In this document: piece by piece, positions 1 through 51,498 of the stretch | Layout of the letters: each line of letters begins with the position of its first letter | How positions within the stretch are numbered: the stretch's first letter is position 1 | NCBI GenBank assembly: GCA_005885125.1 | Contig: VAXU01000034.1 | Span: 1-51,498, forward strand | Reading direction: 5' to 3' | Source: Actinomycetota bacterium | GTDB taxonomy: Bacteria > Actinomycetota > Thermoleophilia > Gaiellales > Gaiellaceae | DNA length: 51,498 nt | Made by a program: the position numbers and the translations under genes | The notes under the pieces: generated by a model | What the model saw: only the letters and a program-made list of their open reading frames with translations | Told to the model about the DNA's origin: nothing | Database searches by the model: none

Positions 1-170
1 AAGCCGGCGATCATCCTGAGCGTCGTCGTCTTGCCGCATCCACTCGGCCCGAGCAGCGAGAAGAACTCTCCTTCGCCGATCGACACCGTCACGTCTCGAA
101 CTGCAGCGGCCTTCCCGAAGCGTTTGACGACTCCCTCGAGCGCAATCGCCACACGTTCATCCGTGTGCAT
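1..170 (-). CDS. ABC transporter ATP-binding protein, N-terminal part (runs off the window)
   Basis: The first 56 codons are visible, starting at ATG 170. They contain the N-terminal strand region of an importer-type ATPase and a Walker A motif [10 protein letters not shown] near residues 43-52, followed by LRMIAG. This is the PotA/MalK/UgpC type of subunit that energises solute uptake at the inner face of the membrane. It lies 11 bases downstream of the pterin dehydratase on the same strand, so lacI, dehydratase and this gene may be one transcript. The Q-loop, signature and Walker B lie outside the window, so the substrate is unknown. Confidence 0.85.
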
Positions 171-181
171 GCGGAGCGAGT

Positions 182-532
182 CTAACGCTGCGTCGCGCGG
201 TGCAGCTCATCGGTCTTCGCCGCCATGACGAAGTCGTTGCGGTGAAGGCCGCGGATCTTGTGAGTCCACCAGCTGACGGTGACACGGCCCCACTCGGTCA
301 GCAGTGCGGGATGGTGTCCCTCGGCCTCGGCGAGCGTGCCGACGGCGTCGGTGAACGCAAGCGCCCGAGCGAAGTCGTCGAACGTGAAGATGCGGCGCAA
401 GCGGCTGACGCCCTGGACGTCGACGAGCTCCCAGTCGGGCACCTGCGGATGCAGGTCGGCGACCTCGGCAGCGCTCGCCGTCGGGGCATCGCGTCTGCAC
501 GCGACGCATTTCTCGCCGGTCAGTCCACTCAA
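182..532 (-). CDS. phhB: 4a-hydroxytetrahydrobiopterin dehydratase (pterin-4a-carbinolamine dehydratase)
   Basis: Small protein of 116 residues in the PCD/DCoH family, which dehydrates 4a-hydroxytetrahydropterin after aromatic amino-acid hydroxylation. Visible family features are LTGEKC at the N-terminus, the [10 protein letters not shown] helix, the GHHPALL histidine motif and the [19 protein letters not shown] tail. The likely start is TTG 532, which overlaps the lacI stop as TTGA and implies translational coupling; longer readings upstream merely cross the lacI gene. No pterin-dependent hydroxylase is visible nearby, so the physiological partner is unknown. Confidence 0.85.
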
Positions 533-1527
533 GGGGGCGGCGCGGTGGAGCCGCGGACGGCGAGCCGTGGGCGGAACGAGGAGTCCGGCAGCGGCTTCCG
601 CGGTTCGTCGATCAGGCTCTTCAGCGCGTGGACCGCAGTCTCCGCGATTTCCTCGATGGGCTGCTCGACCGTCGTGAGCGCCGGGTTCGTCCACCGGGTC
701 GCCTCGATGCCGTCGAAGCCGACGATGGAGAGATCCTCGGGCACGCGCATTCCCTGCGCCGCCGCCTCCTGCAGGACCCCGACCGCCATCAGGTCGCTGG
801 AGCAGATCACTCCCGTCGGCCGGTCCGCACGCGTCAGGAGCGCGCGCAGCGCCTCGCGCCCGCCCTCGACGCTGAACTCGCCGTGCGCCACGAGCCCGTC
901 GGCTTCGAGGCCGGCGGCGCGCAACGCGCTCTCGCGCCCCATCGCCTTCTGCTGCGTCGGCAGGTAGTAGTCCGGCCCGGCGACGTAGCCGATCCGCCTG
1001 TGCCCGAGCCCGATCAGGTGCTGCGTCGCGAGCTCGCCTGCGATCCCCTCGTCGACGCCGACGGATGGGACGTTGAGCGTGTTCAGCGCCCCATTGACGA
1101 ACACGATCCGCGCGCCCTCCTCGAGGAGGCGAGCGTAGTGATCGTGCTCACCGCTCATGTTCGTCATCTCGCACGAGATGAAGATCATCCCGTCGACCTT
1201 TCGGTCGAGGAGCATGTGAACGTAGTCGACCTCGCGATACGCCGCGGACGCCGTCGAGCAGAGAATCGACGCGAAGCCCGCCTCGGTCGCCCGGTTCTCC
1301 ATCGCCTGCGCGAGCGCCGGGAAGATCGGGTTCTCGAAGTCCGGCAGCAGGAGACCGATCACGCCGGTCGCGGCCCGGCGGCCCGGCGGGACGTAGAGGA
1401 GCTCGCGCATCGCCCGCTCGACTCGCTCGCGGGTCTCGGAGCGGACATTGTCCAAACCGCTCACGACGCGGGATGCGGTCGCGACGCTGACTCCTGCTTC
1501 CCGAGCGACGTCTCGAAGAGTGGGCAT
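529..1527 (-). CDS. LacI-family transcriptional regulator of the maltodextrin locus
   Basis: A 332-residue repressor. The N-terminal helix-turn-helix is clear ([20 protein letters not shown], residues 3-22), with the hinge helix after it. The remainder is a periplasmic-binding-protein-like effector domain with [29 protein letters not shown] and [21 protein letters not shown]. Divergent orientation to malE points to local control of maltodextrin uptake, and a matching pair of candidate operators lies in the intergenic region. Length and motifs are normal. The effector is inferred to be a maltodextrin or derived sugar. Confidence 0.92.
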
Positions 1528-1537
1528 CGTGTTGCAG

Positions 1538-1549
1538 GTCTATGTAACA
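1538..1549 (+). promoter_or_regulatory. Candidate LacI-family operator O1, beside the lacI start
   Basis: GTCTATGTAACA lies 11 bases upstream of the lacI start codon. Its reverse complement (TGTTACATAGAC) matches site O2 at 1638-1649 at 11 of 12 positions, in opposite orientation and exactly 100 bp away. The position suits autoregulation. The repressor assignment is an inference. Confidence 0.45.
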
Positions 1550-1584
1550 GATTTTCAGGTCAATAGCCAGCGATTTTCCGCATC

Positions 1585-1612
1585 TTGACATTTTTGGAGG
1601 GGGTGTTAGGGT
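1585..1612 (+). promoter_or_regulatory. Sigma-70-type promoter for the malE operon
   Basis: A perfect -35 TTGACA at 1585-1590 is followed after 16 bp by TAGGGT at 1607-1612. Transcription would start near 1620, giving a leader of about 80 bases that contains candidate operator O2. The leader ends in a strong purine-rich ribosome site (GGAGGAGGAGG, about 1682-1694) in front of malE. Confidence 0.65.
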
Positions 1613-1637
1613 CTCTCTGTTTCATGGGGGCAAGACA

Positions 1638-1650
1638 TGTTTCATAGACA
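1638..1650 (+). promoter_or_regulatory. Candidate LacI-family operator O2, downstream of the malE promoter
   Basis: TGTTTCATAGACA is an imperfect palindrome (TGTnT...AnACA). Part of it, TGTTTCAT, also occurs as a direct repeat at 1618-1625, twenty bases upstream. It lies just past the predicted transcription start, where a bound repressor would block malE transcription. It pairs with O1 near lacI. Confidence 0.45.
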
Positions 1651-1698
1651 GTCGGCGCCGGCCACGGGTCAGGCGGGACTGAAGGAGGAGGAGGATCA

Positions 1699-2943
1699 AT
1701 GAAGGTAGGGAGGCGTCTAGCCATCCTGCTCGCCGTCGTCCTCGCAGCGTCGCTGACTCTGATCGGTGGTCGTGCGACTCCAGCGGCGCATGCGAGCGCG
1801 AAGGCGGCAAAGCTCACGATCTGGGTGGACAACGTCCAGAAGCCCGCGGTCGACAAGATCGCGTCCGCGTGGGGGACGCGTCGCGGCGTCGACGTGAACG
1901 TCACGTTCCACGCGTTCGGATCGATTCGCGACGACCTGAAGACGGTCAAGACGGAGAACGCGCCCGACGTCATCGTCGCAGCGCACGACTGGACCGGCGA
2001 CCTCGCGGCGAACGGTCTCGTGGCGCCGCTCTTCCCGACGAAGGCGATCAAGAAGCAGTTCCCGGCGTATGCGTTGAACGCCTTCTCGTACGGCGGCAAG
2101 CTCTACGGCGCGCCGTACGCGCTCGAGAACGTCGGCCTCGTCGTCAACACGCGGCTCGTCAAGGTGCCGACGACGTTCGCGCAGTTCGAGAAGGAAGCGC
2201 TTGCGTTCAAGCACAAGTCGGCAGACAACATCGCGCTTGCCGTCCCTCAGGGATCCGGCGGCGACGCGTACCACATGTATCCGTTCTTCTCGGGTCTCGG
2301 AGGCTTCGTGTTCGGCTCAGGCAAGAACGGCGCACTGAATCCGAACAAGATCGGTGTCGCGAACAAGACGTTCCTGAAGAACGCGCCGCTGATCGACAAG
2401 TGGAATCGTGAAGGACTGATCAACTCGAAGGTCGACTACGGCACGGGCAAGAACGCGTGGCTCAAGCAGAAGGCTGCGTTCTGGATCACCGGACCGTGGG
2501 AGACGGACGCGCTCAAGGCGAGCGGGATCCCGTTCAGGATCATCCAGCTCCCGAAGATCAAGTTCCGTTCGGTTCCGTTCCTCGGGGTGCAGGGGATGAT
2601 GGTGACGAAGTTCGCAGCGGCGCACGGCGTTGCGAGCCTTGCGAAGGATCTCGTCGCCAACGAGATGATGAAGCCGAGCTTCCAGCTCGATCTGGAGCAG
2701 GCCAACCTTCGGTATCCGGCGAACATCGTCGCGGGCAAGCGGGTGAGCGACCCCGTGCTGAAGCAGTTCGGCAAGGCGGGAATCGGCGGGGTGCCGATGC
2801 CGAACATCCCGCAGATGGGGAGCGTCTGGGCCGAGCTCGGCGGCGCCTGGGTCAAGGCGACGAAGGGTCCCGGCGCAACGCCGGCCCGCGTGGCCTTCGC
2901 GACCGCGGCCCGCAACATCGCGGCCAAGATCGCCGGCGGCTAA
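1699..2943 (+). CDS. malE: Maltose/maltodextrin ABC transporter substrate-binding protein
   Basis: A 414-residue extracellular solute-binding protein (family 1). It has an Arg-rich n-region, a hydrophobic core and a likely cleavage after AHA near residue 33. The mature part has the MalE-like opening LTIWVDN, the PDVIVAAHDWTGDLA segment, and AAFWITGPWETDAL in the second lobe. It precedes genes for two permeases, an amylase and the ATPase, so its ligand is probably maltodextrin. Oddly, there is no cysteine lipobox in the signal region, although binding proteins of single-membrane bacteria are usually lipid-anchored. ATG 1699 has an excellent ribosome site. Confidence 0.9.
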   Translation: MKVGRRLAILLAVVLAASLTLIGGRATPAAHASAKAAKLTIWVDNVQKPAVDKIASAWGTRRGVDVNVTFHAFGSIRDDLKTVKTENAPDVIVAAHDWTGDLAANGLVAPLFPTKAIKKQFPAYALNAFSYGGKLYGAPYALENVGLVVNTRLVKVPTTFAQFEKEALAFKHKSADNIALAVPQGSGGDAYHMYPFFSGLGGFVFGSGKNGALNPNKIGVANKTFLKNAPLIDKWNREGLINSKVDYGTGKNAWLKQKAAFWITGPWETDALKASGIPFRIIQLPKIKFRSVPFLGVQGMMVTKFAAAHGVASLAKDLVANEMMKPSFQLDLEQANLRYPANIVAGKRVSDPVLKQFGKAGIGGVPMPNIPQMGSVWAELGGAWVKATKGPGATPARVAFATAARNIAAKIAGG

Positions 2944-2962
2944 TCGACTGAGCAGGTGAACA

Positions 2963-2989
2963 GGGGCGCCCGTCTCGGACGGGCGCCCC
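2963..2989 (+). terminator. Hairpin terminator/attenuator between malE and malF
   Basis: A perfect 12-bp stem (GGGGCGCCCGTC, loop TCG, GACGGGCGCCCC) is followed by the pyrimidine-rich TCCTTCCTCTT. It lies inside the operon, 19 bases after the malE stop. Partial termination here would leave binding protein in excess of the membrane subunits; the hairpin may also protect the malE 3' end. Confidence 0.8.
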
Positions 2990-3014
2990 TCCTTCCTCTT
3001 CCCAGGAGGTTCTT

Positions 3015-4513
<1,499 letters not shown>

Positions 4514-4517
<4 letters not shown>

Positions 4518-5458
4518 GCACGAGCGAACGCGTAGCCGAAGTTACGGTTCCCGCAGTCGCCGAGCGGCGGCAGCCGAAACGGCGCCGTTTTGCACAGAAC
4601 TGGTGGCGACATGCCGTTGCGCTGATAGCACTCGTCTTCGCGTTGTTTCCCGTCGCGTATGTCCTCTCTGCCGCGTTCAACGGCGACAACTCGCTGAGCG
4701 GCTCGTCGCTGATTCCTCGACACGTGACCTTCGACAACTTCCGCACGCTCTTCGTGGGCCAGAAGAACACGACGGGTCACGCGACCTTCCAGAACGCGCA
4801 TTACGCCAGCTGGTTTGCAAATTCGATGATCGTGGCCGGCGCAACCGCGCTCCTCACCGTTCTCCTCGGCGCGCTCGCGGCGTATGCGTTCAGCCGGTTC
4901 CGCTTCCGCGGACGCCGGCTCGGGATGCTGACGCTGCTCCTGATCCACATGTTCCCGCAGCTTCTGGCGGTGCTCGCGATCTACCTGATCGTCCTGAACG
5001 TGGGCGACATCTTCCACTTCATCGGGCTCAACACCCTCAGCGCGCTGGTCCTGGTGTATCTCGGCGGTGCGATGGGCGTGAACACCTGGCTGATGAAGGG
5101 GTTCTTCGACACGATTCCCTCGGAGCTGGACGAGTCCGCGCGCGTCGACGGCGCGACGCCTGCGCAGGTGTTCTGGGGCGTCGTCTTGCCGCTTGCTGCG
5201 CCGGTGCTGGCGGTGATCGCGCTGATCTCGTTCGTCGCGACGCTGAACGAGTTCGTGATCGCGAGTGTCGTCCTGGAGACGCAGCACAAGTTCACGCTTC
5301 CGGTCGGGCTCTGGCAGTACATCGACCAGAAGTACTCGGAGCACTGGGGGCCCTTCGCGGCCGGGGTGCTGATCGCCGCCGTGCCGGCGGCGCTCCTGTT
5401 CGCGTTCCTCCAGCGGTACATCGTGCAGGGTCTGACGCAGGGCGCCGTCAAGGGATGA
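4514..5458 (+). CDS. malG: Maltodextrin ABC transporter permease MalG
   Basis: A 314-residue inner-membrane permease of the MalG type. A basic N-terminus is followed by a first membrane helix near residues 33-53 and an extracytoplasmic loop. The transport core carries a complete EAA coupling loop (ELDESARVDGATPAQVFWGV, about residues 206-225) ending in LPLAAPVL. That intact loop makes the gap in the neighbouring MalF more striking. The start overlaps the malF stop (ATGA) and the stop overlaps the amylase start, so the genes are translationally coupled. Confidence 0.93.
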
Positions 5459-7215
5459 GCGCGACGGGGACCGAGGCGGCGGTGTCGCTCCTCGACGAGC
5501 CGCACCACGACGGTTCCGATCTGTACGTCCTCGAGCGTCCCGACGAGGCGGGCGGTGAGGCCGCCGTGCGTGTGCGGGTGCCGCCCGAGGTGGAGGTGGA
5601 GACGGTTGCCGTCCGCTGGGTCGAGGACGGCGAGGCTCGCGCGGCTAGGGCCGAGCCGGACGGCGACGGCTGGTGGACAGCCCGCTTCCCGGTGCGAAAC
5701 CCGACGACGCGCTATCGCTGGCTCCTCGCGGGCGGCGAGCTGGGCTACGCATGGCTGAACGGGCTCGGCGTCGTCGCGCACGATGTCCCGGACGCAGACG
5801 ACTTCGTGCTCTCGCTCGACATGGGCGGGCCCGCGTGGCATCTCGAGTCGGTCGTCTACGAGATCTTTCCGGACCGGTTCGCCTCGAGCGGCCTCGACGT
5901 CGACGCGCCGGCCTGGGCGGTGCGGCGGGCCTGGGACGACCTGCCGGAGGGCCGCGGCCCGAACACGCCGTTCGAGTTGTTCGGCGGCGACCTGCGCGGG
6001 ATCGAAGCGCATCTCGACGACATCGAGCGCCTCGGCGCGAACGTCGTCTATCTGACGCCGATCTTCCCTGCGGGTTCCACGCACCGCTACGACTCGACGA
6101 CGTTCGACCGGGTCGATCCGCTGCTCGGCGGCGACGAAGCGCTCGAGTCGCTCGTCGCAGCGGCGCACGCGCGCGGGCTGCGCGTGATCTCCGACCTGAC
6201 CACGAACCACACGGGCGACAAGCACGAGTGGTTCGTCGCCGGCGAACGGGACCTCTACCTCTTCGACGAGAGCGGCGACTACGAAGCGTGGTGGGGGTTC
6301 AAGTCGCTGCCGAAGCTGAACTGGCGCTCGCTCGAGCTGCGCACGCGGATCCAGGGAGTGACGCGCAAGTGGCTGCAGCCTCCGTACTCGCTCGACGGCT
6401 GGCGCGTCGACGTCGCGAACATGACGGGCCGCACGGGGAGCACGGACGTCAACGCCGAGGTCGCGCCGACCCTGCGTGCCGTGCTCAACGAGGACTCGCT
6501 CCTCGTCGCCGAGCACTTCCACGACTACCGGCCGGATTTCGCGGGCTGGCACGGGGCGATGAACTACGCCGGCTTCTCGCGTCCCGTCTGGACCTGGCTG
6601 CGCGGCGAGCTCGAGATCGACTACTTCGGCTTGCCCGTCGCGATGCCGCGTCTGGGCGCCGGCGCCTCGGCTGCGACGATGCGCGCTTTCCGCGCCGGCG
6701 TTCCGTGGCAGTTCGTCCTCCACTCGTGGGCGATCCTCGACAGCCACGACACGCCCCGCTTCCGCACGATGGCGGGCTCGCGCGATCGCCAGCTCGTCGG
6801 CATCGGACTGCAGATGACGACGCCGGGCGTGCCGATGATCTTCGCCGGCGACGAGCTCGGGCTCGAGGGCGAGTGGGGCGAGGACGCGCGGCGCCCGATG
6901 CCCTGGGACCGGCCCGAGACGTGGGACACGCAGTTGTTCGAGGAGTACCGTCGGCTGATCGCGCTGCGCCGGTCGAGCGACGCGCTCGCGCGAGGCGGCA
7001 TCCGGTACGCGTACGTCGACGACGACGTGATCGCCTACCTGCGCGAGACGCGCGACGAGCGGCTGTTGTGCCTCGCGAGCCGCGCTGATCACCCGCCGGT
7101 GCGGGTCCCCTTCACGTCACTCGAAACGCTCTACGGCGACGACGCCGAGATCGACGGCGCCGAGGCCGTGTTGCCGGCCGACGGCCCGTCATTCCACATC
7201 TGGAGGATCACGTAA
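5455..7215 (+). CDS. Glycoside hydrolase family 13 enzyme (neopullulanase/alpha-glucosidase-like)
   Basis: A 586-residue enzyme with an N-terminal beta-sandwich (about residues 1-120) and a TIM barrel. The conserved regions are visible: DLTTNH (I), GWRVDVANM with the nucleophile Asp (II), LVAEHF with the acid Glu (III) and ILDSHDTPR (IV). No signal peptide is present, so it acts on imported maltodextrins in the cytoplasm. It lies between the permease and ATPase genes, with ATGA and TAATG overlaps on either side. The loop after region I (HEWFVAGERDLYLF) looks short for relatives I recall, but all catalytic residues are present. Exact bond specificity cannot be read from sequence. Confidence 0.9.
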   Translation: MSATGTEAAVSLLDEPHHDGSDLYVLERPDEAGGEAAVRVRVPPEVEVETVAVRWVEDGEARAARAEPDGDGWWTARFPVRNPTTRYRWLLAGGELGYAWLNGLGVVAHDVPDADDFVLSLDMGGPAWHLESVVYEIFPDRFASSGLDVDAPAWAVRRAWDDLPEGRGPNTPFELFGGDLRGIEAHLDDIERLGANVVYLTPIFPAGSTHRYDSTTFDRVDPLLGGDEALESLVAAAHARGLRVISDLTTNHTGDKHEWFVAGERDLYLFDESGDYEAWWGFKSLPKLNWRSLELRTRIQGVTRKWLQPPYSLDGWRVDVANMTGRTGSTDVNAEVAPTLRAVLNEDSLLVAEHFHDYRPDFAGWHGAMNYAGFSRPVWTWLRGELEIDYFGLPVAMPRLGAGASAATMRAFRAGVPWQFVLHSWAILDSHDTPRFRTMAGSRDRQLVGIGLQMTTPGVPMIFAGDELGLEGEWGEDARRPMPWDRPETWDTQLFEEYRRLIALRRSSDALARGGIRYAYVDDDVIAYLRETRDERLLCLASRADHPPVRVPFTSLETLYGDDAEIDGAEAVLPADGPSFHIWRIT

Positions 7216-8426
7216 TGGCTGACGTTCAGTTCCGCGATGTCGACAAGGTCTACGACAACGGCGTCCAGGCCGTGTTCAGTCTGTCGCTGCAGATTCAGGA
7301 CGGTGAGTTCCTCGTCCTCGTCGGCCCGTCGGGCTGCGGGAAGACGACGGCGCTGCGCATGGTCGCGGGGCTCGAGGAGATCACCGACGGGACGATCTCG
7401 ATCGGCGACCGCGTTGTCAACGACCTGACGCCGAAGGACCGCGACATCGCGATGGTCTTCCAAAACTACGCGCTCTACCCACATCTCAGCGTCGGCGACA
7501 ACATCGCGTTCGGGTTGCGACTGCGGAAGACCCCGAAGAAGACGGTCGACGAGCGCGTGCAATGGGCGGCACGCCTGCTCGGATTGACGCCGTACCTCGA
7601 CCGACGACCGAAGGAGCTGTCGGGCGGCCAGCGCCAGCGGGTCGCAATGGGCCGCGCGATCGTTCGCCAGCCGCAGGTCTTCCTGATGGACGAGCCGCTC
7701 TCGAACCTCGACGCGAAGCTCCGCGTCCAGATGCGGGCCGAGATCGGACGGATCCAGCGCGAGCTGAAGACAACGACGATCTACGTCACGCACGACCAGA
7801 CCGAGGCGATGACGATGGGCGACCACGTCGCGGTGATGCGAAAGGGTGAGCTGCAGCAGATGGACACGCCGCAGAAGCTCTACAGCGATCCGAAGAACCT
7901 CTTCGTCGCGAGCTTCATCGGCAGTCCCTCGATGAACCTCGTCGAGGCGGAGATCGAGCGCAGGAACGGTGGGCTCGTCGCCAAGCTCGCCGATCAGGAG
8001 CTCGCGATCCCGGCCGAGGTCGCGTCGCTCCGCCCGGCGCTGGCGGGCTATGCCGGCCGCAAGGTCGCGCTCGGCATCCGTCCCGAACAGCTCGAGGACG
8101 CGTCGATCGTTCGCGACGGTGCGGACGGAAATCGGCTTCGCGGGCGCGTGCTCCTGACCGAGGCCCTCGGATCCGAGCTGCTGGCCCACGTCGAGCTGTC
8201 GGGCAGGCCCGTCGTCACCGACGACGTGCTGGAGGGCGCCGTCGAACTCGAAGACGCGATGCTCGACGACCTCGCGCAGAAGGCGGAGGAGGAGCGCACC
8301 ACGTTCGTCGGTCGCTTCGACGCCGAGTCCGAGGTGCGCCCGGATCACATCGTCGACATGCTCGTCGACACCGGCAAGTTGCAGTTCTTCGACCTGGAAA
8401 CGGGAACGTCGATCCGCGCCGGCTAG
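7215..8426 (+). CDS. ABC transporter ATPase, MsmX/UgpC/MalK type
   Basis: A 403-residue sugar-importer ATPase with Walker [10 protein letters not shown] (residues 37-45), signature LSGGQRQR, Walker B VFLMDEP followed by LSNLDAKLR, and switch histidine in THDQTEAMTMGD. The C-terminal part is the regulatory OB-fold (TOBE) region, including LGIRPEQ. It powers the MalFG permease of this operon. Its start overlaps the GH13 stop (TAATG). Length and motifs are all normal. Confidence 0.95.
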   Translation: MADVQFRDVDKVYDNGVQAVFSLSLQIQDGEFLVLVGPSGCGKTTALRMVAGLEEITDGTISIGDRVVNDLTPKDRDIAMVFQNYALYPHLSVGDNIAFGLRLRKTPKKTVDERVQWAARLLGLTPYLDRRPKELSGGQRQRVAMGRAIVRQPQVFLMDEPLSNLDAKLRVQMRAEIGRIQRELKTTTIYVTHDQTEAMTMGDHVAVMRKGELQQMDTPQKLYSDPKNLFVASFIGSPSMNLVEAEIERRNGGLVAKLADQELAIPAEVASLRPALAGYAGRKVALGIRPEQLEDASIVRDGADGNRLRGRVLLTEALGSELLAHVELSGRPVVTDDVLEGAVELEDAMLDDLAQKAEEERTTFVGRFDAESEVRPDHIVDMLVDTGKLQFFDLETGTSIRAG

Positions 8427-8446
8427 CGCCGGACCGGGGAGGAGCA

Positions 8447-8515
8447 ATGAACAAGAGGTGGGTCGCCGTTCTGGCGGCGAATCGTCAACGTCGCTCCGTG
8501 CAGGAACTGATCTGA
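8447..8515 (+). other. Mini-ORF with strong ribosome site, out of frame with the glucoamylase
   Basis: GGGGAGGAG at 8436-8444 directly precedes ATG 8447, which opens a 22-codon frame beginning MNKRWVAVLAA, like the start of a signal peptide, and then runs into TGA at 8513. The glucoamylase frame begins at GTG 8458 in another frame, too far from this ribosome site. Either this is a leader peptide or, more likely, the head of a lost secreted-protein gene joined to the glucoamylase by a deletion. Confidence 0.35.
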
Positions 8516-10173
8516 ACGCCGCGCTGCCGGCGGCCGTGCTCGGGAACGGGTCGCTCCTGGCGACCCTTTCTGGGCGGGGCCGCGTCCAAGGGCTCTGGTG
8601 GCCTCATCCCGATCGCGAGCAGCAGCTCGGCGAGCTCCGCCTCGGCATCCAGCTCGACGGCGTCACGCGCTGGCTCGACGACGAAACGTTCGTGTGGGAG
8701 CAGTCCTACGCGGACGGATCGATGCTGCTTCGCACGGTTTGCCGCACGGCCGGGCTCGAGGTGACGATCGACGACCTCGTGCACCCGACCGAGCCGGCGC
8801 TGGTTCGGCGCGTCTCGTGCACGGCCCGCGGTGCGCGGCTGGTCGTTCGCTTCCGGGCACTCGAGGGCGCGCTCGCTCTGGGCACGGAGTCGGCCGCGAG
8901 CCCGGACGGCACGGTGTCGCGCGCGCTCGCAGGCTCGGTCGAGTTGGCGTGCGCGTTCGGGTCTTCGCGAGACGAGGCCGCGGAACGCGCTGCCGCGATC
9001 GCGGGCGTCGGCTTCGATCAGCATGCGGACGCGCGGCGTCGCCGTGACGCTGCTCGGGTTGCGCAAGCTCAGCCGGCGAGACAACAGGCCGTCACCGGGT
9101 TGTACGAACGCTCGCTGCTCGTGTTCGATGCGCTCGCCGATCGCGAGACCGGCGCGGTGATCGCGGCCCCGGAGCTGGATCCCGACTTCGTGCGCTCCGG
9201 CGGCTACGGATTCGTCTGGGCGCGTGATCTCGCGTTCCTCGTCCTTGCGTTCCTCGCGGCTCGCCGCCGCGACCTCGTCGAGGGTGCGCTTCGTTGGCTG
9301 CCGAGCGCCCAGGAACAGGCAGGGCTTTGGTTGCAGCGCCACTGGACGGACGGCTCGCTGGCGCCGTCGTGGAATGCGCACCAGCTCGACGAGACGGGCA
9401 CCGTCCTCTTCGCCTACGAGGCCGCGTGGCGCGAGCTGAAAGACGAGGCGTTGGACGCCGGCCTGTGGCCGTCCACTCGACGGGCGGCGGACTTCCTGCT
9501 CGGCTCGATCGAGGCGCACGGGATTCCCTGTGAGACCGCCGACCTCTGGGAGGAGCGGGACGGCTGCCACGCGTACACGACCGCAGCGACCGTGGGCGGG
9601 TTGCGCGCCGCAGCCTCGTTCGCACAGCGGCACGAGCCTGCGCTCGCGGACACGTACGGCGATGCGGCCGAGCGGCTCGCGGCCGCACTCGACCGCTGCT
9701 TCTGGAGCGGCGAGCACGGTCGCTACCTCCGCACGCTCGGGGACCCGACCGTCGACGTGTCGCTGCTCGGCCTCGCGTGGCCGTTCGGTGCGGTCGATCC
9801 GCGCGGGGCACGGATGCGTGCGACGGCCGATGCGGTGGAGCGAATGCTCGGGCGTCCGGGCGGGGGGATCATGCGCTACGAACGGGACACGTACGCGGGC
9901 GGCAACCCGTGGGTGCTTGCCGCACTCTGGCTGGGGCTCTACCGGCGACAGATCGAGGACGCGGAGGGGCATGCACGGGCGCTCGACTACGCACGGCGCG
10001 TCGCCACACCGCTTCAGCTGCTGGCGGAGCAGGTCACGGACGAAGGCGAGCCGGCCTGGGTCGTCCCGCTCGCCTGGAGCCACGCGATGCTCGTTCTCGC
10101 CGCCCGCCCGGAGCTGGAGCTCGTGCGCGCGCGGGGCGCCGCCGGGCGCTCACCCGTTCGCGCGGCGAGCTAA
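8458..10173 (+). CDS. Glycoside hydrolase family 15 (glucoamylase-like) protein
   Basis: An N-terminal beta-sandwich (LPAAVLGNGSLLATLS, then GLWWPH) is followed by an (alpha/alpha)6 barrel from about residue 205, with GYGFVWARDLAFLVLAFLA, the catalytic WEERDGCHAYTTAATVGGLR segment and GGNPWVLAALWLGLY near the end. It releases glucose from maltodextrins, acting after the GH13 enzyme. There is no clear signal peptide. The N-terminal domain seems about 70 residues short between VVRFRALEG and VELACAFG, and the true start is unclear because the good ribosome site belongs to another frame. The 571-residue length is below the usual 600-680 I recall. Confidence 0.8.
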   Translation: MGRRSGGESSTSLRAGTDLNAALPAAVLGNGSLLATLSGRGRVQGLWWPHPDREQQLGELRLGIQLDGVTRWLDDETFVWEQSYADGSMLLRTVCRTAGLEVTIDDLVHPTEPALVRRVSCTARGARLVVRFRALEGALALGTESAASPDGTVSRALAGSVELACAFGSSRDEAAERAAAIAGVGFDQHADARRRRDAARVAQAQPARQQAVTGLYERSLLVFDALADRETGAVIAAPELDPDFVRSGGYGFVWARDLAFLVLAFLAARRRDLVEGALRWLPSAQEQAGLWLQRHWTDGSLAPSWNAHQLDETGTVLFAYEAAWRELKDEALDAGLWPSTRRAADFLLGSIEAHGIPCETADLWEERDGCHAYTTAATVGGLRAAASFAQRHEPALADTYGDAAERLAAALDRCFWSGEHGRYLRTLGDPTVDVSLLGLAWPFGAVDPRGARMRATADAVERMLGRPGGGIMRYERDTYAGGNPWVLAALWLGLYRRQIEDAEGHARALDYARRVATPLQLLAEQVTDEGEPAWVVPLAWSHAMLVLAARPELELVRARGAAGRSPVRAAS

Positions 10174-10280
10174 CGGAACCCTTACCGGTTCGCGTTCCGG
10201 TCCTAACGAGTCGGCACCACCGTGCGATGCGCTGGGATATGCCCGGTCGAGATCGCGGGTCGGGCGCCTTCCATCAGGAG

Positions 10281-10305
10281 TCGGACCCCGCCGCCTGGGG
10301 TCTGA
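10281..10305 (+). terminator. Rho-independent terminator of the maltodextrin operon
   Basis: Stem TCGGACCCC and GGGGTCTGA (nine pairs with one G-T wobble), seven-base loop, then TTCTTTCC. It lies about 110 bases after the glucoamylase stop and just before the glycosylase promoter. The rest of the 10174-10335 gap shows no gene. Confidence 0.75.
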
Positions 10306-10322
10306 TTCTTTCCGGACGCGGC

Positions 10323-10328
10323 TAGCCT
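10323..10328 (+). promoter_or_regulatory. -10 box TAGCCT of a leaderless-type promoter (glycosylase)
   Basis: TAGCCT ends seven bases before GTG 10336, so the transcript would begin at or next to the start codon. There is no Shine-Dalgarno sequence. Confidence 0.55.
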
Positions 10329-10335
10329 GGGCCGC

Positions 10336-11157
10336 GTGCCGCTCCTCCGCATTCCGCAGCCCTACGACTTCGAGCTGTCGACCGAGCGCTACCGCGCGTT
10401 CGGCGACGACCTTGCGAACCTTTGGCGGGACGGCGGGCTGCATCGGGTCGTCAACGGGCGGGAGGTGCGGATCGCAGCCGCGGACGGGGGCGTCGAGGCC
10501 GAGCCGCTCGACGGGGAAGCCGAGCCCGTGGTCGGCAAGCTGCTTGGGCTCGAGTTCGACCTCGATTCCTTCTACGCGTTCGCCTCGACGGAGCCCGTTC
10601 TCGCACGGCTCGTCCCCGCCTTGCGCGGCCTCCGGCCGCCGCTCGCCCCCGACCCTTTCGAGTCGCTCGTCACGTCGATCACCGCGCAACAGGTGTCGCT
10701 GTTCGCAGCGTTTGCGATCCGGAACCGGCTGATCGCGGCGTTCGGGGTTCGCGGCCGGCACGCGTACGCGTTCCCGACTCGCGAGCGGCTTGCGGTTGCC
10801 GACCCGCAGGAGCTCGTTGCGGTCGGCTTCTCACAGCGCAAGGCCGAGTACGTCGTCGGCCTGGCCACGAGCGACGTCGACCTCGACGCGCTCGCCTCCT
10901 TGCCCGACGCCGAGGTGAAGACGCAGCTCGTCGCGCAGCGCGGCCTCGGCGAGTGGACGGCCGACTGGTTCCTCGCCCGCCACCTCGCGCGACCGGAAGC
11001 CTGGCCTGCCGGCGACCTCGGACTGCGCAAGGCCGTGGCCGCGTTCTATGGTGCGGACGAGGACGTGCGCGCGATCGGCGCACGGTTCGCTCCCTTCCAG
11101 AACCTGACCGCCCACTATCTGCTCACTGGCCTCCGTGTCCATCCGCCCGGCGACTGA
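10336..11157 (+). CDS. DNA-3-methyladenine glycosylase II-like (AlkA-type HhH-GPD glycosylase)
   Basis: A 273-residue base-excision repair enzyme. The core has DPFESLVTSITAQQVS, then a helix-hairpin-helix region around QLVAQRGLGEWTADWFLARH, with the conserved aspartate in AGDLGLRKA. It removes alkylated bases from DNA. GTG 10336 is chosen because a TAGCCT box stands seven bases upstream. Its end overlaps the GNAT gene by 23 bases, starting a run of five tightly packed genes. Confidence 0.88.
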   Translation: MPLLRIPQPYDFELSTERYRAFGDDLANLWRDGGLHRVVNGREVRIAAADGGVEAEPLDGEAEPVVGKLLGLEFDLDSFYAFASTEPVLARLVPALRGLRPPLAPDPFESLVTSITAQQVSLFAAFAIRNRLIAAFGVRGRHAYAFPTRERLAVADPQELVAVGFSQRKAEYVVGLATSDVDLDALASLPDAEVKTQLVAQRGLGEWTADWFLARHLARPEAWPAGDLGLRKAVAAFYGADEDVRAIGARFAPFQNLTAHYLLTGLRVHPPGD

Positions 11158-12109
11158 GAACGACCACGACAGCCTGCGCGACCTCTGGCTTGCCTTCCAG
11201 GACGAGGTCGACACGCCCGACTTCCTGCGCGAGAGCTGGGAGCACGCATGGGAGGATCTTGGTCGGCACGTCCGGGCCGGTCTCGGATTCGTCTCGGAGG
11301 AAGGCGGGGTCGTCACCGGTTTCGTCTTCGGCACGGTCCCGCGCGAGACGCCGAAGCTTCTCCATGTCACGGATCTGTACGTCGCGCCGGACGCCCGCCG
11401 GGAAGGCGTCGCGCGTGGGCTGCTGCATGCGCTCGTCGCAACGGCGAGCGAACGGGGCGTCGGCCACGTCGGCCTCGACCTGCAGATCGACAACACGCCC
11501 GCCACGGCGCTCTACCGGCGACTCGGGTTCGTCGATCAGGAGCGGTTCTTGACCGCGGAGCTCGCCATGGTCCTCGAGCGGACCGAGCAAGTGGAGCGGC
11601 CTCCGTCGGTCGCGTCGACGCACGTGCAGACGGACGACGAGACAGCCGTTGAGCATGCCTTGCAGCAGTTCATGCCCCGATTGGGCCGCAGTGCGCGCAT
11701 GGAGGTGGCGCCGCCGCGCAACGGCTGGGTGAGCGTCGTTGACGAGCTCTGCGATCGCGACCGCAGCGCCCAGCGGCGGCTCGGCCGCGAGCTGTCGGAA
11801 CGAATGGGCGTGCCGGTCGTGGCGCTCGCGCTGGAAGAGGATGCCGTCGTCCGCTTCCTCTTGTTCGAACGGGGGCGGATGGTCGACGAGTACCTGTCCG
11901 TCCCGACATACTACGGCGCACTGAACAAGGCGGACGAACTGTCGCTCGCCGCGAACCCGACGCTCGTAGCACGGCTGACCGGAGCCGACCCGGGCCGCGT
12001 GCGCGCCGTTGCGCGCACTGCCTCGTCTCCCGCAGAGCTGCCGCCGGCGCGCGAGCTGTTCGTGCAGATCGCGGAACTCATGGGTCTCGAGGCTAGGATC
12101 GACCGGTGA
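11135..12109 (+). CDS. GNAT acetyltransferase with an uncharacterised C-terminal domain
   Basis: A 324-residue two-part protein. Residues 1-148 are a GNAT fold: LHVTDLYVAPDARREGVARGLL is the acetyl-CoA-binding strand and P-loop, and DNTPATALYRRLGF is the C-terminal family motif. Residues 160-324 form a separate domain that I do not recognise, with GWVSVVDELCDRD, VVALALEEDAVVRFLLFERGR and DEYLSVPTYYGAL. The pattern resembles a domain sensing a protein or ligand rather than a second GNAT, but this is a guess. It overlaps the glycosylase upstream and the GST downstream. Confidence 0.8.
   Translation: MSIRPATENDHDSLRDLWLAFQDEVDTPDFLRESWEHAWEDLGRHVRAGLGFVSEEGGVVTGFVFGTVPRETPKLLHVTDLYVAPDARREGVARGLLHALVATASERGVGHVGLDLQIDNTPATALYRRLGFVDQERFLTAELAMVLERTEQVERPPSVASTHVQTDDETAVEHALQQFMPRLGRSARMEVAPPRNGWVSVVDELCDRDRSAQRRLGRELSERMGVPVVALALEEDAVVRFLLFERGRMVDEYLSVPTYYGALNKADELSLAANPTLVARLTGADPGRVRAVARTASSPAELPPARELFVQIAELMGLEARIDR
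12094..12099 (+). promoter_or_regulatory. -10 box TAGGAT (leaderless type) for the GST gene
   Basis: TAGGAT lies inside the 3' end of the GNAT gene, six bases before GTG 12106. It could give a second transcript for the GST, hydrolase and rhodanese genes. Confidence 0.5.
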
Positions 12110-12681
12110 TCACGCTCTACGACGCCGACCGTTGCCCGTACTGCGCCCGGGTGCGGATCGTCCTCGCCGAGAAGGGCCTCGAGTACGAGACCGTCGTGAT
12201 CGACCTCGACGACCGGCCCGCGTGGATCTACGAGAAGAATCCAACAGGACGCGTCCCGGTCCTCGAAGAGGACACGTTCGTGCTGGCGGAATCGGCAGTG
12301 ATCGACGAGTATCTGGACGAGCGGTATCCGGACCCGCCGCTCCTGCCCTCCGATCCTGCCGAGCGCGGGCTCGCGCGTGTGCTGATCTTCCGGTTCGACG
12401 ACCTGTCGAAGCCGTACTACGCGCTCCGGCGCGGGGAGGAGGGTGCTCGCGAGCGCTTCGACGCGCAGCTCCCGAGGCTCGACGCGCTCCTCGAGTCACA
12501 GCCGTTCCTCACGGGGCGCGAGTTCGGACTCGCAGACGTCGCCTACCTGCCGTGGATCCTGCGCGCACGCGATCGCCTGGACGTCGAGCTGGAGCTGTTT
12601 CCCACTCTTGCCGACTGGGTCGCACGCCTCTCGGAACGGCCCTCGATCGCCGCTGAGATCGCCGTCGTCGCAGCCCAGTGA
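12106..12681 (+). CDS. Glutathione S-transferase family protein
   Basis: A 191-residue protein with an N-terminal thioredoxin-like domain (RCPYCARVRIVL redox motif, NPTGRVPVL cis-proline loop, LAESAVIDEYL) and an all-helical C-terminal domain with LTGREFGLADVAYLPW. Most actinobacteria do not make glutathione, so another thiol or a glutathionyl-like adduct may be the substrate. Its start overlaps the GNAT stop and its end overlaps the hydrolase start by four bases (GTGA), so the three genes are co-translated. Confidence 0.88.
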   Translation: MITLYDADRCPYCARVRIVLAEKGLEYETVVIDLDDRPAWIYEKNPTGRVPVLEEDTFVLAESAVIDEYLDERYPDPPLLPSDPAERGLARVLIFRFDDLSKPYYALRRGEEGARERFDAQLPRLDALLESQPFLTGREFGLADVAYLPWILRARDRLDVELELFPTLADWVARLSERPSIAAEIAVVAAQ

Positions 12682-13319
12682 AGGTCGTGCTCCTGCATGC
12701 GTTCCCGTTGGACGAGCGGATGTGGGAGCCGCAGCGCGGGATCGTCCCCGATGCAATCGCGCCGCGGCTGTACGGGCGCGGGCGATCGATGGACGCGTGG
12801 GCGGAGTCGATCGCAAACGAGGCGGAGGACGAGCTCGTGCTCGTCGGTGCGTCGATGGGCGGCTACTGCGCGCTGGCACTCGCGCGCCGTGCGCCCGAGC
12901 GGGTGCGCGGGGTGTTGCTCGTCGGCGCGCGTCCGGATGCGGATTCGGAAGAGCGCCGCGAAGGCCGCGCTGCGACGATCGACCTGATCCGCACGGAAGG
13001 CCCGGAAGCGCTCTGGCGGGAGATGGCGCCGAAGCTGTTCGCGGACGAGAGCCGAGCCGACGAGCGGTTGCTCTACCGGGACCCGGAGGGGCTCGTCTCC
13101 GCGGTCGAGGCGATCCGCGACCGCGCGGACTCGACGGACGTCGTCCGCGCGTTGGGCGATCGGGCCCGCTTCCTGATCGGGGAGCACGATCCCTTCGTCT
13201 CGGCGGACGAGCTGGAAGGCTTCGACGTGTGCGAGATCGCCCGTGCAGGCCATCTCCTCAACGTCGAGTACCCCGACGAGTTCAACGCGGAGTTGCTGGA
13301 GTTTCTCGCCGGTGTCTGA
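12678..13319 (+). CDS. Alpha/beta hydrolase
   Basis: A 213-residue compact alpha/beta hydrolase. VVLLHAFPLDERMW carries the oxyanion-hole region, GASMGGYCAL is the nucleophile elbow with the catalytic serine, GEHDPFVS carries the acid and ARAGHLLNVEYP the histidine. The cap is small. It starts at GTG 12678 overlapping the GST end and overlaps the rhodanese start by eight bases. Substrate unknown; the context is thiol and sulfur metabolism. Confidence 0.88.
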   Translation: MKVVLLHAFPLDERMWEPQRGIVPDAIAPRLYGRGRSMDAWAESIANEAEDELVLVGASMGGYCALALARRAPERVRGVLLVGARPDADSEERREGRAATIDLIRTEGPEALWREMAPKLFADESRADERLLYRDPEGLVSAVEAIRDRADSTDVVRALGDRARFLIGEHDPFVSADELEGFDVCEIARAGHLLNVEYPDEFNAELLEFLAGV

Positions 13320-14094
13320 ACTGCCGCCGGTCGTCGACGTCACATGGCTGCAGCAGCATCTCGCCGACGGCGATCTCTTCCTCGGAGACGTTCGTGGGCC
13401 GAATGCGCACACGCGCGGACACATCCCCGGCTCGAAGCCGCTCGTGCTCGGGTCGCCGCCGCCGATGAGCGACCGCGCGATGCTGGAGGCGCTCGCGCCC
13501 GAGGTCGGGCTGCGCCTGCGCCGCCACGGCGTCACGGGCGAGGAACGGCTCGTGCTCTACGACCGCGGCGACGGCGTCGGCGCGATGCCTGCCGCGCAGA
13601 TGGCCGAGCTCGCCGGGCATCGCCGGGTTGCTGTGCTCCTCGGCGGGATCGCGGCGTGGCCCGGCGAGCCCGAGGTCGGCGCCGTCGAGTTGCGGCCCGT
13701 CAAGACGACGTTCGAGCCGCGGCTGAATGCGGTGCCGACGCGCGACGAGCTCTTGTCGCGGCTGGAGGACGACACGCTCACGATCCTCGACGTGCGAACA
13801 GACGCCGAGTTCTCCGGCAAGCAGGGTTACCCGTGCGACCCGCGACAGGGTCGCATCCCGGGCGCACGCCACCTCCACGTACAGGATCTGTTCGTTGCGC
13901 CCGGCCGGCCGCTCGATCCCGACGGCGTGCGTGCGCTCGTCGGCGGCGCGGTCGAGATCGTGACGTACTGCCATTCGGGCTCCCGCTCCGCGCTGGCGAC
14001 GCTCGCGCTGCGTGCGGCCGGCTACGACGCGCGGAACTACGCCGGCTCGTGGCACGAGTGGTCGCGCCACGATGAGCTGCCGATCGAGCGCTGA
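13312..14094 (+). CDS. Thiosulfate/3-mercaptopyruvate sulfurtransferase (two-domain rhodanese)
   Basis: A 260-residue protein with two rhodanese domains. The N-terminal one (about 1-125) has VVDVTWLQQHL, VRGPNAHTRGHIPGS and YDRGDGVGAMPA, and is inactive. The C-terminal one has ILDVRTDAEFSG and the active loop YCHSGSRSAL, whose cysteine forms the persulfide. It transfers sulfane sulfur to cyanide or thiols. GTG 13312 overlaps the hydrolase stop. It ends the five-gene run. Confidence 0.92.
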   Translation: MSELPPVVDVTWLQQHLADGDLFLGDVRGPNAHTRGHIPGSKPLVLGSPPPMSDRAMLEALAPEVGLRLRRHGVTGEERLVLYDRGDGVGAMPAAQMAELAGHRRVAVLLGGIAAWPGEPEVGAVELRPVKTTFEPRLNAVPTRDELLSRLEDDTLTILDVRTDAEFSGKQGYPCDPRQGRIPGARHLHVQDLFVAPGRPLDPDGVRALVGGAVEIVTYCHSGSRSALATLALRAAGYDARNYAGSWHEWSRHDELPIER

Positions 14095-14131
14095 CCTGCC
14101 GCTTTTCGCCGTGGCCGCTGCGCCGGTCGCG

Positions 14132-14144
14132 GTGCCAGGCACCG
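14132..14144. repeat. Palindromic repeat GTGCCAGGCACCG, copy 1
   Basis: The core GTGCC-A-GGCAC is a perfect palindrome. It is followed by CGACG and, after a few bases, GTGTGACG, a context partly shared with copy 2. Confidence 0.6.
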
Positions 14145-14276
14145 CGACGCCTGTGTGACGAACAATCCACAGCGCCGAGCCTCACGATTCGGCTCCAGGC
14201 GCCACTTCGAGAGCGACGGGGCCGCCGGGTTCGCGTCCCGGTGCCCGGTACCGGAGCTCGTCCGGTCCGCCTCGCC

Positions 14277-14289
14277 GTGCCAGGCACCG
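14277..14289. repeat. Palindromic repeat GTGCCAGGCACCG, copy 2
   Basis: Identical 13-base word 145 bases after copy 1, followed by TGACGG and GGGTGACG. The similar flanks suggest duplication of a unit of about 25-30 bases rather than chance. Confidence 0.6.
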
Positions 14290-14337
14290 TGACGGAAGGG
14301 TGACGCGGCGCGCACGAGACCGCGTCGCGACCCGACG

Positions 14338-15045
14338 TCACACACGTCGGGACGAGGTGAGCCGTTCCGCGGTCTCGAGGAACGCGCCGCAGAGCGTTCG
14401 CCCCAGGTCGTTCCACTCGGCGATCTGCGTTCGCGTCTCCGCGCGAAGGCCTTCCGGATCGGGGCACGGATCGCCGGGATCGTCGATCCACCCCTCCACC
14501 TGCGGCAGCGTCACCTCCGGGTGGAACTGGACGGCCCAGGCGCCCTCGCCGAGCCGAAACGCCTGCGAGCACACCTCGCTGCGCGCCAGCTCCTCCGCCT
14601 CGTCGGGCACCTCGAACCCGTACGAGTGCCACTGAAAGGCGGGGAACGTCCGAGGCAGCCGGCCGAGGACGGGATCGCCCGCACCGGCAGCGGTCAGCTC
14701 GGCCGGAAACCATCCGATCTCCGGCTCGCGGAGAGGGCCCACGCGCGCGCCGGCGGCCTTGGCAAGCAGCTGCGCGCCGAGGCAGATCCCAAGCACCGGA
14801 ATCCGCGCCCCGATCAGCCGTCGCATCAGCGCGTCCTCCTCGCGGAGCCACGGGTGCCGGTCCTCCTGGTCGGCGTGCATCGCGCCGCCGAAGACGAGCA
14901 CCGCGCCGTATTCCTCCGGCGGTCGCGGCGACGGCACACCAGACACGGGTCTCCACTCGACGAGCTCGTGCCCGCGATCCCGGACAGGGTCGGCGAAGAC
15001 GCCCTCGCGCACGTTGCCCCCGTGCACGATCGAGAGGATTTCCAC
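14338..15045 (-). CDS. Class I glutamine amidotransferase-like protein (GMP synthase GAT-like)
   Basis: A 235-residue stand-alone GATase1 domain. The nucleophile cysteine is in LGICLGAQLLA, and the histidine and glutamate are in VQFHPEV. VLVFGGAMHADQEDRHPWL is typical of the YfeJ/GuaA-like group. Such proteins may hydrolyse gamma-glutamyl compounds, so the substrate is open. GTG 15045 is taken as start, ten bases after the DUF72 gene; both are on the minus strand. Confidence 0.85.
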   Translation of the reverse strand: MEILSIVHGGNVREGVFADPVRDRGHELVEWRPVSGVPSPRPPEEYGAVLVFGGAMHADQEDRHPWLREEDALMRRLIGARIPVLGICLGAQLLAKAAGARVGPLREPEIGWFPAELTAAGAGDPVLGRLPRTFPAFQWHSYGFEVPDEAEELARSEVCSQAFRLGEGAWAVQFHPEVTLPQVEGWIDDPGDPCPDPEGLRAETRTQIAEWNDLGRTLCGAFLETAERLTSSRRV

Positions 15046-15055
15046 TAGCGGGGCA

Positions 15056-15982
15056 TTACGTCGCGGGCACGTGTTCGGCTTCGAGGAGCTGCCGGAGCGC
15101 CTTGGCGTTCGTCGCGGCTTGCGCGACACGGCCGCCGCGGCCGTCGGGGCTCGTCGCGTTGTTGTTGAAGAAGGCGTACGCCTGCTCTGCCTGCTCCGAG
15201 AGCTCGCGCAACGGCTGCACCCACTCGCGCAGCTCGTCCTCGGAATAGAGGTAATCGAAGCGGTCCGCCGCGCTCCCGCCGCGCTTGTTCCACGTCGACG
15301 CGTTCCGCCCGTGGAAGCGCACGTAGAGCGTCGGTGACGTCAGTGCGAGCACGGTCGGCACCAGGTTCTTCGCGTTCTCGATCCGCGGCGCGTCGACGAC
15401 GACGTGCGTCGCGCCCAGCTCCTCCAGGAAGCGCAACGTCTCGTTGCGCCCGTCCTCCTCGAGCCACGACGAGTGCCGGAACTCGACGAGCATCTCGTCG
15501 TCGCCGAGCTGCTCGCGAGCCCAGCGGAGATAGTCGAGCGACGCGTCCTTGCGCACGACGTACGACGGGAACTGGAACAGGATGCCGCCGAGCTTCCCGT
15601 GCGAGCGAAGCGGCTGGAGCGCAGAGAGGAACCTGCGGAAGACCTCGCCGCGGAACTCACGCGGCGGCCGGTCGACGCGACCCTTGTCGTCGACGGGCGC
15701 TTCCGCACGCAGGTCGGTCGGAAGCGACTCGAGCCTCACGGGATGGCGGGTCATCAGTCCGAACGCCTTCACGTGCATGACGAAGCCGTCGGGCGTCCGC
15801 TCCGCCCAGCGCTCGACCATCTCGTCGGCCGGGAGGCGGTAGTAGGTCGAGTCGACTTCGACGGTGTCGAAGTGCTCTGCGTAGTACGCGAGCCGTTCGG
15901 CCGGCCGCGTCCCGGGGGGATAGAAGTGCTTCGCGAGCGCCTCGTCGGCCCACGAGCAGGTGCCGATGCGGATCTCCGCCAC
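15056..15982 (-). CDS. DUF72 (YecE-like) protein
   Basis: A 308-residue protein of the DUF72 family, a TIM-barrel fold related to nuclease-type barrels with no settled activity. Typical features are IRIGTCSWADEAL at the N-terminus, YYAEHFDTVEVDSTYYRLP, GGILFQFPSYV, LVEFRHSSWL, LYVRFHGRN and YAFFNNNATS near the end. GTG 15982 is supported by TATCCT six bases upstream. It is probably co-transcribed with the GATase. Confidence 0.9.
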   Translation of the reverse strand: MAEIRIGTCSWADEALAKHFYPPGTRPAERLAYYAEHFDTVEVDSTYYRLPADEMVERWAERTPDGFVMHVKAFGLMTRHPVRLESLPTDLRAEAPVDDKGRVDRPPREFRGEVFRRFLSALQPLRSHGKLGGILFQFPSYVVRKDASLDYLRWAREQLGDDEMLVEFRHSSWLEEDGRNETLRFLEELGATHVVVDAPRIENAKNLVPTVLALTSPTLYVRFHGRNASTWNKRGGSAADRFDYLYSEDELREWVQPLRELSEQAEQAYAFFNNNATSPDGRGGRVAQAATNAKALRQLLEAEHVPAT

Positions 15983-15988
15983 GAGCCC

Positions 15989-15994
15989 AGGATA
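15989..15994 (-). promoter_or_regulatory. -10 box TATCCT (leaderless type) for DUF72
   Basis: On the minus strand TATCCT is followed by six bases and then GTG 15982. No ribosome site is present. Confidence 0.55.
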
Positions 15995-16045
15995 CGAGAC
16001 GGGGCCCTCTCCGGGCCCCGTTTCGAACGGCCGATCCGAGCGACC

Positions 16046-17068
16046 CTAGATGCGGATCCGGATCTTGTTGCTGATCGCCGTGAACGCCCCCTGCGTCGCG
16101 CTGACGCATGGGATTGGCGGAGCCGCCGGACTCGCGCAGCCCGCCGTCGTCACGTCCTGCTCGCCGACGGTGACCTTCGACTGGAAGAAGGTCGTCGTCA
16201 CCTTCGACCCCTTCTTCTTCTGCAGCGTGAACTTGTACGCACCGTTGGCAGTCGTCTTGGCCTTGTAGCGAGCCTTCCCGTTCAGGAGGAGGCTCACGGT
16301 TGCGCCGACGACGCCGACGCCCGAAGCGCTGACGCGCCCGTTCAGGCTGACGACCCGTTTGGCCTTGCTCGTGACCCGAGCCGCGAGCGTGATCGCCCCG
16401 GGACCGACGAATGCGCGCGCCTCGATGGTGCCGACGGGGTTCGGGACGCCGGTACCGACGCTCCACGGCGTCCACAGCGACTCCCAGCGTGCGGCGCCGG
16501 CCGGCGCCGTGAACACGTTGTTGACAGTGAACGTCGCGCTCTTGAGCTGCGCGCCGAACGGCGAGCGGCCGGGCGACCCCATCGGCGTGTCGGACGGCGC
16601 CAGACAGACGGTGAGCTTCGCCGAGCCGAGGCCTGTTTCGATCCCTGCGGTCGGGTTGAGGTAGACCGGGAGGTTGATCGTCTGGCCTGCAACAGACAGC
16701 TGCAGGATCCACACCGCCAGGTTGTTGCCGGGAGAGCATGGATCCTTCGTGTGCGCCGCCGGATCGGCAACGATGACGTCACCCGTCAGCGGCAGGTCGA
16801 TGTTGCCCTGGTCGCGGGCGATGACGACGCCTGTGGTCGTTCCAATCGTCGTGCCGGGCGTCGCGCTCGTGTTCGCCGTGTAGCCGGCCGGGAGGTAGAT
16901 GTTGATCCTGGACGGCTGTTGATCGGAGGCATCCTGGCTGAGCTTGATCGTCAGCGAGGTGGCGGACTGGGTCACGGACAGCCTCTGCGTGGCCAGCGCG
17001 TTGCCCGCGAGGGCCAGCGCGGCGACACCGACGGCCGTCACCGTGACTAGCCTGAGAATCGTCTTCAT
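16046..17068 (-). CDS. Secreted protein with carboxypeptidase-regulatory-like (Ig-like) domain
   Basis: A 340-residue exported protein starting at ATG 17068 with a GAAGGG ribosome site. The signal peptide runs to about GNALA at residue 26. The middle is beta-rich and I do not recognise it. Residues of about 240-310 look like a carboxypeptidase-regulatory or SpaA-like sandwich (VSLNGRVSASGVGVVGATVS, then TTANGAYKFTL). There is no cell-wall sorting motif. Its function is unknown; an extracellular structural or binding role is likely. Confidence 0.7.
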   Translation of the reverse strand: MKTILRLVTVTAVGVAALALAGNALATQRLSVTQSATSLTIKLSQDASDQQPSRINIYLPAGYTANTSATPGTTIGTTTGVVIARDQGNIDLPLTGDVIVADPAAHTKDPCSPGNNLAVWILQLSVAGQTINLPVYLNPTAGIETGLGSAKLTVCLAPSDTPMGSPGRSPFGAQLKSATFTVNNVFTAPAGAARWESLWTPWSVGTGVPNPVGTIEARAFVGPGAITLAARVTSKAKRVVSLNGRVSASGVGVVGATVSLLLNGKARYKAKTTANGAYKFTLQKKKGSKVTTTFFQSKVTVGEQDVTTAGCASPAAPPIPCVSATQGAFTAISNKIRIRI

Positions 17069-17142
17069 ACCCTTCCTTTCCCTATCCCAAGTGATATTCC
17101 GGAGGGTAAGACGCCGCCGCGGGCGACCGGTTGGCGTTTGCC

Positions 17143-18348
17143 CTAACCACGCGCGTTGACCAGTTTCCCAAACAGGACCCACAGCCCGTTGGAGTACCGG
17201 ACAAACCGGGCCTTGTCCATCGGGTAGTAGTCCTTGGGCGAGGTCTTGATCCGGATTCCGGGCAGCAGGAACGGATTTGTCTCGTCGAGGTGCGTCGCCG
17301 CGCGGAGGAGGCTATCGCGCGTCGGGTTGGCGCCGGCTCGGCGGAGCGCGTCGACCATCGTGTACGCGACGGCCATCCCGTAGTAGAGGTAGACGTCGAG
17401 CGGCTTCGCCTTCGGCCTGTAGCGCGCGAGGATCGAGCGGTAGAGCTTGACCGTCCCGTCGTTCTTCCAGGCGGGCGAGGTTGGATCCTTGACGAACGCG
17501 ATCGAGATCGAGCCGTCGACCGTGCGGGGTGTGGCGTTCAGCCGGGCCACTTTCATCACGTCCGGCGAGATCGACACCGACGAGACGTAGATGCGCGGGT
17601 GCCAGCCGAGCCGGTTCGCCCCCGCGTAGGCCTTGATCGCGAACAGCGGTGTTGCGAACAGCATCAGCGTGTCGGCGCGCGACGCTCGCAGGCGCGCGAT
17701 CTGCGAGCCGACGTCGAGTTCGGTCGGCTCGTAGGACTGTTGCGCGACGAGCTTCCCCTTTCCTTCCAGCCCTCGTTTGAGCCCGCTCAGCATGTCCTTG
17801 CCGAAGTTGGAGTTCTCGTAGAGGACGGCGATCTTCGCACGCGGGGTCACCTGGGCGATGCGCCGGCCGTCCATCACGCCTTCGCCGACGAAGCTCGGCA
17901 GGTAGCCCATCATCCACGGGTACCTGGCGTGGTCACGCGCGATGTCGGAGACGCCGCTGCCGACGAAGAGATCCGGAACCTTCCGGTCGTTGACGTACTC
18001 CCGGATCGCAAGCGCATTGTCCGTGCCGATCGTGTCGAACAGGGCGAAGACCTTCTCCTGCTCGACGAGTTGCTGCGTGAACTGCACGGTCTTCGCAGGC
18101 TCGTACGCGTCGTCGAGATACGTGTAGACGATCTGACGTCCGTGGACGCCGCCGTGAGCGTTCACGTATTTGAAGTACGCCTCGGACCCGCCGGCGACGG
18201 ATCCGAAGGCTGCGGCGGGACCGCTGATCGGCACCGTGCCGCCGATCGTGATCGTCGTCGGCGTCACGCCGGGGGTCGCGTGCGGCGCGAGCGCGACCGC
18301 GGCGGCCGCCGCCGCGAGGTGCGCGATCCAGGAGAGATTGGTTTCCGC
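17143..18348 (-). CDS. Branched-chain amino-acid-type ABC substrate-binding protein, 5' end disrupted
   Basis: A LivK-like periplasmic binding protein (family 6). The mature part opens with TPTTITIGGTVPISGPAAAFG, continues with YLDDAYEPAKTVQFTQQLVEQ and IAVLYENSNFGKDML, and ends near FVRYSNGLWVLFGKLVNARG. A short hydrophobic stretch (about 18285-18330) looks like the rest of a signal peptide. No ATG, GTG or TTG precedes it in frame except far inside the upstream hydrolase; the first usable one is GTG 18267, after the signal. The hydrolase frame runs on into this gene, so the boundary seems lost by a deletion near 18345. Confidence 0.75.
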   Translation of the reverse strand, partial: AETNLSWIAHLAAAAAAVALAPHATPGVTPTTITIGGTVPISGPAAAFGSVAGGSEAYFKYVNAHGGVHGRQIVYTYLDDAYEPAKTVQFTQQLVEQEKVFALFDTIGTDNALAIREYVNDRKVPDLFVGSGVSDIARDHARYPWMMGYLPSFVGEGVMDGRRIAQVTPRAKIAVLYENSNFGKDMLSGLKRGLEGKGKLVAQQSYEPTELDVGSQIARLRASRADTLMLFATPLFAIKAYAGANRLGWHPRIYVSSVSISPDVMKVARLNATPRTVDGSISIAFVKDPTSPAWKNDGTVKLYRSILARYRPKAKPLDVYLYYGMAVAYTMVDALRRAGANPTRDSLLRAATHLDETNPFLLPGIRIKTSPKDYYPMDKARFVRYSNGLWVLFGKLVNARG

Positions 18349-19772
18349 AACACAGGCAGCGTGAGCGTAACCCGCTTGATCTGTGCGGTCGAGTTCTCCG
18401 GCACCGAGTTCAGGTAGACGAGATTCTGGAGGCTCTGGGCCGTCGAGGTGGCCGCGAGCATCACTCGCAGCCGCGACCCGCGCGGGATCGACGTGATCTC
18501 GTCGGGAAGGCGGAGCGTGATCGTTCGCACGGCCCGGCCGAGTGTTGACGTCTCCGCGCCTCCGTCGGTGACGACCAGCTCGCTGCCGTCCGGCCGGACG
18601 GCACTCAGCACGGCGACGAGGTGGCGGTACCCCGTCCGGCTCGAGACGCTGACGCGAACGGTGGGCGCGCCGAACGTCTCCAGGCGCGGGACGCGTGCAG
18701 TCGTCCGCACGACCTTGCCGGACGCGGTCAACGTGCCCGAGCTTTTGAACGTGAACGTGAGCGAGCGCGTCGGCGGCATGCCGACGTACGAGTGCACCTT
18801 GTTGTGCGTCCACGGATCCTCGGCGAGCAGGACGACCGAGCGCGAGCCGAGCGTGCTCGGCACGCGCTTCACGAACCGGTCGAACCAGTGCTCGACTTCG
18901 CCTGCGTAGTACTGCAGCTCGTCCGGCGGATTCGCCGCCGGCGTGTGACCGAGGTTGCCGAGGTAGAGCCGCTTCGGTCCGGTGAGCAGCTTGAACGCGG
19001 ACAGTGCCTGGTCGGCGTCGAACGCGAAGTCGCGTCGTCCTTGCAGCAGCAGCGTCGGGATGTTGAACCCGCGCAGCTGCGCGCGGACCGAGCGTTTTGC
19101 GAAGAATTGCTGCAACGCAGGCGTGTTCCGTTCCGAGAGCGCGTCCTGCACCACCGGCAAGAGGCTAGGGTCGTAGCGCGACTGCGGGATGCTCTGCGAG
19201 AAACCGACGACGACCCCCGCGCGCACGAGACCCTGCGGCTCGAGGGCCTCCCGCAGATCTGTCCACGTCGCGGCGACCGCGATCGCCGCGAACGGGACGC
19301 CGTAGACGGCGGCAAGCCACACCATGCCGCCGCCGTAGGAGACGCCGAACGCGCCGATCCGGTTCGGGTCGATGTTCGGCCGCGCCAGGAGCCAGTGGAA
19401 GAGCTCGATCGTGTCCTGGAGCTCACGCGGCCCGTCGAGGGAGAACAGCCCGCCCGACTCGCCGTGCGCGCGCGCGTCGAAGGTGACTACCGCGTAGCCG
19501 TTCGGGACGAGGTACGTCTCCGCGACGCGGTTCGCCGACCAGTTGCTGATGTCGAACGAGTTTCGTGTCTGGCCGAGCCCGTGGAACATCATGACGGCGG
19601 GCCAGCCGGTCGCCGGCGGGGTTCCAGACGGCGTGTAGTCGGTGACGGCGATCCGAACGCCGTCGCTCATCGTGACCGTCGTGTCCACTTTCGTGAAGTC
19701 GGCGGTTGCGACGTGTGGCGCCGGCCCCGCGAGAACGGAGGCAGCACTGATGAGGGCGAGGGCGCCGAACAC
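18264..19772 (-). CDS. CocE/NonD-family (X-Pro dipeptidyl-peptidase-like) secreted hydrolase
   Basis: A hydrolase with a signal sequence (ALALISAASVLAGPA), an alpha/beta hydrolase domain with nucleophile elbow GVSYGGG, acid in DFAFDADQ and histidine in GNLGHTPA, and a C-terminal jelly-roll domain ending around KRVTLTLPVLR. The last 27 residues (from KPISPGS on) are an out-of-frame reading of the binding-protein gene, so the natural stop has been lost. GTG 19772 is supported by TACGCT eight bases upstream. Likely substrates are esters or peptides outside the cell. Confidence 0.85.
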   Translation of the reverse strand: MFGALALISAASVLAGPAPHVATADFTKVDTTVTMSDGVRIAVTDYTPSGTPPATGWPAVMMFHGLGQTRNSFDISNWSANRVAETYLVPNGYAVVTFDARAHGESGGLFSLDGPRELQDTIELFHWLLARPNIDPNRIGAFGVSYGGGMVWLAAVYGVPFAAIAVAATWTDLREALEPQGLVRAGVVVGFSQSIPQSRYDPSLLPVVQDALSERNTPALQQFFAKRSVRAQLRGFNIPTLLLQGRRDFAFDADQALSAFKLLTGPKRLYLGNLGHTPAANPPDELQYYAGEVEHWFDRFVKRVPSTLGSRSVVLLAEDPWTHNKVHSYVGMPPTRSLTFTFKSSGTLTASGKVVRTTARVPRLETFGAPTVRVSVSSRTGYRHLVAVLSAVRPDGSELVVTDGGAETSTLGRAVRTITLRLPDEITSIPRGSRLRVMLAATSTAQSLQNLVYLNSVPENSTAQIKRVTLTLPVLRKPISPGSRTSRRRPPRSRSRRTRPPA

Positions 19773-19780
19773 CGTTGGCC

Positions 19781-19786
19781 AGCGTA
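19781..19786 (-). promoter_or_regulatory. -10 box TACGCT (leaderless type) for the CocE-like hydrolase
   Basis: TACGCT on the minus strand, eight bases before GTG 19772, in a 35-bp divergent spacer shared with murI. Confidence 0.55.
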
Positions 19787-19795
19787 CGCCACCGA

Positions 19796-19801
19796 TACGA
19801 T
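19796..19801 (+). promoter_or_regulatory. -10 box TACGAT (leaderless type) for murI
   Basis: TACGAT six bases before GTG 19808. The two divergent -10 boxes are only nine bases apart, so the promoters overlap and may compete. Confidence 0.55.
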
Positions 19802-19807
19802 CGGCGG

Positions 19808-20626
19808 GTGGATTCGCGGCCGGTGGGCGTCTTCGACTCGGGGGTGGGCGGGCTCACCGTCCTCCACGAGTGTCTGGTCACGCTTCCGCACGAGGACTTC
19901 CTCTATCTGGGCGACCACGCCCGGCTGCCCTACGGCCCGCGGCCGCTCGACGAGGTGCGGCGGTTCGCCCGCGAGATCGGCGCGTTCCTGGAAGCCCAGG
20001 GCGTCAAGCTCGTCGTCGCCGCCTGCAACACGGCCACCTCCGCTGCGCTGCCACAGCTGCAGGAGGAGCTCGCCGTCCCCGTCGTCGGTGTGATCACCCC
20101 TGAAGCGCACGCTGCAGTGCAGGCGACGCGCAACCGCCGCGTCGGACTGCTCGCGACGGAGGCGACAGTCGAGGCCGGCCGTTACGCGGAGCTCGTGCGC
20201 ACGCTCGACGCGGGCGTCGAGGTCTTCTCCGTCGCCTGTCCGCGGCTCGTGCCGCTGATCGAGAGCGACGATCCGTTCACCGCCGAAACGACGGAGGCGG
20301 TGCGCGAGTACGCGATGCCGTTGAAGGCGGCGGGCGTCGACACGGTGATCCTCGGCTGCACCCACTATCCATTGGTCCGCCCGATCTTCCAGCGGGTGTT
20401 CGGCCGTGACGTGACGCTTGTTTTCTCGGCCGAGGAGACCGCGCGCGAGGTCGCCGAGACGCTGGCCCGGAAGGGCTTCGAAAACGATGCGTCGCGCCAA
20501 GGCGGCTACCGGTTCCTCACGACCGGCGACCCCGACGTGTTTCGCACGATGGGCGCCCGCTTCCTCCAGCTGCCGATTCCGGCGGTCGAGCGCATCGAGC
20601 TTGCGGAGCTGACCGCCGCCGCATGA
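19808..20626 (+). CDS. murI: Glutamate racemase
   Basis: A 272-residue racemase supplying D-glutamate for peptidoglycan. The two catalytic cysteines are Cys73 in AACNTATS and Cys184 in LGCTHYPL; Asp10 is in VFDSGVGGL. One oddity is GDHARLPYG where most relatives have GDTARxPYG. The start GTG 19808 follows a TACGAT box. It is the first gene of murI-rph-mgtC-rdgB and overlaps rph by four bases (ATGA). Confidence 0.95.
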
Positions 20627-21336
20627 ATCGCGCCGACGGCCGCCGCCACGACCAGCTCCGCCCGCTCGAGCTCGAGCCCGGCTTCCTCGAGCAGCCGCAC
20701 GGCTCGGTGCTGTTCACGCAAGGGAAGACGAAGGTGCTGTGCACCGCGTCCGTGCAAGAGGGTGTGCCGCGCTGGCTGTACGGCAAGGGCCGTGGCTGGC
20801 TGACGGCCGAGTACTCCCTCCTGCCCGCGTCGACAGGCGACCGCACCGAGCGCGAGGCCTCGCGCGGGAGGCTCGGCGGTCGCACGGTTGAGATCCAGCG
20901 GTTGATCGGCCGTTCCCTGCGCGCGGTCACGGACTTCGAGGCGCTCGGCGAACGGACGCTCTGGGTCGACTGCGACGTGCTCCAGGCCGACGGCGGCACG
21001 CGGTGCGCCGCGATTTCGGGCGCATACGTCGCCGCACGCCGCGCGCTCGATCGGTTCGGCCTCGGCCGCACACTGGCGGGATCGGTCGCAGCCGTGTCCG
21101 TGGGAATCGTCGACGGAGAGCCGCTCCTCGACCTCGACTATTCAGAGGACTCGCAGGCCGAAGTGGACATGAACGTCGTCATGACCGGCGAAGGTGCGCT
21201 GGTCGAGGTGCAGGCGACCGCCGAACGCACGCCGTTCACGCGCGCGCGACTCGACGACCTGCTCGAGCTCGCGGCCGAGGGGATCGAGGAGATCGCCGTC
21301 GCGCAGGAGGAAGCAGCTGCTGCTCTTCGTGCATAG
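20623..21336 (+). CDS. rph: Ribonuclease PH
   Basis: A 237-residue phosphorolytic 3'-5' exoribonuclease that trims tRNA 3' ends. Typical segments are [58 protein letters not shown] and [10 protein letters not shown]. Length is normal. Its C-terminus overlaps the mgtC start by eight bases. The association with murI and rdgB is a long-standing bacterial arrangement. Confidence 0.95.
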
Positions 21337-22021
21337 CATCCCGACGCTCAACTGGGACGAAGCGTTGCTTCGACTCGCGCTCGCTGCGGTGCTCGGAGGA
21401 GCGATCGGGATCGAGCGAGAGCTCCGCGAGCGCGAGGCCGGCCTGCGCACGCACCTGCTCGTCTCCGTCGGCTCGGCGTTGTTCACGATCGTGTCGGCGT
21501 ACGGCTTTCACGACTTCCTCACGTCGGGGCAGGGCGTCATCCGCGCCGACCCGACACGGATCGCCGCGCAGATCGTGACCGGCATCGGCTTCCTCGGCGC
21601 CGGCGCGATCATCCGTCAAGGACTGACCATCCGTGGGCTGACGACGGCCGCCACGTTGTGGGTCGTCGCGGCGGTCGGGCTCGCTGCGGGAGCCGGCTAC
21701 TACAGCGGCGCGGTGATCACGACGGCGCTCGTGCTCTTTGCGCTCTATCCGCTGCGCATCATGGCGTACCGGTACATCCGGCGGTTTCGTCCGGAAGATG
21801 GTCGCCTGCTCGTGGAGCTGCCCGCCGGCGAGAGCCCCGGCAACGTGATCGACGAGGTCGAACGCGCCGGCGCCCGGCTCGAAGCGATCGAGGTGAGCGA
21901 GGAAGGCGACCGGCGCCGGCTCGAGCTCGACGTCACGCTGCCGCCTGGGACGCAGGTACCGGCGCTCGTGGCCCGGATCGCGGACGTCGTTCAGGTCACC
22001 GGAGTGCGGTGGGCCGAATAA
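21329..22021 (+). CDS. MgtC/SapB family membrane protein
   Basis: A 230-residue protein with four to five membrane helices (about residues 10-140), containing [38 protein letters not shown] and [16 protein letters not shown], then a soluble ACT-like C-terminal domain ([19 protein letters not shown]). MgtC-type proteins modulate ATP synthase or ion balance; the role here is unknown. GTG 21329 lies inside the rph end. Its position between rph and rdgB is unusual, since those two usually adjoin. Confidence 0.88.
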
Positions 22022-22483
22022 GAGCGCGCTTGTGCTCGCGGAACGAGCACAAGGCGCGCGAGCTCGAGGCCCTCCTGCCCGGCTGGACGATCGAGCTCCT
22101 CGAAGCGGAGGAGTTCCCGCCCGAAGAGGGGGCGACGTGGCGGCCATCCCGGCGTCCACTCGTCCCGGAGCGCTGCCGGTGACGAGGTCGGCTGGCTGCT
22201 GCGCGCGCTGGAGGGGATCGGCGGGGACGGCCGCCGCGCCCGCTACGTCTGCGAGCTGGTCGCCGTGTCGCCCTCGGGCGAGGAGTTCCGAGGCAGTGGC
22301 ACGCTCGAGGGTCGCATTGCGGAAGTGCAACGAGGGGTCGAGGGCTTTGGGTTCGACCCGATCTTCATCCCGGACGGGGAGAAGCGCACCGTCGCAGAGC
22401 TCGGCAACGGGTGGAAGTCGAAGAACTCCCATCGTGCGCGCGCCGCCCGCGCGTTGCTCGAGGCGTTACGCGAGGCCCGGTAG
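22009..22483 (+). pseudogene. rdgB: RdgB/HAM1 dITP/XTP pyrophosphatase, broken by an internal deletion with frameshift
   Basis: The N-terminal part reads from GTG 22009 (LCSRNEHKARELEALLPGW to PPEEGAT, about 22137). The frame then becomes nonsense, while another frame (from about 22139) gives the family's second half: GGHPGVHSSRS, GDEVGWLLRALEG, YVCELVAVSP, GFGFDPIFIPDG and SHRARAARALLEAL, ending at 22483. Missing are roughly 33 residues carrying the ENAxxKA helix and the catalytic DDSGLEVDAL-type loop. The enzyme removes non-canonical purine nucleotides, so this copy should be dead. The 3' end overlaps the convergent yihY gene by 18 bases. Confidence 0.85.
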
Positions 22484-23293
22484 CTCGTCCACGAGCTGTG
22501 CTTCCGTGCGTCGCCTCCGCCACCAGTTCAGCTCGGCGCCGAAGACGATCACGTTCGCCATCACGTACAGCCACACGAGGAGGATCGCCGGCGATCCGAA
22601 CGCACGCAACGTTGGGTTCAGGTTCGCGTAGCGCTGGTAGAAGGGGAGGACCTGGAATGTCGCCTCGAGGAACACGGCGGCGAGGATCGCGCCCGGCAGC
22701 ACCTCCCGCACGGTCACGTCCGCGTTCGTGAGGAAGTAGTAGCAGGAGACGAGGAACACGAAGACGCCGAGCAGCGAGACCGCAATCGAGAGCACGTAAG
22801 CGGAGATCGAGTTGTCTGCGAACCCGGGTACGTAGTCCTTCAACGCCGAGACGCCGATCGAGCCGGCTAGCAGTGCGACGAACAGCGTCACGAGGGAGCC
22901 GATCATCAGCAGCGACGCGAGCCCCTTCCCGCGCAGGAACGACCGGTTCGGCCGCTCGTAGACGATGTTGAACGCCGACTCGAGGACGCTGAAGAGCGAC
23001 AGCGACGTCCACAGGAGCGCCGCGCCGCCGACGATCCCGAGCGTGGTCGCGTTGTCCTGCACGGCGTGCACGAGCTTGACGATCTGGTCGATCGGCGTGC
23101 CGGGGAGCGCGCGCTTGATCTCCTTCACGAGGAAGCTCGATTCGTCGGCACGGCCGGCGAGCCCGAGCAGCGACAGCGAAAGGAACGTCAGCGGCACGAA
23201 CGCGAGCAGCGCGAAGTACGCGATCATCGCTGCGAGGTGCGGGCCGCGGTCGGCGTAGAACTTCCGCCAGAGATCACGTCGTCTGAAGCGCAC
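22466..23293 (-). CDS. YihY/virulence factor BrkB family membrane protein
   Basis: A 275-residue membrane protein with about six helices. DLWRKFYADRGPHLAAMIAYFALLAFVPL at the N-terminus, ALLWTSLSLFSVLESAFNIVY in the middle and GSPAILLVWLYVMANVIVFGAELNW at the end are typical. The family was once misnamed RNase BN; its function is not settled. GTG 23293 is chosen because earlier codons lie inside the divergent roadblock gene. A TATTCA box lies five bases upstream. Confidence 0.85.
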   Translation of the reverse strand: MRFRRRDLWRKFYADRGPHLAAMIAYFALLAFVPLTFLSLSLLGLAGRADESSFLVKEIKRALPGTPIDQIVKLVHAVQDNATTLGIVGGAALLWTSLSLFSVLESAFNIVYERPNRSFLRGKGLASLLMIGSLVTLFVALLAGSIGVSALKDYVPGFADNSISAYVLSIAVSLLGVFVFLVSCYYFLTNADVTVREVLPGAILAAVFLEATFQVLPFYQRYANLNPTLRAFGSPAILLVWLYVMANVIVFGAELNWWRRRRTEAQLVDELPGLA

Positions 23294-23302
23294 GCGCCTG
23301 AA

Positions 23303-23308
23303 TATGCT
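23303..23308 (+). promoter_or_regulatory. -10 box TATGCT for the roadblock gene
   Basis: TATGCT nine bases before ATG 23318 in a 24-bp divergent spacer. There is no ribosome site, consistent with a leaderless or nearly leaderless transcript. Confidence 0.45.
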
Positions 23309-23317
23309 GTATCTGCA

Positions 23318-23839
23318 ATGGACGCGCAGCAGGCTCTCGCCGACCTGACCGAGATCTCGTCCCAGATCCAGGCTGCCGTCGTCTTCGACGACAAGGGCAA
23401 GGTCGCGGCTTCGACGCTCGACGAGAACCGCGCCGGCGGCCTGGCTGAAGGGGCTGGGCGGCTGCTGGAGCACGCACAGGGGGTCAAAGCCGGGGATGGC
23501 GGGGTGACTCAGCTCGAAGCGGCGACGCAGGAGGGAAGCGTCTTCGTCGTCGCGGAGGGGAAGACCCGGATCGCAGCGACGACCGCACCGGATCCGACCG
23601 TCGGCCTCGTTTTCTACGACCTGAAGAGCGCCTTGCGCTCGATCGCTGTGAAGCCGCCCGTCCGCGCCAGCGGACCAGGGGAGGGGGTCTCGGGGGAACC
23701 GGGAGGTTCCCCCGCGCGGACCACTGAGCCCAAGCCCGCCGCCAAGAAGAAGCCCGCCCCAAAGAAGCCGGCCGCCGAGAAGAAGCCTGCCGCACCGAAG
23801 AAGCCCGCCGCCCGGCCGAAGAAGCCCGATGCGCCGTAG
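23318..23839 (+). CDS. Roadblock/LC7-like protein with a Lys-Pro-Ala-rich tail
   Basis: A 173-residue protein. Residues 1-110 look like a roadblock/LC7 fold (LADLTEISSQIQAAVVFDDKGKVAAST, then GSVFVVAEGKTRIAATT, then VGLVFYDLKSALRSI). Such domains often partner small GTPases or MglB-like regulators. The last 50 residues are a low-complexity basic tail of KKPA-type repeats, similar to histone-H1-like tails, which could bind DNA, RNA or acidic surfaces. It is followed by a tiny membrane protein and pyrE, with overlaps. Confidence 0.75.
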   Translation: MDAQQALADLTEISSQIQAAVVFDDKGKVAASTLDENRAGGLAEGAGRLLEHAQGVKAGDGGVTQLEAATQEGSVFVVAEGKTRIAATTAPDPTVGLVFYDLKSALRSIAVKPPVRASGPGEGVSGEPGGSPARTTEPKPAAKKKPAPKKPAAEKKPAAPKKPAARPKKPDAP

Positions 23840-24029
23840 CGTCGCAGCCCTGTTGGGCGTCGCGGGCGGAATGCTCGCGGGCGCCGCGTTCATTCGCCGG
23901 CGCAGCGCGCACCGTGAACGGGTCGACCTCTATTACGAGGACGGCTCGATGATCTCGCTCTCGAACGGCTCGCCCGACGCCGAGCGCCTGCTGCCGCTCG
24001 CGCGCGAGATCCTCCGCAACACCCGGTGA
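23829..24029 (+). CDS. Small membrane-anchored hypothetical protein
   Basis: A 66-residue protein starting at ATG 23829 inside the previous gene's end. An N-terminal hydrophobic segment (VAALLGVAGGMLAGAAFI) is followed by a basic stretch and a soluble acidic part (VDLYYEDGSMISLSNGSPDAERLLPLAREIL). It overlaps pyrE by four bases. I do not recognise the family; the tight coupling suggests a real gene. It may anchor the roadblock protein. Confidence 0.6.
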   Translation: MRRSVAALLGVAGGMLAGAAFIRRRSAHRERVDLYYEDGSMISLSNGSPDAERLLPLAREILRNTR

Positions 24030-24583
24030 CAGACGACGAGCTGAAGCGCGCGCTTCGCGAGCACGCGTATCTCGAGGGGGACTTCGTCCTGCGCTCGGGA
24101 AAGCGTTCGCGCTACTACCTCGACAAGTACCGGTTCGAGACTCAGCCAGAGCTGCTGCGGGAGTTGGGACAGCGGATCGTTGAGGTCGTCCGAGACCACG
24201 AGCCCGAGGCGATGCGCCTTGCCGCACCCGAGCTGGGTGCAGTCACGCTCGCCACGGCGGCTTCGCTTGATTCCGGGCTGCCGTTCCTCATCGTGCGCGG
24301 CTCCGCGAAGGAGTACGGGACGATGAATCGCATCGAGGGCGTGTTCGACGCGGGCGAACGCGTGTGCCTCCTCGAGGACGTCGTCACCTCGGCGGGCGCC
24401 CTGCTCGAAGCGGTTGAGGCACTGCGCGAGGCCGGTTTGGTGGTGCGAACGGCCGTGTGCGTTGTCGACCGCGAAGAGGGCGGCGCCGAGGCCCTCCGCC
24501 GGCATTCGGTCGATTTGCGGTCGCTTTTCGTCGCCAGCGAGCTGCTGGAAGCAGGCAAAAACCCCGCAAAACCGCATGGTTGA
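24026..24583 (+). CDS. pyrE: Orotate phosphoribosyltransferase
   Basis: A 185-residue type I phosphoribosyltransferase making OMP from orotate and PRPP. YYLDKYRFETQPELL is at the N-terminus, GAVTLATAASLDSGLPFLIVR in the core and the PRPP-binding loop is VCLLEDVVTSAGALLEAVEAL. Length and motifs are normal. GTG 24026 overlaps the previous stop. pyrF follows after the HU gene, so UMP synthesis genes bracket the DNA-binding protein. Confidence 0.93.
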   Translation: MTDDELKRALREHAYLEGDFVLRSGKRSRYYLDKYRFETQPELLRELGQRIVEVVRDHEPEAMRLAAPELGAVTLATAASLDSGLPFLIVRGSAKEYGTMNRIEGVFDAGERVCLLEDVVTSAGALLEAVEALREAGLVVRTAVCVVDREEGGAEALRRHSVDLRSLFVASELLEAGKNPAKPHG

Positions 24584-24608
24584 GCGGGTCCCACCCGCCT
24601 GTTAGCCT
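24580..24608 (+). promoter_or_regulatory. Promoter of the HU gene
   Basis: TTGAGC at 24580-24585, 17-bp spacer, TAGCCT at 24603-24608. Unlike most promoters here it gives a leader of about 35 bases with a Shine-Dalgarno run (GGGAGGAGAGGG, 24637-24648). The spacer contains a small hairpin, GCGGGT-CCC-ACCCGC. Confidence 0.65.
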
Positions 24609-24649
24609 CTTTTGGCGGCTTTTCCATCCGACGACGGGAGGAGAGGGAC

Positions 24650-24931
24650 TTGACGAAACAGGAGTTCGTGAACGAGGTCGCCTCGAAATCGGGGTTGTCG
24701 GCGCGCGACGCCGCGCGGGCCGTCGACGCCTTTCTCGACTCGATCACCGACACTCTGCGGCGCAAGGAGGAAGTGACGTTCACCGGGTTCGGGAAGTTCA
24801 CCACGCAGCATCGCGCCGAACGCCAGGGCGTGAACCCGCGCAATCCGACCGAGAAGGTGACGATCCCCGCGGCCACGGTGCCGAAGTTCTCAGCGGGGAG
24901 CCAGCTGAAGGCGGCTGTCAAGGGCGGCTAG
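24650..24931 (+). CDS. hup: HU-family DNA-binding protein
   Basis: A 93-residue HU/IHF protein that bends and compacts DNA. MTKQEFVNEVASKSGLSARDAARAV is the dimerisation part, VTFTGFGKFTTQHRAERQGVNPRNP the DNA-binding beta-arm base, and KVTIPAATVPKFSAGSQLKAAV the C-terminus. It starts at TTG 24650, two bases after a strong ribosome site, and has its own promoter and terminator. Confidence 0.93.
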   Translation: MTKQEFVNEVASKSGLSARDAARAVDAFLDSITDTLRRKEEVTFTGFGKFTTQHRAERQGVNPRNPTEKVTIPAATVPKFSAGSQLKAAVKGG

Positions 24932-24956
24932 GAGCGACGGCCCCTCCTCCAGGACT

Positions 24957-24986
24957 GACGAAGGCCGCCCGAGAGCGGCCTTCGTC
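24957..24986 (+). terminator. Rho-independent terminator after the HU gene
   Basis: Perfect 12-bp stem GACGAAGGCCGC / GCGGCCTTCGTC with a six-base loop CCGAGA, then GTCTTTC. It isolates the HU gene from pyrF. Confidence 0.85.
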
Positions 24987-25001
24987 GTCTTTCGGCAGCA
25001 G

Positions 25002-25007
25002 TAACCT
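25002..25007 (+). promoter_or_regulatory. -10 box TAACCT (leaderless type) for pyrF
   Basis: TAACCT seven bases before GTG 25015, immediately after the HU terminator. Confidence 0.55.
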
Positions 25008-25014
25008 GCGAAGA

Positions 25015-25914
25015 GTGGCGACCGTGGCGACCACGCACTTCGCCGACCGGCTCGCGGACGCGGTCGAGCGGAAGCGATCCCAGCTCGTCGTCGGCCTCGA
25101 CCCGCTTCCGGATCACCTCCCGGTCGAGTTGCGCGGCGAGGTGCATACAGGGCGTGAGGAGGCGGCAGCGGCCTGCGAGCGGTTCTGCCGCGGGCTCGTC
25201 GACGCCGTTGCACCGTACGTCGTCGCGGTCAAGCCGCAGGTCGCGTTCTTCGAAGCCCTCGGCGCAGACGGCATCCGCGCGCTCGAAGACGTCTGCGCGT
25301 ACTCGCGGGCCGCCGGCCTGCAGGTGATTGCGGACGGGAAGCGCGGCGACATCGGCTCGACCGCTCGCGCGTACGCGACGGCCTTCCTCGAGGGCGATCC
25401 GCCGCTCGCGGACGCGCTCACCGTCAATCCCTATCTCGGGCGCGATTCGATCGAGCCCTTCCTGGCGGCCTGCCGTCGGCACGGCGCCGGCATCTTCTGT
25501 GTCGTGAAGACGTCGAACGCAGGCGGCGCCGAGATCCAGGATCTCGCGCTCACGGACGGAAAGACGGTGTGGCAGCACGTCGCGCGGCTCGTCCAGGAGT
25601 GGGGCGAGGACCTGCTTGGCGAGCATGGGCTCTCAGCCGTCGGCGCGGTGATCGGCGCGACGCACCCGCGTGCCGTCGGCGAGGCGCGGCGGCTGCTGCC
25701 GCGTTCGATCCTGCTTCTCCCCGGCGTCGGTGCCCAAGGCGCCACGCCCGCGGACGTCGCGCGGGCGTTCACGAGCGGACCTGCCAGTGCCCTGGTGAAC
25801 GTATCGCGAGACGTGATCTATGCGTTTCGGGTTTCCGGGATGGAGTGGCGGAGCGCCGCTGCAGCCGAAGCCTCCCGCTACGCGCGGGAGGTCTGGTCTG
25901 TTTCCGGCTGGTAG
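25015..25914 (+). CDS. pyrF: Orotidine 5'-phosphate decarboxylase (long, type 2)
   Basis: A 299-residue decarboxylase completing UMP synthesis. QLVVGLDPLPDHLP, VVAVKPQVAFFEALG, the catalytic VIADGKRGDIGSTARAYA loop with its Asp-Lys pairs, TVNPYLGRDSIEPFL and the phosphate-binding LLLPGVGAQGATPAD segment are all present. The length fits the mycobacterial-type PyrF. GTG 25015 is chosen from the TAACCT box. The next gene follows without a gap. Confidence 0.94.
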   Translation: MATVATTHFADRLADAVERKRSQLVVGLDPLPDHLPVELRGEVHTGREEAAAACERFCRGLVDAVAPYVVAVKPQVAFFEALGADGIRALEDVCAYSRAAGLQVIADGKRGDIGSTARAYATAFLEGDPPLADALTVNPYLGRDSIEPFLAACRRHGAGIFCVVKTSNAGGAEIQDLALTDGKTVWQHVARLVQEWGEDLLGEHGLSAVGAVIGATHPRAVGEARRLLPRSILLLPGVGAQGATPADVARAFTSGPASALVNVSRDVIYAFRVSGMEWRSAAAAEASRYAREVWSVSGW

Positions 25915-26298
25915 GTGGATCCCCGCCGCCGCAGGGAGCTGACACGGTACGGGGCGCCGGCGGCGTTCCTCGCGGCCGCGACGATCGCGGTGCTGTTGAT
26001 CAAGGCGGGACTGAGCGGTGGCTCGGGTGCGACGACGACCGTAGGGGCGCTTCCGACCGGCACGACGACCCGAGCAACGCAGACGCGCTCGACGACCACG
26101 ATCACGACCTCGACGACCCCGATCACGACCCCGACGACGTCGACGACGGCCGCGCCGCGCTACTACACGATCCAGAGCGGGGACACGCTTGGTTCGGTCG
26201 CGCTGAGAGAGCACACGACCGTAGATGACCTGTTGCGCCTGAATCCAGGCGTCAACCCGCAAGGCCTACGCGTCGGTCAGCGGATCCGCGTGGGCTAG
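25915..26298 (+). CDS. LysM-domain membrane protein
   Basis: A 127-residue protein with one N-terminal membrane helix (YGAPAAFLAAATIAVLLI), an external Thr/Ser-rich linker (residues 38-80) and a C-terminal LysM domain (YYTIQSGDTLGSVALREHTT to GLRVGQRIRVG) for binding peptidoglycan. The linker is built of near-repeats of the codons for T-T-T/S-I-T (about 26030-26155). It begins at GTG 25915 directly after the pyrF stop and its TAG stop is part of the dacA promoter box. Confidence 0.85.
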   Translation: MDPRRRRELTRYGAPAAFLAAATIAVLLIKAGLSGGSGATTTVGALPTGTTTRATQTRSTTTITTSTTPITTPTTSTTAAPRYYTIQSGDTLGSVALREHTTVDDLLRLNPGVNPQGLRVGQRIRVG

Positions 26299-26301
26299 GC
26301 T
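26296..26301 (+). promoter_or_regulatory. -10 box TAGGCT (leaderless type) for the D-Ala-D-Ala carboxypeptidase
   Basis: TAGGCT overlaps the LysM gene's TAG stop and ends eight bases before GTG 26310, which favours that start over TTG 26301. Confidence 0.5.
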
Positions 26302-26309
26302 TGACTCCC

Positions 26310-27437
26310 GTGTTCGCGTTCAAACGGCTGATCGCCGTTGCGGGCGCAGCCGTGACGCTCGCCGCTCCCGCGCACGCTGCTGTTCCGGCTGTGAACGCGC
26401 GCGCATTCTTCGTCGTCGACGACACGACCGGTGACGTGCTCGCCCAACACGCTGCGAACACACGCCTGCCCGTCGCGAGCATCACGAAGCTGATGACCGT
26501 GCTCGTCACGCTCGAGCACGCGCGACTGAGCGACGTCGTCACGGTCCGGCGGCAGGCCGCTGCGGTCGGTGAGTCGACGATCAATCTCCGTCCCGGTGAA
26601 CGGATCACGGTGCGCGAGTTGCTCGCAGGTGCGTTGATCCAGAGCGCCAACGACGCGGCGGATGCCCTGGCCGACTACGTCGGTCATGGCAACGACGCCG
26701 CCTTCGTCGCGATGATGAACGCAGACGCCAAGCGGCTCGGGCTCTTCGGGACGCACTTCGTCCGCCCGGACGGGCTCGATGCGCCCGGTCACGTGTCGAC
26801 CGCGCGAGACGTCACCCGCCTCGCGCAGGAGCTGATGAAACGTCCGGTCGTGCGCGCACTCGTCCGGGCCCGCAGCGCGACGATCGCCGGTGGCCGGACG
26901 CTGCACACGTGGAACGATCTCCTCGGCGTCTTCCGCGGGCTCGTCGGCGTGAAGACTGGGCACACGGGCGGGGCGGGCTGGTGCCAGGTCGCGGAGGTGA
27001 AGCGGGACGGGCTCGACGTGTACGCCACGATTCTCGGCAGCCCGACGCGCGGCGGGCGCAACGCGGACCTCGCTGCGCTCTTGCGCTGGGCGTTCGCGGT
27101 CGAGCGTCCCGCCTGGATCATCGCGCCGGGGCGTGTGTACGTGCGAGTCGCGGCCGGATACGGGCGCGCCGCGATTCCCCTCGTCGCTGCGCAGCCGCTG
27201 CTACGCGTCGTGCGGGTCGACCGTCCGCTCGTCGAGCGCGTGCTCGCACCGGCAGCCGTGAAGCTGCCGGTACATCGCGGCGACCGTCTCGGGGAAGTTC
27301 GGGTCTTCTCCGGCCAAACGCTCGTCGGGCGTCGGCCGCTCGTGGCCGCGCGCTCGGTCTCGCGCCCCGGGGTCTTCGGCAGGCTCGGGTTCTACGGCGG
27401 GCGCACGTTCTCGCACATCGGAGCGTGGTTCAGGTGA
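26310..27437 (+). CDS. dacA: D-alanyl-D-alanine carboxypeptidase (S11, penicillin-binding protein)
   Basis: About 375 residues: a signal peptide ending near AHA, then an S11 serine peptidase with the three penicillin-binding motifs: SITK (Ser about 57), SAN in LIQSANDAADALADYV and KTG in VGVKTGHTGGAGWC. It trims the terminal D-Ala of peptidoglycan stem peptides. The C-terminal 100 residues are beta-rich. No C-terminal amphipathic anchor is clear. It follows a LysM wall-binding protein. Confidence 0.9.
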   Translation: MFAFKRLIAVAGAAVTLAAPAHAAVPAVNARAFFVVDDTTGDVLAQHAANTRLPVASITKLMTVLVTLEHARLSDVVTVRRQAAAVGESTINLRPGERITVRELLAGALIQSANDAADALADYVGHGNDAAFVAMMNADAKRLGLFGTHFVRPDGLDAPGHVSTARDVTRLAQELMKRPVVRALVRARSATIAGGRTLHTWNDLLGVFRGLVGVKTGHTGGAGWCQVAEVKRDGLDVYATILGSPTRGGRNADLAALLRWAFAVERPAWIIAPGRVYVRVAAGYGRAAIPLVAAQPLLRVVRVDRPLVERVLAPAAVKLPVHRGDRLGEVRVFSGQTLVGRRPLVAARSVSRPGVFGRLGFYGGRTFSHIGAWFR

Positions 27438-27444
27438 CCCGCCG

Positions 27445-31524
<4,080 letters not shown>

Positions 31525-31731
31525 GCTCGGCCCCTCGCCGCATGTTCGGATCGGCCGCGTGCATAACGAGATGAGCGCGGATGACGCCCGGGCGTCGCGC
31601 GTGTGGTCGAAACGGCGAGAGCAGTGCAACGGGGACGCCGGCATGTGCAATGACGATCTGTTCGCCGTCACGCACGCGCCTCAGCAACTGTGAGAACAGG
31701 GCCCGCGCGTCGTAAGTGTTGTACTGGGCAA

Positions 31732-31785
31732 GTCTGACCTGACTAGCTGGTCTGACCTGACCGGTCAGACCGATCTGATCAGACC
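31732..31785. promoter_or_regulatory. Operator-like repeat array upstream of the antitoxin core
   Basis: GTCTGACCTGAC occurs at 31732-31743 and again at 31750-31761 (18-bp period). An inverted arm pair GGTCTGACC / GGTCAGACC (31749-31757 and 31763-31771) and a further GATCAGACC at 31777-31785 complete the array. Such iterated palindromes are typical of toxin-antitoxin autorepression. Confidence 0.6.
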
Positions 31786-31859
31786 AACGTTTGAACAACC
31801 TCCTCACGCCCGAATTGTCTCGGAGAGGGTGCAACGCCGGTGTGTCAGCTTGGCGCTGA

Positions 31860-32126
31860 CTACCGCACATTGAATCCGCGGATCCCTTCGACCTCCTCCT
31901 CGAACTCCTCGACTCGCTGAACGTCCGCGCCGCGCGGACCGTCATGCATGAACCGGACGAGCCGTTCCACTGCGTCGTTCTCCCCCTCGAACACGGCCTC
32001 GACGGCGCCGTCCCATCGGTTCGAGACCCACCCCCCAACACCGTGCTGCTGGGCGCGACGCCGGGTCGAGTCGCGGAAGAACACTCCCTGGACGCGACCG
32101 TGCACGACCACGCGGCGGCGGATCAC
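31860..32126 (-). CDS. acyP: Acylphosphatase
   Basis: An 88-residue acylphosphatase hydrolysing acyl phosphates. The phosphate-binding loop with the catalytic arginine is VHGRVQGVFFRDSTRRRAQ, and the catalytic asparagine lies in VGGWVSNRWDGAVEAVFEG. The end is GIRGFNVR. Length is normal. GTG 32126 is 22 bases from the divergent nitroreductase. Confidence 0.92.
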   Translation of the reverse strand: MIRRRVVVHGRVQGVFFRDSTRRRAQQHGVGGWVSNRWDGAVEAVFEGENDAVERLVRFMHDGPRGADVQRVEEFEEEVEGIRGFNVR

Positions 32127-32148
32127 GGTGCGTATTCTCCTGTGGGCC

Positions 32149-32760
32149 GTGGAGTTTCGCGAGGTCCTCAAGCGACGCCGGATGGTGCGCGCGTACGAGC
32201 CGGAGTCCATTCCGCGCGCAACGCTGGAGCGCATCGTCGCCACGATCCGCCGTGCCCCGAGTGCCGGGTTCAGCCAGGGGCAACGCTTCGTCGTCGTCAC
32301 GGAGTCCGAGCGCAAGCGTTCGATCGCCGACGCAACCGGGGAAGAAGACTATGTCGGCGAGGGGTTCTCACCCTGGATCAGCGGTGCTGCGGCGCTCGTC
32401 GTCTTCTGCACGCGGGAAGACGACCATCACGACCGCTACCGACAACCTGACAAGGTCGAGGATGAAGGCGCGGAGATCAAGTGGCGGGTGCCCTACTGGC
32501 ACGTTGACGCGGGCAAGGCCGCGATGCTCGTTCTCCTAGCCGCAATCGACGAGGGTCTCGCGACGGGCGTCTTCGGCGTTCCCGCTAAGCGGATGGACCG
32601 CGTCCGCGAGCTCCTCGGACTTCCACCCGACGTTGCGGTCGTCGAAGTGATAACGATCGGCCGCGCCGGCGACGACACGCTGTCCGATCAGCGCTCGAGT
32701 CGGGCCACGAGGCCGCGCAAGCAACTCGACGAACTCGTGCACTGGGAACGGTGGGGCTGA
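32149..32760 (+). CDS. Nitroreductase-family flavoprotein
   Basis: A 203-residue FMN enzyme: FREVLKRRRMVRAYEPESIP at the N-terminus is the FMN-contacting arginine region, RRAPSAGFSQGQRFVVV the second cofactor segment, and VDAGKAAMLVLLAAIDEGLATGVFGV the dimer and FMN helix. It could reduce nitro compounds, quinones or F420-like substrates. GTG 32149 has TATTCT ten bases upstream. Its stop abuts the convergent BNR gene with no base between. Confidence 0.87.
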   Translation: MEFREVLKRRRMVRAYEPESIPRATLERIVATIRRAPSAGFSQGQRFVVVTESERKRSIADATGEEDYVGEGFSPWISGAAALVVFCTREDDHHDRYRQPDKVEDEGAEIKWRVPYWHVDAGKAAMLVLLAAIDEGLATGVFGVPAKRMDRVRELLGLPPDVAVVEVITIGRAGDDTLSDQRSSRATRPRKQLDELVHWERWG

Positions 32761-34539
32761 TCAGGGCGTCTTCAGCTTCGACACCAGCTGCTGCTGGTGG
32801 AAGAACGGGTTCTGTCCGCCCTCGTTGTAGGTCGTCACGGAGGCCGTGTACACAAAACCTCCCCTGGCATCCACGCCGAAGTAGTCGCCGATGAAACTCG
32901 CGGGCACGCAAACGCAGACGAAGCGGGCCGCCGACAATTGCGGGTCCCACGTGTGCGGGGACATCCGTGCGTTGTGACCGATCGGCCGCAGGCCGGGACG
33001 GTACAGCTGGACGGCCGTATTGATGCAGTAGTTCCCACGCCCAGACGGCGCGGCCGGATCGAACTGGAGACCGGCGCCCACTGCTTCGACGGTGCCTTGT
33101 GCCGGGCAGGCAAGCCGCCGGTCGTAGAACGCAACGGCCACCGTCCCGCTCGGCGACACCGTGAGCCCCGCCTGGAACGCCTCGCCCCCGCCGCGGTTGT
33201 CGTTCACACGCACCGGCCGGCGCCAGTGCTTCCCACCGTCGAATGACGCCGTCAGGCGGACCTCCACCGGTCCGGTCGGCGCGTCCTCGTATGCGAGGTA
33301 CAGGGGGTAGAACTTGCCGACCTTCCGCGGACCGACTGTGAACGCTTCTCCGAAGGCCGAGCGGAACGTCGTGTTGTCGTACAGGCTCGGGAGATGTCGC
33401 ACGATCGCGCGCTGCCGCGACCACGTTGCGCCGCCGTTCGTCGAGGAAGTCAGTAGCGCAGTGAACGGTTGGTTCGAGCTGGTGGATCCGGACGCTTCGA
33501 GCCAGATCGTCCCGTCCGGAGCCACGTGCGGCAGCGATCCGTTGACGTCGGCCCCGGGGAGGGTGAGCGCGGGCTTCGGCACAGACCAATCCGTGTGCGA
33601 ACCGTCCGGTCGCGCGTCGGCATGGGACACGTACACCTGCTGGGGCTCGGCTCCCTGAAGTCGGCGGCCTCGCAGCGCCGACGAGCCCTGGCCCTCCTCG
33701 GCGTCTGCCCCACTGATCGCCCAGGACACGTAGACCCTTCCAACGTGCTTGCTTCGGCGGTTCGTGTCGATCGCGATCCATTGCTTGTCGAACGCGGGCA
33801 ATCCGGCGAACGGCGTTGTCGCAACGAAGTCGGGCCTTCCGTCATGTGCGGTCAACCATGTGTCAGGCGTTGCGGCGCGGCGGGGCCGCACGGCCACACC
33901 CACAACCATGCGCGGCAGCGCGGGGTTCACACGCGGAGACAAGAAGTTGTGCCGCTGGCCGGAGTCATAGTCGAACATGTACGGGAGGACGACGGCGTAG
34001 TAGTTCCCCCACGGATCGAATGCACCGACCGGATCCGAGTTGTCCGTCCAGCCCTCGTACCCCGGAACGTGCCCCTGCTGCGGCCAGGTCGCGCCGCCGT
34101 CGAACGACTCGAAGAACCCGGTCAAGTGGTTGTAGTCCTCCGAGTTGACGAACCACTTGCTGATGCCGATCAGATGGCGCGCGTTCGTCGGGTCGACACG
34201 GATGTCGGACTCCGAGTGATCCTTCACGAGCAGGGCCGGCCCTCTGACGTCCTGAGTGGGGTAGGGGCCGATGTTCTCGCCGGTCGTCGCGACTGGGCAC
34301 GGCGTGCCGCCGCCCTGCGGGAACCCCTGCTCGGGCGCGAGGCCGAGCAGGCGGAGAACCTCCGGCGCGTAGCAGCTCACGCGCTGCGTCGTTGCCGCGA
34401 CGCTGGTCACGCCGCGCGCTCCGTAGCTGCGCGCAAACGCTGCATCCGTCTGGTAGCCCTGCGGCGGTGCAGCAGCATGCGCGGCTGCGACGCTGACCCC
34501 GAAGCAGAGCGCGACGAGCGCCCCGACGCGTCCTCTCAC
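32761..34539 (-). CDS. Secreted BNR/Asp-box (sialidase-like beta-propeller) protein
   Basis: An exported protein of about 592 residues. The signal peptide (VGALVALCFGVSVAAAHA) is followed by a beta-propeller with Asp boxes FESFDGGATW, TSSTNGGATW and TASFDGGKHW, and FIGDYFGVDARGGFVYTA near the end. No sialidase catalytic FRIP motif was seen, so enzyme activity is uncertain. GTG 34539 is chosen because TATGCT stands seven bases upstream; ATG 34545 and 34551 are alternatives. Confidence 0.8.
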   Translation of the reverse strand: MRGRVGALVALCFGVSVAAAHAAAPPQGYQTDAAFARSYGARGVTSVAATTQRVSCYAPEVLRLLGLAPEQGFPQGGGTPCPVATTGENIGPYPTQDVRGPALLVKDHSESDIRVDPTNARHLIGISKWFVNSEDYNHLTGFFESFDGGATWPQQGHVPGYEGWTDNSDPVGAFDPWGNYYAVVLPYMFDYDSGQRHNFLSPRVNPALPRMVVGVAVRPRRAATPDTWLTAHDGRPDFVATTPFAGLPAFDKQWIAIDTNRRSKHVGRVYVSWAISGADAEEGQGSSALRGRRLQGAEPQQVYVSHADARPDGSHTDWSVPKPALTLPGADVNGSLPHVAPDGTIWLEASGSTSSNQPFTALLTSSTNGGATWSRQRAIVRHLPSLYDNTTFRSAFGEAFTVGPRKVGKFYPLYLAYEDAPTGPVEVRLTASFDGGKHWRRPVRVNDNRGGGEAFQAGLTVSPSGTVAVAFYDRRLACPAQGTVEAVGAGLQFDPAAPSGRGNYCINTAVQLYRPGLRPIGHNARMSPHTWDPQLSAARFVCVCVPASFIGDYFGVDARGGFVYTASVTTYNEGGQNPFFHQQQLVSKLKTP

Positions 34540-34546
34540 GCGCATG

Positions 34547-34552
34547 AGCATA
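34547..34552 (-). promoter_or_regulatory. -10 box TATGCT (leaderless type) for the BNR protein
   Basis: On the minus strand TATGCT ends seven bases before GTG 34539, although two ATG codons overlap or adjoin it. Confidence 0.45.
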
Positions 34553-34560
34553 GTGACGGC

Positions 34561-35091
34561 ATGCACGCGGGGAAGTTCGTGAACCGGTTGGCCGCAGCGC
34601 GGATCGGAGCGACGTACAACTTCTACCGCCAAGGCGGCCGGGCAGACCTCCGCCGCGAGCGGCTTCGCCGTTACCTGGAGGACCGCGCCGGCGCGCCTTT
34701 GCTGCTCGTCGGAGAGGCGGCGGGGTTTCGGGGCGCGCGCGTCTCCGGAATCCCGTTCACCTCCGAGCGCCAGCTCACGGGCAGCGGTCCTGCCGAGGCG
34801 ACCGCGACGATCGTCCAGCGCGCGCTCGCCGAGCTCGAGCTGGACGCACTTTGCTGGAACGTCGTCCCGACCCATCCGGGCACGGAGCGCTCGAACCGCA
34901 GCCCGACGGCGGCCGAGGTCGCCGCCTCGCTCCCGTTCCTCGAGGAGCTCGCCTCCGGCCGCCGGGTCCTGGCCGTTGGCCGGCTGGCGGAACGGGTCAC
35001 AGGCGCCCCGTACGTCCGCCACCCGGCCCATGGCGGGGCGGCCGGATTCCGCGCCGGGCTGCTACGATTCTGCGCCGGCGGACGCCCGTAG
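34561..35091 (+). CDS. Uracil-DNA glycosylase family protein
   Basis: A 176-residue protein of the UDG superfamily. [23 protein letters not shown] holds the water-activating motif, [11 protein letters not shown] the central strand and [16 protein letters not shown] the leucine-loop region with the conserved histidine. It is short compared with classical Ung and lacks the Fe-S cysteines of families 4 and 5. Repair of uracil in DNA is likely. It stands divergent to the BNR gene and just upstream of rplM. Confidence 0.8.
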
Positions 35092-35097
35092 TCCGCC
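35063..35097 (+). promoter_or_regulatory. Promoter box and hairpin leader of rplM-rpsI
   Basis: TACGAT (35063-35068) lies in the end of the UDG gene. A hairpin GGCGGAC-gcccgta-GTCCGCC at 35077-35097 with TTTTCC after it would begin almost at the transcript start and ends nine bases before the rplM ATG. It could be a ribosomal-protein-sensing leader, or a UDG terminator. Confidence 0.5.
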
Positions 35098-35106
35098 TTT
35101 TCCGTG

Positions 35107-35544
35107 ATGAAGACCTACTCAGCCAAGCAGGGCGAGGTCGCCCGCGAGTGGTACCTGGTCGACGCCGAGGGGCAGACCCTCGGTCGCCTTGCCACGCGCA
35201 TCGCCGACCTGCTGCGTGGGAAGGGCAAGCCGCAGTTCACGCCCCACGTGGACACCGGGGACTTCATCGTCGTCGTCAACGCAGAGAAGATCAACGTCAC
35301 CGGAAACAAGCTCGACCAGAAGCGGTACTACCGCCACTCGGGCTATCCCGGCGGCCTGCGCAGTCGCACTCTTCGCGAGCAGCTCGACCGACGGCCGGAA
35401 GAGGTGCTGCGCGTCGCCGTGAAGGGGATGCTCCCGAAGAACCGCCTCGCGCGGCAGCAGATCACGAAGCTGAAGATCTACGCCGGCCCCGAGCACCCTC
35501 ACGGGCCGCAGGCGCCGAAGCCTCTGTCGCTGGAGAACGCGTGA
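35107..35544 (+). CDS. rplM: 50S ribosomal protein L13
   Basis: A 145-residue protein of the large ribosomal subunit. [60 protein letters not shown] and [14 protein letters not shown] are characteristic. GTG 35104 directly before ATG 35107 is an alternative start. It overlaps rpsI by four bases, the usual pair. Confidence 0.97.
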
Positions 35545-35936
35545 GCCAGATCGCCCAGTACCGCGGCACCGGCAAGCGAAAGACGTCGGTCGCGCGCGTG
35601 ATCCTTCGCCCGGGGACAGGCGCGACGTGGTTCAACGGCCGTACGATCGAGGAGTACTTCCCTCGCGCGACCCATCGCACGTCGGCGCTGGCGCCGCTCA
35701 AGATCGCCGAGGCGGAGGGAACGTACGACATCCGCGTACGCGTCCACGGGGGTGGACCATCGGGGCAGGCAGGCGCAGTGCGTCACGGGATCGCCCGTGC
35801 GCTCGTCGAGGCAGATCCGGAGCTGCGTGTGCCGCTGAAGCGTGCCGGCTTCCTGACGCGCGATGCGCGCCAGGTGGAGCGTAAGAAGGCCGGCCTTCAC
35901 AAGGCGCGCAAGGCGCCGCAATTCAGCAAGCGCTGA
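35541..35936 (+). CDS. rpsI: 30S ribosomal protein S9
   Basis: A 131-residue small-subunit protein: [19 protein letters not shown] at the start, [20 protein letters not shown] in the middle and the basic tail ending APQFSKR whose C-terminal arginine reaches the P-site tRNA. It starts at GTG 35541 within the rplM end. Confidence 0.97.
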
Positions 35937-35948
35937 GCGTTTTCTCGC

Positions 35949-35954
35949 TAGGGT
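35949..35954 (+). promoter_or_regulatory. -10 box TAGGGT (leaderless type) for glmM
   Basis: TAGGGT eight bases before GTG 35963, in the short spacer after rpsI. Confidence 0.55.
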
Positions 35955-35962
35955 CGCGCGTC

Positions 35963-37225
35963 GTGGCCCGTCGCTACTTCGGAACCGACGGCGTTCGCGG
36001 CATCGTCGGGGCAGATCTGACTCCCGAGCTGGTGGAGAGTCTCGGGCGCGCGAGCGCGTACTGGTCCGGCGGCGGGAGGATCTTCGTCGGGCGCGACACG
36101 CGCGCGTCCGGCGTCGAGCTGGAGGAAGTGCTCGCACGCGGCATCGCGTCCGCCGGCGGCAACGCTGTCGTTGCCGGCGTCCTCCCGACTCCCGCCGTGG
36201 CGCTGTTGACGCTCGACCTCGGCTGCGTCATCACCGCATCGCACAATCCGCCCGAGTACAACGGGGTCAAGTTCTTCGACCGCGACGGGCAGAAGCTGTC
36301 GGATGCGTCAGAGGAGGAGCTCGAGGCGCTGTTCGACCGCGCGCCCATCGGCGGCGGCACGGTGGATCGCGTCGACGTCGCGACGGACAGCTACCTCGAG
36401 CACGTCGTCGAGCGCTTCGGGTCCGATCTCGCGAGGCTGCACGTCGTCGTGGACTGCGCGAACGGCGCGTACTCCGGCCTGGCGCCTGCGGCCTTCGAAC
36501 AGCTCGGTGCGCGCACGACGACGATTGGGGACGCACCCGACGGGACGAACATCAACGTCGGCTGCGGCGCGACCGACCTCCGTGCGTTGCAACAGACCGT
36601 GCTGCGGGTCGGCGCAGACCTCGGTGTCGCGTTCGACGGCGACGGCGACCGGATGCTCGCCGTCGACAACAACGGCGACGCACTCGACGGGGACCAGATC
36701 GTCGCGATCCTCGCGCTCCATCGTGGCGTCGATCTCGTCGCAGTCACGTCGATGTCCAACCTCGGCTTTCACCGCTTGATGGCAGATCACGGAGTTCGCG
36801 TCGTCACGACCGACGTCGGCGACCGTTACGTGATCGAGGCGCTGCGCCGCGAGGGCGGAATCCTCGGCGGTGAGCAATCAGGACACATCATCTGGCTCGA
36901 CGGTCACGTCACGGGCGACGGTCTCGCGGCGGCGCTGCTCTTGTGCGCCGCGGTCGACGGACGTACGCTCGCCGAGGCTGCCACGGTCATGCCGAAGTTT
37001 CCGCAGGTGAAGGAGAACGTGCCGGTGAGCCGCAAGGAGTTGACCGATCCGATCCGCGCCGAGGTCGAGCGCGTGAACGCGGAGCTGGGCACGAGCGGCC
37101 GCGTGCTGGTGCGGCCGTCCGGCACGGAACCGGTCGTTCGCGTCCTCGCCGAGGCCGAGACCGAGGAAGGGGCGACGGCCCTCTGTGGTAGGATCGCGGC
37201 TCTCGTTCGACGAGAGCTCGGCTGA
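35963..37225 (+). CDS. glmM: Phosphoglucosamine mutase
   Basis: A 420-residue mutase converting glucosamine-6-phosphate to glucosamine-1-phosphate for UDP-GlcNAc. RYFGTDGVRGIVG opens domain 1, the phosphoserine is in VITASHNPPEYNGVKFF, the metal loop is AFDGDGDRML, the sugar loop GGEQSGHII and the phosphate loop VRPSGTEPVVRV. Somewhat shorter than the 445 residues of E. coli, but every domain is present. Its product pathway continues from the neighbouring glmS. Confidence 0.95.
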   Translation: MARRYFGTDGVRGIVGADLTPELVESLGRASAYWSGGGRIFVGRDTRASGVELEEVLARGIASAGGNAVVAGVLPTPAVALLTLDLGCVITASHNPPEYNGVKFFDRDGQKLSDASEEELEALFDRAPIGGGTVDRVDVATDSYLEHVVERFGSDLARLHVVVDCANGAYSGLAPAAFEQLGARTTTIGDAPDGTNINVGCGATDLRALQQTVLRVGADLGVAFDGDGDRMLAVDNNGDALDGDQIVAILALHRGVDLVAVTSMSNLGFHRLMADHGVRVVTTDVGDRYVIEALRREGGILGGEQSGHIIWLDGHVTGDGLAAALLLCAAVDGRTLAEAATVMPKFPQVKENVPVSRKELTDPIRAEVERVNAELGTSGRVLVRPSGTEPVVRVLAEAETEEGATALCGRIAALVRRELG

Positions 37226-37275
37226 CTCGCCCCCCGATGCAGGGGAGCGGGGGACTCAGCCGGGCTTTCTTGTTT
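37221..37275 (+). terminator. GC-rich hairpin with U-rich tail between glmM and glmS
   Basis: GCTGACTCGCCCCC pairs imperfectly with GGGGGACTCAGC (one mismatch, one bulge), overlapping the glmM stop and followed by CTTTCTTGTTT. It looks like a terminator or attenuator. The rest of the 137-base gap before glmS (37276-37361) shows only a ribosome site (GAGAGGAG) and no clear promoter. Confidence 0.5.
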
Positions 37276-37361
37276 CGGGAGCGAACTGATCGGCAAAACC
37301 GCGAATCTGCAAGCGAATTCCATCCCCGGAATCCCGGGCCGGCAACTGAGAGGAGCTTCGG

Positions 37362-39119
37362 GTGTGCGGGATCATCGGATACGTCGGGACGCGTGAAGCG
37401 AAGCCGCTGCTCCTCCGAGGGCTGGAGCGCCTCGAGTACCGCGGCTACGACTCGGCCGGGATCGCGCTGCGCGAGGACGACGAGCTGGACTATGTCCGTG
37501 CAGTCGGCAACCTGCAGTTTCTGAAAGACGCCGCAGGCTCGAACGGCTCGCGTTCTCAACACGGCCTCGGACACACGCGCTGGGCGACGCACGGCGCCGT
37601 CAACGAGCAGAACGCGCATCCGCTCACCGGCTGCGACGACGGCCGGCTGGCGATCGTGCTGAACGGCATCGTCGAGAACTACCGCGAGTTGAAGGAGTCT
37701 CTGCAGGCCGACGGTCATACGTTCAGCTCGGAAACCGACGCCGAAGTCGTCGTGCATCTGATCGAGCGACACTACGACGGCGACTTGATCGAGGCGGTCC
37801 GCACGGCGTACGAAGAGCTCGAGGGCCACTTCGCGTTCGTCGTCATCCATCACGACCATCCGGCCCTGCTCGTCGGCGCCCGGCGGCAGTGCCCGCTCGT
37901 CGTCGGTGTCGGCGAAGGAGAGATGTTCCTCGCGTCTTCGATCGCTGCGTTTCTGGGCGAGACGCGCCGCGTCCAGCTGATCGACAACGGCGAGGTCGTC
38001 GCGATCACACCCGAGGGCGCCCGCTTCTTCAACGGCGACGGCGAGATCGAGCACAAGGAGATCGAGCCGGTCGACTGGGACGAGGAAGGCGCAGAGAAGG
38101 GCGGTTACGAGACGTGGATGCTCAAGGAGATCTACGAGCAGCCGGAAGCGGTGAGCGAGACGATCGGCGATCGAGCGCGTCGCGGCAAGCTCGTGCTCGA
38201 GGGGATCGGGCTCTCCGAGCTCGAGATCCAGAATCTGCGCAGGATCGTGATCGTCGCCTGCGGGACCGCGTACCACTCGGGCGTCGTCAACCCGGTGCTC
38301 TCGAAGGACACGCTCGTGATCGGGATCTCCCAGTCCGGCGAGACGGCTGACACGCTCGCCGCGATGGACCTCGCTCGGGAGTCGGGCGCTCACACGCTCG
38401 CCATCACGAACATGATGGGCACGCAGATCACGCGTGACACAGACGCGGTCCTGTACACGCGCTGTGGCCTCGAGGTGTGCGTCGCGGCGACGAAGACATT
38501 CACGGCCCAAGTCGCGCTTCTCTCGCTGCTCGCGCTCAAGCTGGCGCAGATCCGGAAGACGCTGCCCGAGGAGGAGATCGAGTTCATCCTCGAGGCGCTG
38601 TACGACCTGCCCGAGAAGATGGAGCAGTTCCTCGACGGTGACCACCCGATCGAGGAGATCGCGCGGCGCTATTACGACAAGCCGTTCTTCCTCTACCTGG
38701 GCCGCCACATCGGGCTGCCTGTGGCGCTCGAGGGGGCGCTGAAGCTGAAGGAGATCTCGTACATCCCGACGGAGGCGTACTCGGCCGGCGAGATGAAGCA
38801 CGGGCCGATCGCCCTGCTCGACGCGGACACGCCCGTGGTCGTCGTCGCGACCGACCAGAAGACCGTCTACGACAAGGTCGTCTCGAACATCCAGGAGGTT
38901 CGCGCGCGCGGCGCGCACGTGATCGCGATCGCGACGGACGGGAACGAGGACATCCAGCACCACGCAGACGACGTCATCTACATCCCGCGGACGCCGGCGT
39001 TCCTCCAGGCAGTGCTCGCGGTGATGCCGCTGCAGCTGCTCGCCTACAGGATCGCGCGGCTACGCGGGCTGAACGTCGACCAGCCGCGCAATCTGGCGAA
39101 GACCGTCACCGTCGAGTAG
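37362..39119 (+). CDS. glmS: Glucosamine-fructose-6-phosphate aminotransferase, with an internal gap in the SIS domain
   Basis: Makes glucosamine-6-phosphate from fructose-6-phosphate and glutamine. The N-terminal glutaminase is complete (catalytic Cys in MCGIIGYVG, then TRWATHG and NGIVENY). In the isomerase part, ACGTAYHSGVV joins directly to NPVLSKDTLVIGISQSGETADTL, so about 24 residues of the first SIS domain (the region of ASEFRYR in E. coli) are absent, in frame, near 38287. The total of 585 residues against 609 fits exactly one such loss. The end DQPRNLAKTVTVE is normal. As read, the fold of the essential synthase domain should be damaged. Confidence 0.92.
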   Translation: MCGIIGYVGTREAKPLLLRGLERLEYRGYDSAGIALREDDELDYVRAVGNLQFLKDAAGSNGSRSQHGLGHTRWATHGAVNEQNAHPLTGCDDGRLAIVLNGIVENYRELKESLQADGHTFSSETDAEVVVHLIERHYDGDLIEAVRTAYEELEGHFAFVVIHHDHPALLVGARRQCPLVVGVGEGEMFLASSIAAFLGETRRVQLIDNGEVVAITPEGARFFNGDGEIEHKEIEPVDWDEEGAEKGGYETWMLKEIYEQPEAVSETIGDRARRGKLVLEGIGLSELEIQNLRRIVIVACGTAYHSGVVNPVLSKDTLVIGISQSGETADTLAAMDLARESGAHTLAITNMMGTQITRDTDAVLYTRCGLEVCVAATKTFTAQVALLSLLALKLAQIRKTLPEEEIEFILEALYDLPEKMEQFLDGDHPIEEIARRYYDKPFFLYLGRHIGLPVALEGALKLKEISYIPTEAYSAGEMKHGPIALLDADTPVVVVATDQKTVYDKVVSNIQEVRARGAHVIAIATDGNEDIQHHADDVIYIPRTPAFLQAVLAVMPLQLLAYRIARLRGLNVDQPRNLAKTVTVE

Positions 39120-39126
39120 CGACCCC

Positions 39127-40308
39127 TCAGGCGATCCAGGTCAGCGAGTCGCGGCCGAGCTCGGAGACCGACGCACATCCGGCCAGCCCCATCGTCAGAT
39201 CGAACTCCGCGACGAGGTTCCGGAGCACCTCGCGCCCGCCGTCCTCGCCCGCGATCGCGAGCCCGTAGACGTACGGTCGTCCGATCAGCACAGCACGCGC
39301 ACCGAGCGCGAGCGCCTTGAACACGTCGGCGCCGCCGCGAACGCCGCTGTCGAGCAGCACCGGGATGCGACCGTCCACCGCGGTCACGATCCGAGGCAGT
39401 GCATCCACGGATGCGATCGACCCGTCGACCTGCCGCCCACCGTGGTTGGAGACGACGAGCCCGTCGACTCCGGCGTCGACGGCGCGGCGGGCATCGCCCT
39501 CGTGGAGGATCCCTTTGAGGAGGATCGGCAGCTTGGTCAGACCGCGAAGCCAGGAAAGGTCGTCCCAGGTGAGCGAGGACCGCGTGTAGATGTCGATGAA
39601 GGTCGTCGCGGCGGCACGCGGTTTCGTCGAGCGCAGGTTCGACCAGAACGAGCCCGGAAACGCCTTCGTCAGCTCGAGGAGGGTCGTCAGCGCCGCGATG
39701 TTCACGCGACCCCGTTCGGGCGGCGGCGCCTCGTCGAGCAGGCGCTGGAAGACGGGATCGGAGGTGTACTGCGCAATTCCCTTGCCGCGGATGAACGGGA
39801 GGTACGCGAGGTCGAGATCTCGGCTCCGCCAGCCGAGCATGGTCGTGTCGAGCGTGACGACGATCGCGTCGCAACCGCACGCCTCGGCGCGCCCCACGAA
39901 GCTCTCGACGAGCTCGTTCGACGTGCTCGAGTAGAGCTGGAACCACCGAGGCGCCTCGCCCATCGCCTCCGCGCACGCCTCCATCGGCCGCGACGCCTGG
40001 TTGGAGAAGATCACAGGGATCCCTTCCGCGGCCCCTGCTCGTGCGACGGCGAGATCACGCGCCGAGACGTCGCGCAGCATCCGCGGAACGATCCGCCAAC
40101 GCTCGAACGCGACGCGATTCGCCCGCATCGTCTCTTCGGCTCCCGCCCCGCCCGCCACGTATGCGAACGCGTCGGGTCGCATGACGCGCTGCGCGAGCTG
40201 CTCCAGCGCCTGCGGATTGACGGGCACACGGGGTCGCTGCCCGCGCGCCCCGCCGACGTAGACGTCCGTCTGCCTGAGGCGGCCAGCGCCCAGCGGCCCC
40301 CGGTCCAT
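39127..40308 (-). CDS. FMN-dependent alpha-hydroxy acid oxidase (lactate 2-monooxygenase-like), internal gap
   Basis: A 393-residue flavoenzyme of the LldD/lactate monooxygenase family. [18 protein letters not shown] and [16 protein letters not shown] mark the N-terminus; the catalytic His is in [13 protein letters not shown] and [21 protein letters not shown] is the phosphate site. Between SARDL and [22 protein letters not shown] the usual strand with the APIG motif that binds FMN (about 30 residues) is absent, in frame, near 40050. Activity of this reading is doubtful. It convergently abuts glmS (seven bases). Confidence 0.85.
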
Positions 40309-40340
40309 GCGGCTCGTCTACCACGCGGTCGTCGCGATGT

Positions 40341-41033
40341 CTAGGCGGGCGAGTCGCGCTCGGCTGTCTCGAGCTTTTCCGCCGCTGCGGCCGCCTCGGC
40401 ACGCGCGCGGTGGGCCTTCTCTTCGGCCTCGGCCGCCGCGCGATCGAGCTGCTCGAGACGTTTCCGCAGACGTTGGAGGCGCTGGTCGTGCCTGCGCTTG
40501 GCCGCGAGATCGACGCCGGCGCGGCGTGGGCGACCCGGTTTTCGCGGAGGCGGCGCGATGGCCGCGAGCGCCGCGAAGCCGGACGACTCGACCTCGTCGG
40601 GCAGCCTGCCCGCGGCGAGCAACGCCGCAGCCGCGGGATCGACCGCCGCCGAGCGAAGCGTCCTCGCGATCCTTTCCAGCATCGCGTGACTCGCCGGCCG
40701 ACTCTCTTCAGCCAGCAGTCGCTCGGCAAGCTTCGTCAGCTTTCCGAGCGATTCACGTTCGGTCGCCCTCGCTTCCCGCACGGCGTCCGCGCCCTCGCCG
40801 CGCATCGCGGTGACCTGCGCATCGCGGAGCTGTTCGCCCGCCGTCACGAGCTCATGCACGTCGTCGGCGTGCCTGCGCGCGAGCTGGTTGACAGCCCAGA
40901 CGGCGACACTCGGCTTCCGGAATGCGCGCACACTCTCTGCCGCGTCCCCTTGCCCTGCTTTGCGCAGGCGGGTCGCGAGCTCGTTCCGCGCCCCGGTGAA
41001 CTCCTCGAGCGGGAGCCCGTAGAGGCGACCCAT
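40341..41033 (-). CDS. Conserved hypothetical protein with C-terminal coiled coil
   Basis: A 230-residue protein. The N-terminal 100 residues (LYGLPLEEFTGARNELATRLRKAG, then KPSVAVWAVNQLARRHADDVHELV) are helical. A Pro/Arg-rich middle (APPPRKPGRPRRAG) is followed by a coiled coil rich in Ala, Glu and Arg to the end. I do not know a function. Its ATG 41033 stands seven bases after TAGGGT, which is part of the CsoR operator, so it may share metal control with the permease. Confidence 0.65.
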   Translation of the reverse strand: MGRLYGLPLEEFTGARNELATRLRKAGQGDAAESVRAFRKPSVAVWAVNQLARRHADDVHELVTAGEQLRDAQVTAMRGEGADAVREARATERESLGKLTKLAERLLAEESRPASHAMLERIARTLRSAAVDPAAAALLAAGRLPDEVESSGFAALAAIAPPPRKPGRPRRAGVDLAAKRRHDQRLQRLRKRLEQLDRAAAEAEEKAHRARAEAAAAAEKLETAERDSPA

Positions 41034-41038
41034 CTCGT

Positions 41039-41055
41039 ATACCCTAAGGGGGTAT
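41039..41055. promoter_or_regulatory. CsoR operator overlapping two divergent promoters and the permease start
   Basis: ATACCC-TAAGG-GGGTAT; the longer TACCCTAAGGGGGTATGG (41040-41057) differs from the Bacillus subtilis copZA CsoR site, as I recall it, by one base. The minus strand of its centre is the -10 TAGGGT (41041-41046) of the coiled-coil gene; the plus strand contains TATACC (41038-41043), ten bases before ATG 41054, and the site includes that ATG. Confidence 0.8.
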
Positions 41056-42334
41056 GGTCGTGCTCGACCCGATCGGCAACGGGCTCTGGAACGCCGTGCA
41101 GATGGCGTGGGAGGTGGGCTGGGCGCTCGTTCTCGGGTTCTCCCTGTCCGGAATCGTGCAGGCCTGGGTCCCGCGCTCGCGGATGGAAAGCGCACTCGGC
41201 GGGCGGGGCGTGCGGGAGCTGTTCCTCTCGACGACTCTCGGCGCCGCGTCGTCCTCGTGCAGCTATGCGGCGATCGCGATCGCGAAGTCGCTCTTCCAGA
41301 AAGGAGCGAGCTTCGCGTCGGCGATGGCCTTCCAGTTCGCGTCGACGAACCTCGTCTTCGAGATCGGGATCGTGATGTGGATCTTCCTTGGCTGGGAGTT
41401 CACGCTTGCCGAGTTCGTCGGCGGCATCTTCCTGATCGCGTTGATGTGGGGCGGCGTACGACTCTTCATCACCCGCCGGCTCGAGGAGGCCGCCCGGGAA
41501 CATGCCCTCGGCGCCTCGGCCGGGCACGAGCACCACATGGCGGCCAGCGAGCAGCTCACGTGGCGGCAGCGGCTGACGTCGGTCGAAGCGTGGTCGGACG
41601 TGGCGCACAACTTCCGCGGCGACTGGGCGATGCTCTGGAAGGAGATCACCGGCGGTTTTCTGATCGCCGGCTTCATCGCCCTCTTGCCGATGTCGTTCTT
41701 CAACGGCCTCTTCATCACCAACGCGCCCGCGGCACCGCGGCTGCTCGAAAACGTCGCGCTCGGTCCGGTCGTGGCAGCCTTGTCGTTCGTCTGCTCGGTC
41801 GGAAACGTGCCGCTCGCGGCCGTGCTCTGGGCAGGTGGCATCTCCTTCTCCGGCGTGATCGCGTTCATCTACGCCGATCTGATCATCGTCCCGATCGTGC
41901 TCGCCTACCGGAAGTACTACGGCTGGACGATCACCTGGCGGATCGTCGCGATCATGTTCGCGACGATGGTCCTGGCGGCGCTCGCCGTCGACGGGATCTT
42001 CGCGGCCGGCGGGCTGATTCCAAAGCACCGTCCGTCGGTCGACTCGATCACGAGTCGTGGGATCGAGTGGAACTACACGACGGCGTTGAACATCGTCTTC
42101 CTGCTCGCAGCGGCGGCGCTGTTCTCGCTGACGGTCCGCCGCGGGGCCAAGGATCCCGTCTGTGGCATGACAGTCGACCGGCACAAGACACCGCACCGGA
42201 GCGTCGCCGGCGGCCGGACGGTGTACTTTTGCGGCGCGGGGTGCAAGGCGAAGTTCGATGCCGACCCGGACGCGTACCTCGACCCGTCCCGCCGCGAGGC
42301 TGTGCCGGCACACGGAGGGCACGACCACTCGTGA
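41054..42334 (+). CDS. ArsP/DUF318-type permease fused to a YHS metal-binding domain
   Basis: A 426-residue inner-membrane protein with about eight helices in two halves: GWALVLGFSLSGIVQAWVP, the CSYAAIAIAKSLFQKGAS motif with its cysteine, FQFASTNLVFEIGIVMW, and in the second half LSFVCSVGNVPLAAVLW. After the last helix a YHS/TRASH-like domain follows (KDPVCGMTV and VYFCGAGCKAKFDADPDAYL), then a His-rich end (HGGHDHS). An internal HEHH lies in the middle loop. The CsoR gene overlaps its stop and a CsoR operator covers its start, so copper export or handling is likely, although arsenic-type substrates cannot be excluded. Confidence 0.87.
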   Translation: MVVLDPIGNGLWNAVQMAWEVGWALVLGFSLSGIVQAWVPRSRMESALGGRGVRELFLSTTLGAASSSCSYAAIAIAKSLFQKGASFASAMAFQFASTNLVFEIGIVMWIFLGWEFTLAEFVGGIFLIALMWGGVRLFITRRLEEAAREHALGASAGHEHHMAASEQLTWRQRLTSVEAWSDVAHNFRGDWAMLWKEITGGFLIAGFIALLPMSFFNGLFITNAPAAPRLLENVALGPVVAALSFVCSVGNVPLAAVLWAGGISFSGVIAFIYADLIIVPIVLAYRKYYGWTITWRIVAIMFATMVLAALAVDGIFAAGGLIPKHRPSVDSITSRGIEWNYTTALNIVFLLAAAALFSLTVRRGAKDPVCGMTVDRHKTPHRSVAGGRTVYFCGAGCKAKFDADPDAYLDPSRREAVPAHGGHDHS

Positions 42335-42597
42335 CACGAGTCGGCTACGTCGACGACAAGGATGCGCTGCTCCGCCGGCTGCGGCGGATCGAAGGCCAGG
42401 TGCGCGGCCTCGAGCGGATGGTGGAGGAGGAGCGGTACTGCATCGAGGTGCTCGACCAGATCGCCGCGGCGCGCACGGCTCTCGAGCAGGTCGCCCTGCG
42501 ACTGCTGGAGGACCATACGCGCCATTGCATCCGCGGAGGCAAGGCGGACATCGACGAGCTCATGGCCGCCGTCGAGCGGTTCGCGAAGGTGCGCTAG
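42331..42597 (+). CDS. csoR: CsoR-family copper-sensing repressor
   Basis: An 88-residue helical repressor. LLRRLRRIEGQVRGLERMVEE is the family start. The Cu(I) ligand set is complete: Cys37 (with Tyr36 before it), His62 and Cys66 in EDHTRHCI, the pattern of copper-sensing CsoR and not of formaldehyde-sensing FrmR. It starts at GTG 42331 in the permease end. It probably represses its own operon from the operator at 41039-41055. Confidence 0.92.
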   Translation: MTRVGYVDDKDALLRRLRRIEGQVRGLERMVEEERYCIEVLDQIAAARTALEQVALRLLEDHTRHCIRGGKADIDELMAAVERFAKVR

Positions 42598-42616
42598 AGA
42601 GCTTCTGGGCGATCGG

Positions 42617-43331
42617 CTACGAGACCGCGGTCTCGCCGGGGCGCGGCTCGATCACGCCGGTCTCCGGCGGTCCCACCGGCAGCGGTCGCATGCGCAGGTA
42701 CAGCCATTCGTAGATCAACGCGGCGGCTGAGGCGCCGACGACCGGACCGGCGTACCAGACCCAGCATTTCGTCCAGTCGTTCTGCACGAGCTGCGGGCCG
42801 AACGCGCGCGCCGGGTTCATTGCCGCGCCGGTGAGGGGCCCGCCCATGAGGACGTCGAGCGTGATCGTCAAACCGATTGCGAGACCCGCGATCGACTTGA
42901 ACGTTCCGCCCGGGTCTGCGGCGGTCGCGAACACGACCCAGACGAGGAAGAACGTCAAGACGATCTCGATCACGAATCCCTGCCACTGGCTGACGCCGGC
43001 TCCGAGCGCGGGAACACCCAGATGGCCGAGGTTGCGGATCCGCTCGGGGTAGGGGCGCGAGGCGGCGCGTGATCAGGAACCCGAACGTGATCGCCGGATT
43101 GAAGTGGCCGCCGGAGATGTGGCCGACGGCGGACACCATGACGGCGATTGCCAAGCCGTGCGCGAGCGCGATGCCGACGAGCCCGAGCCCGGTCGCCGTG
43201 TCGGCCGCACCCTGCGCGAACGCGGCCGCGAAGAGCTTCGTGAAGGTGAGAGTTGCTCCCGCGCCGATGAAGATGAGCGTGAAGGCACCGATGAACTCGG
43301 CGAAGCCCCGACGCAGGGGTTCGTAGAACAT
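42617..43331 (-). pseudogene. aqpZ: Aquaporin Z-like channel, broken by an internal deletion with frameshift
   Basis: From ATG 43331 the frame gives helices 1-3 with the first NPA (SGGHFNPAITFGFLITRRLAP). Near 43053 it changes: another frame supplies YPERIRNLGHLGVPALGAG, IEIVLTFFLVWVVFATA and the second NPA in AAMNPARAFGP, ending at 42617. About 24 residues of the fourth helix are missing. Aquaporins pass water or glycerol; neither fragment can form the six-helix pore. It is convergent to csoR. Confidence 0.87.
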
Positions 43332-43373
43332 CGCCGCGCACGGTACGCGGCGGATCGGACGGACCAGCGCGCT

Positions 43374-43763
43374 CTACGCGACCTTGAGCCGGTCGCCCGA
43401 AGTGTGGCCGGCGCGTGCCCCGGCGAGTGCCTCGCGGAGTGTCGGGTAGGCCGCGAACCAGGAGCCGAGGCCGGTCATCCTGAGGATGCGGTGGACCTGC
43501 GTGAAGTCGCCGTCGGGGAGAACGAGCGTGAAGCCGAGTCGCGAGGTGTCGGCCTGGTGTCGCCCGGACAGGAGCACGCTCAGCGTCTGGGAATCGACGA
43601 AGGTCGCTTCGCTGAGGTCGACGACGGCGGGCAGCCCCGATTCGAGGAGCACCTCCAACTCGCTCGCGATCCGCCCAGCGGAATAGGCATCGTGCTCGCC
43701 CACCAGCGAGACGATTCCGACAGGCTGGCCCTGCCGGTCGATCGTGACCGAGATCGGCGTCAT
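43374..43763 (-). CDS. STAS-domain protein (anti-sigma factor antagonist type)
   Basis: A 129-residue SpoIIAA-like protein. VGIVSLVGEHDAYSAGRIASELEVLL is the N-terminal part, and PAVVDLSEATFVDSQTLSVLL holds the serine that anti-sigma kinases phosphorylate. The C-terminal helix region is VHRILRMTGLGSWFAAYPTLREAL. No kinase gene lies nearby, so its partner is elsewhere. It follows the ArfB-like gene by 43 bases on the same strand. Confidence 0.88.
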   Translation of the reverse strand: MTPISVTIDRQGQPVGIVSLVGEHDAYSAGRIASELEVLLESGLPAVVDLSEATFVDSQTLSVLLSGRHQADTSRLGFTLVLPDGDFTQVHRILRMTGLGSWFAAYPTLREALAGARAGHTSGDRLKVA

Positions 43764-43806
43764 GCTTTCAAGGGGTGAACGGCGCCGCCCGGCCGGGAGA
43801 TACGGG

Positions 43807-44220
43807 CTAGGAGTCCGGCGGCTCTCGGCGGAGGCGCTTGAGGTTCGCGCGGCGGCGCTTTTCCTCCAGCCGGCGGGCCTTCGAGGCCGCTGTGGGAGCC
43901 GTCGGGACGCGCTTCCGCTCGACCCGGAGCGCCTGGCGTAGCTGCTCGGCAAGGCGCTCCAGAGCCAGCTCCCGGTTCCGAGACTGGCTCCGCTCGTCCT
44001 GCGCGACCGCACGGATGACCGGGCCGACGCGCGACGAGACCCGTCGCTTCTGGGCCGCCGAGAGCGCGGTCGAGCCCTCGACGTCGAAGACGGCCTCGAC
44101 GCGCGTCTCCGTCTTCTGGGCGTGCTGCCCGCCCGGGCCGCTCGAGCGCGAGAACCGGAGCTCGATCTCCGAGAGCGGAATCGCGACCGTTCGTGTCACC
44201 CGAATAGACTCGCCGTCCAT
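43807..44220 (-). CDS. arfB: Peptidyl-tRNA hydrolase ArfB-like (release-factor domain) protein
   Basis: A 137-residue stand-alone release-factor domain. IELRFSRSSGPGGQHAQKTETRVEAVFD carries the GGQ motif that hydrolyses peptidyl-tRNA, and the long basic C-terminal tail (KARRLEEKRRRANLKRLRREPP) resembles the ArfB tail that enters the empty mRNA channel to rescue stalled ribosomes. ATG 44220 is back to back with the HAD gene's ATG; GTG 44199 is an alternative start. Confidence 0.85.
   Translation of the reverse strand: MDGESIRVTRTVAIPLSEIELRFSRSSGPGGQHAQKTETRVEAVFDVEGSTALSAAQKRRVSSRVGPVIRAVAQDERSQSRNRELALERLAEQLRQALRVERKRVPTAPTAASKARRLEEKRRRANLKRLRREPPDS
44205..44210 (+). promoter_or_regulatory. 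-10 box TAGACT for the HAD gene
   Basis: TAGACT ten bases before ATG 44221. It lies inside the first codons of the divergent ArfB-like gene. Confidence 0.4.
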
Positions 44221-44997
44221 ATGGCCGCGATTCTGCTTGACGTCGACGGCGTCTTCCACGTGTCCGGCGAGCCGATCGCCGGCGGTGGGGAGGCCGTGCG
44301 GCGGCTTCGTGAGGCCGGCCACCGGCTCCGGTTCGTGACCAACAACACGACGCGGACGCGGGCCCAGCAGGCCGAGGATCTTCGCGGCATGGGCATCGAG
44401 CTCGACGAGGAGGAGCTGCAGACGACGCCGCGAGCGGCCGCTCGTGCACTGAAGGGCAAGCGCGTGCTCGCCCTGACGATGCACTCGATCGTCGGCGAGC
44501 TGGAGGGGATCGAGCTCGTCGGCGAAGATGCCGAAGCCGTCCTCATCGGCGGTGCCGGGGAGACGCCGGAAACGAGCCTCGTGTTCTCGTTCATGAATCT
44601 GGCGCGCGCGTTCCACGAGCTCGAGGCGGGCGCCGAGCTCTATTGCCTGCACAAGAACCGGTGGTGGCAGACCAAGGACGGGCCTCTCCTCGACGCGGGG
44701 GCGTTCGTCGCCGGGCTCGAGTACGCAGCCGACACGGAGGCGATCGTCCTCGGCAAGCCGTCGACGCTGTTCTTCGAGGCGGCGCTCGAGGCGCTCGACG
44801 CGGACGCAGGCATGAGCTGGATGGTCGGCGACGACATCGAGGCGGACGTTGCGGGGGCGCAGGCGCACGGGATGAAGACAGTGCTCGTGCGAACGGGGAA
44901 GTTCCGCCCGGACGCCGTCGAGCGGGGGAGCGTGCGACCTGACGGGATCGTGTCGTCGATCGCGCAGCTACCCGAGTGGCTCGAGCAGAACGTGTAG
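44221..44997 (+). CDS. HAD-family hydrolase, subfamily IIA (NagD/LHPP-like)
   Basis: A 258-residue phosphatase. The nucleophile loop is LLDVDGVFHVSG, motif II is FVTNNTTRTRAQQAEDL, the cap covers about residues 75-180, motif III lysine is in VLGKPSTLFF and motif IV is WMVGDDIEADVAGAQAHGMKTVLVRTGK. NagD-type enzymes clean up sugar or nucleotide phosphates. Complete. Its end overlaps a convergent small gene by 30 bases. Confidence 0.92.
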   Translation: MAAILLDVDGVFHVSGEPIAGGGEAVRRLREAGHRLRFVTNNTTRTRAQQAEDLRGMGIELDEEELQTTPRAAARALKGKRVLALTMHSIVGELEGIELVGEDAEAVLIGGAGETPETSLVFSFMNLARAFHELEAGAELYCLHKNRWWQTKDGPLLDAGAFVAGLEYAADTEAIVLGKPSTLFFEAALEALDADAGMSWMVGDDIEADVAGAQAHGMKTVLVRTGKFRPDAVERGSVRPDGIVSSIAQLPEWLEQNV

Positions 44998-45327
44998 TGC
45001 CCTAGGAGGCTCTGCACCTCCCGCGTTTTCTGGCCGCTCGGCCTCGCGCACCGCCTGATCCTCCAGTTGCTTTCTCGCCGCTTCGAGCACCGCGGCTTTC
45101 GGAGCAGATGGGGTTTCCAGGAACACGTCGCGAGCGTTGACCAATACCTTCTTGACTAGATCCGCGCTCAAGTACTTCGCGAGCTGGACTGTTACAGCTC
45201 GCATCTTCGCCTGAGGACTCAGTTCGCCGTCGTTCCGTGTCTTGGTGATCTCAGTGCCGAGGAGCGCTTGATCCGCGGGCGCAAAGTTCTGCATCAGCCC
45301 GAGGCAGAGAACCGGGAGGGCGGACAT
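44968..45327 (-). CDS. Hypothetical protein, 119 residues
   Basis: Helical protein starting at ATG 45327: MSALPVLCLGLMQNFAPADQ, then AKMRAVTVQLAKYLSADLVKKVLVNARDVFL, then APKAAVLEAARKQLEDQAVRE. I do not recognise it. Base composition is less G+C-rich than the neighbours, and it lies with another small unknown between two housekeeping genes, so it may be acquired or decaying. A 50-base gap separates it from the small frame upstream. Confidence 0.5.
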   Translation of the reverse strand: MSALPVLCLGLMQNFAPADQALLGTEITKTRNDGELSPQAKMRAVTVQLAKYLSADLVKKVLVNARDVFLETPSAPKAAVLEAARKQLEDQAVREAERPENAGGAEPPRALHVLLEPLG

Positions 45328-45376
45328 GACGCTGTCAGGATCAAGGCCCGCCAGCTGGTCGGCACTCGGATAAAAG

Positions 45377-45538
45377 CTAAGCGCTGCTCAGAGCAGCCTT
45401 CGCCGGCTCTGTGATCCGGACGCGCAGACTGCCCTGTTGGTCTTCAAGCTCGACGAGCCCAATCTGGGACAACCAACCAAGTGCAGCCAGGATCTGGGCC
45501 GTTAGCAAAAGAGCCGACGGCCCGTCGGGAGACCCCAC
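45377..45538 (-). CDS. Small hypothetical protein, 53 residues, perhaps a gene fragment
   Basis: From GTG 45538, overlapping the upstream stop as TAGTG, the frame reads LLLTAQILAALGWLSQIGLVELEDQ and ends RVRITEPAKAALSSA. It looks like the C-terminal end of a helical or winged-helix-like protein with its front missing. Together with the next gene it forms a 540-base patch unlike its surroundings. Confidence 0.4.
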   Translation of the reverse strand: MGSPDGPSALLLTAQILAALGWLSQIGLVELEDQQGSLRVRITEPAKAALSSA

Positions 45539-46050
45539 TAGTCCGCTTCGTACAGCACCAGGTACGGCGGGCGAGTGCCGACGCGGCCGAACCCGACGCG
45601 AACGCGGGAGCCTGGAATCGCGGCGTCGCCGCGGCACGTTGTCGCGCAGCGGTACGGGCGGACAACGCGCATCCCGAGCTCGGCGACCAGACGCTGCTGC
45701 AGTCGCCGGAGCGGCAGCTGCAGGAGCGTGCCCAGAGTCGCCTCCCGCAGCCGCCGGTCGGACAACGCGACCGACCACGACCGGAGCGTGCCGCCCTCGC
45801 GGCGGAACAGCACGATCGCCGACGGGCTTGCTGCGCGTCCGTACGAGAACCGCGCCCGCTTCGATCCCTGCCTTCGCTGCGTGGGACGTCCCAGCGCGGC
45901 GACGACTGCGCGTGTCGTCCGTCCGAGGATCGTCTTCCCTCCGAGCGTTTGCGCCTTCAAGTCCAGCCTGAGGACCGGCGGGGTTGCGGCATGCGCCGAC
46001 GACGTCACGAGGGTCAGAGCGAGGACGACGACGGCCCGTCGCACGCTCAT
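45538..46050 (-). CDS. Secreted hypothetical protein, 170 residues
   Basis: Signal peptide (VVVLALTLVTSSAHAA), then a basic beta-rich domain with GGKTILGRTTRAVVAALGRPTQ, ARFSYGRAA and two cysteines in PYRCATTCRGD. The pattern recalls small actinobacterial exported proteins with a repeat resembling BLIP-like folds, but I cannot assign it. It starts at ATG 46050 inside the previous stop (TGATG). Confidence 0.6.
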   Translation of the reverse strand: MSVRRAVVVLALTLVTSSAHAATPPVLRLDLKAQTLGGKTILGRTTRAVVAALGRPTQRRQGSKRARFSYGRAASPSAIVLFRREGGTLRSWSVALSDRRLREATLGTLLQLPLRRLQQRLVAELGMRVVRPYRCATTCRGDAAIPGSRVRVGFGRVGTRPPYLVLYEAD

Positions 46051-46574
46051 CAGCTTAGGGCGTAGACGCTGAACGCGCACCCGTACGGGTAGCCACCGCC
46101 TTCCGTCCAAGTGTAGACGCGCCAGTTCGACCCGTTCGCACGGGCCCGGTCGGCCCAGTACCGGATGTTGCGTGCGACGTCGTACCCGGAGAGCCCGCGG
46201 CCGGAGCAGCTGTACCAGAACGCCCACGCGTAGCTGATGATGTACTGGCCGCAGGTGCGGAAGTTCACCTCGCAGTCTCTCGCCGAATAGTCCGCGTTGT
46301 ACGGCACGGTGCGAAAGGCGTCCGAGGGATAGAAGGCCGAGAAGTACACCCAGTACGCCGTCATCGGCTCGACGATCGGCTTGCTGCCGCTGTCCGCCTG
46401 ACAGGGGCCGGTGACGCCTGGCATGTACCACGCCGGAGCCTTCGTGGTAGGCGTTAGGTTCTGTATGTCCTTGGCGACGCAGAGCGGCGCGGGGCTTGTC
46501 GCAGCCACGGCCCCCGCTGAAGCGAGCGCGCCGAATGCCGCGACGGAGGCGATGACGAGGCGAACGATCTTCAT
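46050..46574 (-). CDS. Secreted Cys-containing hypothetical protein, 174 residues
   Basis: Signal peptide (MKIVRLVIASVAAFGALASAGAVAA is the exported leader's extent, cut after about residue 25). The mature part has six cysteines (PLCVAKD, GPCQADS, ARDCEVNF, RTCGQYI, YSCSGRG, YGCAFSV) suggesting three disulfides, and many aromatic residues. Family unknown. ATG 46574 has a GGAGG ribosome site. Translationally coupled to the next gene. Confidence 0.6.
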   Translation of the reverse strand: MKIVRLVIASVAAFGALASAGAVAATSPAPLCVAKDIQNLTPTTKAPAWYMPGVTGPCQADSGSKPIVEPMTAYWVYFSAFYPSDAFRTVPYNADYSARDCEVNFRTCGQYIISYAWAFWYSCSGRGLSGYDVARNIRYWADRARANGSNWRVYTWTEGGGYPYGCAFSVYALS

Positions 46575-46667
46575 CCGAGCGATACCTCCCGGTCGACGAT
46601 TGGTCGTGACTGACGGTAGGAACGTGCCGGCGTTCGCGCAAGACGCTCTTTCGGACAGGAGCGCACG

Positions 46668-47033
46668 GTGAGAGTCGGTGTGGACCTGATCGAAATCGCG
46701 CGTGTCCGTCGCGCGCTCGAGCGCTATCCGCGCTTCCGCGAGCGGTGTTTCACGGAGGCCGAGCGCGCGTACTGCGACTCGCGGCCGAATCCCGCAGAGT
46801 CCTACGCGGGTCGCTTCGCCGGCAAGGAAGCCGTCGGGAAAGCGCTCGGCATTGGCGTTGCGCGTGCGTTCGCCTGGAAGGACATCGAGATCGTCGGTCG
46901 CCCGAAGCCCGCCGTTCGTCTGTCGGGGCGCGTGCGCGCATGGGCTGAGAAGACGAACGCAGGCAGCATCGACCTGTCGATGTCCCATTCACGCGAGCTC
47001 GCGAACGCGGTTGCCGTCGTGGACGAGCGCTGA
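46668..47033 (+). CDS. acpS: Holo-[acyl-carrier-protein] synthase
   Basis: A 121-residue phosphopantetheinyl transferase that activates acyl carrier protein. VGVDLIEIARVRRALER with the Mg-binding Asp, FTEAERAYC, and SYAGRFAGKEAVGKALG with the second metal Glu are all present; SIDLSMSHSRELANAVAVV closes it. GTG 46668. Its stop overlaps the nnr start (TGATG). Confidence 0.94.
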   Translation: MRVGVDLIEIARVRRALERYPRFRERCFTEAERAYCDSRPNPAESYAGRFAGKEAVGKALGIGVARAFAWKDIEIVGRPKPAVRLSGRVRAWAEKTNAGSIDLSMSHSRELANAVAVVDER

Positions 47034-48376
47034 TGTTCGAGCCGCTGTACACGGCCGAAGAGATGCGCGCGGTCGAAGCGGGTCACGACGTCAAGCAGCT
47101 GATGCGGCGCGCGGGCGGCGCGCTCGCCGAGTTCATCCTCGAGGAGTACGACGACGAAAGCTCGGTCACCGTGGTTTGCGGGCCCGGGAACAACGGCGGC
47201 GACGGGCAGGTCGCTGCGCGCCGCCTGCGTCAGGCGAACTGGGACGTACGCGTCGTCGAGTCGAAGCCGGAGGACGAGGAGAAGGACCTCGGGAAGCCCG
47301 GCCTGATCGTCGATGCGGTGTTCGGCACCGGCTTCACCGGCGAGCCTCGCCCGGGCGCCGCGCGATTGATCGACCAGATCAACTCGGCGGGTGTGGACGT
47401 CGTCGCGGTCGACGTCCCGTCGGGTGTCGACGCGTCGACGGGCGAAGTGGCCGGCGCGGTCGTCGACGCAACCTGGACCGTGACTTTCCACCGGGAGAAG
47501 GTCGGTCTGTATGTGGCGCCCGGCACGTTGCACCGCGGCGAGCTCGAGGTCGTCGACATCGGCCTTCAGGACCGCGAAACCGTCTTCGCGCGTCCGACGA
47601 CCGAGATCCTCGATCTCGTCCCACTGCGCTCGCCGGGCGATACGAAGTACACGGCCGGATCCGTGCTCGTCGTCGGCGGCTCGCCCGGGCTGACGGGAGC
47701 GGCGTGTCTCGCCGCGCGCGCGGCGTTTCGCGCGGACGCGGGCTACGTAGCGGTCGCCGCACCGCGCGCGTCGCTGCCCGTGCTCGAACAGCAGCTGCTC
47801 GAAGCGGTGAAGCGTCCGCTCGAGGAGGTCTGGGACGCAGTCGGACGCGCACGGTCGCTTGCGCTCGGGCCCGGCCTCGGCCGCTCGGAGGGCGCGAAGG
47901 AGCTCGTCCGGCGCCTGCTCGAGGAGACCGACCTGCCCGCGGTCGTCGATGCCGATGCGTTGTTCGACCTCGATCCGTTCACGCGAACGGCGCCGACCGT
48001 GTTGACCCCGCATTCCGGCGAGCTCGGACGGCTGCTCGACGTCGACTCGTCGTGGATCGATGCGCACCGCCTTGAAGCGTCGCGGCGCGCGGTCGAGCGC
48101 TTCAACTGTGTCCTCCTGCTCAAGGGCGAGGGGACGATCGTTGCGGCGCCGGACGAGCAGACGCTGATCTGTCCGGGGTTCCCGTCGCTCGCGACGGCCG
48201 GAACCGGCGACGTCCTCACCGGGATCATTGGCTCGTTCCTTGCGAAGGGACTTGACGCGCGCCTCGCCGCGGCGGCGGCTGTGACGGCACACACGGAGGC
48301 CGCAGCAGAGGCGCCCCAGCGTGCGGGGCTCATCGCATCGGACGTGATCGAGATGCTCCCGTACGTCCTTGGGTGA
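47033..48376 (+). CDS. nnr: Bifunctional NAD(P)HX epimerase/dehydratase
   Basis: A 447-residue fusion repairing hydrated NAD(P)H. Residues 1-190 are the YjeF_N epimerase (VVCGPGNNGGDGQVAARRL and DAVFGTGFTGEPRPGA, VDVPSGVDASTGEVAG). The rest is the ribokinase-like dehydratase (KYTAGSVLVVGGSPGLTGAA, LALGPGLG, VVDADALF, VLTPHSGELGRLL, LKGEGTIVA and ATAGTGDVLTGIIGSFLA). Slightly short but complete. Together with acpS and alr it forms a common bacterial cluster. Confidence 0.94.
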   Translation: MFEPLYTAEEMRAVEAGHDVKQLMRRAGGALAEFILEEYDDESSVTVVCGPGNNGGDGQVAARRLRQANWDVRVVESKPEDEEKDLGKPGLIVDAVFGTGFTGEPRPGAARLIDQINSAGVDVVAVDVPSGVDASTGEVAGAVVDATWTVTFHREKVGLYVAPGTLHRGELEVVDIGLQDRETVFARPTTEILDLVPLRSPGDTKYTAGSVLVVGGSPGLTGAACLAARAAFRADAGYVAVAAPRASLPVLEQQLLEAVKRPLEEVWDAVGRARSLALGPGLGRSEGAKELVRRLLEETDLPAVVDADALFDLDPFTRTAPTVLTPHSGELGRLLDVDSSWIDAHRLEASRRAVERFNCVLLLKGEGTIVAAPDEQTLICPGFPSLATAGTGDVLTGIIGSFLAKGLDARLAAAAAVTAHTEAAAEAPQRAGLIASDVIEMLPYVLG

Positions 48377-48389
48377 CGGCGGTGACGCG

Positions 48390-49526
48390 CTAACCGACCT
48401 CGACGGGGACCCGCACGAGCTCGCGGTTGTACTCGTCGGTGGTCACGCAGTTCACAGGGTTCCAGCGCGTGTAGTAGAGATACGCCGTGTGCCCGATCGT
48501 CTGGAACGTTCGCGACGCACTGTTCGGATCGATGAGCGACGGATAGGCCATTCGGTCGGGATCGCCGCAGGTTCCCCGAGGGGTCTCCATCAGGAGTGTC
48601 ATCGGTGACCAGTGGACGAGATCCTTGGACGTCGTGTAGTAGGCACCGGGTTTGCCGTCGCGGGTATCCATCCCGGTGCCGATCCAGCGGTGGAGGTATG
48701 TGCTGAAGACGAGGCCGTCGATGATTCCGAGGCCCGGGATCGTCTCGCACAGCCCGGCGTACACATTCGAGCGGTAAGGATCCAAGAACCGGTGCGCGAA
48801 GGCCTTCCCGTCCCACGCGCGCCACGAAGTGGGGTCCGTGAGAGTACGCGTGCGGATGACACAGGCACCCGACGGCGTAACGCCGACTTGGTGGACTAGC
48901 GCGTAGTAGTAGAAGCGCTGCCTCGCAACCCTGACAATGTTTGTCGGCGAGTACATCCCGAACCCGGCTTGGTCCGGGACGTACCGCCGCGGCACCGCGG
49001 CGACGAGGTGCGCGGGCGCCGCCGGGTGCGTCCACGTGTCGCCGCCGTCGTGCGACTCCGCGAAGCCGACAGCGTCGTACCAGCAGAGACCGTTGTTGCG
49101 CGTCCGGCACCACCGTTCCGCGTGCTCCTCGCCGTGGTATTCGATGTGCGTCAGGGTGTAGATGTCCCGACCGTTCGTCGTGTAGCCGCCGCTGTACCAG
49201 GCCACGTCGTTGAACATCGACGGGTCGGGGTTGTGGCCGTTGAAGCCAGGGTTCACCAGCCGGCATTCGTGCGTGACGTGGTTGAGGTCCGGGCCGACGA
49301 AGCGACGCCAGTCGATGTGGCCGGCATAGAGCTGGACGCGTCCCTTGTAGTCGCGGAACGCACGGGCGGCGATATCGGGAATGTCCGTCCGCTCGCAACC
49401 GTCGCGGATCGAGTCGAAGACGATCTCCGGCGGACCGAGAACGCGCGTCTCTTGCGCCGCGCGCGCTGCCGTCGATCCCGCGACGAGCATGAGGGTGAGG
49501 AGCGCCAAGACGATCGCGCGCCTCAT
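48390..49526 (-). CDS. Secreted beta-propeller-like protein (BNR/GH43-like), 378 residues
   Basis: Signal peptide (AIVLALLTLMLVAGSTAARA), then a repeat-rich beta protein with aromatic and glycine-rich strands: an Asp box in FAESHDGGDTWTHP, GMYSPTNIVRVARQRFYYYALV, and SKDLVHWSP, a phrase typical of GH43/68-like propellers. Several cysteines (GLCWYD, GACVIR, GLCETI, GTCGDP). Substrate unknown. Its start overlaps the preceding stop (ATGA). Confidence 0.65.
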   Translation of the reverse strand: MRRAIVLALLTLMLVAGSTAARAAQETRVLGPPEIVFDSIRDGCERTDIPDIAARAFRDYKGRVQLYAGHIDWRRFVGPDLNHVTHECRLVNPGFNGHNPDPSMFNDVAWYSGGYTTNGRDIYTLTHIEYHGEEHAERWCRTRNNGLCWYDAVGFAESHDGGDTWTHPAAPAHLVAAVPRRYVPDQAGFGMYSPTNIVRVARQRFYYYALVHQVGVTPSGACVIRTRTLTDPTSWRAWDGKAFAHRFLDPYRSNVYAGLCETIPGLGIIDGLVFSTYLHRWIGTGMDTRDGKPGAYYTTSKDLVHWSPMTLLMETPRGTCGDPDRMAYPSLIDPNSASRTFQTIGHTAYLYYTRWNPVNCVTTDEYNRELVRVPVEVG

Positions 49527-50305
49527 CGAACCTTGAACCTCGCCGTCGGCAGGGTGTACGCGGAGCCGCCGTAGCGCGCCTCGATCGAGACGGTGAGGGT
49601 CTTGCCCCTTGCATTGCGCGGCAACTTCCAGGCGCACACGTTCGCCTGCTTCAGCGCTACGCGGCCGAGCCTCGCTCGGCACACGACCGTCTTCGGCTCG
49701 ACGGCGCCGATCAGCTCAAACGACAACGTGACAGAGGCGACGGCAAAGAGCTTGCCGACGCGCGGCCGGGGGGGCCGGAAGCGGACGTTGCCCTTCTGGA
49801 GTGCGGGCGCCTTGACCGTATACATCCATGAGCCGGCGTCGGGAGCGCGGTCAGCAGGCGAGACGTCGGGGTCGGGACCGCCCACCGCGAGCACCGAGAT
49901 GCCGACGACGCCGATGACCAGGTCGAGCGGCACGGTCAGCGTCGCGGTCGCCGAGCCGTACGCGGCCTTCGCATCGGCTGACTCGCCGAAGTTGCCGTCC
50001 TTCCAGACGAAGACGGCGGGCTCCTCTCCGCCCTCGAGGACGGCGTAGAGATCGATTCCCTCTTCCCCCGTTTTCTCGTTTCCGTCGAGGTCGAGATCGA
50101 CGAGCACGACGTCGCCGGTGACGAATGCTGTTCGGTTGGCGAACGCTACCTCGACCTTGAGCTCCTTGGCATCGTTCGACACGGTGACGGCGGCGACGTC
50201 CGGTCCGGCGCTGTCGCCGGTCGGATCGGTGAACGGCGATGCAGCCGCCGCCGGGAGAGCGGCTCCCAGGAGGAACGCGAGGAACACTCCGATCAGCGCT
50301 CTCAT
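49523..50305 (-). CDS. Secreted hypothetical protein, 260 residues
   Basis: Signal peptide (ALIGVFLAFLLGAALPAAAA) and a beta-rich mature part with PFTDPTGDSAGPDVAAVTVSN, VVLVDLDLDGNEKTGEEGIDL and a C-terminal sandwich with paired cysteines (TVVCRARLG, ANVCAWKLP). The opening resembles exported domains found beside glycan-binding proteins; no catalytic motif is visible. ATG 50305 follows TAGAAC by six bases. It is translationally coupled to the propeller gene. Confidence 0.6.
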   Translation of the reverse strand: MRALIGVFLAFLLGAALPAAAASPFTDPTGDSAGPDVAAVTVSNDAKELKVEVAFANRTAFVTGDVVLVDLDLDGNEKTGEEGIDLYAVLEGGEEPAVFVWKDGNFGESADAKAAYGSATATLTVPLDLVIGVVGISVLAVGGPDPDVSPADRAPDAGSWMYTVKAPALQKGNVRFRPPRPRVGKLFAVASVTLSFELIGAVEPKTVVCRARLGRVALKQANVCAWKLPRNARGKTLTVSIEARYGGSAYTLPTARFKVR

Positions 50306-50438
50306 GTAGCGGTTCTAACGCACCCGGGATCACGTGGCAACGGACCGTCATACAGTTGGACGAGTCCGATCGCGACGGACTGATCACGGTCGCTTCAGGG
50401 CGCCGGTGCGCTTTCGCCGGGCGAAGTAGCCTCTGGGC
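50306..50438. other. Divergent intergenic region before alr
   Basis: No gene seen. It holds the alr -10 box at 50427-50432 and a TAGAAC box for the minus-strand secreted pair. Confidence 0.5.
50427..50432 (+). promoter_or_regulatory. -10 box TAGCCT (leaderless type) for alr
   Basis: TAGCCT six bases before GTG 50439, no ribosome site. Confidence 0.55.
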
Positions 50439-51461
50439 GTGCACAGGTCGGAGATCACCGTCGACCTCGGCGCTTTGCGCCGCAACGTGCGCACGCTCGT
50501 GCGCGAGCTCGGCGGCGCGGAGCTCTGGGCTGTCGTTAAGGCGAACGGCTACGGCCACGGGGCGGTCGACGTCGCCGGCGCCGCGCTCGGGTCGGGCGCT
50601 TCCGCGCTCTGCGTGGCGACTGTGCAGGAAGGGCTCGCCCTGCGCGCGGAGTACGCCGGCGTCCGGATCCTCGTCATGGGCCCCGTCGCGTCGAGCCGCG
50701 ACATCGCGCATGCGCGCGACGCCGACCTCGAGCTCGCCGTCTCTGACGCCGAGATTCCCGACGGCGTCCGCGTGCATCTCAAGCTCGAGACCGGGATGGG
50801 ACGCTACGGCCTGGCGGAGCTCCCCGGGCGGACCGACAACGTCGTCGGCCTCATGACCCACCTCGCCACCGCGGACACCGATCCCAGATTCGCGCGCGCG
50901 CAGCTCGAGCGCTTCACGGCCGCAACCGCCGAGCACGCCGGCCTGACGCGCCACGCCGCAAACAGCGCCGCCGCGCTCCGCATTCCCGAGTCGCGCCTCG
51001 ATGCCGCGCGCTGCGGCGTCGCGCTCTACGGCCTCTCGCCGTTCGGCGAGGACCCGGCCGACGACGGGCTCGAGCCGGTGCTGTCGTGGCAGAGCTACCT
51101 CGCACAGGTGAAGCAACGGCAGCCGGGGGAGAGCACCGGGTACGGGCGCCGCTACGTCGCCGACAGCCCGACGTGGATCGGGATCGTCCCGGTCGGGTAC
51201 GCCGACGGCTTCCGCCGGGACATGACCGGAACGGAGGTGCGCGTCGGCGGGGAGCCGCGCGAGGTCGTGGGCACGGTCTCGATGGACTCGTTCGCGGTGC
51301 GGCTCGACCGCGAGCTTCCGGTCGGGACGCCGGTCGTCCTCCTGGGCCACGGCGTGCTCGCCGAGACGCACGCCCGGGCGGCGGAGACGATCAACTACGA
51401 GATCGTGTGCGGGATCGGATCGGATCCGCTGCGCGCCCGTCGGACGGTGATCGATGGGTGA
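50439..51461 (+). CDS. alr: Alanine racemase
   Basis: A 340-residue PLP enzyme making D-alanine. The PLP lysine is in AVVKANGYGHGAVDV, HLKLETGMGRYGL and the GYGRRYVADSPTWIGIVPVGYADGF segment with the catalytic Tyr lie in the middle, and INYEIVCGIG closes the dimer interface. The end is 10-20 residues shorter than many relatives. A TAGCCT box sets GTG 50439. The next gene overlaps its stop by eight bases. Confidence 0.95.
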   Translation: MHRSEITVDLGALRRNVRTLVRELGGAELWAVVKANGYGHGAVDVAGAALGSGASALCVATVQEGLALRAEYAGVRILVMGPVASSRDIAHARDADLELAVSDAEIPDGVRVHLKLETGMGRYGLAELPGRTDNVVGLMTHLATADTDPRFARAQLERFTAATAEHAGLTRHAANSAAALRIPESRLDAARCGVALYGLSPFGEDPADDGLEPVLSWQSYLAQVKQRQPGESTGYGRRYVADSPTWIGIVPVGYADGFRRDMTGTEVRVGGEPREVVGTVSMDSFAVRLDRELPVGTPVVLLGHGVLAETHARAAETINYEIVCGIGSDPLRARRTVIDG

Positions 51462-51498
51462 GCTCGTACACGAGGTCCTGGCGGGAGAGGAGGCATGG
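51454..51498 (+). CDS. Start of the next gene (15 codons, runs off the window)
   Basis: ATG 51454 opens the frame MGELVHEVLAGEEAW, overlapping the alr end. Too short to identify. Confidence 0.4.
   Translation, partial: MGELVHEVLAGEEAW

What the first reader, a model, noticed from the sequence alone, without database searches (positions are those of the whole stretch)
38270..38300. GlmS misses 24 residues of its first SIS domain
YHSGVV joins NPVLSKD. The length difference from E. coli GlmS (609 against 585) is exactly the gap. The gene is usually essential for wall synthesis, so either the sequence is wrong here or another glmS exists.
Basis: partly seen in the sequence, partly recalled or inferred. 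Interest (0 to 1): 0.7.

Follow-up and report, generated by a model that had tools for sequence, protein, structure and literature searches.

The report
Assembly deletion inside an ordinary glmS
A 72-base piece is missing from the only glmS gene of this metagenome-assembled soil actinobacterium, and the same kind of clean loss in other conserved genes of the same and sister assemblies shows that this is almost certainly an assembly error, not biology.

Summary
The glmS at 37362-39119 (+) encodes 585 aa and lacks exactly 24 residues (72 bp) between V309 and N310 (junction 38288/38289). All 76 related GTDB loci that cover the spot have the full segment, all nine congeners do, and the junction occurs in 1 of 399 genomes of the class, this one only. 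No second glmS is held in the genome (77% complete), and the segment is nowhere else in it. The rest of the gene is under normal constraint. The best reading is a local misassembly. The same window has a second clean deletion (101 bp at 22138/22139) that frameshifts rdgB, the only copy found. A third (119 bp) frameshifts murQ on contig C92. Sister MAGs show the same kind of unique, sharp deletions: 44 bp in another congener's glmS, 127 bp in a guaB, 65 and 116 bp elsewhere. Only one of these seven lengths is a multiple of three, and a sister genome from another study has none in 100 kb. The segment holds the end of the first SIS-domain helix and the next strand, so a protein without it should not work. 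Not a real biological feature; read mapping would settle it.

The parts
37362..39119 (+). glmS, glutamine--fructose-6-phosphate transaminase (isomerizing), 585 codons plus stop, lacking 24 internal codons
38288..38289 (+). Junction of the 72-bp deletion (V309/N310); one base of microhomology (C) relative to congeners
35963..37225 (+). glmM, phosphoglucosamine mutase, immediately upstream, collinear with congeners and without a gap; the usual glmM-glmS neighbourhood
22021..22468 (+). rdgB/HAM1 (XTP/dITP diphosphatase), broken: the N-terminal part reads in one frame, the C-terminal part in another
22138..22139 (+). Junction of a second clean deletion, 101 bp, removing the YYENA...GEDSGIEVDGL core of rdgB and shifting its frame

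Best explanation
The missing 72 bp are a local assembly error (a false join inside a contig of a short-read metagenome-assembled genome). The living cell most likely has an ordinary intact GlmS of about 609 aa, which makes glucosamine-6-phosphate from fructose-6-phosphate and glutamine. Shown here: the deletion is unique to this assembly, has almost no microhomology, is one of three clean 72-119 bp losses in conserved genes of this assembly, and such losses recur in sister assemblies without regard to reading frame. Inferred: that the reads would contradict the join.
For: (1) The 72-bp segment is present in every relative that covers the site: 9 congeners, 76/76 GTDB loci. (2) The same window has a second clean deletion, 101 bp at 22138/22139, which frameshifts rdgB and removes its DSGIEVDGL core; it is the only rdgB match in the held genome and scores below the family cut-off. 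(3) A third, 119 bp, frameshifts murQ on contig C92; six congeners have those 119 bp. C92 was opened because of its GlmS-like gene, not in a search for deletions. (4) Scanning the syntenic contigs of eight congeners found the same kind of unique sharp losses: 44 bp in the glmS of G005, 127 bp in a gene read as guaB and 116 bp in a redox-protein-like gene of G002, 65 bp at a gene end in G006; none in 100 kb of G007, which comes from a different study. (5) Only 1 of these 7 lengths is a multiple of 3, as expected without selection on frame. (6) The rest of glmS shows no decay: open frame and only 3 unique substitutions at 353 otherwise invariant sites. (7) Chen et al. 2020 (PMC7111523) state that local assembly errors propagate incorrect protein-coding genes into databases and suspect they are most prominent in IDBA-UD assemblies; the sister MAGs with isolate names AC_nn carry sample names matching the Angelo grassland study, whose metagenomes were assembled mainly with IDBA-UD from 250-bp reads (PMC6784897).
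Against: The glmS deletion itself keeps the frame, which chance gives one time in three. The window's own accession, assembler and reads are not available here, so that it belongs to the same study is a guess. Several sister assemblies of the same series (G001, G004, G008, G009) show no such event in the compared stretch.
Confidence: 0.93

Rival explanations
1. The deletion is real and recent, and the gene is a null allele in that strain, which then depends on external amino sugars or on another route to glucosamine-6-phosphate.
For: An intact frame after a deletion would be compatible with a very recent event; the held genome has a stand-alone SIS protein (C92, 361 aa, best NCBIfam match NagB-II glucosamine-6-phosphate deaminase, below cut-off) beside murQ and an ABC-transporter ATPase, that is, amino-sugar salvage genes.
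Against: It would need three independent recent losses in conserved genes of one genome, each clean and of similar size; congeners with intact glmS carry related stand-alone SIS genes, so this is not a compensating gain; murQ beside it is itself broken in the same way.
Confidence: 0.04
2. The shortened GlmS is a natural functional variant with a reduced first SIS domain.
For: The frame is open; both substrate-loop motifs flanking the deletion (ACGTAYH and SQSGETADT) are kept; the other residues are conserved.
Against: No relative lacks the segment; 13 of its 24 positions are invariant in 76 loci. In a model of the intact relative the segment is the C-terminal half of helix 301-318 plus strand 322-326; in the model of the window protein that helix is absent, confidence at residues 301-310 is 33 and over 446-484 it falls below 50.
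Confidence: 0.02
3. A second, intact glmS exists in the organism and this copy is a decaying paralogue.
For: The genome is 77% complete, so a gene could be missing from it.
Against: The gene sits in the conserved glmM-glmS place, congeners have one full glmS each in the listed matches, and it shows no accelerated change.
Confidence: 0.01

Closest known systems
GlmS, glutamine--fructose-6-phosphate transaminase (isomerizing), NCBIfam TIGR01135 / PRK00331
   Same: Full-length match in one frame, 710.9 bits against a cut-off of 418.05; class II glutamine amidotransferase domain plus two SIS domains; next to glmM.
   Different: 24 residues of the first SIS domain are absent (profile positions 309-333).
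Local assembly errors of short-read metagenome assemblies as described by Chen et al. 2020 (PMC7111523)
   Same: Unsupported joins inside contigs that yield incomplete or incorrect protein-coding genes; suspected by those authors to be most prominent in IDBA-UD assemblies.
   Different: Their diagnosis rests on read support, which could not be examined here; ours rests on comparison with relatives and on frame statistics.

Membership tests
GlmS (TIGR01135) | Profile score over the curated cut-off | tested here: met
   710.9 bits against 418.05
GlmS (TIGR01135) | N-terminal Cys (CGI) glutaminase domain | tested here: met
   Starts (V/M)CGIIGYVG, aligned without gaps to congeners
GlmS (TIGR01135) | Complete first SIS domain | tested here: not met
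   Profile positions 309-333 have no counterpart; 72 bp missing relative to all congeners. Attributed to the assembly, not to the organism.
GlmS (TIGR01135) | Enzyme activity | not testable with these tools
   Needs expression and assay
Local assembly error | Difference unique to one assembly and absent from relatives | tested here: met
Local assembly error | Recurrence in the same assembly without respect for reading frame | tested here: met
   72, 101 and 119 bp in glmS, rdgB and murQ
Local assembly error | Junction not supported by reads | not testable with these tools

The most novel reading that the evidence does not exclude
The deletion is real, and the bacterium lives with a GlmS whose first SIS domain lacks the end of its first helix and its second strand, either inactive (amino-sugar auxotrophy) or active in a reduced form.
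Probability: 0.05. Interest if true: 0.4.

Novelty: not a real feature. Interest (0 to 1): 0.06.

Why it matters
It matters only as a caution: clean losses of 40-130 bp inside conserved genes occur in these soil MAGs, and about a third of them will keep the reading frame and look like real protein variants. Comparing lengths of deletions modulo three across one assembly is a quick test for this.

Tried and rejected
Second glmS in the genome: none over the cut-off; the other matches are a NagB-II-like SIS protein (C92), a protein read as PurF from its sequence (C72) and weaker amidotransferase or SIS proteins. Missing segment elsewhere in the genome: only chance-level hits. Natural short homologues: none. 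Pseudogene decay: no excess of unusual substitutions. Repeat-mediated collapse: only one base of microhomology at the junction. glmS ribozyme or other RNA feature: no Rfam match in the window. A gap in glmM: none against congeners. Base rate at protein level: among 80 glmS and 73 glmM loci of relatives no other internal gap of 8 or more residues was flagged, although this screen missed the 44-bp loss near the start of the G005 gene. Literature on glmS in-frame deletions: nothing relevant.

Full report
Observation. The gene at 37362-39119 (+) is glmS: 585 aa, GTG start, no internal stop, directly after glmM (35963-37225). The TIGR01135 profile matches in two abutting pieces, positions 1-308 and 334-607, over the curated cut-off together. 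Alignment with congeners shows one clean gap of 72 nt, 24 codons, between bases 38288 and 38289, with one base of microhomology; the missing residues in relatives are GRYIIEEWARVPVEPDIASEWRYR or close to it.

Is it natural? The window lies in a 2.83-Mb, 195-contig genome of 77% estimated completeness, whose relatives are uncultured Gaiellaceae / Thermoleophilia MAGs, mainly from soil. All nine congeners and the other family members with a full gene carry the segment. Of 80 GTDB loci, 76 cover the site and all 76 have all 24 residues, 13 of them invariant. A degenerate pattern for the junction peptide YH-x-GVV-NPV was found in one of 399 genomes of the class, this one.

Is there another glmS, or decay? 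No other match in the genome reaches the glmS cut-off, and a query with the intact segment finds only the two flanks here. The nearest other gene is a stand-alone SIS protein on C92, closest to NagB-II-type glucosamine-6-phosphate deaminase but below its cut-off. The window protein has 3 unique substitutions at 353 sites invariant in the other ten full-length genus and family sequences, among the fewest of the set, so the gene is not decaying.

The telling comparison. Aligning the window with syntenic contigs of eight congeners shows a second clean deletion, 101 bp at 22138/22139. It falls in rdgB/HAM1, removes the core with the DSGIEVDGL motif and shifts the frame: the N-terminal part reads in one frame and the C-terminal part in another, exactly at the junction. 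It is the only rdgB match in the genome and scores below the family cut-off. On contig C92, opened for its SIS gene, the neighbouring murQ lacks 119 bp that six congeners have, again with a frameshift. So three clean losses of 72, 101 and 119 bp hit conserved genes in the small part of this assembly that was examined.

Sister assemblies show the same. G005 lacks 44 bp near the start of its own glmS, which all eight others have; G002 lacks 127 bp in a gene whose translation I read as guaB, and 116 bp in a gene that looks like a small redox protein; G006 lacks 65 bp spanning a gene end and the next start. Each is unique to one genome and sharp. No event of this kind was seen in 100 kb of G007, which comes from another study. 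Of the seven lengths (72, 101, 119, 127, 116, 44, 65) only one is a multiple of three. Real indels in essential genes would nearly all keep the frame; this set looks unselected.

Literature. Chen et al. 2020 (PMC7111523) state that uncorrected local assembly errors put incomplete or incorrect protein-coding genes into databases, and suspect them to be most prominent in IDBA-UD assemblies. The study whose sample names match the AC_nn sister MAGs (PMC6784897) assembled 250-bp paired reads mostly with IDBA-UD and reports correcting scaffolding errors afterwards. Whether the window's assembly is from that study is not known.

What the deletion would do if real. In an AlphaFold2 model of the closest intact relative (L052, mean pLDDT 77) the missing residues 310-333 are the C-terminal half of helix 301-318, strand 322-326 and the link to the next strand. 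In the model of the window protein the helix is not formed, mean pLDDT is 33 at residues 301-310, and the stretch 446-484, which contains the conserved EGALKLKEISYIPTEAYSAGEMKHG motif, drops below 50. These are shallow-alignment models and only indicate that the first SIS domain would be damaged.

Conclusion. Reads are needed for proof.

Noticed in passing
window 22021-22468, junction 22138/22139: rdgB/HAM1 gene broken by a clean 101-bp loss with frameshift; it is the only copy found in the genome.
   Followed up: yes
L003 around 766/767 (G000 contig C92, about 16412): murQ (N-acetylmuramic acid 6-phosphate etherase) lacks 119 bp present in six congeners and is frameshifted; it lies near a NagB-II-like SIS gene and an ABC-transporter ATPase gene, a probable amino-sugar salvage cluster.
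   Followed up: yes
G005 contig C17 about 21108 (L152; GTDB record VAXY01000022.1, locus L077): The glmS of another congener lacks 44 bp near its start, present in all eight other genomes compared.
   Followed up: yes
L149 position 18708 (G002 contig C54) and L150 position 15646 (G002 contig C54, about 35646): Clean losses of 127 bp in a gene read as guaB and of 116 bp in a redox-protein-like gene, unique to this assembly.
   Followed up: partly
L147 position 10623 (G006 contig C20): Clean loss of 65 bp spanning the end of one gene and the start of the next (start of the second reads like acpS).
   Followed up: partly
window 35934-35963 and about 47020: Intergenic stretches before glmM and near 47 kb carry 100-165 bp insertions in G008 and G009 that other congeners lack, perhaps small mobile or repeat elements.
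   Followed up: no
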